Shown here one piece after another: positions 1 to 64,000 of a stretch of DNA of 64,000 nt. Origin of the DNA: Emcibacter sp. (GTDB lineage Bacteria; Pseudomonadota; Alphaproteobacteria; Sphingomonadales; Emcibacteraceae). The position numbers were made by a program, and so were the translations under genes. Each line of letters opens with the position of its first letter. Position 1 is the first letter of the stretch. Where the stretch lies: positions 248,001 through 312,000 of the forward strand of contig JAJFIQ010000026.1 in assembly GCA_021774785.1 (NCBI GenBank). The letters run 5' to 3'. A model generated the notes under the pieces. That model ran no database searches, had not been told where the DNA came from, and saw only the letters and a program-made list of their open reading frames with translations.

Positions 1-1
1 G

Positions 2-595
2 ATCCATGCCATTCTTGAAACCGCACAGGGCGTGAATAATGTGGAAGAAATCGCCGCTGCCAGCCCGCGTATGCACGGCATGAGCCTTGGGCCCGCAGAT
101 CTGGCCGCATCGCGTGGCATGAAAACGACCCGTGTCGGGGGTGGTCATCCTTTTTATGGCATCCTTGCCGATGATAAGGGCGACAACAGTGCGCGCGCTT
201 TCTATCAACAGGATTTATGGCATTTTACAGTAGCAAAAATGGTCGATGCCTGTATGTCATATGGCCTTAAAGCCTTTTACGGCCCCTTTGGTGACTTTGC
301 CGATGATGCGGCCTGTGAAGCCCAGTTCCGCAATGCCTTTTTGATGGGTTGCATGGGCGCATGGTCCCTGCATCCAAAACAGATCGCCATCGCAAAGGCG
401 GTTTTCAGCCCCGATGTGGATGAAGTGATATTTGCCAAAAAGATTCTGGACGCCATGCCTGATGGTACAGGAGCGGTGATGATAGACGGCAAGATGCAGG
501 ATGATGCGACCTGGAAACAGGCCAAGGTAATCGTTGATCTGGCAAAGATTGTCGCCTCTCAAGACAAAGAACTTGGTACCAGATACGGCTTTTAA
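2..595 (+). CDS. mcl1: L-malyl-CoA/beta-methylmalyl-CoA lyase, 3' part
   Basis: HpcH/HpaI aldolase/citrate lyase family protein cut by the left edge of the window; the frame is open from base 2, so about 198 C-terminal residues of a roughly 320-residue protein are present. The stretch around [19 protein letters not shown], the [10 protein letters not shown] segment and the C-terminal [16 protein letters not shown] closely match Mcl1 of the ethylmalonyl-CoA pathway as I remember it. Mcl1 reversibly splits malyl-CoA into glyoxylate and acetyl-CoA, and beta-methylmalyl-CoA into glyoxylate and propionyl-CoA, in the cytoplasm. The internal GTG at base 32 is not the true start because homologous sequence continues upstream. 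Its TAA overlaps the stop of the convergent kinase gene in a TTAA palindrome. Confidence 0.88.
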
Positions 596-1671
596 TTAAT
601 AATCCGTAGTTTGGGGACTTCGATAAAAACCTCTGTACCCTTATTAACGGTACTCTTTAAGGTCAATGCTCCCCCATGCATTTCGATCAGAGAATTGGTC
701 AATGGCAGGCCGAGACCTGTTCCCTCTATTTCTCTATCAAGAGAATTTCCGGCTTGTCGGAAAAGTTCCATGGCGGCCTTCATTTGATGGGGGTCCATAC
801 CAATGCCACTATCCTTTATGACGATGACTAAATTTCCCGAAGCGTTCGTCTGATAAGTGACGGTTATCTTTCCACCTTCTGGCGTGAATTTAATGGCATT
901 TGATAATATATTTAACATGATTTGACGAAATTTTTGCTCGTCAGCCAGTAGGTCATATTCCTGGTCTTCTGGTAAGAAGGCAATAGAAATTTCCTTATCA
1001 TCCGCATTTATGGCCACCATATTAAGGGCACCTCTGATCAAACCTGACAGGTTAAATTCACTGTCATAAATTTCCATTTCCCCGGCTTCTATCTTGGAGA
1101 TATCTAGAATATCATTAATTAATCCCAGCAAATGCTCGGCGGATATATTAACATTATTGCCATACTCCATAAGGGTCGAAGTATCGAATTTATATTCAGA
1201 TGCCCGGCTTATCATATCAGAAAAGCCTATGATTGAATTAAGGGGTGTTCTAAGTTCATGGCTCATATTAGCCAAAAATCTCGATTTAGCCTTACTGGCA
1301 ACCTCTGCTTCTACCTTGGCCTTCACAATTTCGTTAGTTTGTTTTTCCACCTCATCTGAAAGATTCGATACAAACGGAACCCAGCGAATTAGCCCAAAGG
1401 CAATCATCAAAAACCCACCAAGACCCCCAACAAATTTTTCCAACACCGCCTGAATAGGTGTTGGCCCAATAATTATATATTGGCTGAGCACATCAAATTC
1501 ATCGGTAATATCCACAAGACTGCCAAATAATAACAGAGCGAAACCACCAAGGATCATTTGCCAGCCAAGGCGTCTGGGCATGAATCGGCCTTTGCCTTTT
1601 TGCCAAAGAAAAATAACAATGAGCAGCAAGATCAGCGTCCGAATGCATTCTAATATAATATTACTGGTCAT
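592..1671 (-). CDS. Membrane-bound sensor histidine kinase
   Basis: A 359-residue kinase. Hydrophobic segments lie near residues 5-23, 38-52 and 80-98, followed by a charged, probably coiled-coil linker (about 105-130). The HisKA dimerisation domain carries the H-box [15 protein letters not shown] with phospho-accepting His138. A HATPase_c domain follows, with an N-box (NILSNAIKF), a G1 box (KDSGIGM) and a G2 box (GTGLGLPL). No receiver domain is fused and no response regulator lies next to it, so the partner is elsewhere. There is no large periplasmic sensor domain; input may come through the membrane segments. The start has only a weak ribosome site. It ends convergent to the malyl-CoA lyase gene with a 4-bp overlap. 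Confidence 0.85.
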
Positions 1672-1760
1672 TACTACTGATCTTTGGTTGTTTATTTTAC
1701 TCTTAAAATTATATCATCAAGTTTTTTATTTAACAGTGTTTAAATTAGGGCAAACCATAA

Positions 1761-2504
1761 TTACTCCCCCAGCCAGCAAGCCACATGATGAATTAGATAA
1801 GCATCCCTGTCCAATTCCCCCTTTGGCGCAATGAGCCAGTCCCATGAATCTTTAGGGGTCGGCAAATCAATCTCCGCGAAGACGGATTCTCGTTCCAACA
1901 ATTCCCCACCTCTATTATAACAACGTTCAATGTCACTTATAATCAGGGATTGAGGGGCCACGGATTTCAATAACTTCAGGTGGCTGTCGGTAATATTTTT
2001 CATAAAATCATTTGGTAAGGGAATATGATTCTTTTCCGCATAATTCAGCAGATTGAGCGGCAGTTGGGACAATATATTAAGGGAGATCACAAGATCAGCT
2101 TTTGGTAGTCTGCATGCTGTTTCAGGATATGGATTGTTATGGTACAACGGCCTGACCCAGCCTGTCACATCCTGTTCGATCAACTGGATTTGTTTTTTAT
2201 ATTTTTTTTGGATTTTAGGCAGATGAACAATATCCACAAGTATAAGGGCATGTTCCAGGTCGATCAGATCAGCCATCGGCACATCATGCAATGCCCCCGA
2301 CCCTATGATCATGATGGTTGATTTTGGTGCCAGTAAGTTTGCTGCTGCTAAAATATGATATTTACATTTGTCAAGATGATCCGTCCATGCATCATGACAT
2401 CGGGCAAAACGGGCTTCAATGGCGATGGCTTCCCGCACATAACCCAATGCCTTAACCTCTCGTGGAGACGGGGTCAGAAAATGCTGTATGGCTTCAACGA
2501 TCAT
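1761..2504 (-). CDS. Unknown protein with a Rossmann-like core
   Basis: A 247-residue protein that I do not recognise. A hydrophobic strand followed by a small-residue loop (STIMIIGSGALHDVPM) and then an acidic strand end (ALILVDIVH) resembles the first half of a class I SAM-dependent methyltransferase fold, and LVISLNILSQLP would fit strand 4. That is a fold suggestion, not an activity. There is no signal peptide or membrane segment. It begins 9 bp after the stop of the enoyl-CoA hydratase gene on the same strand, so it is probably co-transcribed with it, but no catabolic role can be inferred. Confidence 0.6.
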   Translation of the reverse strand: MIVEAIQHFLTPSPREVKALGYVREAIAIEARFARCHDAWTDHLDKCKYHILAAANLLAPKSTIMIIGSGALHDVPMADLIDLEHALILVDIVHLPKIQKKYKKQIQLIEQDVTGWVRPLYHNNPYPETACRLPKADLVISLNILSQLPLNLLNYAEKNHIPLPNDFMKNITDSHLKLLKSVAPQSLIISDIERCYNRGGELLERESVFAEIDLPTPKDSWDWLIAPKGELDRDAYLIHHVACWLGE

Positions 2505-2513
2505 TCGCCTAAA

Positions 2514-3311
2514 TTATTCACCAGTATATGATCCCTGTCGTTTTTCAAGGAAGGCTGCGGTGGCTTCTGCACGGTCTTTGCTGGACAAGAGCACCTGCAT
2601 GCTTTTCCGCTCCAACCCCAAAGCACTTTCTAAGGACATATCAGGGCCATGAAGTATGGCATATTTGATATGCTCCAGCCCCAAGGGTGGCAGGGTCGCC
2701 ATTTCACGGGCCATTTCCATAGCGCGGTCCATGACCTTGTCATCATCCAGTATTTCACATACCAGCCCCATATCTTTGGCTTCTTCTGCGCCTACCATCA
2801 TGCCTGTCATGCACAGTCGCATGGCATTATATTTGCCGACAGCCCTTACCAGTCTTTGCGAGCCACCGGCGCCGGGCATGACACCGACCTTAACCTCTGG
2901 CTGGCCAAATTTGGCCCCCTTCCCCGCCAGAATAATATCCGAAATCATGGCAAGTTCCATACCACCGCCAAGGGCAAAACCATTCACTGCTGCTATCACA
3001 GGCCTGGGATAATCGGCAAAGGCATTATAGAGAAGCTCCACATGGGCCTTGTAATAATCCACCGCACTGAGAACAGACATTTCTTTCAGGTCGGCACCGG
3101 CGGCAAAGGCCTTTTCATTACCGGTAATGATCACCGCTCTTATATCCTCGCGGCCTTTCAATTCATTAAATTTTTCAGCAATCAGGGTGCGTACATTAAG
3201 ATTGAGCGCGTTATACGCCTTAGGCCGGTTTATGCGAACTATGGCAATATGATCTTCTGGAAATTCAAGCAATAGTTCGTCTGCTGATGTCTCGTTTAAG
3301 GGTTTTGGCAT
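2514..3311 (-). CDS. Enoyl-CoA hydratase (crotonase family)
   Basis: A 265-residue crotonase of normal length. It hydrates trans-2-enoyl-CoA to 3-hydroxyacyl-CoA in the cytoplasm. Both catalytic acids of the hydratase type are visible: Glu119 in GGGMELA and Glu139 in GQPEV. The oxyanion-hole segments are KAFAAGADL and NGFALGGG. This contrasts with the second crotonase of the neighbourhood (8917-9726), which lacks both acids. It lies 76 bp downstream of glutaryl-CoA dehydrogenase. That enzyme makes crotonyl-CoA, so this protein is the natural next step towards 3-hydroxybutyryl-CoA. The ribosome site before the ATG is weak (AGAAAGAAG). Confidence 0.9.
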   Translation of the reverse strand: MPKPLNETSADELLLEFPEDHIAIVRINRPKAYNALNLNVRTLIAEKFNELKGREDIRAVIITGNEKAFAAGADLKEMSVLSAVDYYKAHVELLYNAFADYPRPVIAAVNGFALGGGMELAMISDIILAGKGAKFGQPEVKVGVMPGAGGSQRLVRAVGKYNAMRLCMTGMMVGAEEAKDMGLVCEILDDDKVMDRAMEMAREMATLPPLGLEHIKYAILHGPDMSLESALGLERKSMQVLLSSKDRAEATAAFLEKRQGSYTGE

Positions 3312-3332
3312 ATGCTTCTTTCTGAATTAAAG

Positions 3333-3363
3333 ATGGCCGCTATGAATTTATCACAACGGCCAT
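3333..3363 (-). terminator. Inverted repeat between gcdH and enoyl-CoA hydratase
   Basis: The arms ATGGCCG and CGGCCAT (7 bp, perfect) are separated by 17 nt, just after the glutaryl-CoA dehydrogenase stop. On the minus strand only a short, broken U-rich stretch follows (CTTTAATT), so it is at most a weak attenuator between the two genes. Confidence 0.3.
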
Positions 3364-3387
3364 AATCTCGTCTAGGGAATTTACAAT

Positions 3388-4569
3388 TTAGAAGGCATTC
3401 AAACCCGTCTGCATCCGGCCCAGAATTAAGGCATGGACATCATGGGTCCCTTCATAGGTATTGACCGCTTCCAGATTCATAGCATGACGAATGACATGAA
3501 ACTCGTCATTGATTCCATTGCCACCATGCATATCACGGGCTTGACGGGCAATGTCCAAAGCCTTGCCACAATTATTGCGTTTTAATAATGAAATCGCATC
3601 CGGTGACAGCATATTTTTCTCTCTCAGGCGCGTGGCATTGAGGCAGGCATGCAAACCAAGCGTAATTTCCGTCTGCATATCGGCCAGTTTTTTCTGAATC
3701 AGCTGATTAGCCGCCAGAGGTCTGCCAAACTGTTTCCGGTCAAGGGTATATTGACGGGCTGCATGCCAACAGAATTCCGCTGAACCCAAAGCACCCCATG
3801 CTATCCCAAGACGTGCATTGGAAAGACATCCCAACGGGCCTTTCATACCCTCCACATTGGGCATGAGATTCTCTTCCGGCACAAAAACTTCATCCATTAC
3901 AATTTCACCGGTAATAGAAGCCCGGAGGGAGAATTTGCCCTCAATCTTCGGTGCCGTCAGTCCGGTCATGCCTTTCTCAAGAATGAAACCGCGCACTTTT
4001 CCATCATCACATTTGGCCCAGACCACAAAGACATCAGCGATGGGGGAATTGGTAATCCACATTTTAGCACCGCTGAGTTTATAACCCCCATCCGCCGTAC
4101 GGGCGCGGGTCTGCATACCGCTGGGATCAGATCCGGCATTTGGTTCGGTCAGGCCGAAACAACCGACATATTCGCCTGTCGCAAGTTTGGGTAGATATTT
4201 CTGCCGCTGTTCTTCGGAACCATAGGCATAAATCGGAAACATCACCAGTGAGCTCTGCACCGACATAGCACTGCGGTAGCCACTGTCTACCCGCTCAATT
4301 TCGCGGGAGATCAAACCGTAGGAAACATAACCAACACCAGCACAACCATAGCCTTCGATGGTTGGGCCAAGAAGCCCCAGTTCACCCATCTTGAGCATGA
4401 TATTGCGATCAAATTTTTCATATCGATTGGCTTCAATAATGCCGGGCATCAGTTCTTTCTGGCAGAAATCATGGGCCCCGTCCCTTATCATACGTTCTTC
4501 TTCGGTCAGAAAATCTTCCAGAAGCAATATATCTTCCCATGGGGAGGATGGCCATTTTGGACTCGCCAT
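3388..4569 (-). CDS. gcdH: Glutaryl-CoA dehydrogenase
   Basis: A 393-residue acyl-CoA dehydrogenase of the decarboxylating glutaryl-CoA type. It converts glutaryl-CoA to crotonyl-CoA and CO2 using FAD, passing electrons to ETF. The signatures are the N-terminal [13 protein letters not shown], the [11 protein letters not shown] and [19 protein letters not shown] segments typical of GcdH, the FAD-contact [10 protein letters not shown], and the catalytic base Glu373 in NTYEGTHD. The start is well supported: AGGAG lies 9 nt before the ATG. It sits between the Rid-family gene and the enoyl-CoA hydratase on the same strand, divergent from the anthranilate-type operon. This suggests that ring-cleavage products of that pathway arrive as glutaryl-CoA or a close relative, though lysine breakdown would also use it. 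Confidence 0.93.
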
Positions 4570-4615
4570 AATCTAGGTCTCCTTAATATTATTTTGTGAA
4601 GTCATCATAACATAA

Positions 4616-5005
4616 TTACGGAATCATTGCCGTGACTTCAATTTCAATTTTTGCGCGCCGCTCCACCAGAGCAGATACACCAATACAGGCCATAACCGGA
4701 AAATGCTTGCCGATAATATCCATATATATAGTCCCGAAATCTGATAAGCGGTTCCGGTATCCTTCCATATCGGTGACGAACCATGTCATCCGGGTGATAT
4801 GCTCCGGCCCGCTGCCACCTGTTTCCAATATGGCCCGGATATTTATCAGAGCCTGACGAAATTGGTCAACAATATCATCAGATGTAAATTCTTCATTTTC
4901 ATTCCATCCCACGACACCAGCCAGAAAAAACATTTTTCCTTCAGCAATGATACCATTGGAATATCCTTTGGGACGTTGCCAATCTGACGGTAATATATGC
5001 TCCAT
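4616..5005 (-). CDS. Rid-family (YjgF/YER057c/UK114) protein
   Basis: A 129-residue protein when started at the ATG at 5005, which has AGGAGACAGAC directly upstream; a longer TTG-start reading to 5026 would swallow this ribosome site. The fold is the small trimeric Rid fold, with the C-terminal KIEIEVTAMIP strand. Archetypal RidA is an enamine/imine deaminase whose key Arg105 sits in FPARS; here the matching segment is FPVMAC, with Met105, so it belongs to a Rid subfamily without that residue. It is first in the leftward gcdH unit and divergent from the 2-aminobenzoyl-CoA genes, whose intermediates should carry an enamine or imine. A role in handling those intermediates is plausible but unproven. 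Confidence 0.85.
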   Translation of the reverse strand: MEHILPSDWQRPKGYSNGIIAEGKMFFLAGVVGWNENEEFTSDDIVDQFRQALINIRAILETGGSGPEHITRMTWFVTDMEGYRNRLSDFGTIYMDIIGKHFPVMACIGVSALVERRAKIEIEVTAMIP

Positions 5006-5039
5006 GTCTGTCTCCTGCCTAATCAACCACGATTAAATC

Positions 5040-5053
5040 GGTATTTCAATACC
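5040..5053. promoter_or_regulatory. Small palindrome, possible MarR operator
   Basis: GGTAT-TTCA-ATACC is a perfect 5-4-5 inverted repeat 35 bp upstream of the Rid-family start. Its size fits a MarR-type half-site pair, but it is short enough to arise by chance in AT-rich DNA. Confidence 0.3.
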
Positions 5054-5242
5054 AAAATACATATTAATTAAATAAATACTTGCTAAAAAATTATTTTATA
5101 TATAAAATAAAATTATACAAGCAATAAAATAACGCTATAAAGCCAGTGTGTAATTTTTAATTAAATAGTAAAGTAATATAGCGTAAATATGAGTTAAATG
5201 CTGATTTTAAAGATAGTTTTAATTCATGGCAAGCATTAGTTG

Positions 5243-5272
5243 TTGCGACAAAGAATATATATCAAGTATAAA
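5243..5272 (+). promoter_or_regulatory. Candidate promoter of the 2-aminobenzoyl-CoA operon
   Basis: TTGCGA at 5243-5248 and TATAAA at 5267-5272 are separated by 18 nt. This places transcription start near 5280, about 40 nt before the chosen ATG at 5322. Confidence 0.45.
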
Positions 5273-5321
5273 ATAAAATTGATTTTAGCGAATCATGGCC
5301 AGCATTAAAAAGGATGACATA

Positions 5322-7646
5322 ATGAAAATAGTTGTATTGGGTGGCGGCCCTTCCGGCGTATATCTCGCCATATCCATGAAATTGAAGAATCCCGATCATG
5401 ATATTACGGTTTACGAAAGAAACCGCGACAATGATACTTTTGGTTGGGGTGTGGTATTTTCCGATCAAACCATGGAAAATCTTCGGGCCAACGATCCTGC
5501 CAGTGCCGAAACCATGATCAGCGAACTTATTCACTGGGATGATGTTGCGGTTCACCATAAGGGCGAAGTTATCCGCTCCGGCGGTCACGGCTTTATCGGT
5601 ATTGGCCGCCTGCGTCTGTTGCAGATCCTTTTTGAACGTGCCCGCCAGCTTGGGGTCAAGATGCAATTCGAAACAGAATTTGAAGTAGCTGATATAAAGA
5701 CAAGATTTTCCGATGCGGATCTGATCGTGGCTGCCGATGGCCTGAACAGTAAAATCCGCAACCATGATCTGGAAGCCTTTGACTGCGATATTGATATGCG
5801 GCCCAATAAATTTGTCTGGCTGGGCACAAAACAACGCTTTGATGAAGCCTTTACCTTCATTTTTGAAAAAACCGAACATGGCTGGATCTGGGTTCATGCT
5901 TACCAATTCGACAATGAAACATCCACTTTTATTGTCGAATGTAGCACGGAAACCTATAATTCATTTGGCTTTGCTGACATGGGTCATGAGGAAAGCGCCG
6001 AAACCTGTCGTAAGATTTTCGAGAAATATCTCGGCGGTCACGACCTGATGACCAAATCCGCCCATATTCGCGGTTCCGCATGGATCAACTTCCCACGGGT
6101 ATTATGCCACCAATGGGTCAAGGATAATGTGGTTCTGATCGGCGATGCGGCCCATACGGCCCATTTCTCCATTGGGTCCGGTACCAAGCTCGGTTTTGAG
6201 GATGCTATAAGCTTAGCCAATCATCTTAATTCCGGTGAGACCGTTGATGAGGCACTGGTGGCTTATCAGGACGAACGGGAACTGGAGGCCTTGAAATTAC
6301 AGAGTGCCGCGCGGAACTCCATGGGCTGGTTTGAGGAAATTGAACGTTATCTGGATTATGAACCCCAGCATTTTGCCTATGCACTGCTCACCCGGTCCCA
6401 ACGGGTCAGCCATGAAAACCTGCGTCTTCGGGACAAGGAGTGGCTAGAATCTGTCGAAAAAGATTTTGCAGAAAAAGCCACAATGAAATTTGGGGGCAAG
6501 CCCGCAGAAAAGCCTGTACCACCCATGTTTACGCCCTATAAGTTACGCGGCATGGAATTGAAAAACCGGGTGGTTGTGTCCCCCATGTCCATGTATTCGG
6601 CAGAGGATGGCCTGATCACCGATTTTCATTTTGTCCATTATGGTGCGCGGGCCATGGGCGGGGCTGCTCTCATGTATACGGAAATGACCGATGTCTCCGC
6701 TGATGGGCGTATAACACCAGGATGCGCAGGAATTTACACCGACGAGCAAGAGGTGGCCTGGAAAAGAGTGGTGGATTATGTTCATAACTTTAGTGACTGC
6801 AAAATAGCCATGCAGCTGGGTCATGCCGGCCGCAAAGGCTCCACTAAAGTGGGGTGGGAAGGCTATGACATGCCGCTTGATCAGGATAACTGGTCATTAA
6901 TCGCCCCGTCAGCCATCAAATGGGATGACGGGAACCAGACCCCAAGAGAAATGGGGTCAGAGGATTTTGATCGGGTTCTGAAAGATTTTGTTGATGCAAC
7001 CAAACGGGCTGATGCGGCCGGATTTGATATGCTTGAACTTCATGCGGGTCATGGGTATCTGCTGTCATCCTTCATCACGCCGGTCAGCAATCAACGCACC
7101 GACGAATATGGTGGCTCATTGGAAAATCGTCTGCGCTTCCCCATAGCGGTCTTTAAAGCCATGCGCGATGTATGGCCACAGGATAAGCCTATGTCTGTAC
7201 GTATATCATCAACAGACTGGATCGGCGACAAAGGCGTCACACCGGAAGAGGCGGTATTGATTTCAGAAGCCTTTGTTGAGGTGGGAGCGGATATTATTGA
7301 TGTCTCAACCGGACAGACCCTGCCCCTGGATCAGGTGGACCCGGTCTTTGGCCGCATGTTCCAGACTCCTATGTCAGACCGGATCCGCAATGAAGCCAAT
7401 GTCGCCACCATGGCGGTTGGCAATATCTATGAAACCGACCATGTGAATAGTATTCTGGCAGCGGGTCGGGCTGATCTGGTGCTATTGGCACGACCCCATT
7501 TGATGGACCCCAATTGGACAATCCGCAGTGCGGCAGAGCTTGAATATCACGGTGATGCGGTTACACTGCCAAAGCAATATATTACGGCCTATACCCAGCT
7601 TGAGATCAATCTGAAACGAGCAATAGAAATGGCCGTTAACGCTTAG
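5322..7646 (+). CDS. abmA: 2-aminobenzoyl-CoA monooxygenase/reductase (or salicylyl-CoA 5-hydroxylase) fusion
   Basis: A 774-residue two-domain flavoprotein. Residues 1-380 are an FAD aromatic hydroxylase of the salicylate-hydroxylase type, with GGGPSG at 7-12 and the FAD-ribityl motif [10 protein letters not shown] near 273. Residues about 400-765 are an Old Yellow Enzyme-like NADH:flavin oxidoreductase, with [33 protein letters not shown] and [12 protein letters not shown]. This exact fusion is known for 2-aminobenzoyl-CoA monooxygenase/reductase of Azoarcus evansii, which hydroxylates and then reduces the ring of 2-aminobenzoyl-CoA. Related proteins act as salicylyl-CoA hydroxylases. AAGGAT before the ATG at 5322 supports that start over the in-frame ATG at 5295, which lacks a ribosome site. 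First gene of a six-gene operon. Confidence 0.85.
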
Positions 7647-7655
7647 GGAGCCAAT

Positions 7656-8417
7656 ATGGAATTACACAATAAACATGTGGTCATTACTGGAGGCGGTCGC
7701 GGAATAGGGGCCGCCATAACCGACAGTTTAAGCAGTGCAGGGGCGAAAGTTACCATCATGGGTCGCAACATGCCGCTGTTAGAGGATAAAGCAAAAACAC
7801 TGCAAAATTGTATTGCGGTTCAATGTGATGTGACCGATGAAGCATCGGTGGCTGATGCCTTTAAGGCGGCCACCGACAAATATGGCCCCGTGGATATTCT
7901 GGTTAATAATGCCGGGGCGGCTCATTCCATTCCTTTCAAGAAGACTGATCGGGCGCATTTTCAGAAGATGCTCGATGTAAATTTGATCGGCCCCTATCTT
8001 TGTATTCAGGCCGTATTGCAGGAAATGATAGACAAAAAATATGGCCGGATTATAAATATTGCTAGCACTGCGGCCCTGAAAGGTTATGGTTATGTAATGG
8101 CCTATACTGCTGCCAAACATGGCGTGTTAGGCCTGACCCGCGCTCTGGCTCTGGAAATAGCGACAAAGGGAGTGACGGTCAATGCGGTTTGCCCCGGATT
8201 CACCGAAACTGACATTGCCCGTGATGCTATCCGGAATATCGTGGAAAAGACCGGCAGGACAGAGGATGAAGCCATCGCGGAGCTAACCGTTCATAACCCG
8301 CAAAAGCGACTGATCCAACCAGAGGAAGTGGCCGCCAGCGTATTGTGGTTATGTGGCGATAGTTCAGCTTCCATAACGGGACAGGCCATTGCCGTTGCTG
8401 GCGGGGAGGTCATGTAA
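7656..8417 (+). CDS. SDR-family 3-hydroxyacyl-CoA dehydrogenase-like oxidoreductase
   Basis: A 253-residue classical short-chain dehydrogenase. It has the cofactor motif TGGGRGIG at 11-18, NNAG near 87, and the catalytic Ser-Tyr-Lys set in IASTAALKGYGY and AYTAAKHG (about Ser136, Tyr150, Lys154). NAD(P)-dependent oxidation of a 3-hydroxyacyl-CoA or ring-hydroxylated CoA ester is the likely step. It starts 9 bp after the hydroxylase with AGGGAG as ribosome site. Similar SDR genes accompany the aminobenzoyl-CoA clusters of Azoarcus. The true substrate cannot be read from the sequence. Confidence 0.85.
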   Translation: MELHNKHVVITGGGRGIGAAITDSLSSAGAKVTIMGRNMPLLEDKAKTLQNCIAVQCDVTDEASVADAFKAATDKYGPVDILVNNAGAAHSIPFKKTDRAHFQKMLDVNLIGPYLCIQAVLQEMIDKKYGRIINIASTAALKGYGYVMAYTAAKHGVLGLTRALALEIATKGVTVNAVCPGFTETDIARDAIRNIVEKTGRTEDEAIAELTVHNPQKRLIQPEEVAASVLWLCGDSSASITGQAIAVAGGEVM

Positions 8418-8432
8418 AAGGAATAAAAGATA

Positions 8433-8906
8433 ATGTCAGATAACGCCGAACAAGAAACTGATACTAAGAAACTGGGGCTTTGGATTCGTTTGATCGCCAA
8501 TTCCAATATTATTGAAAAAGAGGTCAGAAATCTATTTCGGTCTGAATTTAGTGTGACCCTGCCACGATTTGATCTTATGTCGACGCTCTACCGCGAGCCG
8601 GGCGGCCTGACTATGGGGGAATTATCCAAAAGGATGTTGGTATCCAACGGCAATGTAACAGGGATTGTTGAACGGCTGCAAAAAGAGGGTCTGGTGAAAC
8701 GATGGGTTCTGCCCACAGACCGCCGCATTTACAGCGTTGGCCTGACCCCAAAAGGTCGCACAGATTTTAAGATAATGGCAGACCGTCATAAAGAATGGAT
8801 CGCCGATATTCTTGGCGGACTGAATGATGAAGACATCAGCCCCATGATTCAGAATATGGACAGCCTGCGGGAGGTGCTTCGCACCAGAAAAGAAAATAAT
8901 AAATAA
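8433..8906 (+). CDS. MarR-family transcriptional regulator
   Basis: A 157-residue MarR winged-helix protein. The segment [22 protein letters not shown] is the helix-turn-helix, and [23 protein letters not shown] is the wing with its usual DRR motif. It is embedded between the SDR and crotonase genes of the operon. MarR relatives in such clusters are normally repressors released by an aryl-CoA thioester, so it likely controls the divergent region at 5006-5321. That is inference; no binding site has been proven. Confidence 0.88.
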
Positions 8907-8916
8907 GGACAATGAA

Positions 8917-9726
8917 ATGAAATTAGCCGGTTTGAAGCCAAAACATTTTTTATGGGAAATGAACGGCGATGTGGCCGTCATACGTCTGAACAGGCCGGAT
9001 CGTAAAAACCCGCTAACCTTTGATTCATACGCCGAACTTCGTGATACCTTCCGTGATATGGTTTATGCCGACGATATTAAGGCCGTGGTATTCGCCAGCA
9101 ATGGCGGCAATTTCTGTTCCGGCGGTGATGTCCATGACATTATCGGCCCGCTCATCGATATGGATATGAAAGGCTTGCTGAATTTCACCCGTATGACAGG
9201 TGATCTGGTCAAGGCTATGATCAATTGCAAGGTACCGATTATAGCTGCTACCGATGGCATATGCGTCGGGGCCGGGGCGATGATTTCACTGGCCTCTGAC
9301 ATTCGCTTTGCTACCCCGGAATGCAAAACCGCCTTCCTCTTTACCCGTGTGGGGCTTGCCGGATGTGATATGGGTGCCTGTGCTATGCTACCACGCGCCG
9401 TGGGACAGGCAAGAGCCGCTGACCTGCTTTATACCGGACGGGCCATGTCTGCTGATGAAGGCGAGCGATGGGGTTATTTTAATAAGGTTGTCGAAGCCGA
9501 TGATTTATTTGATACCGCCCTGAGATATGCCAATCGTCTAGCCGATGGCCCTAACTTCGGTCACATGATGACCAAGACCATGCTGACCCAGGAATGGAGC
9601 ATGCCCCTTGATATGGCCATTGAAGCAGAAGCCCAGACTCAGGCAATCTGCATGCAGACCGAAGATTTCCGTCGCGCTTATGAAGCCTTTGTTGCCAAGG
9701 AAAAACCTGTCTTTAAAGGGGATTAA
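8917..9726 (+). CDS. Crotonase-fold protein lacking both hydratase glutamates
   Basis: A 269-residue enoyl-CoA hydratase/isomerase-family protein. The oxyanion hole [10 protein letters not shown] (about 65-74) is intact, so it should bind and polarise an acyl-CoA. The two positions that carry the catalytic glutamates in hydratases are not acidic here: GAGAMISLA replaces GGGxELA, and LFTRVGLAG replaces GQPEV. It therefore probably does not do ordinary hydration. A role as a C-C bond hydrolase, ring-opening enzyme or isomerase for the alicyclic CoA intermediate is more likely, as in the benzoyl-CoA pathway crotonases that depart from the hydratase pattern. Spacing is 10 bp to the MarR gene and 2 bp to the next gene. 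Confidence 0.82.
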
Positions 9727-9728
9727 TC

Positions 9729-10904
9729 ATGGATCAGACTTATCTCGACTGGCCGTTCCTGGATGTTCACCATAAAAAGCTCGCCCTTGAACTGAATGCG
9801 TGGTGTGTGGAAAATTTAACCGATATTTCCCACGAACGTGATAAGGCCGATGGCATGTGCCAAATGCTGGTCAAGCGGTTTGGCGAAGCGGGCTGGCTTC
9901 GTTATGCGGTACCCAAGTCTTACGGCGGCATGCATGACAAGCTGGACGTGCGCTCTCTGTGTCTGATCCGGGAAACATTGGCCCGTCACGATGGTCTTGC
10001 CGATTTTGCCTTTGCCATGCAGGGTCTGGGCAGTGGAACCATATCGCTATTTGGCACCGAAGATCAAAAGACAGAATATCTCACTGCCGTGGGCAAGGGA
10101 GAAAAGATTGCGGCCTTTGCCCTGTCCGAGCCTCACGCCGGGTCCGATGTGGCGGCCATGTCCACCAGCTTCCGGCAGGAGGGCGACATGCTTATTCTGA
10201 ACGGTTGCAAAACATGGATTTCCAATGGTGGCATTTCTGATTATTATACAGTATTCGCCAGAGAAGACGACACATCAGGCTCCAAGGGTATTTCCGCCAT
10301 TATCGTCGATGCCAATACGCCGGGGCTCAGTATAGCCGAAAAAATTGAAATCACCGCACCACATCCTTTGGGCAAAATAGAATTTACGGAATGTCGTGTG
10401 CCAAAATCCGCCCTGATCGGTGAACAGGGACGCGGGTTTAAATATGCCATGGCGACCCTTGATATTTTCCGCACCACGGTGGGTGCCGCCTCCATGGGGT
10501 TTGCCAAACGGGCCATGGATGAAGCCATGAGACGGGCCACAAGCCGCGAGATGTTTGGCGCCCCCATGACTAACCTTCAGATCATCCAAAGTAAGCTCGG
10601 TGATATGGCCCTTAATATAGATGCCAGTGCGCTGTTGATTTACCGGGCGGCATGGGTCAAGGATTGTGTCGCCGACCGGGTTACCCGCGAGGCCGCTATG
10701 GCAAAACTTTATGCCACAGAAGCCGCCCAGAAGATCATTGACGACGCCATCCAGATTTTTGGCGGACAGGGTGTTGTTTTTGGCGAAACTGTGGAAAAAC
10801 TATACCGGGAAGTGCGGTCCTTGCGTATTTACGAAGGGGCTTCGGAAGTCCAGAAAATAATCATTGCCGGACAGGCGCTGATTCCATATCAGCTGGATAA
10901 ATGA
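9729..10904 (+). CDS. Acyl-CoA dehydrogenase
   Basis: A 391-residue FAD acyl-CoA dehydrogenase that introduces an alpha-beta double bond and passes electrons to ETF. The FAD/acyl contacts are [15 protein letters not shown] and [11 protein letters not shown]. The canonical catalytic base is present as Glu in RIYEGASEV (about residue 368). It belongs to the anthranilate-type operon, starting 2 bp after the crotonase gene and followed after 1 bp by the ligase gene, so translation is very likely coupled. It probably oxidises the ring-reduced or ring-opened CoA intermediate. Chain-length preference cannot be read. Confidence 0.9.
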
Positions 10905-10905
10905 A

Positions 10906-12501
10906 ATGTATTCTGACCAATTTGCTGCGGACAATATGCCTGATAAGGATGATCTGCCGGAATTTATCCATGACCTGCCGGAACTTGACTATCCCAAAAA
11001 CCTGAATGCAGCCGTAGAATTGCTGGACAAGAATATCGCCGCCGGATATGGCAACAACGTCGCCATCCTTACCCCCGATGAAAGCTGGACCTATCGCGAT
11101 GTATATGAAAGATCAAATCAGATCGCTCATATTCTGGTGGCGGATATGGGCCTGAAAAGTGGCAATAGGGTTTTGTTGCGCTCGGCCAATAATCCCATGA
11201 TGGTGGCCTGCTGGTTTGCGGTTCTGAAAGCCGGTGGCATTGCCGTATCTACCATGCCCCTGCTTCGGACGCAGGATTTGGTTCCGGTGATCAATAAGGC
11301 AGAAGTAGCCTTTGCTCTATGTGATGAACGGTTGGCAGATGAGTTGGTTAAGGCAGAACCCACAGCCCCTGTTCTGAAAAATATCTTGTATTTCAGCGAC
11401 TTGAAAAACCGTATGGCGGATAAATCAGCTGAATTTAACCCCGTGGAAACGGCGGCTACTGATGTGGCCCTCATTGCCTTTACCAGCGGCACGACCGGCA
11501 ACCCCAAAGGATGTATGCAATATCATCGGGACATCATGTCCATGTGTCACACAGTGGGGAATCGCCTGCTGGGGATTACCCAAGACGATGTGATCATTGG
11601 CAGTCCACCCCTAGCCTTTAGCTATGGTCTCGGGTCTTTAATTGGTTTTCCTTTTCTTGCCGGGGCCACCACGGTACTTTTAGAAATGGGCAGCCCCGAT
11701 GTTTATCTCGCCGCCATCGAACGTTTCCATGCTACATGGAGTTTCACCGCGCCAACCGCATACCGCGCCATGCTGGCCGATGTGGCACAGCATGACCTGT
11801 CCAGCCTGAAAGCCTGCGTTTCTGCGGGTGAACATTTACCCCTGCCCACCTTTCACGCTTGGGAAAAGGCCACGGGAATTCGGATGATCGACGGTATCGG
11901 AGCCACGGAAATGATCCATATTTTCATTTCAGCCACAGGCGACAACATCCGGCCCGGTGCCACGGGAAAACCTATCACGGGCTATCAGGCCTGCATATTG
12001 GATGATAATGACAAGCCCCTGCCCGCCGGAAAAGTTGGGCGGCTTGCTGTCAAAGGCCCGACCGGCTGCAAATATCTGGCTGACGATCGCCAGTCAACTT
12101 ACGTGCGCAACGGCTGGAATGTGACCGGTGACGCCTATCGTATGGATGAGGACGGGTATTTCTGGTTTCAGGCCCGCGACGACGACATGATCATATCATC
12201 GGGCTATAATATCGGTGGGCCGGAAGTGGAAGAAGCCTTGATGGATCATCCGGCAGTTGGCGAATGTGCCGTTATCGCATCACCGGATGAGGCCAGAGGT
12301 CAGATCGTCAAAGCCTTCATTGTTCTGGCACCGGATTACAAGGGCGATGATACCCTGATATCAGAGCTGAAAAGCCATGTTAAAAACACCATCGCGCCCT
12401 ATAAATACCCCCGCGCCATTGAATTTATCGACAGTCTACCTAAAACCGAAACCGGAAAAATTCAGCGGTTTGTGCTACGGCAGCAAGAAACTAAACCATA
12501 A
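10906..12501 (+). CDS. abmG: 2-aminobenzoate-CoA ligase (benzoate-CoA ligase family)
   Basis: A 531-residue AMP-forming aryl-CoA ligase, the entry step that activates the aromatic acid with ATP and CoA. The P-loop AFTSGTTGNPKG lies near 190. DGIGATEMIHIF is the adenylation motif, and VTGDAYRMDEDGYFWFQARDDDM carries the conserved Asp. The C-terminal catalytic lysine is in KTETGKIQR (about 517). The N-terminal LPELDYPKNLNAAVELLD is typical of the aminobenzoate/benzoate ligase branch. It is the last gene of the operon, and its final 11 bp overlap the convergent exonuclease gene. The choice of 2-aminobenzoate rests on the fused hydroxylase in the same operon; salicylate or benzoate remain possible. 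Confidence 0.85.
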   Translation: MYSDQFAADNMPDKDDLPEFIHDLPELDYPKNLNAAVELLDKNIAAGYGNNVAILTPDESWTYRDVYERSNQIAHILVADMGLKSGNRVLLRSANNPMMVACWFAVLKAGGIAVSTMPLLRTQDLVPVINKAEVAFALCDERLADELVKAEPTAPVLKNILYFSDLKNRMADKSAEFNPVETAATDVALIAFTSGTTGNPKGCMQYHRDIMSMCHTVGNRLLGITQDDVIIGSPPLAFSYGLGSLIGFPFLAGATTVLLEMGSPDVYLAAIERFHATWSFTAPTAYRAMLADVAQHDLSSLKACVSAGEHLPLPTFHAWEKATGIRMIDGIGATEMIHIFISATGDNIRPGATGKPITGYQACILDDNDKPLPAGKVGRLAVKGPTGCKYLADDRQSTYVRNGWNVTGDAYRMDEDGYFWFQARDDDMIISSGYNIGGPEVEEALMDHPAVGECAVIASPDEARGQIVKAFIVLAPDYKGDDTLISELKSHVKNTIAPYKYPRAIEFIDSLPKTETGKIQRFVLRQQETKP

Positions 12502-13288
12502 TTTCCACCATCACCGGCGCATGATCCGATGGTTTCACCCAGCCACGCGCGGCTTCCAATACTTCCATGCTTTTCATAACGGGCTTTAGGGACGGGCTGG
12601 TCCAGATATGGTCTAGCCTACGGCCTTTATCGGCGGCTTTCCAGCCTTTCGCCCGGTAAGACCACCAGCTATAGAGTCTTTCCGGTTCCGGCACAAAGTG
12701 GCGCATCACATCAAACCAGTCATGGGCTTCCATCAGGGTCATCATCTTTTCACATTCCAGCGGCGTGTGGCTGATCACTTTGAGCAGTTTCTTATGGGAC
12801 CAGACATCGCTTTCTAGAGGTGCTATATTCAAATCCCCCACCAGAATATATTTGCCGTCCTTGGGTAAATCATGTGACCAGCTTGTCATTTCATCCAGAA
12901 AATCCAGCTTATGGGCAAATTTGTCATTGATCGCCGCGTCCGGTTCTTCGCCGCCAGCGGGCACATAGAAATTATGTAAATTTATGCCGCCGGGAAGGGT
13001 TGCTTCAATATGGCGGGCATCACCCTTGCCGCACCAGTCCCTTCGCGCAGTATTTTCCAACGGAATGCGGGACATAATGGCGACCCCGTTATAGGATTTC
13101 TGTCCGGCAATAGCGTTATGGACAAAGCCCCGTTCGATGAAATATTTTTCCGGAAACATATGGTCCTGAACCTTGGTTTCCTGAAAACAGATCACATCGG
13201 GGCTGTAATCTTCCATCAATTGTCCAACTTGATCGATACGCGCTCGCACGGAATTTATATTCCATGTAACCAGTTTTATTTTTGTCAT
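12491..13288 (-). CDS. xthA: Exodeoxyribonuclease III
   Basis: A 265-residue metal-dependent AP endonuclease / 3'-5' exonuclease of the ExoIII family, acting in base excision repair. Visible active-site motifs are NINSVRARI, the metal-binding Glu in CFQETKVQD, the GDLNIAP loop, RRLDHIW, and the terminal SDHAPVMVE Asp-His pair. Length is normal. It lies 3' of the lolA-ftsK block on the same strand, an order I know from many alphaproteobacteria, although the small-RNA locus and an unknown gene intervene. Its ribosome site is weak. The 3' end overlaps the convergent ligase gene by 11 bp. Confidence 0.93.
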   Translation of the reverse strand: MTKIKLVTWNINSVRARIDQVGQLMEDYSPDVICFQETKVQDHMFPEKYFIERGFVHNAIAGQKSYNGVAIMSRIPLENTARRDWCGKGDARHIEATLPGGINLHNFYVPAGGEEPDAAINDKFAHKLDFLDEMTSWSHDLPKDGKYILVGDLNIAPLESDVWSHKKLLKVISHTPLECEKMMTLMEAHDWFDVMRHFVPEPERLYSWWSYRAKGWKAADKGRRLDHIWTSPSLKPVMKSMEVLEAARGWVKPSDHAPVMVEIMV

Positions 13289-13311
13289 TACTAAACCCTG
13301 AAAAATATTAA

Positions 13312-13896
13312 CTAAAAGATATTAAACGTATTACCCATAACACCCAACGGCCACCATCCGGTTTCAAACATCTGATATTTCAACTGAAAAGGATGATCTT
13401 CATCTACCCCGGCGGCAATAACCAAAGCGGCCTGATAGCAGGCCTGTACACCCTCGCCAATGGCGGCTTTCATCAATTCCTCATCATGCACACCCCATCG
13501 GTCCGCAGCCGAAATTACCCCTTCCCCCACATATTCAGACGCCACACTGGTCACATTGGCCAGCACCATTTCCAAAAGTTGGGGATCTATATTGTCCGTG
13601 ACCTCCACTGAGAGGGCGGCCATAAGCTGCTGTTCCACTTCCCAGAACGGGCTATTGAAATCATTGGTTTCCAGCGAATAGGCTGCCTCCTGCCAGTCTT
13701 CTACCTCAGCGGGCGTGGCCTCGGGAAAGCCAAGCGCATCCAGATAGATACGAGCTTTGTCCAGCACCTCCCGCTCCAAAGGCTCCCCCACATAGCGGAA
13801 CCAGTCCGTACGCGGGATCAGCTTGGTAAAGCGCGATACAAGAACAAGGGTCGGATATTCTTCAAGCGCATCAATTTCTATTTCATCTTCATCCAT
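13312..13896 (-). CDS. Unknown acidic protein
   Basis: A 194-residue protein that I do not recognise. It is strongly acidic, beginning with MDEDEIEIDALEEYP, has no cysteines in obvious pairs apart from one central Cys, no signal peptide and no membrane segment. Helical segments rich in Glu and Ala dominate. It starts about 40 bp downstream of the small-RNA terminator and ends 23 bp before xthA on the same strand, so the two may be co-transcribed. No domain can be assigned and no role inferred. Confidence 0.6.
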   Translation of the reverse strand: MDEDEIEIDALEEYPTLVLVSRFTKLIPRTDWFRYVGEPLEREVLDKARIYLDALGFPEATPAEVEDWQEAAYSLETNDFNSPFWEVEQQLMAALSVEVTDNIDPQLLEMVLANVTSVASEYVGEGVISAADRWGVHDEELMKAAIGEGVQACYQAALVIAAGVDEDHPFQLKYQMFETGWWPLGVMGNTFNIF

Positions 13897-13935
13897 GCTT
13901 AAGAGTTATAAATGATTAAGACGCCCGCTCAAGAT

Positions 13936-13968
13936 AAAAAAATGCCCGGTCAGTATTCTGACCGGGCA
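13936..13968 (-). terminator. Rho-independent terminator
   Basis: Perfect 11-bp stem (TGCCCGGTCAG / CTGACCGGGCA) with a 4-nt loop, followed on the minus strand by seven T. It is a strong intrinsic terminator ending the small-RNA transcript and/or read-through from lolA. Confidence 0.9.
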
Positions 13969-14085
13969 GTTCTGTGCAATCAGCACTAGCAAGAGGAAGG
14001 GGGAGGGAAAACCTCTTGCAGGATAACACGTCACAAAAGCGATCTGAGGAAGGAATGATCGCACATCGGCTCGTTTCGTGCTATA
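13936..14085 (-). ncRNA. Candidate CCUCC-loop small RNA (cuckoo/CcsR type)
   Basis: In the 328-bp gap between lolA and the acidic protein gene, the minus strand encodes three hairpins in a row. The first has stem GCGATC/GATCGC (14039-14062) with loop ATTCCTTCCTCA. The second has stem GCAAGAGG/CCTCTTGC (13989-14019) with loop TTTTCCCTCCCCCTT. The third is the strong terminator. Both leading loops expose pyrimidine runs complementary to Shine-Dalgarno sequence. Paired anti-SD hairpins plus a terminator is the architecture of the CCUCC-motif (cuckoo) small RNAs described in Alphaproteobacteria. A heat-shock-like promoter lies at 14092-14119. The predicted length is about 150 nt; the 5' end is estimated from the promoter. 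Confidence 0.7.
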
Positions 14086-14091
14086 TATTAG

Positions 14092-14119
14092 ATATAGGTA
14101 ATGATTTTATTATTTCAAG
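14092..14119 (-). promoter_or_regulatory. RpoH-like promoter of the small RNA
   Basis: On the minus strand CTTGAA (14114-14119) is followed after 15 nt by CCTATAT (14092-14098). This resembles the heat-shock sigma factor pattern CTTGAA ... CCxxAT of proteobacteria. It can also be read as a sigma-70 promoter, TTGAAA with TATATC. It sits just upstream of the first hairpin. Confidence 0.55.
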
Positions 14120-14224
14120 TGCGGAAGGATATGACCTTAGATAAAACTTAAGGCCCCCACGATATCCTGATCGCATCGCATGGTGGCAAGACAGGGGTCA
14201 GTCATAAGCGGTGGTTGCCATAAC

Positions 14225-14932
14225 TTATTTTCTGCGTGGCCCACGCTTACTGGGGCGTGGATCGCGGAAAGTGAAATGTTTTTTATCAATTTCCACATTA
14301 TATTCAGGATTGATCAGAGCCACACGCGTGGTATAGCCCTGCGCATCTACACTCTCCCATGCGCGAAGCTCCATGGTGCTTTCCTCGAATATCAGAATGA
14401 TATAACCATATTCCTGACGTTTCGGATCAATCACCGGCACTTTTATCAGGCCGGCAAAGCGGATAATGTCGGGGACTTCGATTTTTGAATCGAATTTGAT
14501 TTCCTTATCCACCAGAATACCAAGCGGGGTTTTTTTAATAGGCCAGCGGCTAACCTGCTTTACTTCATAATCAACGAATGTCAACAAGCTGCCGTTACTA
14601 ACCACCAGAAATGGCGCATCCTTGCCAAAATCAAACCGGAGCTTACCGGGACGCTCCAGATAAAGCACGCCTTCTGCCACCGAACCATCCGGTGCCCGCT
14701 GGATAAAGTCTGCTTTCAGGGTTTTTATGGCATTAAGGCTCAAGGCTATCTGGTCGAGCGTTTCATCTTTTTTGGCCTTTTCCCCGGCTTCTATTCTGGT
14801 CTGTTTATCGGCCAAAGATTCTTCCACTGGAAGCTCAGCCTGTGGTTCTATCATTGTCGGGTTATCCGCCGCTGATACGCCCCCACTCCATAGAATAGCT
14901 GTCACTAAAAGGCTGGTAAGTATTTTTTTCAT
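14225..14932 (-). CDS. lolA: Outer-membrane lipoprotein carrier LolA
   Basis: A 235-residue periplasmic protein with an N-terminal signal peptide (MKKILTSLLVTAILWSGGVSAA, cleavage near 22). The LolA core starts about residue 60, with LNAIKTLKADFIQ, EGVLYLERPGKLRFDF and SNGSLLTFVDYEVKQVSRWPI. LolA receives lipoproteins from LolCDE and delivers them to LolB or the outer membrane. A short acidic, lysine-rich insert (about 25-58) separates signal peptide and core, and the C-terminus is basic (RPSKRGPRRK). It follows ftsK on the same strand by 79 bp, a conserved alphaproteobacterial arrangement. Confidence 0.9.
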   Translation of the reverse strand: MKKILTSLLVTAILWSGGVSAADNPTMIEPQAELPVEESLADKQTRIEAGEKAKKDETLDQIALSLNAIKTLKADFIQRAPDGSVAEGVLYLERPGKLRFDFGKDAPFLVVSNGSLLTFVDYEVKQVSRWPIKKTPLGILVDKEIKFDSKIEVPDIIRFAGLIKVPVIDPKRQEYGYIILIFEESTMELRAWESVDAQGYTTRVALINPEYNVEIDKKHFTFRDPRPSKRGPRRK

Positions 14933-15011
14933 ATTATTTTCTTTTTACTTTCTCACCTACCCACGAACAAATCTTAATATGCAATTAGGGCAAAATCTTG
15001 GCCTCGAAAAT

Positions 15012-17429
15012 CTAATAGCCGCTATGGTCTTCAATCAACACTTCCCGCTTGCCCACATGGTTGGCGGCACTAACCACACCTTCCCGTTCCATTTTCTCGA
15101 TAATATTCGCTGCCCGATTATAACCAATGGACAATTGCCGCTGAATATAACTGGTGGAGGCTTTCTTGTCCCGGGCCACAATGGCCACCGCCTGATCATA
15201 AAGATCATCTCCCGTTGACTTGGCTCCGGCAGGGGACATTTGTGAATTTTGCAGGAAAGCACTATCAAAACCTTCTTCGGGTTCCTCGGTAATATTCTCC
15301 AGATAATCGGGCTTGCCCTGTTTTTTCAGAGCCTTGACCACCCGTTCCACCTCACTGTCACTGACAAAAGGGCTATGAACCCGCTTGATGCGTCCGCCGC
15401 CCGCCATATAAAGCATATCGCCCATGCCGAGAAGCTGTTCGGCTCCCTGTTCCCCTAGAATAGTGCGGCTGTCAATTTTTGACGTGACCTGAAAGCTGAC
15501 ACGGGTCGGGAAGTTGGCTTTAATAGTACCCGTGATCACATCCACTGATGGTCTTTGGGTCGCCATAACCAGATGAATGCCCGCAGCACGTGCCATCTGT
15601 GCCAGCCGTTGAATCAGGGCCTCAATATCCTTACCCGCCACCAGCATCAGGTCCGCCATTTCATCAACGATCACCACAATCATCGGCAAGGGCGTCAGGT
15701 CAATTTCTTCTTCCTCATAAATAGGATCACCCGATTCATGGTCAAAGCCGGTCTGAACCTTGTGGAATAATGCTTCACCCTTAGCCCTCGCATCGGCAAG
15801 GCGTTTGTTATAGGCTCCGATATTTCTCACCTGTAGCTTGGCCAGAGCCTTATAGCGCTGTTCCATTTCCCGCACCGCCCATTTCAGAGCGACAACGGCC
15901 CTTTGCGGGTCGGTGACTACGGGGGTCAGCAAATGGGGAATATCATCATAAACCGATAGTTCCAGCATTTTTGGATCAATCATAATCATACGACATTCCG
16001 CCGGGGTCAGCTTATAAAGTATCGACAGGATCATCACATTAATGGCAACAGATTTACCGGAGCCCGTGGTTCCTGCCACTAACAGATGGGGCATACTGGC
16101 CAGATCAACCACAACCGGCGCACCACCGATATCCTTACCCATACAAATGGGTAGCTTGGCCTTGCTCTCCTCATATACATTGGACGCCAACTGTTCCCGC
16201 AGGACAACTATTTCCCGCTTGCTGTTGGGTAGCTCTATACCGATGGCATTCTTGCCTGGCACTACCGCCACCCGCGCACTGTCCGCGCACATGGAACGGG
16301 CAATATCATCGGCCAGATTGATCACCCGGGTTGATTTGGTGCCCGGTGATGGTTCAAGCTCGTATAGGGTCACAACGGGGCCGGGGCGCACCTTGACGAT
16401 CTCCCCCTTGATGCCAAAATCATCAAGCACAGATTCCAGCATACGAGCATTCTGCTCCAGCGCATCTTTGCTGAGACGCTCCTGTTTGGATAGCGGCTTG
16501 GCATTGCTGAGTAGATTAAGCGCAGGGAGGGCAAATTCATCAGCACCACCAAGATCGAACATGGGCTGGCGCTCTTTGGCCTCCCGTTTTCCCTTAGGTG
16601 CTGCTTTCGTTTTACTGTCAATGATCGGGATTGATTTTCTAGTCTGTGGTTCGCCGGACTTCTGAACGACCGGTTCTTTACGCTTGGCTTTCTTTTTCTG
16701 GCGCACATCGACAACACCAATTTCCGGCGGTTCACGAAGTATGTTCCGTTTGAGGAACAGATAGCTGAGGCAAAATCCTGTCCATGTCATGACAATGCAC
16801 CAGATGATGCTCCGGCCTATGGCCCACCATTCAGAACGGTCGAGCCCGAGAAAAGCTGGAATTGATGCTAACAACAGGCTCAGGAAAATACCGCCATATA
16901 AATAAGGATAAAAGACAATTCCGCTGTCCGACAGCATCTGTTTCAGGAAATAAAACATCCTGTCACCGACAATACCGCCCATGCCAAAATTCTGTATTTG
17001 CCAGGACTCTGTCCAGAAATCTGCTGTGGGCAGAAAGGCAGCAACAAGCGATGCCAAAAGCACCCCAATGACCCAGATAATCAGGTTTCGCCAAAGAACA
17101 GGCAAGCCCTTCAGGGTCATCACCCGCCAGCCCCATGTTATAAAAGGGAACGTCAGGACGGCAGCCCCAAGGCCCAGTGACTGTATGAGAAAATCGGCAA
17201 CAAAGGCCCCAGGAAGACCAAGCCAGTTTCTGACCTCTTCCTGTCCGGCGACACGCCAGCTGGGATCATTACTGTGATATCCCGCCATGGCTGCAAAAAC
17301 CAGAATACTGGTCATGATCAGGGATATTCCCCACAGTCGGGTGCTCCCGCTGACCATGAAGCTGTATACGGCCTCAGGCAGGATAGTGCGTTTATTCTGC
17401 TTTGTTATCTTTTTACGTCTGCTCGTCAA
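15012..17429 (-). CDS. ftsK: DNA translocase FtsK
   Basis: An 805-residue septal DNA translocase that pumps chromosome ends to dif during division. Four transmembrane segments lie in about residues 30-215, followed by a short charged linker (about 230-290). The motor has Walker A GTTGSGKS (about 450-457), Walker B IVVIVDEMADLM and the VMATQRPSVDVITG segment. The C-terminal gamma winged-helix domain (about 735-800, SYIQRQLSIGYNRAANIIEKME) reads the KOPS signals. The start is a TTG with AGGGA 8 nt upstream; no nearer ATG exists before residue 25. It lies between a DapC-like aminotransferase and lolA. The linker is short compared with enteric FtsK, as in other alphaproteobacteria. Confidence 0.96.
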   Translation of the reverse strand: MTSRRKKITKQNKRTILPEAVYSFMVSGSTRLWGISLIMTSILVFAAMAGYHSNDPSWRVAGQEEVRNWLGLPGAFVADFLIQSLGLGAAVLTFPFITWGWRVMTLKGLPVLWRNLIIWVIGVLLASLVAAFLPTADFWTESWQIQNFGMGGIVGDRMFYFLKQMLSDSGIVFYPYLYGGIFLSLLLASIPAFLGLDRSEWWAIGRSIIWCIVMTWTGFCLSYLFLKRNILREPPEIGVVDVRQKKKAKRKEPVVQKSGEPQTRKSIPIIDSKTKAAPKGKREAKERQPMFDLGGADEFALPALNLLSNAKPLSKQERLSKDALEQNARMLESVLDDFGIKGEIVKVRPGPVVTLYELEPSPGTKSTRVINLADDIARSMCADSARVAVVPGKNAIGIELPNSKREIVVLREQLASNVYEESKAKLPICMGKDIGGAPVVVDLASMPHLLVAGTTGSGKSVAINVMILSILYKLTPAECRMIMIDPKMLELSVYDDIPHLLTPVVTDPQRAVVALKWAVREMEQRYKALAKLQVRNIGAYNKRLADARAKGEALFHKVQTGFDHESGDPIYEEEEIDLTPLPMIVVIVDEMADLMLVAGKDIEALIQRLAQMARAAGIHLVMATQRPSVDVITGTIKANFPTRVSFQVTSKIDSRTILGEQGAEQLLGMGDMLYMAGGGRIKRVHSPFVSDSEVERVVKALKKQGKPDYLENITEEPEEGFDSAFLQNSQMSPAGAKSTGDDLYDQAVAIVARDKKASTSYIQRQLSIGYNRAANIIEKMEREGVVSAANHVGKREVLIEDHSGY

Positions 17430-17464
17430 CTCTGGCGTCCCTGTGTTCCGATCCTACTTTCTTT

Positions 17465-18646
17465 TTACAATGTAATTGCGATCTTCTCAAGCGCAGGTTC
17501 CAGAACATGCTCATCATGCACAAGAACAAGGCGAATATATGGCACTCCCACATTATTGCCGTCAGCATCGCTGCGGGCCAGATAAGCACCGGGCAGGCAT
17601 TTAATCCCCGCCTCCTGCCATAAAATTTTACAGGCCTGCTCCCCGTCGCCAACTTTAAGCCATAGACAAAAGCCCCCTGCGGGCCGCCTGAAATCAAATT
17701 TTCTGCCCAGATATTTCTCCGCCAAATCGAATTTCCGCTGATAGAGCATTCTATTTACCTGAACATGGCCTTCCTCATTCCATGCTGCCGCTGAAGCCGC
17801 CTGAACCGGCAATGGTAAAGGCGCGCCGCCATAAGTGCGCATACGTAGTGTTTCAGCCACAATGCCGGGATCCCCGGCCATAAAACCGGACCGTAATCCC
17901 GCTAGATTAGACCTTTTTGACAGGGAATTAAACACCACCACATTCTGAAACGGATTTTCTGATAAGCCTTTTGTCATTTGGTGGCAAACATCCAGCATAC
18001 CAACAGGCGGCTGGTCGTCATAAATTTCCGAATAACATTCATCACCCACAAGGGTAAAATCATGCTTTCGGGCAAGTAGGATCATCTTTTCCAGATAATC
18101 CCGTGACGCCAGATGGCCTTCTGGGTTTGACGGGTTGCAGATAAAGGCAAGAGCGGTTCTATTCAAAATTTCTTCCGGCAAATCACCGTAGTTACTGTTT
18201 GGTACATATAAAGTTTCAGCTCCGGCACTCAGGGCGGCACCGGCATAGGGCTGATAAAAGGGGTTGGGACTTAAAACCAGAGGAATTTGATTGTTCTTCT
18301 GACGGCTGATGACGACAAATCCGATGGAAAACAACCCTTCCCGGCTGCCACAAAGCGGCACTATATTGTTTTTTGTCACCATGCCAGATTCCAGACCATT
18401 GCGTCTGGTAATCCAGCCCGATACCGCCTGTTGCCACGCCTCTGTGCCTTGAACCGGTGGATATTTATTATAACTCGCACGATCCCGATGCAGAATATCG
18501 GTTACAAATTTCGGCACATCATGCTGTGGCTCGCCAACAGACATATTTAGTGCAGCAGTGGTATCCTTCGGCGTGATCCCCGCAAGAAGGCTGCGCATGC
18601 GAGGAAATGGATAGGGTGGCAGGTTTTTAAAACGGGTAAATTTCAC
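17465..18646 (-). CDS. dapC: PLP aminotransferase, probably N-succinyldiaminopimelate aminotransferase
   Basis: A 393-residue class I/II PLP aminotransferase starting at a GTG. The substrate-loop MSVGEPQHDVPKFV and YNKYPPVQGTEAW are typical of the succinyl-diaminopimelate aminotransferase branch. AFICNPSNPEG holds the PLP-contact Asn, LVGDECYSEIYDD the Asp and Tyr, and FNSLSKRSNLAGLRSG the Schiff-base lysine. In lysine and peptidoglycan synthesis it makes N-succinyl-L,L-diaminopimelate from the 2-keto form. Placement 35 bp upstream of ftsK on the same strand is common in Alphaproteobacteria. Exact substrate is inferred from subfamily look. Confidence 0.8.
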   Translation of the reverse strand: MKFTRFKNLPPYPFPRMRSLLAGITPKDTTAALNMSVGEPQHDVPKFVTDILHRDRASYNKYPPVQGTEAWQQAVSGWITRRNGLESGMVTKNNIVPLCGSREGLFSIGFVVISRQKNNQIPLVLSPNPFYQPYAGAALSAGAETLYVPNSNYGDLPEEILNRTALAFICNPSNPEGHLASRDYLEKMILLARKHDFTLVGDECYSEIYDDQPPVGMLDVCHQMTKGLSENPFQNVVVFNSLSKRSNLAGLRSGFMAGDPGIVAETLRMRTYGGAPLPLPVQAASAAAWNEEGHVQVNRMLYQRKFDLAEKYLGRKFDFRRPAGGFCLWLKVGDGEQACKILWQEAGIKCLPGAYLARSDADGNNVGVPYIRLVLVHDEHVLEPALEKIAITL

Positions 18647-18712
18647 AAACGATCCAGTAAATAGGTTTCAGATAACCTTAAACTGTTCAAACACAAAATA
18701 CGACCTGATTTA

Positions 18713-19933
18713 TCAGTGGCCGAAATCATCTTCCGGATAGGCTGAGATCTTATGTATAGACAGATCAGCCCCGATAAATTCTTCTTCTTCACTAAGCCGG
18801 ATACCAACTGTTTTTTTCAGCAGCCCATAAACCACAAAACCAAACAACCCCCCAATGGCAACACCCGTCAATGACCCTACCAATTGAGACATAAATGTTA
18901 CTCCGCCAAGGCCCCACAACCTTTCCATGCCGAAAATACCCGCCGCGATACCACCCCACAGGCCACAAAGCCCATGCAGGGGCCAAACACCCAACACATC
19001 ATCCACTTTCAGAACATTCTGTACATAGATGAATGCCTTGACAAAAACCACCCCGGCAATAGCCCCCGTGACCAAGGCCCCAAGGGGATGCATGATGTCT
19101 GATCCGGCACAGACCGCCACCAGTCCCGCCAGCGCCCCGTTATGAACAAAACCCGGGTCATTACGTCCCGCCACAGACGCCGCCAGCAAACCACCAACCA
19201 TGGCAAGCAGGCTATTCACAGCCACCAGACCACTGGCCCCGGCCACCGCCTGTGCGCTCATCACATTAAAGCCGAACCAACCAATGCAAAGAATCCACGA
19301 CCCCAGAGCCAGAAAAGGAATATTGGACGGCGGAATACCCACCACTGTTCCATTTTTACGGTAATGACCCTGCCTTGCACCAAGCATTATAACCGCGCCA
19401 AGAGCCAGCCAGCCACCCATGGCGTGAACCACAATGGAACCGGCAAAATCATGGAAAGGCGCACCGAACATTTCTGTCATCATATCTTGAAAGCCCAGAC
19501 GGGACCCCCAGACCATGCCCTCAAACATAGGATAGACCAGCCCGACAAAAACCGCAGAGGCCGCCAGTTGCGGGTTAAATTTGGCCCGCTCCGCAATACC
19601 GCCGGAAATAATCGCGGGAACAGCCGCTGCAAAGGTCATGAGAAAGAAGAATTTCACCAAGGTAAAGCCGTTAGGGGCAAAATCGGCGCCCCCGCCACTT
19701 ATTTCCGCGGCACTGCCCAGAAAGCTGACACCATAAGCCACCGTATAACCAATGAAGAAATAGGCCAGCGTAGATACGGCAAAATCCGTAATGATCTTAA
19801 GCAAGGCGTTGACCTGATTCTTTTTACGCACCGTGCCCACTTCCAGAAAAGCAAACCCCGCATGCATGGCAAAAACCAATATGGCTCCGATCAATACAAA
19901 AAAAACGTCTGTGCCGTTATGTATGGCCTCCAT
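18713..19933 (-). CDS. amt: Ammonium transporter (Amt), second copy
   Basis: An Amt/MEP/Rh channel of about 406 residues, with 11 membrane helices and no cleaved signal peptide, unlike the upstream amtB. The pore histidines are in DFAGSIVVHAMGGW and WPLHGLCGLWGG. It ends with a short cytoplasmic tail. Two starts are possible (GTG 19936, ATG 19933); the ATG with AAGGG upstream is preferred. It lies downstream of glnK-amtB but has its own sigma-54-like element (19975-19990), and a hairpin in between may block read-through. A separate, nitrogen-controlled Amt gene is therefore likely. It lacks its own PII gene and probably uses the GlnK encoded upstream. Confidence 0.9.
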   Translation of the reverse strand: MEAIHNGTDVFFVLIGAILVFAMHAGFAFLEVGTVRKKNQVNALLKIITDFAVSTLAYFFIGYTVAYGVSFLGSAAEISGGGADFAPNGFTLVKFFFLMTFAAAVPAIISGGIAERAKFNPQLAASAVFVGLVYPMFEGMVWGSRLGFQDMMTEMFGAPFHDFAGSIVVHAMGGWLALGAVIMLGARQGHYRKNGTVVGIPPSNIPFLALGSWILCIGWFGFNVMSAQAVAGASGLVAVNSLLAMVGGLLAASVAGRNDPGFVHNGALAGLVAVCAGSDIMHPLGALVTGAIAGVVFVKAFIYVQNVLKVDDVLGVWPLHGLCGLWGGIAAGIFGMERLWGLGGVTFMSQLVGSLTGVAIGGLFGFVVYGLLKKTVGIRLSEEEEFIGADLSIHKISAYPEDDFGH

Positions 19934-19974
19934 CACTAAATTCCCTTGGTTATTGTAATTTACCCCTTACTTAC

Positions 19975-19990
19975 ATCAAGAAACATGCCA
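19975..19990 (-). promoter_or_regulatory. Sigma-54-like promoter of the second amt gene
   Basis: On the minus strand TGGCATG-TTTC-TTGAT lies about 40 bp before the start codon. The sigma-54 consensus is TGGCACG-N4-TTGCW. The GG at -24 is kept; the -12 reads GA instead of GC. The same deviation occurs upstream of glnK, which argues for function. Confidence 0.5.
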
Positions 19991-20091
19991 AATGAATTCT
20001 GGCAAAATTCTGCGGATTTTAATGTAAAATGATCAAAATATAGTCATAGCCTCCGCTATCGCATAGGCAGCCGCCCAATATTTAGGCAAGC

Positions 20092-20144
20092 AAATTCCCC
20101 CACCTCGGAGACAATCAACGAGTCACCTGAGAAGGGGGAAATTT
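20092..20144 (-). other. Long imperfect hairpin between the two ammonium transporter genes
   Basis: The arms AAATTCCCCC and GGGGGAAATTT (one-base bulge) enclose about 32 nt that can pair further (CTC with GAG). It lies about 30 bp after the amtB stop. No U-tract follows on the minus strand, so it is a poor Rho-independent terminator. It could stabilise the 3' end of the glnK-amtB message or attenuate read-through. Confidence 0.4.
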
Positions 20145-20172
20145 AATTTTAATTCAGATTTCAGACATAACC

Positions 20173-21492
20173 TTAAATTTTTTGCGAACCGATACCGAAC
20201 TCTGGATAAGCTTCCATACCAAGCTCGGCAAGATCACCACCTTTATGTTCGTCTTCTTCGCTAACCCGAATACCAACGGTATATTTCAGGGCGTACCAGA
20301 CTATCGTACTGGTGATCGACACGAAGGCACCAATAGCCGCAATTCCGGTAATCTGCGTCATCAGACTAGCCCCGTCATTGGTTAAGACGACCGCAAGTGT
20401 TCCCCAGATACCACAGACCAGATGAACCGGAATGGCACCAACCACATCATCTATCTGCAGCTTATCCAAAAGTGGTACTACAAAGACTACGATCGCCCCA
20501 CCAACAGCCCCGATCAGGATGGCTTCTCCAATGGTAGGCGTCAATGGCTCTGCTGTTATAGAAACCAGTCCCGCCAAGGCACCGTTCAGGATCATGGTCA
20601 AATCAACCTTCTTATAAAGCAGTTTGGTCAGACAAAGGGCTGTAACAACACCACCTGCCGCCGCCATATTGGTATTGACGAAAATCTGTGACACAGCCAC
20701 GGCATCAATAGCACTGCCCAGGGCAAGCTGTGATGCACCGTTAAAACCGAACCAGCCCAGCCACAGGATAAACATACCCAGAGTGGCCAAGGTCAGGGAG
20801 GAACCGGGTATGGGGCGCACTTGACCGTTCGGGCCATATTTTCCTTTCCGTGCGCCAAGTATGATGGCACCGGTCAATGCCGCCCAGCCACCAACAGAAT
20901 GGACAATTGTTGATCCGGCAAAGTCGGAAAAACCACTGACGCTCAACCAACCTGCACCCCATGTCCAAGCACCCTGAATAGGATATATAAATCCGGTCAG
21001 GACAATAACAAAGCCAAAGAACGGAAACATCTTGATACGTTCTGCCACCGTACCCGACACGATTGACGCCGCTGTAGCCACAAATACCATCTGGAAGAAC
21101 CAGTCAGAAGCCGACGAATAACCGCCCTCTGTATTGATAGCTTCAGAAGCCGCCGTTTCACCCGCATCCCATAGAGAGAAAGAGCCCATAAAACCACCAT
21201 CAACGCCGGAATACATCAGGTTATAACCAACCAGAAAATAAAGTATCCCTGCCAAGGCATACAGACCCACATTCTTCACGCACATGGTTGCCACATTCTT
21301 GGTCCGTACCAGACCCGCTTCCAACATACAAAATCCGGCTGCCATCCACATGACGAGGAAACCCCCTATCAAAAACAGCAGGCTGTTCAGAATATAGGCA
21401 ACTTCAGAATCCACGGCGGCATGTGCCGGTGCCATGGTCATGAGGCCCATGACTGTGGTCATCAGACCGGTTGTTAAAATTCTTTTTATCAT
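20173..21492 (-). CDS. amtB: Ammonium transporter AmtB
   Basis: A 439-residue Amt channel with an N-terminal signal peptide (MIKRILTTGLMTTVMGLMTM, cleavage after APAHA), as in enteric AmtB. Eleven membrane helices follow. The pore twin-histidine positions are in DFAGSTIVHSVGGW and IPVHLVCGIWGT, and the Amt signature AGFCMLEAGLVRTKN is present. The C-terminal tail KYTVGIRVSEEDEHKGGDL is the part contacted by PII. It starts 20 bp after glnK with AGGAG as ribosome site, forming the classic glnK-amtB operon driven by the sigma-54-like promoter at 21891-21906. Confidence 0.95.
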   Translation of the reverse strand: MIKRILTTGLMTTVMGLMTMAPAHAAVDSEVAYILNSLLFLIGGFLVMWMAAGFCMLEAGLVRTKNVATMCVKNVGLYALAGILYFLVGYNLMYSGVDGGFMGSFSLWDAGETAASEAINTEGGYSSASDWFFQMVFVATAASIVSGTVAERIKMFPFFGFVIVLTGFIYPIQGAWTWGAGWLSVSGFSDFAGSTIVHSVGGWAALTGAIILGARKGKYGPNGQVRPIPGSSLTLATLGMFILWLGWFGFNGASQLALGSAIDAVAVSQIFVNTNMAAAGGVVTALCLTKLLYKKVDLTMILNGALAGLVSITAEPLTPTIGEAILIGAVGGAIVVFVVPLLDKLQIDDVVGAIPVHLVCGIWGTLAVVLTNDGASLMTQITGIAAIGAFVSITSTIVWYALKYTVGIRVSEEDEHKGGDLAELGMEAYPEFGIGSQKI

Positions 21493-21512
21493 CTTCTTAC
21501 TCCTAAAGTGCC

Positions 21513-21851
21513 CTAAAGGGCTTCATCACCTATTTCACCAGTTCTAATTCTCATGGCTTGCTCAAGATCAAACTCGAAAATCTTGCCGTCGCCGAACTCA
21601 CCGGTATGGGCTGCCTGACGCAACGCTTCGCGCACGGCTTCCACCAGATTATCGGGAATGGCAAGTTCCAGCCGAAGCTTTGGCACAAAAGCCACCTCAT
21701 ATTCAGCACCCCGATAAATCTCCGAATGGCCCTTTTGGCGACCATAGCCTTTAACCTCGCTAACGGTTAAACCCATCACGCCAACATCGTTCAATGCCTG
21801 CCTGACATCATAAAGTTTAAAGGGCTTGATTATTGCGGTAATCATTTTCAT
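21513..21851 (-). CDS. glnK: Nitrogen regulatory PII protein GlnK
   Basis: A 112-residue PII protein, the standard family length when started at the ATG at 21851 with AGAGAGG upstream; the longer reading to 21902 would begin inside the promoter. The T-loop GHSEIYRGAEYEVAFVPK contains the Tyr51 uridylylation site, and the C-terminal TGEIGDEAL motif is complete. GlnK binds ATP/ADP and 2-oxoglutarate and blocks AmtB when nitrogen is plentiful. It is first in the glnK-amtB operon. A sigma-54-like promoter about 40 bp upstream suggests NtrC control. Confidence 0.96.
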   Translation of the reverse strand: MKMITAIIKPFKLYDVRQALNDVGVMGLTVSEVKGYGRQKGHSEIYRGAEYEVAFVPKLRLELAIPDNLVEAVREALRQAAHTGEFGDGKIFEFDLEQAMRIRTGEIGDEAL

Positions 21852-21890
21852 CTGTTTTCCTCTCTTTACTTCAAACAATATCCATAACCA

Positions 21891-21906
21891 TTCAAGAGCC
21901 ATGCCA
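21891..21906 (-). promoter_or_regulatory. Sigma-54-like promoter of glnK-amtB
   Basis: TGGCATG-GCTC-TTGAA on the minus strand matches TGGCACG-N4-TTGCW except for the last base of the -24 hexamer and the -12 C. The predicted start point is near 21880, giving a 5' leader of about 30 nt before the ATG at 21851. It shares its deviations with the second amt promoter. Confidence 0.5.
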
Positions 21907-21994
21907 ATTTTAAAACCATCTACTATCCTCTTGAAATATTTGGATTTTTTAGATTCACAGAAGACGGAGCGTTCCCTTAAGTTGCCTTTTATTT

Positions 21995-22017
21995 AGCCAT
22001 ATATATTTAATGGCTAT
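21995..22017. other. Inverted repeat upstream of ubiH
   Basis: TAGCCAT and ATGGCTA are perfect 7-bp arms around a 9-nt AT spacer, in the 220-bp gap between glnK and the divergent ubiH. It could be a regulator site or an RNA hairpin in the ubiH leader. No stronger reading is possible. Confidence 0.3.
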
Positions 22018-22072
22018 TATTTAGGCATTTAATTTTTATTGCTGTCATCCCTTGAGAAGCGTAAAAAGAACC

Positions 22073-23296
22073 ATGAAAAAAATGAGCCTTGAAAAATTTG
22101 ATGTGGTTATATCCGGCGGTGGCGTGGTTGGCATGACACTGGCCTGTGCACTGGCCCAGAATGCTATCACGGTCGCCTTGGTGGAATATACTGATATTGC
22201 GGCCAGCCTTAACAATGAATTCGATGGCCGGTCCTATGCCATTTCCTATGCTCCCTATGTGATGCTGGAAACGCTGGATCTGTGGAATAAGGTGGGGCGG
22301 GAGGCCCAGCCGATCAATGAAATTCATATTACTGATGGCCACTCCCCCCTATTCCTACATTTTGATGAAAGAGATTTGGGTGACGGTCCGCTCGGACAAA
22401 TGGTTGAAGTACGGCATCTGCGCAGCGGGCTATTTGAAGCCGTTTCAAAGAATGAAAATATCACATTGATTAACCCGGACCATATTACGGATATGAATAG
22501 CACACTGGGAGCCAGCCACCTTACCCTCGATAGCGGCCGCGAGCTTACCTGTGCGCTTGTGATATGTGCCGAAGGACGACAATCCCCCCTGCGTGAGAGA
22601 ATGGGCATTAAAATTCAAAGCTGGAATTACAAGCAAACCGCCATTGTCACCACGGTACAGCATGACCATGACCATGGGGGTACGGCTTACGAACGTTTTT
22701 ACCCCAGCGGCCCTTTTGCCATCCTGCCGCTACGTGACAGGCGGTCTTCCATTGTCTGGTGCGAACCGCCGGAACAGGCAAAGGTGATAATGAACCTGTC
22801 AGATGCGGCCTTTAATGCAGAGCTTACAAAGAAATTCGGCGCCTTTCTGGGTGACGTGAAACATCTGGGCCTGCGCTGGTCTTATCCGCTCACATCCCAA
22901 CTGGCCGATGACTATCTGGGGGAGCGTTTCTGTCTGATCGGTGATGCGTCCCACGGCATTCACCCCATAGCAGGACAGGGCTTTAATCTGGGGCTGCGCG
23001 ATATTGCCGCCCTTGCCGAAGTGCTGGTGGATGCCAAACGTCTTGGCGGTGATCTGGGGTCGGAATTCACGCTGGAGCGTTATGTGCGCTGGCGCAGAAC
23101 CGATAATAATATACTGGCCCTTGGCATGGATACCTTAACCCGTTTCTTTTCCAACGATATCACCCCGATTCGCCTTGCGCGCCAAATCGGCCTCAGCATT
23201 GTCGGCGAAATCCCACCACTCAAGAAATTTTTCATGCGCCATGCAAGGGGGACCGTAGGCAAACTACCTAAACTCCTCAGGGGTGAGAAGCTTTAG
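22073..23296 (+). CDS. ubiH: UbiH/UbiF-family FAD hydroxylase of ubiquinone synthesis
   Basis: A roughly 407-residue FAD monooxygenase of the ubiquinone hydroxylase family, which hydroxylates the benzoquinone precursor ring using NAD(P)H and O2. It has the Rossmann motif [12 protein letters not shown] near the N-terminus, [11 protein letters not shown] as the DG-type motif, and the signature [21 protein letters not shown]. The ATG at 22073 is chosen; the TTG at 22052 upstream has no support. Which ring position it attacks cannot be told from sequence. It is divergent from glnK. A palindromic repeat follows its stop. Confidence 0.88.
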
Positions 23297-23334
23297 GTTT
23301 ATCCCCAATCCGTCACTTTGGGAATTCCAACGTC

Positions 23335-23355
23335 ACCCCGGACTTGATCCGGGGT
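23335..23355. repeat. REP-like palindrome, possible bidirectional terminator
   Basis: ACCCCGGA-CTTGA-TCCGGGGT is an 8-bp perfect stem with a 5-nt loop, in the 127-bp gap between the convergent ubiH and Trm112-like genes. I remember nearly the same GTCACCCCGGACTTGATC motif as a common dispersed intergenic repeat in alphaproteobacterial genomes. This is the only copy in the window. Confidence 0.6.
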
Positions 23356-23423
23356 CCATTTGTCAACCCATTCAACATGCCGCCACTATGTAAACATACC
23401 CACTTCTTGACAAACAATTCCCC

Positions 23424-23636
23424 CTATTCCTTGTCAATCTCCCGGGCTTCTTCCACCAGCATGATCGGGATGCCGTCGCGGATGGGAAAGGCGAGTCCCG
23501 CTTTATCACTGATCAATTCACCGGCAGCAGCAGCATAGCGCAAGCTGGTTTTGGTCAGGGGACAGGCCAGTAACTCCAGTAGTTTGGGGTCAACCTTGCC
23601 AAAATTTATTTTTGAATTTTTTGTCGTTTTTGTCAT
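23424..23636 (-). CDS. Trm112 family protein
   Basis: A 70-residue small protein of the Trm112/YcaR family. Recognisable parts are [16 protein letters not shown] and the C-terminal [19 protein letters not shown]. Bacterial members are thought to act as small partner or folding factors, in eukaryotes for methyltransferases. It has only one cysteine, lacking the zinc-like cysteine set of other members; this reduced form is common in Alphaproteobacteria as far as I recall. It begins 11 bp after the LON-domain gene, in one unit with the thioredoxin gene. Confidence 0.88.
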
Positions 23637-23647
23637 TCATCTATCCG

Positions 23648-24340
23648 TCATTGTAATATTCTATCCGTGGATGCCGCCTGACCACCAGAAATATCAAAAT
23701 CCATTATTTTAAGCATTAAATCAACCCGGTCTTTCAAGGTAACTATTTCCAACAGTGCCTGTTTCTCGGAAGCATCAAAGGGACAAACCATGGCAAGCGC
23801 ATTGACCAGTTCCTCATCACAGGCCTTTTCCAAGGATTCCCAGCGGGGAATGATATTGTAAAGCTTTAAATATTTATCCACGGTCAGGACCAGTTTCTGA
23901 CGCGGTGTGTCATCTGCACGCAGGGGGGCTGCACAATCCTGATCAAAGCGATCATAAAGCACCCGAACCTGCCTGAATGTCTGGACCATGGGCAATTCTT
24001 CCACAATATCAAAACGACTTAACCCGGTAAGTAACAGGGTAATGCCACCATCCTTATTGTCGGTAAGGTCGGAGATCATGCCGACGCAGCCTGTGGTATA
24101 AAGTGGTCGGCCACGGGGGGCTGTACCAAATTGATCGCTACCTTCCTGATCTTCCAGCGGAGAAACAGACGGCTGAACCATCCCAATAAGACCATTCTTT
24201 TCCCGGGCATGATAAACCATATCCAGATAACGGGACTCAAAAACATTCAACGGCAAATGACCTTTAGGCAGCAACAATACCCCGGTTAAAGGAAAAACCG
24301 GTAGTACGTCAGGCAATCGTTCCAATTCAAACAAAGTCAT
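23648..24340 (-). CDS. LON peptidase substrate-binding-domain protein
   Basis: A 230-residue stand-alone LON N-terminal domain. The opening LPVFPLTGVLLLPKGHLPLNVFESRYLDMV is the family hallmark. There is no AAA or serine-lysine protease part. Such proteins are usually conserved single-domain proteins of uncertain function, perhaps binding unfolded clients. The gene lies 10 bp after the CnoX-like gene and 11 bp before the Trm112 gene, so the three form an operon with a protein-quality-control flavour. GAGG just before the ATG is very close to the start. Confidence 0.88.
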   Translation of the reverse strand: MTLFELERLPDVLPVFPLTGVLLLPKGHLPLNVFESRYLDMVYHAREKNGLIGMVQPSVSPLEDQEGSDQFGTAPRGRPLYTTGCVGMISDLTDNKDGGITLLLTGLSRFDIVEELPMVQTFRQVRVLYDRFDQDCAAPLRADDTPRQKLVLTVDKYLKLYNIIPRWESLEKACDEELVNALAMVCPFDASEKQALLEIVTLKDRVDLMLKIMDFDISGGQAASTDRILQ

Positions 24341-24350
24341 CTACCTCGCA

Positions 24351-25256
24351 TCAGGAGAATAGGATACTCGACAATTTTTTACGAACCCTCACTGTGAAGG
24401 GTTCCATGGGACCAACAATTTCGAAAAACTTTACCAACTGTTTGCGCGCACCGTCCTCGTCCCAAGCCCTGTCACGAGATACAATTTCCAGCAGATGATC
24501 CGCCGCCGCATCCTGTTCGCCCTTGGCCCATAAAATTAGCGCCAGATCAAAACGAGCCTGATGATTATTTTCATCGGCTGCAACAGCTTTTTCCAGCGCG
24601 CCTGCATCGCCAAGGTCAGACATCTGACCCGCCATATCCAGTGCCGCCCGGGCTGCAATGATTGCGGCATGATTTTCATGCTGCTTGGGCGTATTGCTCA
24701 ACACCGTTCCGGCATTGTCCATATCATCCAACTTGATCAGACATTGAGCAAGTCCGGCAATGGCCTCCGGGTTATCAGCCTCGGTCTGCAAAATTTCTGA
24801 ATATAATCCACCAGCACTCTGATAGTCGCCTTCTTCAAACAGAAGAGCCGCTTGCTCAGTCATTTGTTCTATGGGCGAAGGCTGCATTTCGGGTGCAAAA
24901 CGTGAAATGAACTCCTTGACCTCGGCTTCCGGTTTCACACCGGCAAAAGCATCCACGGGTCGCTGTCCCGAAAAGACCACTACCGTCGGTACTGACTGAA
25001 TTTTCATCTGAGAGGCCAATTGCTGATTTTTCTCAAAATCAACCCGAACCATATGGACCGCACCGCCAGCCTGATTGATGATTTTTTCCAGTATCGGCAT
25101 GAGTTGCTTACAATTTTCTGACCATTCAGAATGAAAGCTGACCAGTACCGGTACCGTCATAGATTTTTCGATCACATCCGTCATAAAAGTGGACATGTCG
25201 GCATCTTTAATCAAGGCGCCCTTGTCATTATTCTCTGGCCCGTCAACGTCCTGCAT
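24351..25256 (-). CDS. cnoX: CnoX-like thioredoxin-fold/TPR chaperone
   Basis: A 301-residue protein: thioredoxin fold (about 25-130), then a TPR region (about 135-290). In place of WCxxC it has WSENC, keeping only the second cysteine, as in E. coli CnoX (YbbN). Normal redox activity is therefore not expected. CnoX binds unfolded or oxidised proteins and hands them to GroEL or DnaK. The cis-proline motif IQSVPTVVVFSGQRPVD is intact. The ribosome site AAGGAA is good. It is the first gene of a unit with the LON-domain and Trm112 genes. Confidence 0.85.
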   Translation of the reverse strand: MQDVDGPENNDKGALIKDADMSTFMTDVIEKSMTVPVLVSFHSEWSENCKQLMPILEKIINQAGGAVHMVRVDFEKNQQLASQMKIQSVPTVVVFSGQRPVDAFAGVKPEAEVKEFISRFAPEMQPSPIEQMTEQAALLFEEGDYQSAGGLYSEILQTEADNPEAIAGLAQCLIKLDDMDNAGTVLSNTPKQHENHAAIIAARAALDMAGQMSDLGDAGALEKAVAADENNHQARFDLALILWAKGEQDAAADHLLEIVSRDRAWDEDGARKQLVKFFEIVGPMEPFTVRVRKKLSSILFS

Positions 25257-25300
25257 ATAAATTCCTTAAATTAAAAACCAGCCTACCTTATAGACCCAAC

Positions 25301-25804
25301 TTACAGATTATCAAAATCCAAAACGAAAGGGTCAATCCCGAAATGAATGATAAATTTCATCAAATCTGATGAGCTTATTGTTGTCGTCGCCTCGTTATGG
25401 AGCGGATGATAATTCAATAGATCATGCTCCATCATCTGTTTGTCAAGGACCATAATAAGCTTTTTCGCGGATCCGTTAATCAGACAAAAAGGCGTCACCG
25501 ATCCCGGCGTCACCCCAAGCATGTCGACCATGGCCTCCGCACTAGCAAAACTCAAGCGTTTAGTGGGCAGCGCGCCTGATTTGAAAAGTCCGACCATATC
25601 CAGCGTCCGGTCTTCCAGTAGCACCACCAGCAAATATTGCCCCTTTTTATCTTTCAGAAACAGGCTTTTACAATGACCACCCGGTATTTCCCCACGCAGA
25701 TGACGGCTTTCCGCGACCGAATGTAGCGGCGGATGGCGGAAAGTTGTTGTTTCGATTCCCAGCCTTTTAAAGCATTCAAACAGATCCTGTTCACTGGCCG
25801 ACAT
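25301..25804 (-). CDS. proX: Prolyl-tRNA editing protein ProX (YbaK-like)
   Basis: A 167-residue freestanding aminoacyl-tRNA deacylase of the YbaK/INS-domain superfamily. It clears mischarged tRNA(Pro), typically Ala-tRNA(Pro). Characteristic segments are FRHPPLHSVAESRHLRGEIPGGHCKSLFLKD and VTPFCLINGSAKKLIMVLD. The ATG at 25804 has TAGGAAA 6 nt upstream and is preferred over the ATG at 25867, whose extra 21 residues look unlike family N-termini. Freestanding ProX is common in Alphaproteobacteria, where prolyl-tRNA synthetase often lacks the editing insert. Confidence 0.88.
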   Translation of the reverse strand: MSASEQDLFECFKRLGIETTTFRHPPLHSVAESRHLRGEIPGGHCKSLFLKDKKGQYLLVVLLEDRTLDMVGLFKSGALPTKRLSFASAEAMVDMLGVTPGSVTPFCLINGSAKKLIMVLDKQMMEHDLLNYHPLHNEATTTISSSDLMKFIIHFGIDPFVLDFDNL

Positions 25805-25894
25805 GAAATTTCCTATAGTAAGGGACTTAAATCCCCTTGTTTTTAGCGGAAAAAACCACCTTTGCATACAAATGATGTTTTTTTGAAATTACCC

Positions 25895-25922
25895 TTGATT
25901 TTGATAGTTTAATAGCTATTAT
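25895..25922 (+). promoter_or_regulatory. Promoter of the tRNA-Gly gene
   Basis: TTGATT (25895-25900) and TATTAT (25917-25922) with 16-nt spacing, about 40 bp before the mature tRNA 5' end. Confidence 0.5.
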
Positions 25923-25962
25923 CCGCCGCACAGTCACAAACGTGGCTAAATTATTTTGGAGT

Positions 25963-26037
<75 letters not shown>

Positions 26038-26038
26038 A

Positions 26039-26068
26039 AAAAATTTCTCACTAATTAACGAAATTTTT
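26039..26068. terminator. AT-rich inverted repeat behind the tRNA gene
   Basis: AAAAATTTC and GAAATTTTT form a perfect 9-bp stem with a 12-nt loop directly after the CCA end. The T-rich arm could serve as the U-tract for rightward termination of the tRNA transcript. It is also within reach of the HD-GYP gene from the other side. Confidence 0.5.
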
Positions 26069-26080
26069 GCAGGAAATGGC

Positions 26081-27238
26081 TCAATGCATTTCCACAGACA
26101 TATTATCCAATGTTGATTCTATGAATAAAGACAGAAAATGTTGATCAATATGGCCTGTCATAGACCGCATTATTTTGAAAGTCTTCTCAATAGACATGGC
26201 GTTCTTGTACGGCCGATCATCCGTTAAAGCACTGAAAATATCTATGATAGCCGCGATTCTGGCCAGATCATTTATTTGTATGCCTTTAAGGCCATTGGGG
26301 TAGCCTGTACCGTCAAGCTTTTCATGATGTTTCTCTGCTATTACCATAATATCTTCTGGAACATCTGACCGCGTTCTCAAAATATGAGATGTTTTGGTGA
26401 CATGGGATTTCATGATGGCCCATTCTTCGGCGTCTAATTTTCCCGGCTTATTCAAGACATCAAACGGTATCTCCAGCTTACCAAGGTCATGGACTATACC
26501 ACCCGCGGCCAAAATCTTAAGGTCATCGCCTTTAATCCCTATGTTGTCACCAAATTTGGTCAATAAAACAGATAGTTTAAGGCAATGGGAAAAAGTATAA
26601 CCATCAAACCCAACAAGGGAGTCCAGCAATTCCCGGCTTACACCCATTTGAATGCTTTCGATAATCGGGTTAGTATTTTCTTTGATATCTGAAAATATTA
26701 CATTCCCCCCGTTAGCAATAGTGTCTGGAATACTGTTAAACAGTGTAAAGCATCCTTCCATTGCCATCTTATTTACGGCGTCAATTTTAGTCCAACGGTC
26801 CCGCACTTTTTTATTAAGTAATGATGATAAGCCGTTTACCAGTTTTTTCCGGGAAAAAGGTCTTGATATTATCTCCGCATTATCCCAGTCGCCCAGAATT
26901 GCCGCCAAATCACTATTTATCGCTGAGGTAAGTCCTATAATTGGCAAATTTTTATTGTAAGCATTATTTCCAAGCGCATGTAATATTTTTATAGTATCAT
27001 TTTGGGAGACGGTATCATCAAGGACAATTGCTTTGAGCGGCATATCCAGTGAACTGTAATTAAATGAATTAAGGCGCCCAATTGCCATAACCTTGTAATG
27101 AGAACCAAAAGTCTTCATTCCGACATTAAGTAACTTGTCATTTGATGAAATAAGCAATACGGGCGCAATTGAATCGCCAAAGTCCCTTAAAGATTTGTCA
27201 TTATATTCAGGCACCTCAGCTAACGATTGCTGTGTCAT
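26081..27238 (-). CDS. HD-GYP domain protein with degenerate receiver domain
   Basis: A 385-residue protein started at the ATG at 27238, which has GGGGAA upstream; the ATG at 27259 lacks one. Residues about 15-130 look like a CheY receiver. An Asp is present in KAIVLDDTV, but the usual C-terminal Lys-Pro reads SRPFS, so phosphorylation is doubtful. Residues about 190-370 are an HD-GYP domain with the intact signature: HDLGK, HHEKLDGTGYP and the RPYKNAM helix. HD-GYP proteins hydrolyse cyclic di-GMP, linking it to motility, biofilm or cell-cycle decisions. A perfect 13-bp inverted repeat lies directly upstream. Confidence 0.9.
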   Translation of the reverse strand: MTQQSLAEVPEYNDKSLRDFGDSIAPVLLISSNDKLLNVGMKTFGSHYKVMAIGRLNSFNYSSLDMPLKAIVLDDTVSQNDTIKILHALGNNAYNKNLPIIGLTSAINSDLAAILGDWDNAEIISRPFSRKKLVNGLSSLLNKKVRDRWTKIDAVNKMAMEGCFTLFNSIPDTIANGGNVIFSDIKENTNPIIESIQMGVSRELLDSLVGFDGYTFSHCLKLSVLLTKFGDNIGIKGDDLKILAAGGIVHDLGKLEIPFDVLNKPGKLDAEEWAIMKSHVTKTSHILRTRSDVPEDIMVIAEKHHEKLDGTGYPNGLKGIQINDLARIAAIIDIFSALTDDRPYKNAMSIEKTFKIMRSMTGHIDQHFLSLFIESTLDNMSVEMH

Positions 27239-27265
27239 GATAATTCCCCAATCATTCATAGAGTT

Positions 27266-27299
27266 ACTATATCTAAAGGCATAATACTTTAGATATAGT
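27266..27299. promoter_or_regulatory. Perfect 13-bp inverted repeat before the HD-GYP gene
   Basis: ACTATATCTAAAG and CTTTAGATATAGT around an 8-nt loop, about 30-60 bp upstream of the ATG at 27238. There is no U-tract afterwards, so it is not a good terminator for the CvfB gene. An operator or a leader hairpin near the ribosome site is more likely. Confidence 0.55.
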
Positions 27300-27322
27300 T
27301 AAAATAAAATTATCAAAACTTA

Positions 27323-28168
27323 TTAAGTCAGTAACTCGATATGGCCTTTGGTGATCAAAACCCGTTTTTCTTTATAGAGTTTACCCAGAGCCTTTTTAAA
27401 ATTACCCTTACTGGCATGGAAAACTTCGTAAATTTCTTCCGGCGTACTTTTATCGGTTAATGTTGACGTGCCGCCGCATTGTTCCAGATAATCAATGATC
27501 GCCTCCCCCAAATCCTTGCGCATCTGATGGGACGGCTTTTGCAGACTGAGGTTTATGCGGTCATCTTCCCGCGCCTCCCCAATATATCCGGTAATATGAT
27601 CACCCATTTTTATGGGCCGCACCACTTCGTTATTATGGATCAGGCCCAGATGGGTACCATTAATCACTGCCTTATAACCCAGATCACTACGGCTCGAGAC
27701 CAGAAGTTCCACGGCCTCGCGATAGATGAAAGTCTGTTCATTTTGCTCATTCAGGTGGCGGTCAAGGCAGGATGAGGCGCAAATACGGTCAGTAACATCA
27801 AGATAGACATATACCACATAAGACCGGCCTACCTCCATGGGAACGCGCTGTTCCTTGAATGGCACCAGCAGGTCTTTCATCAAACCCCAATCGAGAAATG
27901 AACCAAACTCACCTTTATCGACAACAGTAAGTAGCGCACAGTCACCAACCTCTGCCAAGGGAACCTCTGTTGTGGCGATGGGGCGGTCTTCGGAATCAAG
28001 ATAGATAAAAACATCGAGATATTGCCCCACTGCCCATGCCGCATCATCCCCGGGCAGGTAGCGAGCGGGAAGCAGGATTTCTTCTTCCGGTGTCGCGCCT
28101 TCGAGATATACCCCGAAGTCCACATGTTTGACAACTTCCAGGGCATGCGTCTTGCCAATTTCAATCAT
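27323..28168 (-). CDS. cvfB: CvfB-like S1-domain RNA-binding protein
   Basis: A 281-residue protein of the CvfB/YitL family. Tandem S1-like beta-barrels are visible at about 1-65 (HALEVVKHVDFGVYLEG), 70-130 (GEFGSFLDWGLMKDLLVPF) and 145-210 (HLGLIHNNEVVRPIKMGDHITGYI), then a winged-helix end (about 225-281). CvfB binds RNA and affects virulence gene expression in Staphylococcus; the role in Alphaproteobacteria is unknown. It follows the desaturase gene by 17 bp on the same strand. Confidence 0.85.
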   Translation of the reverse strand: MIEIGKTHALEVVKHVDFGVYLEGATPEEEILLPARYLPGDDAAWAVGQYLDVFIYLDSEDRPIATTEVPLAEVGDCALLTVVDKGEFGSFLDWGLMKDLLVPFKEQRVPMEVGRSYVVYVYLDVTDRICASSCLDRHLNEQNEQTFIYREAVELLVSSRSDLGYKAVINGTHLGLIHNNEVVRPIKMGDHITGYIGEAREDDRINLSLQKPSHQMRKDLGEAIIDYLEQCGGTSTLTDKSTPEEIYEVFHASKGNFKKALGKLYKEKRVLITKGHIELLT

Positions 28169-28185
28169 TTAAAATGTCCCGTAAT

Positions 28186-29217
28186 TCAGGCGCGTTTAAG
28201 CTGGTTAAAACCAACAAGCTTGCGCAGGTCTTCGTCCCATAATGTCAGGCGCAGACACTTCAGGCTCTGCCAAAGTCTGATTTCTCTTATTTCCGGCACA
28301 TGGGGCGCGGTATCATGACATTCCTGCAAGCGGTAATTGGGTATCATGCCACAGATATGATGAAGATGGTGAAAACCGATATTGCCGGAAAACCACTGCA
28401 GTATTTTTGGTAATACAAAATATGAACTGCCCAACACGGCGGCCTTATTAAAGCTCCAGTCTTTGGTCCGGTCCCATACGGTATTTTCAAATTGATGCTG
28501 GATAAAAAACATCCAGCCGCCAATCCATGCCGAAATACATATTATGGGAAGATAAACCGCAAGAAAGAATGCCGCCCCGGTAAAAGATATCACTGAACCA
28601 TAGATGATAACCAGTGCCAGATTAAGCCCCAATACACTCTTCCATATTTTCCTGAAGGGTGACGGCTGACCGACGGGAAATCTTTGCAGAATAAGGATCA
28701 TCACAGGGCCACCAATCAAAAGTAACAATATGGGGTGACGGTATATGCGGTAGGAAAGCCTCTTCAACCACGTGCGTGATAAATATTCCCGCACGGTCAG
28801 GGTATCAATATCACCGATACCTCTTTTGGATAGATTGCCCGATGTCGCATGATGGGTATTATGCGATTCCCGCCAATAACCATAGGGTGTAAAGGTGAAA
28901 ATACTTAACGCCCGACCAACTCTGTCATTCCATTTCCGGGACTTGAAAAACGACTGATGACCGCAATCATGCTGGAAAATAAACAGCCTTACCACCAGCC
29001 CGCCCGTGGGAATAATTAGCAGGGCCGCAATCCAGTAATGGCTTTCAAAGGTTGCAAATATAGCACTTAAGCTTATGAAAAATAATAATAATGTGGAAAT
29101 TAGCTGAAAAAGGCTGCGGCCCAATATAGCCCCTTTAAACTTTTGACAATGGAGCGCCAGTTGTTTCAGGCGATCCTCAAGGCTTTCGGAACTATCACTA
29201 TTTATTTCTAAAGACAT
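28186..29217 (-). CDS. Membrane fatty acid desaturase
   Basis: About 343 residues if started at the ATG at 29217. It is an integral-membrane di-iron desaturase with all three histidine boxes: HDCGHQSFF, SHNTHHATSG and HHLHH near the C-terminus. Four or more membrane helices flank them. It introduces a cis double bond into membrane lipid acyl chains with O2, important for cold adaptation. An in-frame ATG at 29250 would add 11 residues of unlikely sequence. It is co-oriented with the CvfB gene. Regiospecificity cannot be read. Confidence 0.88.
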   Translation of the reverse strand: MSLEINSDSSESLEDRLKQLALHCQKFKGAILGRSLFQLISTLLLFFISLSAIFATFESHYWIAALLIIPTGGLVVRLFIFQHDCGHQSFFKSRKWNDRVGRALSIFTFTPYGYWRESHNTHHATSGNLSKRGIGDIDTLTVREYLSRTWLKRLSYRIYRHPILLLLIGGPVMILILQRFPVGQPSPFRKIWKSVLGLNLALVIIYGSVISFTGAAFFLAVYLPIICISAWIGGWMFFIQHQFENTVWDRTKDWSFNKAAVLGSSYFVLPKILQWFSGNIGFHHLHHICGMIPNYRLQECHDTAPHVPEIREIRLWQSLKCLRLTLWDEDLRKLVGFNQLKRA

Positions 29218-29356
29218 ATTCAGTATTTGACCTTTGCAATTACAAATCATTATAACATAGACTGTTTAAACAGGTTATTAATTACACCAATTTTTCTGCC
29301 TGTCAAACTTCCCTGTGCGAGTATATCATACCAAAGACATATAATAAGGAATTACT

Positions 29357-29899
29357 ATGATCAAAAAGCTTCTGCTCTGCCTGCCCTTCATATTTGTTAT
29401 TGCACTGCCCGGAAAAGCAAATGAAGACGTTATTACAGTGAAAAAAGAACCCGTAATTGGCACTCTTGCCGGGGTTGCTTCCTACAATGAATGGTTATAT
29501 ATGGCCGGACAGCCGGATCAGAAAACCATTGCCGGACTACAGGATAAAGGGTTTGAGGTTGTCATTAATATTCGAGGCCGGGATGAGGTTAAATTCGACG
29601 AGAAAACCTTGGTCGAGGAAAGTGGTATGGCCTATTACAATGTGCCGTTACTGAAAGACGGCGCCATACAGGAGCAGGCGGTGGGTGATATTCTGGCCGT
29701 GGTTCTCGAAAACAGGGGTAAGAAAATTCTATTCCACTGTTCCAGCGGTAATCGGATTGCGGCATGGTTTGCGGCTCACCTGATCCGGGATCATGGTCAT
29801 GATAAGGAAGCGGCCATCACACTCGCCAAACAGGCCGGCCTGACAAAGGCCAGCACGGAAAGAATGCTACGGGATTATCTGGCAAAAATTGCCAGATAA
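29357..29899 (+). CDS. Periplasmic tyrosine-phosphatase-like protein
   Basis: A 180-residue secreted protein: signal peptide (MIKKLLLCLPFIFVIALPG, cleavage near 21), then a small cysteine-phosphatase fold. The P-loop reads HCSSGNR (Cys near 127), with four residues between Cys and Arg instead of the five of classic HCX5R. This shorter loop is known from the DUF442 / beta-lactamase hydrolase-like phosphatase group. The early LYMAGQPDQKTI also matches that group. Substrate unknown. AAGGAATTACT precedes the ATG. It ends 1 bp before the convergent fdsA stop. Confidence 0.82.
   Translation: MIKKLLLCLPFIFVIALPGKANEDVITVKKEPVIGTLAGVASYNEWLYMAGQPDQKTIAGLQDKGFEVVINIRGRDEVKFDEKTLVEESGMAYYNVPLLKDGAIQEQAVGDILAVVLENRGKKILFHCSSGNRIAAWFAAHLIRDHGHDKEAAITLAKQAGLTKASTERMLRDYLAKIAR
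29876..29898. other. Hairpin at the phosphatase/fdsA convergent junction
   Basis: TATCTGGCA and TGCCAGATA form a 9-bp perfect stem around AAAAT, overlapping the last codons and stop of the phosphatase gene. No U-tract follows, but it could end or protect either transcript in a junction that has no other terminator. Confidence 0.35.
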
Positions 29900-29900
29900 A

Positions 29901-32729
29901 TCACTCGGCTATATGCCTTGTATCCTGTGAGAAATGTTCAAATTCCTCCTGCCAGTCGGAACGGTGATTGGTAAGCCTGACCTCTACAGCGGTAACTTTA
30001 TATTCAGGACAATTGGTGGCCCAGTCTGAATTATCTGTTGTCACCACATTGGCGCCGGACTCCGGCATATGGAAGGTGGTATAGATCACGCCCGGCTGCA
30101 TACGGTCCGAAATTTTAGCCCGAAGCGTCGTATCGCCCATACGGCTCTGAATATTGATCCAGTCTCCATCTCGGATATTGCGGTCTTCAGCATCTTTGAT
30201 ATGGATCTCCACTACATCCTGATCATGCCAGATATTATTCTCGGTCCGGCGCGTCTGGGCCCCCACATTATACTGGCTGAGAATACGCCCCGTGGTCAGA
30301 ATCAGCGGAAAGCGACGGGTGACTTTTTCCGTAGTAGGGACAAATTCCGTTATGATAAAATTACCCTTACCGCGCACAAAGCCGCCCACATGCATGATCG
30401 CGGTACCCTCTGGCGCGGCATCATTACAAGGCCATTGCAGGCTGCCCTCATTGTGTATTTTGTCAAAGCTTACGTTAGCAAATGTTGGTGTGAGACGGGC
30501 GATTTCATCCATGATTTCTGCAGGATTGTCATAGGACATATCATAGCCCATAGCCCGGGCAAGCCGGCAGGTGATCTCCCATTCATCCAGACCCGACAAT
30601 GGCGCGACTGCCTTATTAACCATACTGATCCGCCTTTCTGCATTGGTGAAGGTACCGTCCTTTTCCAGAAAGCTGGTGCCGGGGAAAAATACATGGGCAA
30701 AGCGGGCGGTTTCATTGAGGAATAAATCCTGCACGATCAAACAATCCAGATTTTTCAACGCCGCTTCCACATGGCGGGTATTGGGGTCACTCTGGGCCAC
30801 ATCTTCGCCCTGAATATACATGCCGCGATAGCTGCCAGCCACCGCTTCATCAAACATGTTGGGTATGCGGTATCCCGCTTCATGATCAAGACTCACGCCC
30901 CATTCAGCCTCGAACGTGCCGCGTACCTGATCATCGCCCACCGGCCGGTATCCGGGAAACTCATGGGGGAATGAGCCCATATCGCAGGAGCCCTGCACAT
31001 TATTCTGTCCCCTGAGCGGATTAACGCCAACCCCTGAAAAGCCTATATTACCGGTCAGCATGGCAAGATTTGCCAGCGCCATTACCGCCGTTGACCCCTG
31101 AGTATGCTCGGTAATACCAAGGCCATAAAAAATCGCCGCTTTGCCACCCGTGGCATAGAGCCTTGCCGCCGCCCGCAGGTCTTTGGCAGGGACGGCGGAA
31201 TATTCTTCGATTGCTTCCGGTGAATTTTTAGGATCAAGTATAAAGTTCCGCCATGCACCGTAGGCCTGATCATCACATCGCTCGGCCACATAAGGCTTAT
31301 CCTCCAGACTTTCTTCCACAATCACATGAGCCAGCGCATTAATCACCGCCACATTATTTCCCGGCAAGAGTGACAGATGATAATCGGCCCTGATATGAGG
31401 CGTTTTCACCAGATCAATGGCGCGCGGATCAATGACGATCAGTTTAGCGCCCTGACGCAGACGACTTTTTATGCGGCTGCCAAAAACCGGGTGGGCATCA
31501 GTGGGGTTGGCCCCGATCACCAACATCACATCGGCGTCCATTACGCTGTCAAAAGTCTGGGTTCCGGCAGATGTGCCCAATGTCTGATTAAGCCCGTAGC
31601 CCGTTGGGCTATGACAGACCCGGGCACAGGTATCCACATTGTTATTTCCAAATGCGGTGCGGATCATTTTCTGCACCACATAAACTTCTTCATTGGTACA
31701 GCGCGATGAGGTAATGCCGCCAATGGCTTTCCGGCCATATTTCTTCTGGATAGCCAGCAAACCTTCTGCGGCAAAGGCTATGGCCTTATCCCAACTGACT
31801 TCCGTCCAGGGGTCGGTGATATTCTTGCGGATCATGGGTTTTAATATGCGGTCTTCATGAAAGGCATATTCCCACGCAAATCGACCCTTGACGCAGCTAT
31901 GACCATGATTGGCCATGCCGTCCTTCCACGGCGTCATACGCACAACTTCGCCGCCCTTCAATTCCGCCTTAAAACCGCAACCCACCCCGCAATAGGCACA
32001 AGTGGTCAGTACGCTATGGTCGGGAGCACCCTTTTCAATGATATTTTTCTCAAGCAGGCTGTCGGTCGGGCAGGCATCGACGCAGGCTCCGCAGGATACA
32101 CAATCACTGGTCAGAAAATCCTCTCCCACGCCTGCCGTGATCTGGCTGTCGAAACCCCGCCCTTCAAGGGTAAGCGCAAAGGTGCCCTGCACTTCTTCAC
32201 AGGCCCGCACACAGCGGGAGCAGAGAATACATTTAGACGGGTCAAACTGAAAGTAGGGGTTACTGTCATCAATGATCGACTTCAGGTGATTATGACCCTC
32301 AGTGCCGTAACGACTTTCATTAGCGGTTTTTGATGTGCCAATCAGTTTCGCCAGATCATGCAGTGGCAAATCATCATTATTTTCTGTTGGGCTAGGATGA
32401 TCAGACAGATATAGATCCATTACCCCTTGCCTGAGTTTCGTCAATCGTTCGGACTGGGTTGTGATTTTCATGTCCGCTTCCGCCGGCGTGGTGCAGGAAG
32501 CAGGTGTCCCCCGTCGCCCGTCGATTTCCACCAGACACAGACGGCAGGAGCCAAAACTTTCCAAACAATCTGTTGCACAAAGGCTCGGGATATCCGTTTC
32601 CGCTTCTGCGGCAGCCCGCATGACACTGGTGCCCTCAGGAACCGTTACTGCCTTGCCGTCAATTGTCACAGTTACGGTCGTTTCTGATTTAACTTTCGGG
32701 GTACCAAAATCTTTTTCAATAATCGTCAT
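29901..32729 (-). CDS. fdsA: NAD-dependent formate dehydrogenase, molybdenum subunit alpha
   Basis: A 942-residue soluble formate dehydrogenase catalytic subunit. In order: an N-terminal 2Fe-2S ferredoxin-like domain (about 15-100), a His-Cys cluster helix, two 4Fe-4S clusters (CILCSRCVRACEE and CVSCGACVDACP, about 165-215), the CAYCGVGC cluster near 247 and the molybdopterin domains. The Mo ligand is cysteine, in RVCHSPTGYG near 370, so this is not a selenoprotein. It oxidises formate to CO2 and passes electrons to the FMN subunit and NAD+. Its ATG overlaps the fdsB stop by 4 bp. The accessory genes fdsC and fdsD that usually follow are not here. Confidence 0.95.
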   Translation of the reverse strand: MTIIEKDFGTPKVKSETTVTVTIDGKAVTVPEGTSVMRAAAEAETDIPSLCATDCLESFGSCRLCLVEIDGRRGTPASCTTPAEADMKITTQSERLTKLRQGVMDLYLSDHPSPTENNDDLPLHDLAKLIGTSKTANESRYGTEGHNHLKSIIDDSNPYFQFDPSKCILCSRCVRACEEVQGTFALTLEGRGFDSQITAGVGEDFLTSDCVSCGACVDACPTDSLLEKNIIEKGAPDHSVLTTCAYCGVGCGFKAELKGGEVVRMTPWKDGMANHGHSCVKGRFAWEYAFHEDRILKPMIRKNITDPWTEVSWDKAIAFAAEGLLAIQKKYGRKAIGGITSSRCTNEEVYVVQKMIRTAFGNNNVDTCARVCHSPTGYGLNQTLGTSAGTQTFDSVMDADVMLVIGANPTDAHPVFGSRIKSRLRQGAKLIVIDPRAIDLVKTPHIRADYHLSLLPGNNVAVINALAHVIVEESLEDKPYVAERCDDQAYGAWRNFILDPKNSPEAIEEYSAVPAKDLRAAARLYATGGKAAIFYGLGITEHTQGSTAVMALANLAMLTGNIGFSGVGVNPLRGQNNVQGSCDMGSFPHEFPGYRPVGDDQVRGTFEAEWGVSLDHEAGYRIPNMFDEAVAGSYRGMYIQGEDVAQSDPNTRHVEAALKNLDCLIVQDLFLNETARFAHVFFPGTSFLEKDGTFTNAERRISMVNKAVAPLSGLDEWEITCRLARAMGYDMSYDNPAEIMDEIARLTPTFANVSFDKIHNEGSLQWPCNDAAPEGTAIMHVGGFVRGKGNFIITEFVPTTEKVTRRFPLILTTGRILSQYNVGAQTRRTENNIWHDQDVVEIHIKDAEDRNIRDGDWINIQSRMGDTTLRAKISDRMQPGVIYTTFHMPESGANVVTTDNSDWATNCPEYKVTAVEVRLTNHRSDWQEEFEHFSQDTRHIAE

Positions 32730-34279
32730 GATTTTACCTTAAAATCTTCTTTTTTGAAATCCTGAGGCCAATGCTTCAGCGCACTCAATACCGGAATTGG
32801 CGTCATGCCGCCCATGGCACATAAAGATCCTGCATCCATCACATCACATAAATCCTTGACCAGATTCAGATTATCCTGCGCATTTTCACCCGCCTGAATT
32901 TTTGCCATAAGTTCCGATCCGCGCACGGACCCAATACGGCAGGGCGTACATTTACCACAACTTTCCACAGCACAAAAATCAAAGGCGAATTTTGCCTGTT
33001 CCGCCATATCTACCGACCCATCAAAAATAACGATACCCCCATGACCAAGAACAGCCCCGGCCTCCGCGAAAGTCTCATAATCCATGGCCAGATCAAGATC
33101 ATCAAGATAGGCCCCCAGAGGACCACCGACCTGCACGGCTTTTATGGCTGTCTTGGTCATCGTACCGCCGCCAAAATCTTCGATCAGTTGGCGCAGACTG
33201 ATACCAAAGGCCTTTTCCACAAGCCCGCCACGGGCAATATTACCCGCCAGTTGAAAAGCTATTGTACCACGGGAACGGCGATCGCCATAATCCTGATAAA
33301 ATTCAGCTCCTTTTGCCATGATGATCGGCACAGAGGCCAGCGACAAAACATTATTGACCACTGTCGGCTGACCAAATAAACCTTCCAATGCTGGCAGGGG
33401 CGGCTTGGGGCGAACCATGCCGCGCTTGCCCTCTAAGCTGTCCAGCATAGCGGTTTCCTCGCCGCAGACATAAGACCCCGCCCCCATACGAACCGCTATA
33501 TCAAAAGCCTTGCCCGAACCCCTGATGTCCGACCCGAGCCAGCCCTGCGAACGGGCATTTATCAGGGCTTCACTGAGTATCTCTTTACACAATGGATATT
33601 CCGAGCGCAGGTAAATAAATCCTTCGGTGGCTCCGACGCCTAGTCCCGCAATGATCATGCCTTCAATCAGGCAGTAGGGATCACCTTCCATGAGAATTCG
33701 GTCGGCAAAAGTACCACTGTCGCCTTCGTCAGCATTACAGCAGATATATTTCTGCTCCGCATCCGCGCCCAATACAGTATTCCATTTAATGCCGGTGGGG
33801 AATGCCGCTCCGCCCCGCCCCCGTAGCCCACTGTCGGTGACCTGATCCACAATCTGCTGCGATGTCAATTCAAGCGCTTTTTCCAAACCTTGAAAACCGC
33901 CGTTCGCCTGATAGTCATCCAGTGACAGGGCATCGATTAACCCGCAACGGGCAAAAGTCAGCCTGTCCTGGGTTTTGAGATAGGAAATTTCTGCGGTTGG
34001 TCCCTGACATAAATCATGATCACCACCCGTCAGGAATTCTGCATCAAAAAGGCCCGGTACATCATCCACCGTTACATTGCCGTAAGCAATACGGCCTTGG
34101 GGCGCAACCACCTCCACCAGAGGCTCAAGCCAGCTCATGCCCCATGAACCATTGCGGATTATCTCAACATCCTGTCCGCGCTTGGCCGCCTCTTCGAGCA
34201 GGGCAAGGACAAGCTCATCTGCCCCCAGAGACAGGGCCGTGCTTTCAAGCGGAACAAATATCTTCACCAGATCACTCAT
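32726..34279 (-). CDS. fdsB: Formate dehydrogenase, FMN subunit beta
   Basis: A 517-residue NuoF-like subunit with an extra N-terminal thioredoxin-like 2Fe-2S type domain (about 1-120). The NADH/FMN-binding glycine-rich segment is GLRGRGGAAFPTGIKW, followed by CNADEGDSGTFADR. The 4Fe-4S motif SCGKCTPCRIGS lies near 443. It takes electrons from FdsA and reduces NAD+. Overlaps of 4 bp with both fdsG and fdsA show tight translational coupling. Confidence 0.94.
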   Translation of the reverse strand: MSDLVKIFVPLESTALSLGADELVLALLEEAAKRGQDVEIIRNGSWGMSWLEPLVEVVAPQGRIAYGNVTVDDVPGLFDAEFLTGGDHDLCQGPTAEISYLKTQDRLTFARCGLIDALSLDDYQANGGFQGLEKALELTSQQIVDQVTDSGLRGRGGAAFPTGIKWNTVLGADAEQKYICCNADEGDSGTFADRILMEGDPYCLIEGMIIAGLGVGATEGFIYLRSEYPLCKEILSEALINARSQGWLGSDIRGSGKAFDIAVRMGAGSYVCGEETAMLDSLEGKRGMVRPKPPLPALEGLFGQPTVVNNVLSLASVPIIMAKGAEFYQDYGDRRSRGTIAFQLAGNIARGGLVEKAFGISLRQLIEDFGGGTMTKTAIKAVQVGGPLGAYLDDLDLAMDYETFAEAGAVLGHGGIVIFDGSVDMAEQAKFAFDFCAVESCGKCTPCRIGSVRGSELMAKIQAGENAQDNLNLVKDLCDVMDAGSLCAMGGMTPIPVLSALKHWPQDFKKEDFKVKS

Positions 34280-34767
34280 AACGCCGCCTTCTTCAATAGG
34301 TTGTCTATTGCTTGCTCACTCATGCGCGCATGCAGCCGTCCGTCCAGGGTGACATTAGGTGAAACTGCGCAATTGCCCAGACAATAAACCGCCTCCAGCG
34401 TGAAATGCCCATCATGGGTTGTCTCACCTAATTTAATCCCCAGCATATTTTGTACATGGGAGGTCAGACGTCTACTGCCCATCGCCTGACAGGATTCCGC
34501 CTGACAAATTTGGATCACATGATGGCCTGCGGGTTCAGACCTGAAATCATGATAAAAGCTTTTGACACCGTAAACTTCAGCCCGCGACAGGTTAAAGGCA
34601 TCGGCCAGCAATTCGTAGCTTTCGGTCGGGATATAGCCAAAGGCATGTTGCAGCCCATGTAGAGCTTCCATCAGACCGCCCTTGAGGGAGGCGAACTGCG
34701 CAATGACTTGCAAGGCTTCCTGTTCGTCCCATTCAGCCTTTTCAAGATGTGTTCTGTCTTTCAGCAC
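34276..34767 (-). CDS. fdsG: Formate dehydrogenase, 2Fe-2S subunit gamma
   Basis: A 163-residue NuoE-like subunit with a thioredoxin-like 2Fe-2S cluster, ligands in CQAESCQAMGS (near 88) and CLGNCAVSPNV (near 130). It forms the diaphorase part with FdsB. The start is GTG with AAAGGA 8 nt upstream. First gene of fdsGBA, downstream of a promoter at 34809-34837 and a set of palindromes. Confidence 0.93.
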   Translation of the reverse strand: MLKDRTHLEKAEWDEQEALQVIAQFASLKGGLMEALHGLQHAFGYIPTESYELLADAFNLSRAEVYGVKSFYHDFRSEPAGHHVIQICQAESCQAMGSRRLTSHVQNMLGIKLGETTHDGHFTLEAVYCLGNCAVSPNVTLDGRLHARMSEQAIDNLLKKAAL

Positions 34768-34808
34768 AAACTATCCTTTGCAAAAATATATTTTTCACAC
34801 CCTAGCTA

Positions 34809-34837
34809 TTCTAATACCTATGGCCCGCCTATACAAT
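34809..34837 (-). promoter_or_regulatory. Candidate promoter of fdsGBA
   Basis: On the minus strand TTGTAT (34832-34837) and TAGAAT (34809-34814) are exactly 17 nt apart, about 45 bp upstream of the GTG. Confidence 0.5.
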
Positions 34838-34841
34838 CAAT

Positions 34842-34878
34842 GTCATGAAAGATTTACATTGCGTGTCATAAAATGACA
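34842..34878. promoter_or_regulatory. TGTCAT palindrome and half-site upstream of fds
   Basis: TGTCAT-AAA-ATGACA at 34864-34878 is a perfect 6-3-6 palindrome. A third TGTCAT lies at 34842-34847, next to the -35 box. The position just upstream of -35 suits an activator; fds operons are often run by a LysR-type regulator, though none is encoded in this window. Confidence 0.45.
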
Positions 34879-34900
34879 ATATGTTTATATATCTACAAAG

Positions 34901-34918
34901 TGTTTCTATTGTGAAACA
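34901..34918. promoter_or_regulatory. Inverted repeat behind actP
   Basis: TGTTTC and GAAACA around 6 nt, about 20 bp after the actP stop. It may be part of the fds control region or a weak 3'-end hairpin of actP. Confidence 0.3.
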
Positions 34919-34936
34919 ATAATATGAGTGTTTGCC

Positions 34937-36607
34937 CTAATGTTTGCTGGCCCCGGAAATACCGATTCCGGTTTCAGAACGCACATATTGTTCATCAAAT
35001 CTGGCGATCTCCTTCTCCGCCTGCTGGCTTTTATCCAACAGGGAAAAAACCCATATGGCAATGAAGGCCAGCGGCATGGAATAGAATGTGGGATATACGT
35101 GGGGATAAATCGGTTCCGCATTACCCATAACAGCCACCCAAACCCCCGGCCCCAAAATGATCAGACCAATAGATAAGACCAGCCCAACAGCCCCGCCAAC
35201 GACAGCACCTTTTGTGGTCATACCCCGCCAATACATGGACATGATCAGGACCGGGAAATTGACACTGGCCGCAATGGCAAGAGCCAAAGAAGCCACAAAG
35301 GCCACATTCTGATGCTCAAAAGCAATTCCCAAAACCACTGATATGCCCCCAAGAACAAAGGTTGCGATACGTGATACCTTGATTTCTTCGGCACTGCTGG
35401 TGGGGCCAGTTTTATAGGTTTTGGCATAAAGATCATGGGCGATAGTAGCCGCACCTGCCAATGTAAGCCCAGCCACTACCGCAAGGATAGTTGCAAAAGC
35501 CACCGCAGACATAAAGCCCAGCATCAGATTACCGCCCATATAATGGGTCAAATGCAACGCCACCATATTACCCCCCCCCAGAACCTTGCCTGCTGCGTCA
35601 TGATAATCCGGATTATTCATGACAAAGGTCATGGCCCCGTAGCCTATAATAATGATCAGGATATAAAAGTAACCCATGAGGGTCGTGGCGACAAAAACCG
35701 ACTTGCGGGCATCTTTGGCATCCTTCACGGTAAAAAACCGCATAAGGATATGGGGCAGCCCCATAATGCCGAACATCATGGTCAGTGCAATGGATATAAT
35801 GGCTACCGGCCCCTGCAGCCACAGTCCGGGCGCAAGAATTGCATTACCTTTGGGATGGGCTTCCGTGGCGCTTGTCAATACCGCCTCAAAACTGAAATTA
35901 AAGTTTTTCATCACCATAAAGGCAATGAAAGTACCACCGATCAAAAGCAATATTGCCTTAATCAACTGTACCCAAGTCGTCGCCAGCATACCACCGAAAC
36001 TGACATAACAAATCATCAGGAAACTGACCAAAATTACGGCATAGACATAATCCAGACCAAATAAGAGTTGGATCAACTTGCCTGCCCCCACCATCTGGGC
36101 AATCAGGTAAAATATAACTACCGACAGGGAGCCTATGGCAGAAATAATACGAATCGGTTTTTTCTCCAACCGGTATGACACAACATCAATGAAGGTAAAG
36201 CTACCCAAATTACGCAACCGTTCAGCAATCAGAAATAAAATAACCGGCCATGCCGCCATAACACCAACGGCCAGAACCAGCGCATCAAAGCCAAGGCCAT
36301 ATATGGCACCGGTAATACCAAGAAAGGTTGCCGCTGACATGAAGTCTCCGGCGATGGCCGTCCCATTCTGCCACGGTTTGATACCCCCGCCAGCGGCATA
36401 AAAATCATCCTTGGTTTTAGTTTGGCGCGCCGCCCACCATGTGATGCCGAGCGTAGCCCCGACAAAGATGAGAAACATGATAATAGCCGTGATATTTAAT
36501 GGTTGTTTCTCCACCGCACCCTCTATGGCGCCCCCTGCGGCCAATGTCATATTTGGAAGACTAAGGCCTGCCAGAATTCCAATAACCCCCTTATTAAGCT
36601 TACTCAT
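34937..36607 (-). CDS. actP: Cation/acetate symporter ActP
   Basis: A 556-residue sodium:solute symporter (SSS family) with about 13-14 membrane helices, preceded by a signal-like segment. The segments YAAGGGIKPWQNGTAIAGDFMSAATFLG and GIMGLPHILMRFFTVKDAKDARKS are typical of the acetate permease branch. It imports acetate and other short monocarboxylates with sodium or protons. It overlaps the DUF485 gene by 8 bp, the usual yjcH-actP pair. Acetate uptake fits with malyl-CoA lyase at the left edge if an ethylmalonyl-CoA pathway operates. Confidence 0.92.
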   Translation of the reverse strand: MSKLNKGVIGILAGLSLPNMTLAAGGAIEGAVEKQPLNITAIIMFLIFVGATLGITWWAARQTKTKDDFYAAGGGIKPWQNGTAIAGDFMSAATFLGITGAIYGLGFDALVLAVGVMAAWPVILFLIAERLRNLGSFTFIDVVSYRLEKKPIRIISAIGSLSVVIFYLIAQMVGAGKLIQLLFGLDYVYAVILVSFLMICYVSFGGMLATTWVQLIKAILLLIGGTFIAFMVMKNFNFSFEAVLTSATEAHPKGNAILAPGLWLQGPVAIISIALTMMFGIMGLPHILMRFFTVKDAKDARKSVFVATTLMGYFYILIIIIGYGAMTFVMNNPDYHDAAGKVLGGGNMVALHLTHYMGGNLMLGFMSAVAFATILAVVAGLTLAGAATIAHDLYAKTYKTGPTSSAEEIKVSRIATFVLGGISVVLGIAFEHQNVAFVASLALAIAASVNFPVLIMSMYWRGMTTKGAVVGGAVGLVLSIGLIILGPGVWVAVMGNAEPIYPHVYPTFYSMPLAFIAIWVFSLLDKSQQAEKEIARFDEQYVRSETGIGISGASKH

Positions 36608-36914
36608 GACCCAGATCTTTCAACAATTCCACCTTCAGTACATCAAAATGTCGGTTAGCCCACCATGTATAAATTCCCGAACAGACCATACCAATTATGA
36701 TCACCAGCACGGCTATCAGAATGCCGTATGTCATGCTGCTGCCCTCTGTCAGTGGGCTGGACATAAAGCCCGCCGCATAAGACATGCCCAACACAAACAC
36801 ACTGTAGCCCACCGTAATGATCAGACTGAATATTAGGCTAAACCAGCCACGGGATTGCGTAAGCTGCTTAAACTTGGGATTGGCAAGACATTTTTCAGTT
36901 TCAGACTGCGACAT
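36600..36914 (-). CDS. yjcH: DUF485 membrane protein (YjcH-like)
   Basis: A 104-residue protein with two membrane helices, the standard small partner encoded before actP. The N-terminal NPKFKQLTQSRGWFS and the first helix ITVGYSVFVLGMSYAAGF are typical of DUF485. Its role is unclear, probably support of the symporter. AGGGAATTCAA precedes the ATG. Overlap of 8 bp with actP implies coupled translation. Confidence 0.92.
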   Translation of the reverse strand: MSQSETEKCLANPKFKQLTQSRGWFSLIFSLIITVGYSVFVLGMSYAAGFMSSPLTEGSSMTYGILIAVLVIIIGMVCSGIYTWWANRHFDVLKVELLKDLGHE

Positions 36915-36963
36915 TTGAATTCCCTATATTTTGTTTTTTATACTTATAATAGGCAGAGACATT

Positions 36964-36998
36964 TATTCAAATAAATAAGGGGCCCCATGAGGCCCCTT
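36964..36998 (-). terminator. Terminator behind the TonB receptor gene
   Basis: AAGGGGCC and GGCCCCTT (8-bp perfect stem, 6-nt loop) about 30 bp after the stop of the receptor gene, followed on the minus strand by a T-rich ATTTATTT stretch. Confidence 0.75.
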
Positions 36999-37026
36999 AA
37001 ATAAGCATTTATATCAAATCTATTAC

Positions 37027-39297
37027 TTAGAAACTAAACGTACCGGTCAAACCATAAGTCCGTGGCGCGCCCCAGACACCGATTGTTCCTGGGCCGATGA
37101 AATAGGAATGAGCGACATAATTTTTATCAAGTAGGTTTTTGGCCCACAGAGAAATCTTATAACTATCATTGGCTGACGTCCATGTGACATTAGTATTTAA
37201 CAGCGTTTTTGCCTCGTTTAAGGTTTGCGCGGCTGTGGCAAAGTCATTATGGGACTGATCGGTATGGGTCAGGTTAGCATTGAAATTCAAGCTACCATTT
37301 CCATTATTCAATTCCGCATCATAATCCGCCGTGAGGTTAAAGGAATTTTTGGGTGCTTGACGTAATGTCAATCCGGAAAAGTCCGTCCCATTAATCACCA
37401 GACCATTGGCTTCCGTATCCAGGAAGCCATAACTGGCATTGATGGTGAAATTCTCCGTCACCGCCCAGTTAAGATCCAGTTCAAAGCCCAGAATGTCAGC
37501 CGAGCCGATATTTGTGGTTAAAAATGAACCGAAAGCTGATCCGGGAACCGGCCCGAAGCGCACAACCTGCAGATCGGTATAATCCATAAAGAAACCAACA
37601 GCGTTAAACCGCACTGTGCCGTCTACTAAGTCACTTTTCATGCCGACTTCATAGTTTATCACACTTTCTTTATTAACCGGGTCAGATGCCGCAGCTGCCA
37701 CACCCTGTGATCCTGCAAAACCACCGGATTTATACCCTGTTGAAACAGTCGCATAGAGCATCACATTTTCATTGGGACGATATTGTAGCGACGCCATGGG
37801 TGAGAAATCATCCCAGCTCTTTTTTGACGGTACTCTGAAAGTTTCCGCAATAATTCTCAATGATCCGCCAACACCGTCACAGGGGGCAAAATTAGCAAAT
37901 CCTGCCGCAGCCCGTGTAGCTTCATCATTGCCACAGTTCACAGCCGACGCCACATAGTCTTTTTCATCGTGAGAATAACGCCCGCCGATTAACAAAGACC
38001 ATTGTTCGTCAAAATCCCACTGGCCCTGTCCGTATAAAGCATAGGATGTGGATGTATTTTCTGTACGGGTATATTCATTACCAACTGTTATCTGGCCTGT
38101 TGCTTCCGAATTAAAATCAATTTTAAATTGTTCTGTCCGGTCGGTTTCTTCTTTGAAGAAAAACGCCCCGAAAACAAAACTGTAATCACCTTCCAACTCT
38201 GATGTCCAACGTAGTTCTTGTGAAAATGTGTCAACCTCTTCGTCAATTTGGTCAATCACATCAGCACCGTAAACGCCGGCATCAAGATTAAAGTTACCGC
38301 CCAGAGGCGCACCAACGGACGGCATTGCCCAATGGGTTTCAACGGAACGATATGCCGTGATTGTTGTCAGGGTTCCTTTATCAAAATTGATTACACCATT
38401 CAGGCTGGTGCCATAAACTTCCCGTTTAGAAAACCCTTCGGTTGGCGATGCAGATGTTTGCGGTTTATTTGCCCCCAATGTTTCTGCCGTACCAATATAA
38501 TCGAAGTTACCGTTCACAACCGGAAAACGTCCCGCACTGTCACGGTCATCATCCATATAGTCCCCTGATAAAATCCATTCACTGTCATCCATATCCAGTC
38601 TTAATTGACCACGTACAGAAAGCGTATCTTCATCATTCAAATCTTTATTCAAAAGCGTATTGCGCACAAAACCGTCATGTTTACGATAATTGGCAACCAC
38701 TTTCCCGGAAAGATTGTCCGTAATAGGCCCAGAGACCAGTCCCTGAATGCGTACAATGCCTTCATTACCGCCTGTTACCGCTACTTTTCCGGTCAGTTCG
38801 TCCGAAGGTTTCTGGGTGACAACGGAAATTGCGCCACCAATTGTATTACGGCCAAATAATGCCCCTTGCGGACCTTTCAGAACCTCAATCCGTTCCAAGT
38901 CGAACATGTCAAAATTAACGCCAGCACCACGGCCAATATAAACACCATCTAGAAACAAAGCGACGGAATTGTCCAAACCGGCCCCATCATCAAAGGAGCC
39001 AACACCGCGCATGGAGAACAGTGCTTGCCCCGGTGCAAATTCGGAATATTGCATGCCCGGTACATTATTTGCGATACCTTCGCCACCATGAATATCGGCC
39101 TTGTCAATTTGGCCCATGCCCAATACGGCAACAGATAGCGGCACGTCCTGTACATTCTTTGCCCGCAACGTTGATGTTACAATAATTTCATCTATTTTAT
39201 TAACATCGTCGTCTTCTGCGGCTTGCGCCTGCATCGGTGTGATAATAGCCAGCAGGGCGACGCCTGATAGCATATGATTTTTAATATTGAATTTCAT
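37027..39297 (-). CDS. TonB-dependent outer-membrane receptor
   Basis: A 756-residue receptor. Signal peptide about 1-26 (ending MQAQAA), a plug domain (about 45-165, with RGVGSFDDGAGLDNSVALF and KGPQGALFGRNTIGGAI), then a 22-strand barrel ending in the aromatic-terminal GTFSF. It has no N-terminal signalling domain, unlike the next gene upstream. It imports a metal chelate or other small ligand driven by TonB. The plug and the C-terminus resemble the upstream receptor, so the two probably arose by duplication. GGGAGT precedes the ATG, and a terminator follows. The ligand cannot be read. Confidence 0.92.
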   Translation of the reverse strand: MKFNIKNHMLSGVALLAIITPMQAQAAEDDDVNKIDEIIVTSTLRAKNVQDVPLSVAVLGMGQIDKADIHGGEGIANNVPGMQYSEFAPGQALFSMRGVGSFDDGAGLDNSVALFLDGVYIGRGAGVNFDMFDLERIEVLKGPQGALFGRNTIGGAISVVTQKPSDELTGKVAVTGGNEGIVRIQGLVSGPITDNLSGKVVANYRKHDGFVRNTLLNKDLNDEDTLSVRGQLRLDMDDSEWILSGDYMDDDRDSAGRFPVVNGNFDYIGTAETLGANKPQTSASPTEGFSKREVYGTSLNGVINFDKGTLTTITAYRSVETHWAMPSVGAPLGGNFNLDAGVYGADVIDQIDEEVDTFSQELRWTSELEGDYSFVFGAFFFKEETDRTEQFKIDFNSEATGQITVGNEYTRTENTSTSYALYGQGQWDFDEQWSLLIGGRYSHDEKDYVASAVNCGNDEATRAAAGFANFAPCDGVGGSLRIIAETFRVPSKKSWDDFSPMASLQYRPNENVMLYATVSTGYKSGGFAGSQGVAAAASDPVNKESVINYEVGMKSDLVDGTVRFNAVGFFMDYTDLQVVRFGPVPGSAFGSFLTTNIGSADILGFELDLNWAVTENFTINASYGFLDTEANGLVINGTDFSGLTLRQAPKNSFNLTADYDAELNNGNGSLNFNANLTHTDQSHNDFATAAQTLNEAKTLLNTNVTWTSANDSYKISLWAKNLLDKNYVAHSYFIGPGTIGVWGAPRTYGLTGTFSF

Positions 39298-39442
39298 AGA
39301 TTTACTCCCGTTCTATATTTGAATTGTTTAATTTTTATATGTCACAGGCAGCTTCGTTAGAGTTTTATGAGCTGCAATACCCTATTCAACGATGGGCGCT
39401 CGAAACCCCTCAGTTTTTTTTAACTTTTTATTAAGAATAATT

Positions 39443-42010
39443 TTAAAAATTTAATGTTAGCGTCAATCCATAGGTGCGCGGCGTACCAAACAGAGCGTAA
39501 TCATTACCCCCCAAAACATAAAGATGGGAGATATATTCCTTATCCAATAAATTTTTGGCCCAAAGGGTGGCTTCCCACGCATTATCAGCGGATTCATATG
39601 CCACAGATGCATCCACCAGATCAAAGCCCGGCTGGATGGTGACACTGTTATCCGGCTCACGAAAGCTCTCGCCCTGATAGCGGTAGTCTGCCCGGAAACG
39701 CAGGCGACCCTTATAAAAAGGCCGTTCATAATAAAGTGCCAGATAAAGAGAGTGGCGCGGGGCCTGTCTGAGCGTATTGCCCGTAAAATCCCGACCGGAA
39801 AGATCATTAAACTCATCATAACTAGCATCCAGATAAGCATAAGAACCAAAAAACTCCAGCCCTGAAAAGGGTTTCAGGGTGAATTCCATTTCCAGCCCTT
39901 CCAAACTGGCAGACGCGGCATTGCTGGTCTGAAAGACGCCAAAATTTCCCTCTGTCTTGAATTGAACGACCTGCAGGTCACGATAGTCGGAATGAAAAGC
40001 CACCAGATTCAGACGTAAACGATCATCAAGCCATTGGGATTTTAGCCCCACTTCATAATTCCACACCGATTCCGGATCAATGGTTCGATCAGCCAGATCA
40101 AATATCGCCGGTGCACCCTGAAAGCCACCGCTCTTGTAACCGCGCGATATACTAGCATACCACATAATGTCATCGGCCTGCTGCCAAGACACCACGACGT
40201 TAGGGGAAAAATCGGTCCAGTCACCCTCATTACGGAGGGCAAAATCTTCCAGCAAAATGGTTTTATCGCCATTGGTGATATTTTGCTGATCCATTTTTTT
40301 TGTTTCATGGGTCAAACGGGCGCCAATGGTAAAGCTGAATTTTTGCGTCAGGTCATATGTGACCTCGCCAAAAGCCGCAAGGCTATTGGTTTTATTATCC
40401 TGATCCGTGGTCGAGACAAGTGTGGGAAAGACAAAATTCTCAATACGGTGAGTATGCTCAAACAGATAATAGAAACCCAATACATATTTCAGACGCGCCT
40501 CTCCCGGTGAAATCCAGCGGAATTCCTGTGAAAACTGGGAATGTTTTTCATCCACATTGGAATTTACCTTCTGGTCCGTAACGGATGACGGCAGACCGGT
40601 GGAATCCTCAAGCCATGTAAAATCAGTATTGCGATAGGCGGTAATAGACAGAAACCGACCCAAATCACTTTGCCGACTTATCCGACTGCTGAGACCCCAA
40701 ATGGTACGGTTGGTGAAGCCACGGTCGCTGTTGATGGCATTTTTAACACTACCGCCCAAATCCCTGAATATCTCCGTTGGCAATACTTTTTGCCCGGTTG
40801 GCAGTCCGTCCGACCCCAACAGGCGAACCGACACCCGACCCACCACCGGAATACGGCCGGTACTTTCCAGATCATCTCGACTGAAATCTCCGTTTATATC
40901 TACTTGCAACCGGTCGCTCAGGGCGAAAAGCAGCTTACCCCGGGTAGACCATGTATTTTCATCATTCTGTTTGACACCCGGCAGAAAGATACTTTCCTGC
41001 CAGCCATCCCTTTTGCGCGAATGAAATGCCAATCTGCCCAGAATTTTATCCGTCATCAGGGGGCCGCTGATCACGCCGCGAGCATCAAAGCGACCATAAT
41101 TACCGACGGTGGCCTCTATCTCGCCTGATAAATGTTCGGTGGGATTCTTACTGGTGACATTGATGGCACCGCCAATGGCATTCTTGCCATATAAAGTCCC
41201 CTGTGGACCACGCATAATCTCAATCTGTTCAAGGTCGAAAAAATTCATACTGATGGCTGAAATTCGGCCCACGTAAACATCATCCACAAACATGACAATG
41301 GAATTATCTAATGCTGCACCATCGTCGTTTGAGCCAACACCTCGCACATGGATAGTGGGCTGACCGATGCTGAAGCTCGCCACGGTCAGCCCCGGCACGC
41401 GAGTTCCCACATCTTCGATGTCATGAATGCGCGCCTCACGAATTAAAGGTGGTTTTATAACCGATACGGCTACCGGTACCTTCTGCATATTACTTCGCCT
41501 GCGCAATGAAGTGACAACCACTTCATCAATAGGGGCACGGTAGTCGGAATCTGTTCTGTTAGCCGCCTCTTCCTGCAGAACGGCGGCTTCATCTTGGGTT
41601 GCTTGATCAACGCTGTGGGATTCGTATAAGTCCGGGGAAACAGAAATCGTTTTTTGGTCAATATATTTAAACCCGAGAGCCGAATCTTTCAGCAGTATCT
41701 TTAGAGCTGCTCTTGGATACATATATCCTTTCAGGGGTGGGGATATTTTACCATCCGTATCTTGTTTTCGAACCAACAAAGATAAATCCGCCTGCTCCCC
41801 AAAGCTTAAAAGTGCCGTGGATAAGGCTTGAGTAGATATATTAAAATCTTTTTTATTTTCATACTGAGCATGGGAGGGAAGGCTAAGCCCGCATATAAGA
41901 ATAAGGCCCAGGACTAGAATTCTACTCTTGGCTTGCCAAATTTTATAATTTGGAAAGCACCCCCGAATAGCATTAAAAATAGGAAAAATACCGACAATTT
42001 TTTGTCGCAT
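39443..42010 (-). CDS. TonB-dependent transducer with STN signalling domain
   Basis: An 855-residue receptor. A signal peptide (ILVLGLILICGLSLPSHAQ, cleavage near 49) follows a 30-residue basic N-terminal extension, so the true start could be internal. The STN domain (about 53-125, FNISTQALSTALLSFGEQADLS) is the part that contacts FecR in the periplasm. Plug domain from about 165 with RGPQGTLYGKNAIGGAINV, then the barrel, ending LTLNF. With the upstream sigma factor and FecR it forms a cell-surface signalling system of the FecIRA type. Ligand binding outside would release the sigma factor inside. AGGGA lies very close to the ATG. Confidence 0.92.
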   Translation of the reverse strand: MRQKIVGIFPIFNAIRGCFPNYKIWQAKSRILVLGLILICGLSLPSHAQYENKKDFNISTQALSTALLSFGEQADLSLLVRKQDTDGKISPPLKGYMYPRAALKILLKDSALGFKYIDQKTISVSPDLYESHSVDQATQDEAAVLQEEAANRTDSDYRAPIDEVVVTSLRRRSNMQKVPVAVSVIKPPLIREARIHDIEDVGTRVPGLTVASFSIGQPTIHVRGVGSNDDGAALDNSIVMFVDDVYVGRISAISMNFFDLEQIEIMRGPQGTLYGKNAIGGAINVTSKNPTEHLSGEIEATVGNYGRFDARGVISGPLMTDKILGRLAFHSRKRDGWQESIFLPGVKQNDENTWSTRGKLLFALSDRLQVDINGDFSRDDLESTGRIPVVGRVSVRLLGSDGLPTGQKVLPTEIFRDLGGSVKNAINSDRGFTNRTIWGLSSRISRQSDLGRFLSITAYRNTDFTWLEDSTGLPSSVTDQKVNSNVDEKHSQFSQEFRWISPGEARLKYVLGFYYLFEHTHRIENFVFPTLVSTTDQDNKTNSLAAFGEVTYDLTQKFSFTIGARLTHETKKMDQQNITNGDKTILLEDFALRNEGDWTDFSPNVVVSWQQADDIMWYASISRGYKSGGFQGAPAIFDLADRTIDPESVWNYEVGLKSQWLDDRLRLNLVAFHSDYRDLQVVQFKTEGNFGVFQTSNAASASLEGLEMEFTLKPFSGLEFFGSYAYLDASYDEFNDLSGRDFTGNTLRQAPRHSLYLALYYERPFYKGRLRFRADYRYQGESFREPDNSVTIQPGFDLVDASVAYESADNAWEATLWAKNLLDKEYISHLYVLGGNDYALFGTPRTYGLTLTLNF

Positions 42011-42060
42011 TCCCTGAACAGCCTCCCATAAGGTTTATTTTAGAGAACTATACAATATTT

Positions 42061-43068
42061 TTATTTGTTGGGATAGAGATAGATCAGGTCTTTGGATAGA
42101 GGGCGCGCGGTAACATTAAATGTCGACTCAAGTGCCTTCAAAGTGGCGGCACGGTCTTCTATTTTTAAGATTGCTACAACTTCAATATCATTCAAGGCAG
42201 GATCACCAATGCGGATTTCCGCATTATAGTAGCGGTTGATGTCCTTAACCAGAGTTCTGAAATTTTCACCGTTATATATCAGCTTCCGGTCTCGCCATGC
42301 GAGAACAGCGGCACTATCAACAGGCAGGGCAATATTATCCAATGCATCATTTCCAAGGGTAAATTTCTGACCCGGTGCCAATGTGGCATCCATTGAAATC
42401 GTGGTTAGATTATCCTTCATACTTCCATAATCCACAACACCAACGGCACCTTCCAGAACCGTCACATCGCTGGCTTTACCCTTTTGACGAATATTAAATT
42501 TTGTCCCCAGAACCCGTACCAGACCCCCGGATGTCTCCACGAAGAAGGGACGGTCTTTATCCTTTGCCACATCAAAGAAAACTTCACCATTTTCCAGATA
42601 GATGACCCTTTTGTCATCCCGCATATCAATTCTTACTTTAGAATTGGTATTCATTACCAGATGCGAACCATCGGCTAAAATAATATCAGCAAGCTCACCA
42701 ACTTTGGTGGCATGAGTGTCCATAAGAAATTGATCGGCAAAATTAAAGCCGACCATACTTATAAGAAGAAAAGATAGGGAAGCCGCGATCGCTCTGGGTG
42801 ACCAGGCTCTGGAAACGAAATTACTATTGGAAGCTTTAAGGGCTTTGTGATCTGTCAATGAAGTGATGGTTTTCTTATCCATATCAAGGGCGGGAAGGTC
42901 ATCCCAAAAACCGCCAATCTGTGCATAAGCGGCCTGATGCCGGGTGCTTTGGTTTATCCACTGTACAAAGTCAGCCGAACGCTCTTCCGATATATCATCG
43001 GCACGCATCACTACAAACCATTCAGTTGCTTCATCCAGCAGGGTATCGTCTAAAATCTGTTCACTCAT
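42061..43068 (-). CDS. fecR: FecR-family anti-sigma regulator
   Basis: A 335-residue membrane protein. The N-terminal cytoplasmic part (about 5-55, EATEWFVVMRADDISEERSA) is the DUF4880 sigma-binding domain. One membrane helix lies near 95-112. The periplasmic FecR domain follows (about 120-215, DGSHLVMNTNSKVRIDM) and a C-terminal STN-contacting part (about 260-335). It relays the signal from the STN transducer to the sigma factor. It lies between the sigma factor gene (64 bp upstream) and the transducer. Confidence 0.92.
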   Translation of the reverse strand: MSEQILDDTLLDEATEWFVVMRADDISEERSADFVQWINQSTRHQAAYAQIGGFWDDLPALDMDKKTITSLTDHKALKASNSNFVSRAWSPRAIAASLSFLLISMVGFNFADQFLMDTHATKVGELADIILADGSHLVMNTNSKVRIDMRDDKRVIYLENGEVFFDVAKDKDRPFFVETSGGLVRVLGTKFNIRQKGKASDVTVLEGAVGVVDYGSMKDNLTTISMDATLAPGQKFTLGNDALDNIALPVDSAAVLAWRDRKLIYNGENFRTLVKDINRYYNAEIRIGDPALNDIEVVAILKIEDRAATLKALESTFNVTARPLSKDLIYLYPNK

Positions 43069-43132
43069 CTTCTTACTTCTTTTTCCCCATTACATACCAT
43101 TAACGGTTCGTATCTGAGACACCTCAATTTTT

Positions 43133-43648
43133 TTACTTTAATTTTCGCCTTAAATGTTTCAAAGCCATTATCATATATTTTTCTACCATGCTAATGGAAA
43201 TACCAAGCGCAGCTGCTATTTCACCGTATTTCATATGTTGCTCCCGATGCATCAGGAAAGACCGTTTGCATTTTTCCGGCAAATCTTCCAATGCCTGATA
43301 AATTATTTCAAGCTCCTGCCGTGCTGCCACCTGTCGGTCCGGGGGAATGGTAGCCGCCTCGCTCGCTGTTCCCGCTTCCACACCGCTAATCACTTCGCGG
43401 ATATATCGTACGTGATGCTGGCCCTTGCGTTGGCGGTCAATGATTATATTTGTGGCGGTACGGTAAAGATACGCCCGGGGGTTTTCCATTTCCCGCAGAC
43501 CATCCCGTTTCATCAATTTCTGGAAAGCTTCCTGAAGAACATCATGGGCATCATCCATATTTTGCGTTTTCTGCATCAGAAACCGCAAGAAACCTTCGTG
43601 GTTATCCTGATACATCTGCTCGATGAATGACTTTTGTTCTTTTTTCAT
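43133..43648 (-). CDS. fecI: ECF sigma factor, FecI type
   Basis: About 172 residues started at the ATG at 43648; an upstream alternative start at 43672 has no support. Region 2 is visible as DAHDVLQEAFQKLMKRDG and NPRAYLYRTATNIIIDRQR, and region 4 as LPEKCKRSFLMHREQHMKYGEIAAALGIS. It should direct transcription of the receptor genes when the FecR protein signals. The gene order sigma, FecR, transducer, receptor on one strand is the usual surface-signalling set. It is divergent from the fusion gene at 43781, and the spacer holds a palindrome. Confidence 0.92.
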   Translation of the reverse strand: MKKEQKSFIEQMYQDNHEGFLRFLMQKTQNMDDAHDVLQEAFQKLMKRDGLREMENPRAYLYRTATNIIIDRQRKGQHHVRYIREVISGVEAGTASEAATIPPDRQVAARQELEIIYQALEDLPEKCKRSFLMHREQHMKYGEIAAALGISISMVEKYMIMALKHLRRKLK

Positions 43649-43719
43649 AGATACCCGTAAAGCCTTAGCCAACCCTAAAATAATAGAATTTTTCAGGCTG
43701 CTTTACAACAGTTGATAAA

Positions 43720-43741
43720 AATTCTACGTTAATGTAGAATT
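43720..43741. promoter_or_regulatory. Palindromic operator before the hydroxyacyl-CoA dehydrogenase fusion
   Basis: AATTCTAC-GTTAAT-GTAGAATT is a perfect 8-6-8 palindrome ending 39 bp before the ATG at 43781. A further half-like ATAGAATT lies at 43683-43690. It overlaps the probable -10 region (TTTACA at 43702-43707 as -35), a repressor position. The TetR protein encoded just after this gene is the best candidate binder. Confidence 0.6.
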
Positions 43742-43780
43742 AATGCCATGTCGCCGCAACATACTTTAAGGAAAATTGAA

Positions 43781-45814
43781 ATGAGCACGCCATCAGTCAA
43801 CAACCCTATTCTGCTTGACCCCACTCTTTTTAATATGGGCAGGAAAATGCCCAAATCCATTGCCATCATTGGCGCGGGCACAATTGGCCCTGACATTGGT
43901 TATTATCTGAAAAGTGCTATCAAAGATCTGAGGCTGGTGCTGATCGACATAAATCCTGATGCCCTGACCAAAGCTCTTGACCGTATCCACGCCTATGTGG
44001 AGAAGGGTCTGAAACGGGGAAAACTCACGCAAGAACAGGCAGTATCTGTGCGACAAAATCTGGTTACCTCAACCGATTATGCCGTGTTAAAGGATTGCGA
44101 CTGGGTACTGGAGGCCGCCAGTGAAGATCTGACCCTGAAAAGAAAAATATTCTCCCTGATAGAGGAAAATGTACGCCCCGATGCCCTGATCACATCCAAC
44201 ACCAGTTCCCTGCCGGCGGAAAGACTTTTTTCCCATCTGGATCATCCGGAACGGGCCACTGTCACCCATTTTTTTGCGCCCGCTTTCCAGAATCCGGTGG
44301 TTGAGGTCATTGACTGGAAAGGGGCCGATCCGGCTTTAGCTGAATATTTGCGCTGGTTTTTTGGTATTACCGGAAAAGTTCCCATGGTCACCACCGATGC
44401 GGTCTGTTTCATGCTTGACAGGATCTTTGATAATTGGTGCAACGAAGCGGCTTTACTTCTGGATATTGCCAGTCCGGCTGAGATTGACAGCGTGGCCATG
44501 GAACTGGTTCATGCTGGCCCGTTTTTCGTGCTGAACTTTGCCAATGGCAACCCGATCATCGTTGAAACCAATACGGTGCAGGCGGCAGAGGAAGGGGACC
44601 ATTATACACCTGCGACTATTTTCAATGACGTGGACAAATGGGAAACCAACCCACCCGGTTCCCCCTGCACTGTGGAACCCGCAGTGGCTCAAACCATCCG
44701 TGACCGATTGCTGGGTATATTATTTTCACAGACGGTAGACATCATGGACCGGAAAATTGGTTCTGCGGCGGATTTTGACCTGGGCTGTTGTCTGGCTTTT
44801 GCTTTCAAAAAAGGCCCCTTGGAACTGATGAAGGATTACGGCGAAGAAGAAGTCACCCGAATTTTGCAAAAATTCGCCGCCTATAAACCGGGCATGCCCC
44901 AACCGAAAAAACCCATTGGGGAATATTTGGATTTTTACCGCTATATTCTGGTGGATGATGTGGCAGATGCCAAGGTCATTACGCTCCGCCGCCCCGAAGC
45001 CATGAATGCCCTACATGATCAAATGACCGATGAAATTCTATCAGTGATTAAAGCCCATGAAAATGATCCTGCCATCAAAGGTTTTGTCATCACAGGTTAC
45101 GGCCTTCAGGCTTTCTGTGCCGGGGCAGACATTGGTAAATTCCCGGACATGCTCGGCGATAAAGCTCAGAGCATAGAGTATGCCATAGGCTGCTCACGGC
45201 TATTGATTCACCTGGATAGCTGTCCGAAACCCGTTGTTGCCGCCCTGAACGGGCTGGCACTCGGTGGCGGTCTGGAACTGGCGACCCGTTGTCACGCCCT
45301 GGTGGCAAGGGATAACGCATGGATGCAATTACCGGAAGTAACCCTTGGTATCGTACCCGGTATCGGGGCCATGGTTATCCCCTATCGTCGCTGGCCTGAT
45401 GCGGCGGCTACCTTCAACGGCATGTTAACACGGGCCGAAAAACTGACCGCATCCCGCGCCCACGAAATCGGCATGGTTTCGGCTATTGTAACCGGTCCAC
45501 AAGAGCTTATCCCTGAGGCCATACAACAGTTGGGTTTGCTTCAAGGGTCACAGCATAAAATCAACGATGATCCTGTTGATATTGCAAGCTTTGAAAGTTC
45601 AGACGGCACCTCTGTCACGGGACAGGTCTTAAGCGGTGAGATCATTACCATCATCGAAAAGGCCGTGGCTCTGGCCGCCGCAAGCTCCACACTGGATGAT
45701 GCGCTTGATGTGGGTTATGCTGCCTTTGGCGACAGTGCCTGCACGGCAGCTGCCCGCGAAGGAATCTCATCCTTTTTAACGCGCCGCACGCCGGATTTTG
45801 AAAAGACGGGTTAA
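43781..45814 (+). CDS. 3-hydroxyacyl-CoA dehydrogenase / enoyl-CoA hydratase fusion
   Basis: A 677-residue bifunctional beta-oxidation enzyme with dehydrogenase first. Residues about 20-385 are the NAD-dependent 3-hydroxyacyl-CoA dehydrogenase (IIGAGTIGPDIG near 28; catalytic His in THFFAPAFQNP near 162). Residues about 400-677 are a crotonase domain, with oxyanion hole FCAGADI near 444 and both hydratase glutamates in GGGLELA (about 494) and LPEVTLG (about 517). FadB and FadJ have the opposite order. The dehydrogenase-hydratase order is best known from archaeal and some bacterial enzymes acting on crotonyl/3-hydroxybutyryl-CoA. AAGGA supports the ATG at 43781 over that at 43748. The stop overlaps the TetR stop in TTAA. 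Confidence 0.9.
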   Translation: MSTPSVNNPILLDPTLFNMGRKMPKSIAIIGAGTIGPDIGYYLKSAIKDLRLVLIDINPDALTKALDRIHAYVEKGLKRGKLTQEQAVSVRQNLVTSTDYAVLKDCDWVLEAASEDLTLKRKIFSLIEENVRPDALITSNTSSLPAERLFSHLDHPERATVTHFFAPAFQNPVVEVIDWKGADPALAEYLRWFFGITGKVPMVTTDAVCFMLDRIFDNWCNEAALLLDIASPAEIDSVAMELVHAGPFFVLNFANGNPIIVETNTVQAAEEGDHYTPATIFNDVDKWETNPPGSPCTVEPAVAQTIRDRLLGILFSQTVDIMDRKIGSAADFDLGCCLAFAFKKGPLELMKDYGEEEVTRILQKFAAYKPGMPQPKKPIGEYLDFYRYILVDDVADAKVITLRRPEAMNALHDQMTDEILSVIKAHENDPAIKGFVITGYGLQAFCAGADIGKFPDMLGDKAQSIEYAIGCSRLLIHLDSCPKPVVAALNGLALGGGLELATRCHALVARDNAWMQLPEVTLGIVPGIGAMVIPYRRWPDAAATFNGMLTRAEKLTASRAHEIGMVSAIVTGPQELIPEAIQQLGLLQGSQHKINDDPVDIASFESSDGTSVTGQVLSGEIITIIEKAVALAAASSTLDDALDVGYAAFGDSACTAAAREGISSFLTRRTPDFEKTG

Positions 45815-46395
45815 GGAGAATTAATTCCGTCCAGAATAATATCTGAAAAATATAGCCCAATGTGGTCAAGGGACATGCCCCCGTCCGGCCTGTACCAGCT
45901 GGACAGGCTGTTACATAGGCCAAGTATGGAATTGACCAACATTTTAGGCGGCATGTCGTCTCTGACCTCACCCTTTGAACAAGCCTTGTTCACGAGCCCT
46001 ATCCAGATATTTTCATAAGCTTTGAACATATCCCGTAACCGTATAAATTTCTGCTCCACATCATCTTTGCTGTTTTTTCGTACCGCCATAGCCATGTGAA
46101 GATAACTTGAATTAAAATGCTGGAGGTGATTTTCAATGCCGCGCCGGACGGTTTTTTTAAAGTTCGTATCCGCTGCGACGATCTCTTTAAAATTCGCCAA
46201 GACATGGGCAATCTGCGGCTCAATAATATCATAGAGCAGATCATATCGGCTCGGATAATAGTAATAAAGGGATTCCCGCTTGATGCCAACGGCCTCGGCT
46301 ATATCCTCCAGTGAAGTCGCCGCAAAACCCTTGTCGGTGAACAGCCGATTGGCTTCCTCCAGTATCAAATCCCGCTTTTTGAATTTTTTGACCAT
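45811..46395 (-). CDS. TetR-family regulator
   Basis: A 194-residue repressor with the TetR N-terminal helix-turn-helix (about 10-55): ILEEANRLFTDKGFAATSLEDIAEAVGIKRESLYYYYPSRYDLL. The C-terminal ligand domain resembles acyl-CoA-responsive members (SSWYRPDGGMSLDHIGLYFSDIIL). It is convergent with the fusion gene and divergent from the MarR gene. It probably represses the fusion gene through the palindrome at 43720-43741, with an acyl-CoA as inducer. That is inference from position. Confidence 0.9.
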   Translation of the reverse strand: MVKKFKKRDLILEEANRLFTDKGFAATSLEDIAEAVGIKRESLYYYYPSRYDLLYDIIEPQIAHVLANFKEIVAADTNFKKTVRRGIENHLQHFNSSYLHMAMAVRKNSKDDVEQKFIRLRDMFKAYENIWIGLVNKACSKGEVRDDMPPKMLVNSILGLCNSLSSWYRPDGGMSLDHIGLYFSDIILDGINSP

Positions 46396-46518
46396 TATTT
46401 ATGTCTTTTTATTTATTATTTTTCTGAAACCATAAGCTTTTCTGGCAGTTATGGGTAGCCATATTCGTCAAATCACCCTACAATCCCGCAAAATCCATAG
46501 GGTGTGAGGACTATAGCT

Positions 46519-46983
46519 GTGAGTGATAAAAATAATCCAGATAATAACGAAGCATTTCTTGATGAGTTTATCCCCTATGTCATGTACCGGATAACCAACC
46601 GCATGAATATGGATTTGCAGGACTGTCTGCGACCCCAGAAAATAAATGTTTCCCGCTGGCGGGTCCTCTGCGCCCTTCATGCCAAGGACGGCCGTAATAT
46701 GAGCGACCTTTGCACCTTTACCATGATGGAGCAATCATCGGTCAGCCGCGTAATCGACAGCATGGAAAAAGAAAAACTTGTCATCCGGAAACTGCGGAAA
46801 AAAGACAATCGATATGTCCTGGTCCATCTGACAAAAAAAGGCCGCGAGACATTCCAGTTAGCCTCTGTTCCGGCATTTTCACGGGAAGACCGTGCGTTAG
46901 AAGGTTTTTCTGATGGTGACCGACGACAGCTTCTGGACCTGCTCAACCGTGTCCTGAATAATATTCAGGGAGAATCCCGTTAA
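46519..46983 (+). CDS. MarR-family regulator
   Basis: A 155-residue MarR protein started at the GTG at 46519, with GAGGA 8 nt upstream; another GTG at 46504 lacks a ribosome site. The winged helix is in MSDLCTFTMMEQSSVSRVIDSM and LVIRKLRKKDNRYVLVHLTKKGR. It is divergent from the TetR gene and directly precedes the alpha/beta hydrolase reading frame, which probably shares its transcript and has no normal start codon. Confidence 0.88.
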   Translation: MSDKNNPDNNEAFLDEFIPYVMYRITNRMNMDLQDCLRPQKINVSRWRVLCALHAKDGRNMSDLCTFTMMEQSSVSRVIDSMEKEKLVIRKLRKKDNRYVLVHLTKKGRETFQLASVPAFSREDRALEGFSDGDRRQLLDLLNRVLNNIQGESR

Positions 46984-47071
46984 TAGCCCGCCCAACTGTC
47001 AATCACGCTTTCTGAAATGTCATGACCGGAATATCCATTTTCTGGAATGGGGTGATCCCACCAAAGACACT

Positions 47072-47824
47072 GTGGTCATATGGCACGGCGTTATTGGCAC
47101 ATGTCGTGATCATGAGGAACTGGCGGAAAGGCTAAGCCACACGTATCATGTGATCTGCCCGGATTCCATCGGTTGCGGGTTGTCTGACTGGGCCCATGAC
47201 AAAAAAAATGATCCGGGTCTGACGACCTATGCCGCCATTGCCCGTGATCTTTTGCGCCAACTTGGTCTGACCTCTGTTCGATGGATCGGGTCATCAAAGG
47301 GCGGCGGACTTGGTATTAAACTCAGTGCTATCATGACAGAATGTCCGATCACCCATCTTATTCTTGATGATGTAGGGCCGGGTTTCCCGGACTGGTTAAG
47401 GCAAGCCGCCATGAAAAATATCGCCAGTCCGCCCCATTTCGAAAGCTTTTTAAAATTTGAATCCTATCTGAAAGATAACCTGTCCAGAGGCGGATTAAAA
47501 CTGGATGATAAAAGATGGCGCCACCTGGCAGAAACATGGTGCCGTCAAACCGACGATGGGCAATTCACCTATCAAAATGATCCGGCACTGGCCAATCAGT
47601 TTAGCCTGCACGGGCAGGATTTTAACATCTGGCATCATTATGATGTGATCACGGCCAAGACCCTGTTGATCCACGCCAGAAAATCCATCGTCCCTGATCA
47701 TGAGGTGGAAATGATGCGCAGCCGTGGCCCGAAATGCACGGTCCAAAAGCGCGACGGCGGCCATGTAAGCCTGCTCCATAAAAAAACGCTACAGGATGTT
47801 ATTATCGATTTCCTGAAAAGCTAG
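47072..47824 (+). CDS. Alpha/beta hydrolase without a normal start codon
   Basis: The first standard start is GTG 47072 (250 residues), but it would begin in the middle of the first core strand, VVIWHGVIGT, which forms the oxyanion hole. The same frame is open back to 46958 and encodes plausible family N-terminal sequence (RFLKCHDRNIHFLEWGDP), with no ATG, GTG or TTG; only CTG (47012) is available. The real protein probably starts near 46985-47012 by a rare codon or coupled to the MarR stop, or the start is mutated. The nucleophile is in WIGSSKGGG, the acid in HARKSIVPDHE and the His in RDGGHVSLLH. Substrate unknown. Confidence 0.75.
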   Translation: MVIWHGVIGTCRDHEELAERLSHTYHVICPDSIGCGLSDWAHDKKNDPGLTTYAAIARDLLRQLGLTSVRWIGSSKGGGLGIKLSAIMTECPITHLILDDVGPGFPDWLRQAAMKNIASPPHFESFLKFESYLKDNLSRGGLKLDDKRWRHLAETWCRQTDDGQFTYQNDPALANQFSLHGQDFNIWHHYDVITAKTLLIHARKSIVPDHEVEMMRSRGPKCTVQKRDGGHVSLLHKKTLQDVIIDFLKS

Positions 47825-48966
47825 CGGATAAAGTCAGAGGTCAAATCCGAGATTTTCGTGCAGCCCAGCAAGGCCATATCACGCATAATCTCTGCCCTGA
47901 GAAGCTCAAACATCCTATCAACACCCGCTTCACCACCAGCGGCAAGGGCATAAAGATATGGCCGACCGATCATCACTGCGCTGGCCCCCAGTGCCAAAGC
48001 CTTGACCACATCAGTACCGCGCCGAACCCCGCTGTCCAGCAGAATTTCTGCCCGACCCGCCACAGCCTTCACAATTTCAGGCAGGACTTCAATTGTTGGC
48101 GGCATATAGTCAAGCTGCCGGCCGCCGTGGTTGGAAACAATTATACCACTGGCTCCGATTTCCACGGCCCGTTTGGCATCCTCCGCATTTACGATGCCCT
48201 TGATCAAAAACGGCCCATTCCAATGTTCAATCATCCAAGCCGCATCATCCCAATCGACCGCAGAGTCTAATTGATTGGAGATATAATCTATCAGATTTCC
48301 GCCGTGAGATAACCGGGCATTTTTGGAGTCCTTCACATTGGAAATATTAATTTTTGGATTGGTCATATAATGATATAACCATTGCGGGTGAGACAGAATA
48401 TCCGCCACTACCTTTGGCGCAAGAGATGTGGGAAAGGTCAAACGGTTACGTAAATCCCGCTCCCGATTACCATGAACCGGCAAGTCCACCGTAAGGCACA
48501 AGGCGTTATAGCCAGCTACCCGGCAACGGTCCATAAACTCCTTGATCACTTCCCGGTCACGCCAGACATATATCTGAAACCATTTAAGGCCGTCAGTGAT
48601 GGCTGCCACGTCTTCTATGGATGTACTGGAAACCGATGACAATGAATATACGGTACCGGCCTTTGCTGCCGCCCGTGCCACGGCAGGCTCCCCAGTATGA
48701 TGAAACATGCGCGTCTGACCTGTGGGTGATAGCAATACCGGAAGGTCAACTTTCTGTCCAAGGACGGTGGTGGATAGATCAATATTGCTCACATCACGCA
48801 GGACCCGTGGCATTAACTGAATTTTCGAAAAGCGGCTTTCATTTCGCGTAAGCGTGACCTCATCATCGGCACCGCCCTCAAGATAATCATATATCATCCG
48901 TGGCAGTCTTTTTTTCGCCAGCACACGAAAATCATTAAGATTAAAACAATTCTTCACCTGTGACAT
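47821..48966 (-). CDS. lldD: FMN-dependent alpha-hydroxy-acid oxidase/dehydrogenase
   Basis: A 381-residue TIM-barrel flavoprotein of the L-lactate dehydrogenase / glycolate oxidase family. FMN contacts are LLSPTGQTRMFHHTGE and YSLSSVSSTSIEDVA; the catalytic His-Gly-Gly-Arg is in IVSNHGGRQLDYMP, and RRGTDVVKALALGASAVMIGRPYLY is the phosphate-binding end. It oxidises a 2-hydroxy acid to a 2-oxo acid. LldD is the nearest common name, but the exact acid is not certain. It starts 16 bp after the TauE-like gene and ends in a CTAG shared with the hydrolase stop. Confidence 0.87.
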   Translation of the reverse strand: MSQVKNCFNLNDFRVLAKKRLPRMIYDYLEGGADDEVTLTRNESRFSKIQLMPRVLRDVSNIDLSTTVLGQKVDLPVLLSPTGQTRMFHHTGEPAVARAAAKAGTVYSLSSVSSTSIEDVAAITDGLKWFQIYVWRDREVIKEFMDRCRVAGYNALCLTVDLPVHGNRERDLRNRLTFPTSLAPKVVADILSHPQWLYHYMTNPKINISNVKDSKNARLSHGGNLIDYISNQLDSAVDWDDAAWMIEHWNGPFLIKGIVNAEDAKRAVEIGASGIIVSNHGGRQLDYMPPTIEVLPEIVKAVAGRAEILLDSGVRRGTDVVKALALGASAVMIGRPYLYALAAGGEAGVDRMFELLRAEIMRDMALLGCTKISDLTSDFIR

Positions 48967-48982
48967 TTTAACCCCTATATTT

Positions 48983-49804
48983 TTATATAAATGTACGATA
49001 CAGCATTCGGGCGGCTACAATCATCAAAAAAACACCAAAAGTCATGCTAAGTTGTTTCTGGCTCAGGGCATGGGCAATTTTCACGCCCAGTGGTGCTGCA
49101 AGGAACGTTGCCGGAGACAGGATCAGAAAACCGATTACATTAACAAAACCAACACTGCCCACGGGCAAGGCTATGTTTCCCTGTCCCGTTATCATAAAAC
49201 CAATGGTCCCCGGAACTGCAATCAGCAATCCGAAAAAGGCAGAAGTTCCCACCGCCCGGTGGATAGGTACATTAAAAATAGTCAGGGTCGTGACACTCAA
49301 AGCCCCGCCGCCAATACCCATCATGGTAGATACCATGCCGGTGGCTCCCGGAAACAGGGTGCCGGGAAAACCTGTGGGGATTTTTTCCCGCAACCTGATA
49401 TTTTCCAGAGGCAGGACCATTTTAATGGCAACGAACAGAGCAACAACGGCAAAGATCGCGGTGAGTGCGACACTGTCCACCTGAGCCGCCAGCCATGCCC
49501 CGCCTGCGGCTCCGACAAATATCGCCGGTCCCCAGTCTTTAGCCAGCTCAAAATCAACTGCGCCACGTCGGTGATGGGCACGGGCAGAAGAAATGGAGGT
49601 GGGAATGATAGTCGCCAGTGATGTCGCCACTGCCACATGCATGCGGATAGAAGGGTCAACACCGATAAAACCCAAGGCAAATTCCAGCACCGGCACAATC
49701 ACAATACCACCACCAATCCCCATCAGCCCCGCCATAACACCACCAACAAGACCACTGGCCAGCATCAGCAGGACTAGTGGCAAATATATTTCAACAAATT
49801 CCAT
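48983..49804 (-). CDS. TauE/SafE-family membrane exporter
   Basis: A 273-residue protein with about eight membrane helices. The repeated GLMGIGGGIVIVPVLEF and GMVSTMMGIGGGALSVTTL motifs are typical of TauE/SafE (sulfite exporter family) proteins. They are thought to export sulfite, sulfoacetate or other small organic anions. It is co-transcribed with the 2-hydroxy-acid oxidase gene 16 bp downstream, so transport of a hydroxy or oxo acid is a possibility. Direction and cargo are unknown. Confidence 0.88.
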   Translation of the reverse strand: MEFVEIYLPLVLLMLASGLVGGVMAGLMGIGGGIVIVPVLEFALGFIGVDPSIRMHVAVATSLATIIPTSISSARAHHRRGAVDFELAKDWGPAIFVGAAGGAWLAAQVDSVALTAIFAVVALFVAIKMVLPLENIRLREKIPTGFPGTLFPGATGMVSTMMGIGGGALSVTTLTIFNVPIHRAVGTSAFFGLLIAVPGTIGFMITGQGNIALPVGSVGFVNVIGFLILSPATFLAAPLGVKIAHALSQKQLSMTFGVFLMIVAARMLYRTFI

Positions 49805-49989
49805 AAAAGGACGTTAGGGATTAGCAATGAAAATATCAACAGCTAAAAATCAATATCCATATATGTATGTGTTAATTTCTCGCCCTTCGGGATTACTTTG
49901 GTAATTTTACAGGAAAAGATATATTGTTGTGACTTATAGACCGCACCCAGACTTGATACATGTGTCGTAAAATTTAAGGAGTATTTATA

Positions 49990-50421
49990 GTGATCGTAGA
50001 AAATAAAATTACCACTGGTGGCTGCCATTGTGGCGCGGTGCGCTATGAGGTCATAGGCCCCTTACGTGACGTGATAAATTGCCACTGCAGTATGTGTCAA
50101 AAATCACATGGTAATTTTGGCCCACATTCCAAAGCCCGAAAAGTAAATATCACTATCACAAAAAACACTGGCCTTGCCTGGTATAAAACATCAGACATCG
50201 CACGGCGTGGTTTTTGCCGTGAATGCGGCTCAGGTTTGTTCTGGGAACCATTTGATTTAGAGGCTACAGGCATCATTGCCGGCACAATCGACAGCCCCAC
50301 AGGGTTAAAGACAATAGGGCATATCTTTGTCGGTGAAAAAGCGGACTATTATGAAATTACCGATGACCATCCACAATTTGAAGGTTCTTCAGACGGAGAA
50401 CTCGTCAACGACTATAAATAA
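49990..50421 (+). CDS. GFA-family (Gfa-like, Mss4 fold) zinc protein
   Basis: A 143-residue protein of the glutathione-dependent formaldehyde-activating family. The zinc ligands are CHCG (GGCHCGAVRYEV), CHCSMCQ and CRECGS. Most members are not true formaldehyde-activating enzymes, so function is open. Start is GTG with AAGGAG 8 nt upstream, in a 185-bp divergent gap that holds nothing else clear. The stop lies 25 bp from the BaiN-like gene end. Confidence 0.88.
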   Translation: MIVENKITTGGCHCGAVRYEVIGPLRDVINCHCSMCQKSHGNFGPHSKARKVNITITKNTGLAWYKTSDIARRGFCRECGSGLFWEPFDLEATGIIAGTIDSPTGLKTIGHIFVGEKADYYEITDDHPQFEGSSDGELVNDYK

Positions 50422-50430
50422 AAAAACATA

Positions 50431-50462
50431 TTAGATATATTGCCCCTTAGATATATTGCCCC
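50431..50462. repeat. Exact 16-bp tandem repeat at the BaiN-like gene stop
   Basis: TTAGATATATTGCCCC occurs twice in a row (50431-50446, 50447-50462). The second copy encodes the last codons and the stop of the BaiN-like gene, and the first copy repeats them after the stop. It looks like a recent slippage duplication. On the minus strand seven T follow. Confidence 0.9.
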
Positions 50463-51616
50463 GCCGCATGGCCTGATGCCCATGCCCACTGGAAATTATA
50501 GCCGCCCAATTGTCCGGTGACATCGACAACCTCACCAATGAAATAAAGGCCGGGAACTGTAGCACTCTCAAATGTTTTGGAGGATATACCACGGGTATCC
50601 ACCCCGCCGCGTGTGACTTCTGCTGTTCTGTAGCCTTCAGTACCATTTGGCAAAACCCGCCAGTCATGAATAAAATCTGCAACTTGTGCCAGCTTTTGAT
50701 TGGACAGGTCAGCCATACGCCCGTCCACACCAACTTCATTACAAATGAATTGGGCCAGCCTTCGGGCAAACCGCTGGGTCAAGATATTATGGAGTTCCTG
50801 CTTGGGCTGGCTCTGCCGTTGTTCCTTCATAAATTCCATCATATCACGGGCAGGCGACAGGTTGACCCTCACCTCATCACCTGCGCGCCAGTAAGATGAT
50901 ATTTGCAATATGGCCGGACCGCTAAGGCCGCGGTGGGTGAATAAAATTGCCTCGGTGAAGGACTTTTTACCAACCGTGACCACCGCATCCTGTGAAACCC
51001 CCGCCAGTGCTTTCATTTTATTCAACAGTTCATTCTGGAACGTGAAGGGTACCAGTGCCGGTTCCGGGTCAATGATATTATGACCGAATTGGCGGGCCAC
51101 CTGATAGCCAAAACCACTGGCCCCCATTTTGGGGATAGATTTGCCGCCACAAGCAATCACCAGTGAACGGCTGGTGATCATGTCATCTAGCTGAAAGCCA
51201 CCTTCTGTCTTCTGAATATTTTCAACCTGATGAGACGTGCGAATGACAATACCGACATCATCACATTCTGATACCAGCATATCAATGATTTGATGGGATT
51301 TTCCATCACAGAATAATTGCCCCAGTTTTTTTTCGTGATAGGCAATATTATGCTTTTCCACCAAAGTAATAAAATCGCTGGGACGATAACGTCGTAAAGC
51401 AGATACACAAAAACGCGGATTTTCAGAATGAAAATTTCCCGGACCCGTATCAATATTTGTGAAATTACAGCGACCGCCGCCGGAAATACGAATTTTTCCG
51501 GCTATAGTGTCATTACTTTCAAGAACCAGAACCCGAAGGCCCCGCTTTCCGGCCTCTATGGCACACATGAGTCCTGCAGCCCCGCCACCAATAATCACCA
51601 CATCATAATCTATCAC
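50447..51616 (-). CDS. BaiN/HI0933-family FAD oxidoreductase
   Basis: A 389-residue flavoprotein with the Rossmann motif IIGGGAAGLMCAIEAGKRG at the N-terminus, GGGRCNFTN near 47, and the C-terminal GLYFIGEVVDVTGQLGGYNFQWAWASG. This family includes BaiN, a proposed bile-acid reductase, and YhiN/HI0933 proteins of unknown activity. Start is GTG overlapping the ligase TGA by 4 bp. It is the last gene of the long operon, so it may reduce or oxidise an intermediate of that pathway, but such genes are also widespread housekeeping genes. Confidence 0.87.
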   Translation of the reverse strand: MIDYDVVIIGGGAAGLMCAIEAGKRGLRVLVLESNDTIAGKIRISGGGRCNFTNIDTGPGNFHSENPRFCVSALRRYRPSDFITLVEKHNIAYHEKKLGQLFCDGKSHQIIDMLVSECDDVGIVIRTSHQVENIQKTEGGFQLDDMITSRSLVIACGGKSIPKMGASGFGYQVARQFGHNIIDPEPALVPFTFQNELLNKMKALAGVSQDAVVTVGKKSFTEAILFTHRGLSGPAILQISSYWRAGDEVRVNLSPARDMMEFMKEQRQSQPKQELHNILTQRFARRLAQFICNEVGVDGRMADLSNQKLAQVADFIHDWRVLPNGTEGYRTAEVTRGGVDTRGISSKTFESATVPGLYFIGEVVDVTGQLGGYNFQWAWASGHAAGQYI

Positions 51617-53121
51617 GCTTGCTCTCTTAGACTTTCTTTCATGATTTTACCCATACCATTGCGGGGCATCTCATCAACGAAGTGAAAGATGCGGGGATGT
51701 TTATATCGCCCCAGTCTGTCACTGAGCCATTCTAATATATCTTCCTTGCTGAGTGATGCGCCTGCTTTCTGGACAATGAAGGCCGCAACAATCTCGCCCC
51801 ATCGTGCATCGGGCCTGCCCACCACAGCAACCTCAAGAATATCCGAATGACCACTGAGCACTTCTTCCAGCTCAGCCGGGTAAATATTTTCACCGCCAGA
51901 TATAATCATATCTTTTTTACGGTCAACAAAATAATAACGACCTTGGGCATCCACATAGCCAATATCTCCGGTATAATACCAGCCATCTTTCAGGGCGGCC
52001 GCCGTGGCACTCTGGTTATCCCAATAATTGGCCATGACATTCTGGCCTTTGACAAGAATTTCCCCCGCCTGTCCTATATCGCAATCATTGCCCTGATCAT
52101 CAATGATCCTGATCTGGCATTTTTTTGCGGCATAGCCCATAGACCCCTGTGTTTCAATGGCATTTCCTGCCTTCTGATAAATAGCAAGGGGGCCGGTTTC
52201 GCTGGAGCCATAAACCTGTATCAGGGGCACTTTAAGCCCATGCCAATAATCAATCATGTCAGCCGGAATAACGCAGGATCCGGTTGTGATACAACGCAGA
52301 TGAGAAAAATCTATCTCCGCCCATTTTTCATGGGCCCGGAGCGGGGCCATATGCGGCGGTAATATAATTCCCAATGTGGGGCGGTCTTGTATGAGCACCT
52401 GTATAACTTTCTCCACATCAAAGGCCTTATGCAATATAATTGTCGCCCCAATACTGAAGGCCGGTAATGTCTGAACATTCAGGCCACCCACATGGAACAT
52501 GGGCAGGATGGTCAATAGCACATCATCATGAACCATATCATGCATATCAATACTATTTATTGCATTTTCTTCCAGTGCTGCATGGGTAAGCACTGCACCC
52601 TTGGGGAAGCCCGTTGTACCGGATGTAAAAATCAGCAATACGGGATCGTTCGGACCTACTGTCGGGCGGGGGTCATGCCCCTCAGCCGCTGACATTAACT
52701 GACGCAATCCCAGCCAGCCTTCCTTATCCCGCCCACCCCATGTGACAAGACGACATTCGGGTAATTTTTCTTTTAATATTTCGCAATGATCCTGATAATC
52801 CTCTTCCACGAACAGGGCCGATGCCGCACAATCCACCAGCATATGAATATGTTCTGCCGGTGTCAGCCGCCAGTTAAGCGGCACAAATATTACCCCGATG
52901 CGGGCACAAGCAAAGAGCAGATAAAGCGTGCGCGGATGGTTTTGACCCAGAAAAGCAACCCGATCCCCCCGCTTTATCCCAAGGGAATGGTGAAGCATGG
53001 CTGCAGTATCGGTAATTTTTTGATTGAACTCAGCATAGCTGATCTTCTCGCCCTCAAACTGGATGGCGGTTTTGTCTGGGCAGGCTAAAGCCCATTTATC
53101 TATCCAGCTTGCTATGGTCAT
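51613..53121 (-). CDS. AMP-forming acyl-CoA ligase
   Basis: A 502-residue member of the acyl-CoA synthetase superfamily, activating a carboxylic acid with ATP and CoA. Motifs: P-loop LIFTSGTTGFPKGAV (about 170), YGSSETGPLAIY, the Asp in YYTGDIGYVDAQGRYYFVDRKKDMII, and the catalytic Lys in NGMGKIMKE (about 492). It follows the CoA-transferase by 12 bp and overlaps the next gene by 4 bp. Two CoA-loading enzymes in one operon, ligase and transferase, suggests either two acids to be activated or one entry and one recycling step. Substrate unknown. Confidence 0.88.
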   Translation of the reverse strand: MTIASWIDKWALACPDKTAIQFEGEKISYAEFNQKITDTAAMLHHSLGIKRGDRVAFLGQNHPRTLYLLFACARIGVIFVPLNWRLTPAEHIHMLVDCAASALFVEEDYQDHCEILKEKLPECRLVTWGGRDKEGWLGLRQLMSAAEGHDPRPTVGPNDPVLLIFTSGTTGFPKGAVLTHAALEENAINSIDMHDMVHDDVLLTILPMFHVGGLNVQTLPAFSIGATIILHKAFDVEKVIQVLIQDRPTLGIILPPHMAPLRAHEKWAEIDFSHLRCITTGSCVIPADMIDYWHGLKVPLIQVYGSSETGPLAIYQKAGNAIETQGSMGYAAKKCQIRIIDDQGNDCDIGQAGEILVKGQNVMANYWDNQSATAAALKDGWYYTGDIGYVDAQGRYYFVDRKKDMIISGGENIYPAELEEVLSGHSDILEVAVVGRPDARWGEIVAAFIVQKAGASLSKEDILEWLSDRLGRYKHPRIFHFVDEMPRNGMGKIMKESLREQA

Positions 53122-53133
53122 GCTTCATCCTCC

Positions 53134-54342
53134 CTATTCAGAAGCGCAATATATGGCACCCGTTTCTTGTAGTTTTGCGCGGGCGGTCTCATTATATCCG
53201 GCCTCTGCCAAGACCTTTGCCGTCTGCTCCCCGTAACGCGGCGGAAAGGATAATTCTGTTACAGCACCCTCAACATCCACCGCCATGGGTTGCATGTTTA
53301 TTTCCCTGCCACCCGGCAATTGTGTCGTGGTTAGTTTATTCTTGATAGCATCCAGCTTCGCCACTTGCGGCACATCATTAATGCGCGCATGCGGGATAGT
53401 CGCCGCCAGAAAATCATCCTCTAATTCATCTGTGCTATAGCATGACGTCAAAGCACCAATGTCTGCATAAAGCGCCTGGCGTTCTTCATGTCTTCCCTCG
53501 TTGGTTTTACGAAGCTCATTAAATAATGAATTGAATTTCGGGATTTCTGTAAGGCGTTGCCACTGGACATCATTACCAATGGCCACATAAATAAAGCCGT
53601 CTTTTGTCGGATAAGCATTGGTGGGAATGAATTTTCGATGTTCATTGCCACAACGGGTGATCTCTGACGGATCACAATCAAAATCAAGCAGGGGCAGGGT
53701 AGTAATCAGCCAACTCGACGCCGCTTGCAACATAGAAATATCAATACGTTTGCCGTGTCCGTTTTCTGCACGTTCTGCAAGACCAAGCATAACCCCTGCA
53801 TAAACCTCATCCCCCGCTTTCAGGTCGATAAGCGGAACCCCGGACAGGGTCGGCGGGCCGTTCTCCTGTCCCGTCACTTCCATAAAGCCCGACATGGCCT
53901 GTATAGCCGGATCATAGCCCGGCACATTGGGATAGGCTGGCCCCATGGCGGAAATCCCCGCCCAGATCAGATCAGGTTTAATAGCACTCAGTGTCTCATA
54001 ATCAATGCCCATCTGTACGTAACGTCCGGGCAGGGTATTGCAACAAAAGATATCCACATCCAGCTCGCGAATAATTTGATGCAGGGCTGCACGGCCTTCT
54101 TCGGATTTTAAATTGAGCGAGATGGTTTCCTTACCCACATTGGGGGCCATGAAATAGCTGCGCCGATCGTCACCATCCTCGATGATATGTTTACCAATAT
54201 AACGGTTGGGGTCACCCGGAAGACCACGGCTTGACGGTGTGGCCTCAATACGAATTACCCGCCAGCCCAGCTGGGCAAAGCGCAAAGTGGCAGAAGGCAG
54301 GGATAAGGCCTGTTCCAGACTTAATACTATTTTCTGCTTCAT
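53134..54342 (-). CDS. Class III (CaiB/BaiF) CoA-transferase
   Basis: About 402 residues. The ATG at 54342 overlaps the preceding TGA as ATGA; the upstream ATG at 54360 lacks a ribosome site. The catalytic Asp is in [13 protein letters not shown] (about 171), as in formyl-CoA and benzylsuccinyl-CoA transferases and mesaconyl-CoA C1-C4 transferase. It moves CoA between acids without [21 protein letters not shown] is the family N-terminal signature. Donor and acceptor are unknown; a dicarboxylic acid is conceivable given the mutase in the same operon. Confidence 0.87.
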
Positions 54343-56654
54343 GCGTTTTTCTTTTCCCATATGGCGCGGGCAACTTTTTCCGGCGTCATAGGCGGATTGA
54401 AAAAGCGAATTCCCGTGGCATTATAAACCGCATTGGCAATGGCGGGGGCGACAACAATGGTTGGTAGTTCCGCGATCCCCTTGGCACCATATGGTCCCTC
54501 TTCGCAATCACTTTCGATGAAATGCATTTCAATTTCCGGCATCTCCGGTGCGGTCGGAACTTTGTAGTCCCTGAAATTAGGGTTCTGCAATCGGCCTTCC
54601 TCAAACAGCATTTCCTCGCTAAGGGCAAAACCAAGGCCAAAGGCCATACCGCCTTCCATCTGGGCTTCCAGCCCCATGCGGTTGATCACCCGACCCACGT
54701 CCTGTGCCATAGTCACTTTTTCAACCTTCACTTCACCGGTTAGGGTATCCACCACTACTTCTGCAATATGCACCGCGTGGGAATAGGCCGCCGAATGGTC
54801 GGAAATATGGTCCCGTCCCTCCGGCTCACTATTGGGCTCGTAATAATCGCTAACCATGACCACATCGGGTTCCGGCTGAAAATGCATCTGACGCAGCATT
54901 TTGTCCAGCTTGGTCACGACTGCGCCGTCCTTGTCCTGCACCACAAAACCGCCGCGCAGGTCTAGTTCTTCTGCGGTCACATTGGCCTGCTTCGAGGCCG
55001 CTGCCAAAATCTGTTTCTTGGCCTTGATCGCCGCCCGCCGCGCGCCATTACCCGCGATAAAGGTTGTGCGGGAGGCATGAACCCCCACATCCCACGGCCC
55101 GAGATCACTGTCATTATTGACAAGCGTCACATGCTCCACAGGTACGCCAAGTTCTTCAGAGACAATCTGTCCGATAACCGCATCAATGCCCTGCCCAATT
55201 TCAGATGCGCCCGTGATCACCGTCACCCTTGCGTAATCATCCATTTTCAGGATCGTACCGCAACCGTCAGATTTATGAATTTTTGCACCACCCGCATTAT
55301 GAATCGAGCTAGCCAGACCAATGCCGCGCTTGTAACGACCTTGCGCTTTACGGTCATCGGTATATTTACCGAGCTTTGCCACATAATCCGATGCTTCTGC
55401 CGCCGTAGTCAGACATTCCGCCAGGGCACATTCCCTGAGGTAAGATTTTTGCGGCGTATATTCACCGGATTTTTGAGCATTCTTCAATCGAAATTCGATT
55501 GGGTCCATATCAAGTTTTTCTGCCAGCATGTCCATATGCTGCGCAGTGGCATAGGTCATCTGAACATTGCCGTAACCGCGAAATGATCCGGCGTAGGAAT
55601 TATTGGTATAATACGCCTGCCCCTTGAAATCGACCACGGGCACCCGGTAATGACCGGATGTGGTGCGCATCATAATCACCGGAACCGTCGCCCCCCATGA
55701 GGTATAGGCGCCGTTGTCCATCTCAACATCCGCCGCACGGAAGGTCAAAATGCCGTCCTTGGTACAGCCGGTCCGCAGATGCATTGACGCCGGTTGCCTG
55801 GTGGGGGAATTGATAAATTCTTCTTCCCTATCGAATAGTATTTTTACGGGCCGTCCGGTTTTCTGGGCCAATATCGCCGCCACCGGCTCGAACGGATAAA
55901 CATCCAGTTTCGCGCCGAATGATCCACCTGTTGGCGGCTGTATGACCCGAATATCACCGGGGTCAATGCCAAGCGCAGGTGCCAGATCCATCTTGTAATT
56001 ATACGGATATTGGGTTTGGGAATAAATGGTCAGCTTGCCATTATGATCAAAATCGGCAATGGCGCAGGATGTCCCCATACAACAATGGGTGACATAATGC
56101 ACATTAAACGTATCATCCAGAATGATATCGGAATCAGCCTCGGCCTGTGCCAGATCACCAGCTTTAAATTCAAATTTTAGGCTTTTATTATCCGGGAAGC
56201 GTTCCTGTATGACGGGTGCGCCTTCGCGCTGGCTTTCCTCAATGGTGTATACACCGGGCAGGTCTTTATAGTCCACCCTGATCAGCTTCAGGGCCGCCGC
56301 CGCAATGGCTTCGCTTTCCGCCGCCACAGCTGCAACCTCATCCCGTTCGCAACGGATTTTGTTTTTCAGGGGGGCGTTGTCTTTGACAAAACCCAGCCTT
56401 AATTCCGGCGTGTCCTGTGCCGTGACCACCAGATGAACACCCGCAAGCTTTTCAGCCTCAGACGTATCAATACTGATAATCTCCGCATGGGCGCGACCGG
56501 CGTGCAATATCTTGCCGTAAAGCATCTGGGGCAAAACCATATCATTGATATAGCGGGTCTTGCCGGTGGCCTTGGCAGGCGCGTCGGGCTTTTTGATCCT
56601 TTTACCGATCAGTGACGTTTTTTCAATATGTTGAAAAGCAACCTGTTCACTCAT
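54339..56654 (-). CDS. Molybdenum hydroxylase large subunit (xanthine dehydrogenase family)
   Basis: A 771-residue Mo-binding subunit. Order: small alpha/beta hammerhead (about 25-130, [16 protein letters not shown]), then the two Mo-pterin domains with [19 protein letters not shown] and [12 protein letters not shown]. The catalytic base is present as Glu729 in [11 protein letters not shown]. It oxidises a substrate carbon with water-derived oxygen, passing electrons to 2Fe-2S and FAD. Nearest in look are the CoA-ester and aromatic acid hydroxylases (4-hydroxybenzoyl-CoA reductase, 2-furoyl-CoA dehydrogenase, nicotinate or quinoline oxidoreductases). It is the third of the Mo subunit genes in the order FAD, 2Fe-2S, Mo. 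Confidence 0.9.
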
Positions 56655-56658
56655 GATC

Positions 56659-57132
56659 TTATCCTCTCAATCCGACAACGGCCGCAACGGCATCCAATAC
56701 CTTGGTATAGCCCGTACAGCGACAGACATTCCCTTCAAGTCCCCGTTTCATTTCTTCGCGTGTGAGGTCTGGATTTTTCTTCACCAGATAATTGGCCTGT
56801 ATAATCATTCCCGGCATACAGAACCCGCATTGCACCGCGCCATGATCCACAAAAGACTTCTGCATGGGATGGAGCGCATTTCCTTTGCTCAAACCTTCAA
56901 TTGTCATGACCTCGCGGCCCTGCAAATCCACCGCCATCATAAGACAGCTATTAATGGTCATACCATCTACTTCGATCGTGCAGGCCCCGCATTCGCCCTC
57001 ACCGCAGGCATATTTTGTGCCCTTTAAATCCAACATGTCACGCAACAGGTTAAGCACCGTCATATCCACCGGAACCTCGATATTCACGGGTCTGCCATTG
57101 ATGGTAAATTCTAGTTCAGTTTTGACAGACAT
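56659..57132 (-). CDS. Molybdenum hydroxylase 2Fe-2S subunit
   Basis: A 157-residue protein with two 2Fe-2S clusters: plant-ferredoxin type (Cys43, 48, 51 in CGEGECGACT, and Cys63) and the C-terminal four-helix type (CGFCMPGM about 102-106 and CRCTGY about 136). It carries electrons from the Mo site to FAD. It starts 17 bp inside the FAD subunit gene and ends 4 bp before the Mo subunit, so the three are coupled. Confidence 0.94.
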   Translation of the reverse strand: MSVKTELEFTINGRPVNIEVPVDMTVLNLLRDMLDLKGTKYACGEGECGACTIEVDGMTINSCLMMAVDLQGREVMTIEGLSKGNALHPMQKSFVDHGAVQCGFCMPGMIIQANYLVKKNPDLTREEMKRGLEGNVCRCTGYTKVLDAVAAVVGLRG

Positions 57133-57982
57133 TGTTCAAAAGCTCCTCTGTAAATACACCGATCAGGTGATTGCGGTACCATGTGGTCGCGCGGATATCG
57201 TCGATAGGGCTGGCATCTTGCCCAGCGGCAAGCACGGCGGCCTGAATAGTATCTTCATTCAGGGTTTTGCCCTCTAATGCCGCCTCTGTTACTGTGCCCC
57301 GCATGGGGGTTGGCCCAACGGCACCGAATGCAACGCGGACATTTTCAAATTTACCGTCTCTCACATCACCGCCAATACCCACCGTAACCGTGGATATTTC
57401 CAGGGCCGGACGGGGGCCAGATTTTCGGAACTGCCCGACAAAATTATCAGACGGTTGATCAAATACTACCGCAATCAACAACTCATTCTCATGGCGAATG
57501 GTTTTACCGGGGCCTGTAAAGAATTTATTTAAAGGCTCCCGTCGGATTTGCATTGCACCGTCTTTCCAGCTGGCCAGCTCCACAGATACGCCCAGCACCA
57601 AAAGCGGTATGATCATATCACCCGCCGGAGAGGCATTGCAGACATTGCCGCCGATGGTCGCCGCATTGCGGATCTGGTCACTGGCAAAACAATTGGCTGT
57701 CTCACATAATATGGCCGCATGTTCCGCGATAATATCACTATAGCGTATTTGAGACACCGTGACCAAACATCCGATTCTGATTTCGCCATTCTCTAGGGAA
57801 ATATTTTTAAGCTCCCGTACCCTCTGAATATTCATCAATGTCGCATCATAGCTACGGCGGCCCTCATTAATCTGCGGGGTAAGGTCGGTACCACCCGCAA
57901 CAATAGTTACGCCGCCATGACCCAAGACTTCCACAGCCTCAGCCAGTTCCGTTGGCGCAATATATCTTTCAATTTCTGACAT
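57116..57982 (-). CDS. Molybdenum hydroxylase FAD subunit
   Basis: A 288-residue medium subunit of the xanthine dehydrogenase family, with FAD contacts IVAGGTDLTPQ (near 28) and NAATIGGNVCNASPAGD (about 107-123). The length is that of ordinary members. It does not have the extra loop with a 4Fe-4S cluster found in 4-hydroxybenzoyl-CoA reductase, so the enzyme probably oxidises its substrate rather than reduces it. It follows the mutase large subunit by 14 bp. Confidence 0.9.
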   Translation of the reverse strand: MSEIERYIAPTELAEAVEVLGHGGVTIVAGGTDLTPQINEGRRSYDATLMNIQRVRELKNISLENGEIRIGCLVTVSQIRYSDIIAEHAAILCETANCFASDQIRNAATIGGNVCNASPAGDMIIPLLVLGVSVELASWKDGAMQIRREPLNKFFTGPGKTIRHENELLIAVVFDQPSDNFVGQFRKSGPRPALEISTVTVGIGGDVRDGKFENVRVAFGAVGPTPMRGTVTEAALEGKTLNEDTIQAAVLAAGQDASPIDDIRATTWYRNHLIGVFTEELLNNVCQN

Positions 57983-57996
57983 TATTTATGCTCTTG

Positions 57997-59589
57997 TTAA
58001 AAACGAATTGGTTCCTGGTAATAGCCATAAACTTCGACCAGTTTTTTGGTAATCTCGCCCACGGTGGCGTAAGCTTTTACAGCCTCCACAATTGCAGGCA
58101 TGACATTGCGGTCGGCCTCTGCATCCGCCTTGACCTGCGCCAAGGTGCGGTCTACTTCGGCCTGATCACGTTCGGCTTTCACCACGTTTAGATTTTCAAT
58201 CTGCTGGTCGGCATCGCGGGTATCGTAAGGGTGAAACTCGACCTCATTCTCTTCTTCATCAGTCTTATAGCAATTTACGCCCACTTTCGGGAAAGCGCCG
58301 GACTGAATATCTTTCTGCATGCCATAAGCCTGCGCGGATACCTTGGACTGGATTGTGCCTTCTGCGACCATCTTGACGATGCCGCCCTCGGCCTCAACCT
58401 CGGCCATGGTTTCTTCCATTTTCTTGCGCATATTGTTGGTCATGGTTTCCACATAATAGGAACCCGCCAAGGGATCAACCGTCTCGCACATGCCCATTTC
58501 CTCAATCAGCATCTGCATGGTACGCAGTGAAATACGCTGAGCATATTCAGACGGAATGGTATAGGCCTCATCATAACAGCATAGCGCCATTGTCTGAGCG
58601 CCGGACAATGCGCTGATCAGGGCATAATAGGCCCCGCGCACGATATTATTTTCCGGCTGCTCTATGGTCAGGCCACCACCCCCACCAGCGGCAATCATTC
58701 GCAACCACATGGATTTAGGGTCTTGAGCGCCGTAATCTTCCTTGATGATTTTGGCCCACAGACCACGACCCGCGCGGAATTTTGCCACCTGCTCAAACAG
58801 ATTGCCGAAAATATTGAAATTATAACTTAAGCGTCCGGCGAATTCATCAATATGAAGGCCGCGCTTTAACATATCATCGGCATAAGCCTTGGCGATGCAG
58901 AAAGCATAGGCCATTTCCTGTTCCGGTGTCGCCCCGCTTTCGCGGATATGATAACCGCATACGCTGACCGGGCTGTATTTCGGCGCGTTTTTAGCGCAAT
59001 ATTCGATGGTATCGCCAACTAGTTTGATGGATGGCTCCACGGGGAAAATCCACGTGCCGCGCCCGATAAATTCTTTCAAAATATCATTTTGTGCCGTACC
59101 GCGAAGCTTCGCCACGTCATAGCCGCGCTTTTCCGCCATCGCCAGATACATGGCTATAAGTATCGCCGCCGAACCATTAATGGTCAGGGATACCGTGATC
59201 TTCTCAAGGTCGATACCATCAAAGGCAATTTCGAAATCACGCAGAGTGTCAACCGCCATACCAACCCTGCCCACTTCGCCTTCGGCCATAGGGTCGTCGG
59301 TATCAAGGCCGGTCTGGGTCGGCAGGTCGAAGGCCACATTCAGGCCCGTCTGTCCATTTTCGATCAAATAATGAAATCGTTCGTTGGTGTCCTTGGCATT
59401 GGCAAAGCCGGTATATTGACGCATGGTCCAAGGGCGCTTGCGGTACATTTCTTTATGAATGCCACGGGTGAAAGGATATTCGCCGGGCATGCCGACCATC
59501 TCAACACCGCCAGAACTATCCACATCCTCCTGCGTATAGAGTGCCTTTACCTCAATCCCTGATTCATTGGTAATTTTATCTTGGGTCAT
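57997..59589 (-). CDS. B12-dependent acyl-CoA mutase, large (catalytic) subunit
   Basis: A 530-residue methylmalonyl-CoA-mutase-type TIM barrel without the B12 domain, which is encoded separately upstream. RPWTMRQYTGFA holds Tyr59, FIGRGTWIFP holds Arg177 and CGYHIRESGAT holds His214. Their spacing equals that of Tyr89, Arg207 and His244 in P. shermanii methylmalonyl-CoA mutase. Tyr and Arg bind the substrate carboxylate there; isobutyryl- and hydroxyisobutyryl-CoA mutases replace them. A carboxyl-bearing CoA ester such as methylmalonyl-CoA or ethylmalonyl-CoA is therefore expected, but other branched dicarboxylyl-CoAs cannot be excluded. No mutase chaperone (MeaB) or epimerase gene is near. 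It follows the small subunit by 11 bp. Confidence 0.9.
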   Translation of the reverse strand: MTQDKITNESGIEVKALYTQEDVDSSGGVEMVGMPGEYPFTRGIHKEMYRKRPWTMRQYTGFANAKDTNERFHYLIENGQTGLNVAFDLPTQTGLDTDDPMAEGEVGRVGMAVDTLRDFEIAFDGIDLEKITVSLTINGSAAILIAMYLAMAEKRGYDVAKLRGTAQNDILKEFIGRGTWIFPVEPSIKLVGDTIEYCAKNAPKYSPVSVCGYHIRESGATPEQEMAYAFCIAKAYADDMLKRGLHIDEFAGRLSYNFNIFGNLFEQVAKFRAGRGLWAKIIKEDYGAQDPKSMWLRMIAAGGGGGLTIEQPENNIVRGAYYALISALSGAQTMALCCYDEAYTIPSEYAQRISLRTMQMLIEEMGMCETVDPLAGSYYVETMTNNMRKKMEETMAEVEAEGGIVKMVAEGTIQSKVSAQAYGMQKDIQSGAFPKVGVNCYKTDEEENEVEFHPYDTRDADQQIENLNVVKAERDQAEVDRTLAQVKADAEADRNVMPAIVEAVKAYATVGEITKKLVEVYGYYQEPIRF

Positions 59590-59600
59590 ATTTTTACTCT

Positions 59601-60005
59601 CTATGCCAATTGCCGGTAGCGGCTCTTGATGTAATCAATAATATCATCGAATTGACTACCCGTGGGGAAGATGGCATCCAGCCCCATGCCTTTCAGTTCT
59701 TCATGATCCTTAACCGGAACATTGCCGCCAATGATCCACAGCTTATCTTCCAGGCCATATTCTTTCAGCAGCGGTTTTAATTTCTCACAAAAAGGAATAT
59801 GCGATCCCGCCATGCTGGACAGGCCAATGACATCCACATTTTCATTGGATGCGGCCTCGGCGATCTGGCGTGGAGTTCTGCGCAATCCGGTATAGATCAC
59901 CTCAAAGCCCGCATCCATCATAGCGCGAACCACAACTTTGGCCCCGTGATCATGGCCATCAAGGCCCGGTTTCCCCATAAGGACGCGTATTTTATTCTTC
60001 ATCAT
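59601..60005 (-). CDS. B12-binding small subunit of the acyl-CoA mutase
   Basis: A 134-residue stand-alone cobalamin-binding domain with the base-off motif DGHDHG (Asp16, His18, Gly21), then GLSSMAGSH and GGNVPVKDHEELKGMG. Fused mutases carry this at the C-terminus; split forms are known from archaea, some bacteria and 2-hydroxyisobutyryl-CoA mutase. It overlaps the acyl-CoA dehydrogenase stop by 4 bp and precedes its large subunit. Confidence 0.93.
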   Translation of the reverse strand: MMKNKIRVLMGKPGLDGHDHGAKVVVRAMMDAGFEVIYTGLRRTPRQIAEAASNENVDVIGLSSMAGSHIPFCEKLKPLLKEYGLEDKLWIIGGNVPVKDHEELKGMGLDAIFPTGSQFDDIIDYIKSRYRQLA

Positions 60006-61135
60006 GAGCTAAGTCCCTTAGCAATGGTCAATTTCAAAATTTCACTGGTGCCGCCGCCGATCAGGGTGAAACGCACATCGCGCAGAAATCTCTGCACCGG
60101 ATATTCCATGGCAAAGCCATATGATGCCAAAACCCGGGCCGCTTTATCGCAGATGCTCGCAGCGGCTTCAGTGGCAAATAATTTCGCCATGGCAGCCTGT
60201 TGCAAGTGGGGCTTACCGGTCATTTTAAGCCATGCAGCATAATGAACGATATGGGTCCCGGCCTCAAGGTCAGTAGCCATTTCCGCCAGTTTCAACTGGA
60301 TAGCCTGAAAGCGGTTGATCGGTTTGCCAAACTGTTTGCGCTCGGCAGCATAATTTACCGCTTCGTCCAAAGCAGCCTGTGCTACGCCAAGGCCCATGGC
60401 CCCGGTGATGATACGAATTTCCGCCAGAACCGTTTTCAGATGCGCGGCCCCATCACCATAGTCTTTGCTCAAACGGTGACTGTCGGGAATGAAGCAATCC
60501 TGAAAAGCAACCTCTGACGTTGGCAAGGCCCAGACGCCCATCTTGTCAATGGCACGACCCACATGCAGTCCTTTAAAATCTTTCTCCACCAGAAATATGG
60601 TTAGGGCATTGTCCGGCCCGGCCTTGGCAAAGACGGTGAAAAAATCCGCCATTGGGGCCGCCGTCACCCACATTTTCTGCCCATTGAGCAGATAACCGCC
60701 ATCCGTCTTTTTGGCGTTGGTGGTGATGCCCATCAAATCGCTACCTGCGTTGGGTTCGGTCATACAGATGGCACCAATTTTTTCACCCTTGAGAGCCGGC
60801 TTAAAAAGACGCTCCATAATATCATCATTGCCCAAGAGATGCAGGAAATTGGTACCCATCAGTGACTGCATGGCAACACATCCCGCCAGCGACATGGAGC
60901 CACGGGATACTTCCCGAAGTGCCAGACATAAGGCCAGAAGGTCCAGATTACTGCCGCCAACCTCTTCCGGATAACGCATGCCGAAAAAGCCAAGGTCGCC
61001 CAGTTCCCGGAATAGCTCAAAGGGGTATTCATGAGCCTCATCGATAGCGTCTGCATTTGGGATAATACGTTCATCACAAAAACGGGCGAAGGTTTCTTTA
61101 ATCAGGCGGTGATCTTCTGACAGTTCAAAATCCAT
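60002..61135 (-). CDS. Acyl-CoA dehydrogenase with displaced catalytic base
   Basis: A 377-residue flavin acyl-CoA dehydrogenase. FAD contacts are [14 protein letters not shown] and KMWVTAAPMADFF. At the position of the usual catalytic Glu (YEGTSE) it reads IGGGTSE, with Gly361. Isovaleryl-CoA dehydrogenase shows the same Gly and uses a Glu from another helix; here VLAEIRII in that helix offers a Glu, one place off. A branched substrate is plausible, since isovaleryl-type enzymes take branched chains. It lies 5 bp after the hydantoinase B gene. Confidence 0.88.
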   Translation of the reverse strand: MDFELSEDHRLIKETFARFCDERIIPNADAIDEAHEYPFELFRELGDLGFFGMRYPEEVGGSNLDLLALCLALREVSRGSMSLAGCVAMQSLMGTNFLHLLGNDDIMERLFKPALKGEKIGAICMTEPNAGSDLMGITTNAKKTDGGYLLNGQKMWVTAAPMADFFTVFAKAGPDNALTIFLVEKDFKGLHVGRAIDKMGVWALPTSEVAFQDCFIPDSHRLSKDYGDGAAHLKTVLAEIRIITGAMGLGVAQAALDEAVNYAAERKQFGKPINRFQAIQLKLAEMATDLEAGTHIVHYAAWLKMTGKPHLQQAAMAKLFATEAAASICDKAARVLASYGFAMEYPVQRFLRDVRFTLIGGGTSEILKLTIAKGLSS

Positions 61136-61140
61136 GCGCC

Positions 61141-62820
61141 CTACTCCGCCGCATAGTCATATAATTCAACGGCTTTTTCTGCGGAAATAATGTCATCACG
61201 AATTTCACGAGTGAGTGCATCGCGGTCCCGCTCACTGGCGCGGCCATAACCGCCGCCGCCACCGGCAATCTGATAATAGATGGTGTCTTTCGGTACATTT
61301 TCGATTAGATCTTTATTATTGGGGATAACCTCTGTCCCATCTGGGTAGGTCATTTTAATCAAATTCAGATTACCGCCCGCGCCACCAAACAGGCCGAAGG
61401 ATGGCTCAAAATCACCATCACCGAAAGTCACAATCTGGGTATCCTCAGAACCAATTTTATAGATGGTTTCAGTGCCCAGACCGCCGCGCCATTTCCCAGC
61501 CCCCGCACTGTCGGTATAATATTCATGCTTGATCAAGGTGTGGGGTGTCTGCTGTTCAAACATCTCATAATCCTGATCCAGCACACCGCCGGACGCATCG
61601 ATCATACCGATATGATCATAACCATCGGTGCCGTCCATAGCACCCGATCCACCCTTCATGCCCATAAAGAAAATATCCACGTAGGTATCATCCTTTTCCG
61701 TATCCTCGCCCGTGGACAGAGAGCATAACAGGTTATTCCAACCCGCCGTTACCTTGTTGGGCATCGCGGGCGATAAAGCCCGGATGATGGCATCCGCATT
61801 GGGCGGGCAGAGATGATTGCCGAAGGTTGTAGCTTTTGGGTAGGAGGCATTTAAAATCTTACCCTCCGGGATCAGGATTTTAATGGGTTCCACCATGCCC
61901 TGATTATGGGGAATATCGGGATTAACCATCTGTAAGAAAGTCAAAATAGTTGCCGATGCGCTAGAGGTATAGGTGCCGTTGACAAAACCGTCTGTCTGGG
62001 CGTCAGTATCCTCATAATCAAAGGTGATTTTTTCATCCTCAACAGTAATCTCAACCCGAATGGTAAATTCGCTACCCTCGTGGCGGCCATCGTAATAGAC
62101 CTTGCCTTCACCTTTATAGACCCCGTTGGGGACTTTGCGAATTTCCGCTTCCATCATTTTCCGCGTGGCTTCAAACAGAGCCTGTTTATGATCCTGATAA
62201 CTTTCCAGACCATATTTAGCCACCAGATCCAGCATACGCCGCTCACCTATGGTGCAGGCACCCATCTGGGCCTTCATATCATGTTGAACGATGTCAAAAC
62301 GGATATTGGCAAAGATCAGATTCCAGATGTCCTTGCGTAATTTACCCCCTTCAACCACTTTGATCGGCGGAATACGTAGGGCTTCCTGCCAGACTTCGGT
62401 CGCATTGGGGTTATAGCCGCCGGGAACATTGCCGCCGATATCGGCCTGATGGCCTTTCACCGCCGACCATGCCACAAGTTCGCCTTCAAAGAAGATCGGC
62501 TTGTAAACCGCCACATCGTTATTCTGATTACCCATGGAAAAAACATCGTTATGGAAAAACACGTCGCCTTCGTTGATATCGCCTGCATAATATTCAATGA
62601 TATATTTACAGACCGGTGCCAGTGAGAAAGCCAAGATGGGCAGATTTTCCATTTGCTCCAACATATTACCCTCACCATCATAAAGCCCGGTCACAAAGTC
62701 CTTGGCTTCGCACAATATGGGCGAGCGGGTGGATTGCTGAACGGATATGCTCATTTCATCGGCGATGGATTTAAAAGCCCGCGCATATACGGATAATAAA
62801 ATCGGGTCTATATTACTCAT
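61141..62820 (-). CDS. Hydantoinase B/oxoprolinase-family subunit (HyuB / ketone-carboxylase type)
   Basis: A 559-residue subunit of the HyuB family. Typical segments: VQQSTRSPILCEAKDFVTGLYD, PGGYNPNATEVWQ, HNQGMVEPIKILIPEG and the C-terminal GAGKWRGGLGTETIYKIG. With HyuA it forms ATP-dependent enzymes that either open cyclic amides (N-methylhydantoin, 5-oxoproline, caprolactam) or carboxylate ketones (acetone, acetophenone). Sequence alone does not decide between these. It overlaps HyuA by 4 bp. Confidence 0.88.
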   Translation of the reverse strand: MSNIDPILLSVYARAFKSIADEMSISVQQSTRSPILCEAKDFVTGLYDGEGNMLEQMENLPILAFSLAPVCKYIIEYYAGDINEGDVFFHNDVFSMGNQNNDVAVYKPIFFEGELVAWSAVKGHQADIGGNVPGGYNPNATEVWQEALRIPPIKVVEGGKLRKDIWNLIFANIRFDIVQHDMKAQMGACTIGERRMLDLVAKYGLESYQDHKQALFEATRKMMEAEIRKVPNGVYKGEGKVYYDGRHEGSEFTIRVEITVEDEKITFDYEDTDAQTDGFVNGTYTSSASATILTFLQMVNPDIPHNQGMVEPIKILIPEGKILNASYPKATTFGNHLCPPNADAIIRALSPAMPNKVTAGWNNLLCSLSTGEDTEKDDTYVDIFFMGMKGGSGAMDGTDGYDHIGMIDASGGVLDQDYEMFEQQTPHTLIKHEYYTDSAGAGKWRGGLGTETIYKIGSEDTQIVTFGDGDFEPSFGLFGGAGGNLNLIKMTYPDGTEVIPNNKDLIENVPKDTIYYQIAGGGGGYGRASERDRDALTREIRDDIISAEKAVELYDYAAE

Positions 62821-64000
62821 GCCTTATCTCCTTCTAATAGGGATGATACCATATCACTTCGGTCTTTGCGGTAGAGCGCGAAAGATCCATATTGATCAAT
62901 CACGCAATTAAACTGACCGCCGACAAAAATTGCCGTTGTCACCTGCTCAATCATGGCCGGCCCCTCCACATGATTACCATGCACCATTTTATGGCCGTCA
63001 TAAACATTCACGTTGCGGTATTCTTTATCCTCCGGTACATAAACCGACCTTTCGCCCTTTATGGCGTGGGAGGCATCCGCAGCTGACTTTTCCTCCGTCT
63101 GGAAGCTCGGTTTTGCCACCTCTCCTACGGACTGTACCCGTACATTGATAATCTCGATCGGTGCTTCTTCATCATCTTCCAGCGAATAACCAAACAGGCG
63201 GTTATGTTCTGTATGGAAGGCGGTGGAAATTGCCGCCTCATCATGATTATCAAGATGATCTTGGCTGACCTCCACAGATACTTCATGATATTGACGCAGA
63301 TAACGGCAATCAAGTTTGATAATCGTACTCCGCCGCTCTGCCGGAATATTTTCTTCCTCTAGCAAGGCGTCACCCTCTGACACCAGACCTGAGATTACAT
63401 CATTCAATGCGTCCCAATCCATCTCATTAAGCTTGCTCACAAAGGTGCGGACAAAATCATGGCGAAGGTCAGACATCAACATACCCGCCGCACAAAGGAT
63501 GGAAGATTCGCGGGGTACGATCTGAAACGGAATTTGTAATTCCTCACAAATCAGGCAGCTATGGGTTGGCCCCGCACCACCGGCGACCACCAGCGGAAAT
63601 TCACGGGGATCAAAACCGCGCTTAATGGTAATTTCCCTTATCCCCTGCGCCATGTTCGTGCAGGCAATGCGGTACATACCCGCCGCCGCTTCCTCTATGG
63701 AAAGTCCCATTGGGGTTGCCACATGTTCTTCAATAGCATCTCGCGCCGCTTGCACATCAAGCTTCATGGCACCACCGGCAAAGAAATCAGGGTCAAGATA
63801 ACCCAACACCAGATTGGCATCTGTACAGGCCGGTTTCTTACCGCCCTTGCTATAGCTCGCGGGGCCAGGAGCCGCACCGGCGCTTTCCGGCCCCATACGC
63901 AGAAGCCCGCCCTCATCAAGCCAGCCCACGGAACCGCCACCAGCCCCGATGGTATGAATACCAAGCATGGGCAGCGCCAGTCGGCGGCGATCTATTTCGC
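62817..64000 (-). CDS. Hydantoinase A/oxoprolinase-family subunit, 3' part
   Basis: The gene runs off the right edge; about 394 C-terminal residues of a protein near 690 are present. The frame is open to base 64000, and the ATG at 63968 is internal. The actin-like ATPase fold shows in TIGAGGGSVGWLDEGGLLRMGP, in VAGGAGPTHSCLICEEL and in ILCAAGMLMSDLRHDF. HyuA binds ATP and phosphorylates the substrate carbonyl or bicarbonate. It is the first gene visible here of the leftward operon; genes beyond the edge may belong to it. Confidence 0.88.
   Translation of the reverse strand, partial: EIDRRRLALPMLGIHTIGAGGGSVGWLDEGGLLRMGPESAGAAPGPASYSKGGKKPACTDANLVLGYLDPDFFAGGAMKLDVQAARDAIEEHVATPMGLSIEEAAAGMYRIACTNMAQGIREITIKRGFDPREFPLVVAGGAGPTHSCLICEELQIPFQIVPRESSILCAAGMLMSDLRHDFVRTFVSKLNEMDWDALNDVISGLVSEGDALLEEENIPAERRSTIIKLDCRYLRQYHEVSVEVSQDHLDNHDEAAISTAFHTEHNRLFGYSLEDDEEAPIEIINVRVQSVGEVAKPSFQTEEKSAADASHAIKGERSVYVPEDKEYRNVNVYDGHKMVHGNHVEGPAMIEQVTTAIFVGGQFNCVIDQYGSFALYRKDRSDMVSSLLEGDKA

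Follow-up and report, generated by a model that had tools for sequence, protein, structure and literature searches.

A C-rich-loop small RNA element in the gap beside lolA of Emcibacter

A four-hairpin element on the minus strand beside lolA

The window, a stretch of 64,000 nucleotides from the genome of the marine bacterium Emcibacter, contains a C-rich-loop small RNA element on its minus strand, in the gap beside lolA (Table 1). The earlier note had placed this element in a lolA-xthA gap; the position is correct, but the gap reads lolA-orf194-xthA, with a gene for a 194-aa protein between the RNA and xthA. The 5' end of the predicted RNA was set from the -10 box and the 3' end from the U-tract. 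The fold of 181 nt has an energy of -61.4 kcal/mol, as compared with a mean of -40.9 kcal/mol for shuffled sequences (z = -5.5; 0 of 200 shuffles as low), and comprises, in the order 5' to 3', stem-loop 1, stem-loop 2, a small stem-loop 3 and a terminator. The two hairpins that the earlier note had described from the minus strand, with loops AUUCCUUCCUCA and UUUUCCCUCCCCCUU, are present where it had put them, and its 11-bp terminator with seven U is borne out as well (stem 13968-13943, 8 of 11 pairs G-C, followed by TTTTTTT in the DNA); the third hairpin, GUGC-N5-GCAC, had been overlooked.

Table 1. Features of the element and its surroundings (positions in the window)
Feature	Position	Strand	Description
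xthA (exodeoxyribonuclease III)	12491..13288	-	downstream neighbour; PF03372
orf194	13312..13896	-	conserved 194-aa protein; always downstream of the RNA in Emcibacteraceae; 54-91% identity (13 homologues)
promoter-like site of the downstream gene	13905..13932	-	TTGAGC (13932-13927), 16 nt, TATAAC (13910-13905)
predicted small RNA transcript	13936..14085	-	~150 nt; alignment of 15 homologues, covariation, no consistent ORF
stem-loop 4, intrinsic terminator	13936..13968	-	11 bp, then UUUUUUU; 98% of cells paired (32 homologues)
stem-loop 3, GUGC-UGAUU-GCAC	13974..13986	-	97.6% paired (15 genomes); double changes in wider set
stem-loop 2	13989..14019	-	8-bp stem GCAAGAGG/CCUCUUGC; -11 kcal/mol
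loop 2, UUUUCCCUCCCCCUU	13997..14011	-	putative second C-rich seed; UUUCCCUCCCCCUU near-invariant in genus
stem-loop 1	14023..14084	-	outer helix 14084-14077 with 14030-14023; inner helix 14061-14057 with 14044-14040
loop 1, AUUCCUUCCUCA	14045..14056	-	putative first anti-SD-like seed; core CUUCCUC in nearly all Emcibacteraceae
predicted promoter, RpoH/sigma-32 type	14092..14119	-	-35 CTTGAA (14119-14114), 15-nt spacer, -10 CCTATAT (14098-14092)
lolA	14225..14932	-	upstream neighbour; PF03548, E 6.7e-26

Within Emcibacteraceae the loops are retained and the stems covary

A plain DNA search found the RNA in 16 of 60 relatives, each time adjoining orf194. Within the genus sample the RNA is present in 13 of 16 genomes, the window's own included, and the three genomes that lack it are only 62-67% complete. 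Of 32 Emcibacteraceae genomes sampled, a covariance model built from 15 sequences detected it in 26. The earlier note had set against its own reading a pattern in which the loops are unconserved and the stems drift; the opposite is seen, the loops being near-invariant across the 13 Emcibacter genomes and the stems drifting with compensation.

The covariation was assessed in three alignments. Among 15 homologues, both-side changes occur in 17 of 35 pairs, as compared with 9.0 in shuffles, and pairing falls from 93% to 34-44% when the partner is slid by 1-3 columns. Across 27 genomes, compensatory changes are found in 28 of 35 pairs. With 32 homologues, in an alignment that was fitted to the structure and hence is biased towards it, double changes are found in 29 of 35 pairs, and 94% of cells are paired, as compared with 33-45% when slid. 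In all three alignments, and in each measure, 0 of 500 shuffles reached the observed value.

The signal extends to the individual helices. Among 15 genomes, the outer helix of stem-loop 1 has double changes in 6 of 8 modelled pairs, and 4 of the 8 pairs of stem-loop 2 have changed in a compensatory way. Loop 2 is predicted to be unpaired with probability 1.0 at each position of the ensemble. The 5-bp stem that closes loop 1 is thermodynamically weak, and the single-sequence fold pairs some loop-1 positions in an alternative manner; nevertheless, this inner helix shows both-side changes in 4 of 5 pairs and is 100% paired in the 15 genomes, and the covariation thus supports the predicted loop-1 stem despite its weak thermodynamics. 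In three homologues (L008, L011 and L012) a 12-nt deletion takes out the 3' arm of stem 2 along with one arm of stem-loop 3, the 5' one; the two arms left over, 5' from stem 2 and 3' from stem-loop 3, form a stem there, and a C-rich loop 2 is still displayed. One Emcibacteraceae genus has the loops CCUUCCUCU and UUUUUUCCUUUUUCCCCUC.

The element recurs in one gap across Alphaproteobacteria

The sequence-and-structure covariance models carry no information on gene position. Such models place the RNA in the gap ftsK-lolA-[RNA]-(orf194)-xthA in roughly ten alphaproteobacterial groups at the level of the family. In family f4, the first model matched one genome between lolA and xthA with no orf194 (L051), and rebuilt models found the RNA downstream of ftsK-lolA in two others (L077 and L078), whose next gene was not recognised as either xthA or orf194. 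In families f130, f46, f23, f98, f123 and f11, rebuilt models also placed the RNA next to lolA, with xthA or orf194 on its other side; in f145 and f70 it was found in gaps chosen for their neighbouring lolA and xthA. A chance match in the lolA-xthA gap is expected at the order of 1e-4 per genome. That position-blind models repeatedly reach one gap of ~0.5 kb in multi-megabase genomes is strong evidence for the family. Outside Emcibacteraceae the letters of the loops differ and their C-richness is kept: by family, loop 1 reads UUCCCCCCU, ACCCCUCCC or UUGCCCCCCCC, C-rich and G-poor throughout.

Weak model matches outside the lolA-xthA gap (for example L052-L054 and L083-L087) were left out of these counts, with the exception of L096; those at L052-L054 lie mainly in the terminator. 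L096, from family f12, is a clear homologue with loops UGCCCCCCCGCU and AUCCCCUCC, alongside which no lolA, orf194 or xthA was detected. L096 is read as a relocated copy.

A probable transcription unit of its own

The product of orf194, which many Alphaproteobacteria retain at this place between the RNA and xthA, matches nothing in Pfam or NCBIfam and nothing convincingly in the PDB, and the syntenic xthA homologue at L075 is an exodeoxyribonuclease III (TIGR00195/TIGR00633).

According to one alternative, the RNA acts in cis on orf194-xthA, as a 5' leader or attenuator whose loops, by binding something, decide on read-through of the terminator. In every Emcibacteraceae genome examined, orf194-xthA does follow the RNA on the same strand; in the window the RNA ends 40 nt from the start codon, and its layout of three hairpins plus a terminator is leader-like. 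However, a separate promoter-like site, TTGAGC-N16-TATAAC, follows the terminator, and the alignment has a site of similar type 3' of the terminator in several Emcibacter genomes; this site would put the start of orf194 transcription almost at the start codon, and its presence argues against an attenuator leader. Furthermore, the covariation shows no alternative antiterminator pairing, the downstream gene varies by family (xthA directly at L051, a gene not identified as xthA or orf194 at L077 and L078), the copy at L096 lies outside the lolA-xthA gap, and C-rich loops are present in each family. We consider a leader unlikely.

A product of the lolA 3'UTR was rejected, because five Emcibacter homologues have no lolA directly upstream (none in range for L005, L007, L009 and L010; 1.2 kb away for L002). 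The promoter of the RNA travels with the RNA while the upstream gene varies. A small protein was rejected because a search for ORFs within the RNA found none that is consistent among homologues, and at most 37 codons. Titration of CsrA/RsmA by the opposite strand, whose loops would be AGGAAGGA and GGGGGAGGG, was rejected because both the promoter and the U-tract are on the minus strand. Taken together, the promoter that moves with the RNA, the second promoter site and the lack of a consistent ORF speak more for a small RNA gene than for a fragment of a 3'UTR, for a leader or for a small protein.

A promoter of the heat-shock type

The predicted promoter of the RNA matches at 13 of 13 positions the RpoH1 consensus of an organism other than the host, Sinorhizobium meliloti, CTTGAA-N15-16-CCTATAT (PMC4843759). 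In most homologues from Emcibacteraceae and from family f4 the spacer is 15 nt and 11-13 of the 13 positions match; the promoter at L013 scores no better than shuffled sequence. Within the 3.5-Mb genome, CTTGAA-N14-16-CCYATAT occurs at only 4 sites. Related sequences lie upstream of heat-shock genes of the same genome, namely CTTGAA-N15-TCCATAT at htpG and CTTGAA-N15-ATTATCT at an HSP20 gene, and near matches on contig C19 lie upstream of htpG, glutaredoxin, secA and rimP genes. The promoter of the RNA also resembles a lax sigma-70 promoter, and in the distant families f98, f123 and f130 the promoter is not RpoH-like. We conclude, from promoter sequence, that control of the RNA by RpoH is likely in the Emcibacter lineage. 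'Stress-induced', the earlier note's term for the RNAs with which it compared the element, is plausible for the element on the same ground, the CcsR RNAs likewise standing behind an RpoHI/RpoHII promoter.

The groES gene of the same genome (L094) told nothing as a control for heat-shock promoters, since a CIRCE-like inverted repeat, TTAGCACTC...GAGTGCTAA, lies upstream of it. Possibly, then, two heat-shock control systems operate in one genome, a CIRCE-like system (groES) and a CTTGAA-type system (htpG, HSP20). Elsewhere in this genome, CTTGAA-N16-CCCATAT (L090; C6:4187-4215, minus strand) occurs just upstream of a gene for a small LuxR-like DNA-binding protein, which on this motif is a possible further RpoH target.

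RusT is probably a closer relative than the cuckoo/CcsR RNAs

The earlier note had read the element as a small RNA of the cuckoo type. The comparative evidence agrees with a free-standing small RNA that exposes two C-rich, anti-SD-like loops and ends in a terminator; it does not support membership of the cuckoo type. Cuckoo RNAs are defined by the motif CCUCCUCCC in hairpin loops (PMC10746234), and this motif is absent from 32 of 32 aligned homologues. The Emcibacter RNA is present in one copy in the genome, whereas cuckoo RNAs are present in several, often in tandem; no DUF1127 gene (PF06568), an association that is frequent for cuckoo RNAs and not strictly defining, was matched in the whole genome; and the RNA has its own conserved locus and an extra third hairpin.

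Resemblances to the cuckoo/CcsR/alpha-r14 group (CcsR1-4 of Rhodobacter, NfeR1 of Sinorhizobium) are nonetheless present. Both have anti-SD-like C-rich motifs in the loops of two hairpins, a terminator and a stress promoter, RpoHI/RpoHII-dependent for the CcsR RNAs and, on the Emcibacter side, the sequence CTTGAA-N15-CCTATAT; the loops of family f46, CCCCUCCC and CCCCCUCCU, also speak for a true cuckoo/CcsR RNA with diverged loops. Against such an origin stand, besides the differences above, the Rfam results: no family matched at its gathering score, and permissive thresholds gave only chance matches, mostly to the terminator. The alpha-r families were absent among Rfam matches up to E = 10, a result to be read with the caveat that Rfam 15 may hold no cuckoo/CcsR model. 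We regard a diverged cuckoo/CcsR RNA as very improbable.

The best relative is instead RusT (CCNA_R0199, between CCNA_03820 and CCNA_03821) of Caulobacter crescentus, an Hfq-bound RNA of 118 nt from the lolA-xth gap (PMC11005374; mBio 2024). RusT has four stem-loops, of which stem-loop 2 holds the seed and stem-loop 3 is contacted by Hfq. It responds to NtrX and iron and is not reported as a heat-shock RNA; it represses membrane transporters in an Hfq-dependent manner, their mRNAs being direct targets; homologues have been reported only in Caulobacteraceae (PMC11005374). The Emcibacter RNA likewise occupies a single conserved locus in the lolA-xth gap, with orf194 inserted, and likewise has four stem-loops of which the last is a terminator, the structure being supported by covariation in Emcibacter and by probing in RusT. 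The near-invariant, unpaired loop 2, putatively a seed in Emcibacter, corresponds to the seed loop of RusT stem-loop 2, and the small stem-loop just before the terminator is, by order, the counterpart of the Hfq site in RusT stem-loop 3. The two RNAs differ in length (~150 nt vs. 118 nt) and in promoter (RpoH-type vs. NtrX-repressed). A form from the lolA-xthA gap of family f70 (L172), with loop CCCCCUCCC, looks intermediate towards RusT. By locus and architecture, the Emcibacter RNA and its homologues are probably the wider RusT family, and we infer homology with RusT as opposed to mere co-location.

Predicted pairing with ribosome-binding sites

Since the two exposed pyrimidine loops are complementary to Shine-Dalgarno-like sequence, ribosome-binding sites are their implied pairing partners. 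We predicted targets on contig C19 (608 genes), scoring pairing beyond the 2% tail of coding DNA. Loop 1 exceeds this threshold at 40 of 608 translation starts (6.6%; ~12 expected), 3.3-fold over coding DNA, and loop 2 at 3.8% of starts, 1.9-fold. The complementary, G-rich control loops do so at 1.0-1.8% of starts. Reversed loops are also enriched (2.5-4.4% of starts, 1.3-2.2-fold), and part of the effect at start sites is therefore generic for C-rich sequence. The enrichment at ribosome-binding sites is thus modest and largely generic for C-rich sequence. The best loop-1 site lies at a gene for a DUF2165 membrane protein (C19:410736-411224), which is a candidate lead and is not claimed as a target.

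We propose the following mode of action. A free-standing, trans-acting RNA of ~150 nt would be made from its own RpoH-type promoter and end at its own terminator; its two hairpins would present G-poor, C/U-rich loops in unpaired form; these seeds would base-pair with target mRNAs at G/A-rich ribosome-binding sites and so prevent their translation, as cuckoo-type RNAs block ribosome-binding sites (PMC10746234); and Hfq would probably act near stem-loop 3 and the U-tail. The family to which the RNA would belong is an ancient one of Alphaproteobacteria with a fixed place in the lolA-xthA gap, and Caulobacter RusT is most likely its characterised representative. The loops could alternatively act as a sponge that titrates a protein or another RNA, for example by sequestering a G/A-rich RNA, in place of regulating many mRNAs. 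Two separate C-rich loops would suit such a role, which has a precedent in CrfA-SisA of Caulobacter, where C-rich alpha-r8 small RNAs pair with a G/A-rich small-RNA loop; RusT, however, represses mRNAs directly, and we hold a sponge to be quite improbable. As a whole, a trans-acting small RNA with an RpoH promoter and two C-rich seeds that block ribosome-binding sites, in an ancient lolA-xthA family that includes RusT, is the best explanation, and one in which we have fair confidence. Sequence comparison shows the structure, the conserved loops, the synteny, the type of promoter and that the RNA is non-coding; that it is transcribed, depends on RpoH, uses Hfq, has such targets and shares ancestry with RusT is inferred.

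A probably old family with changing loops

We conclude that the element is real and conserved, and that it is most likely a stress-induced, trans-acting small RNA. Small RNAs of this kind are known already, and in RusT one member has probably been studied. What appears to be new is how far the family reaches, how its loops have been rewritten from lineage to lineage, and its promoter of heat-shock type. Rfam holds no matching family, and the RNA family was previously uncatalogued.

Anciently conserved trans-acting small RNAs are rare, most being confined to one family or genus. We lean slightly towards the view that a class-wide alphaproteobacterial RNA took its place next to lolA earlier than the separation of the major orders, its seed loops (CUUCCUC, UUCCCCCCU, ACCCCUCCC, UUGCCCCCCCC) rewritten in each lineage with C-richness kept, and its control rewired (Caulobacter using NtrX and iron, Emcibacteraceae and a sister family a heat-shock sigma factor). 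A structurally conserved C-rich-loop RNA at the RusT locus in about ten families provides a covariance model for annotation, its breadth makes the ancestral role of the RusT-locus RNA directly testable, and the family offers a system for the study of how a small RNA keeps its place and shape while seeds and promoter change.

The genome's own suhB RNA and its look-alikes

The alpha-r8/suhB/mmgR RNAs (RF00519; SisA-D in Caulobacter) resemble the Emcibacter RNA in having a terminator and a C-rich single-stranded core, UUUCCUCCCU. Membership of this family was rejected: the RNA scores below the RF00519 gathering score, and the genome has a clear suhB RNA of its own elsewhere (C16:110019-110094, 64.9 bits). 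Three further suhB/mmgR look-alikes lie below threshold in the same genome, at C11:957307-957377, C16:149243-149317 and C11:485112-485191, and are possibly siblings in the manner of SisA-D of Caulobacter.
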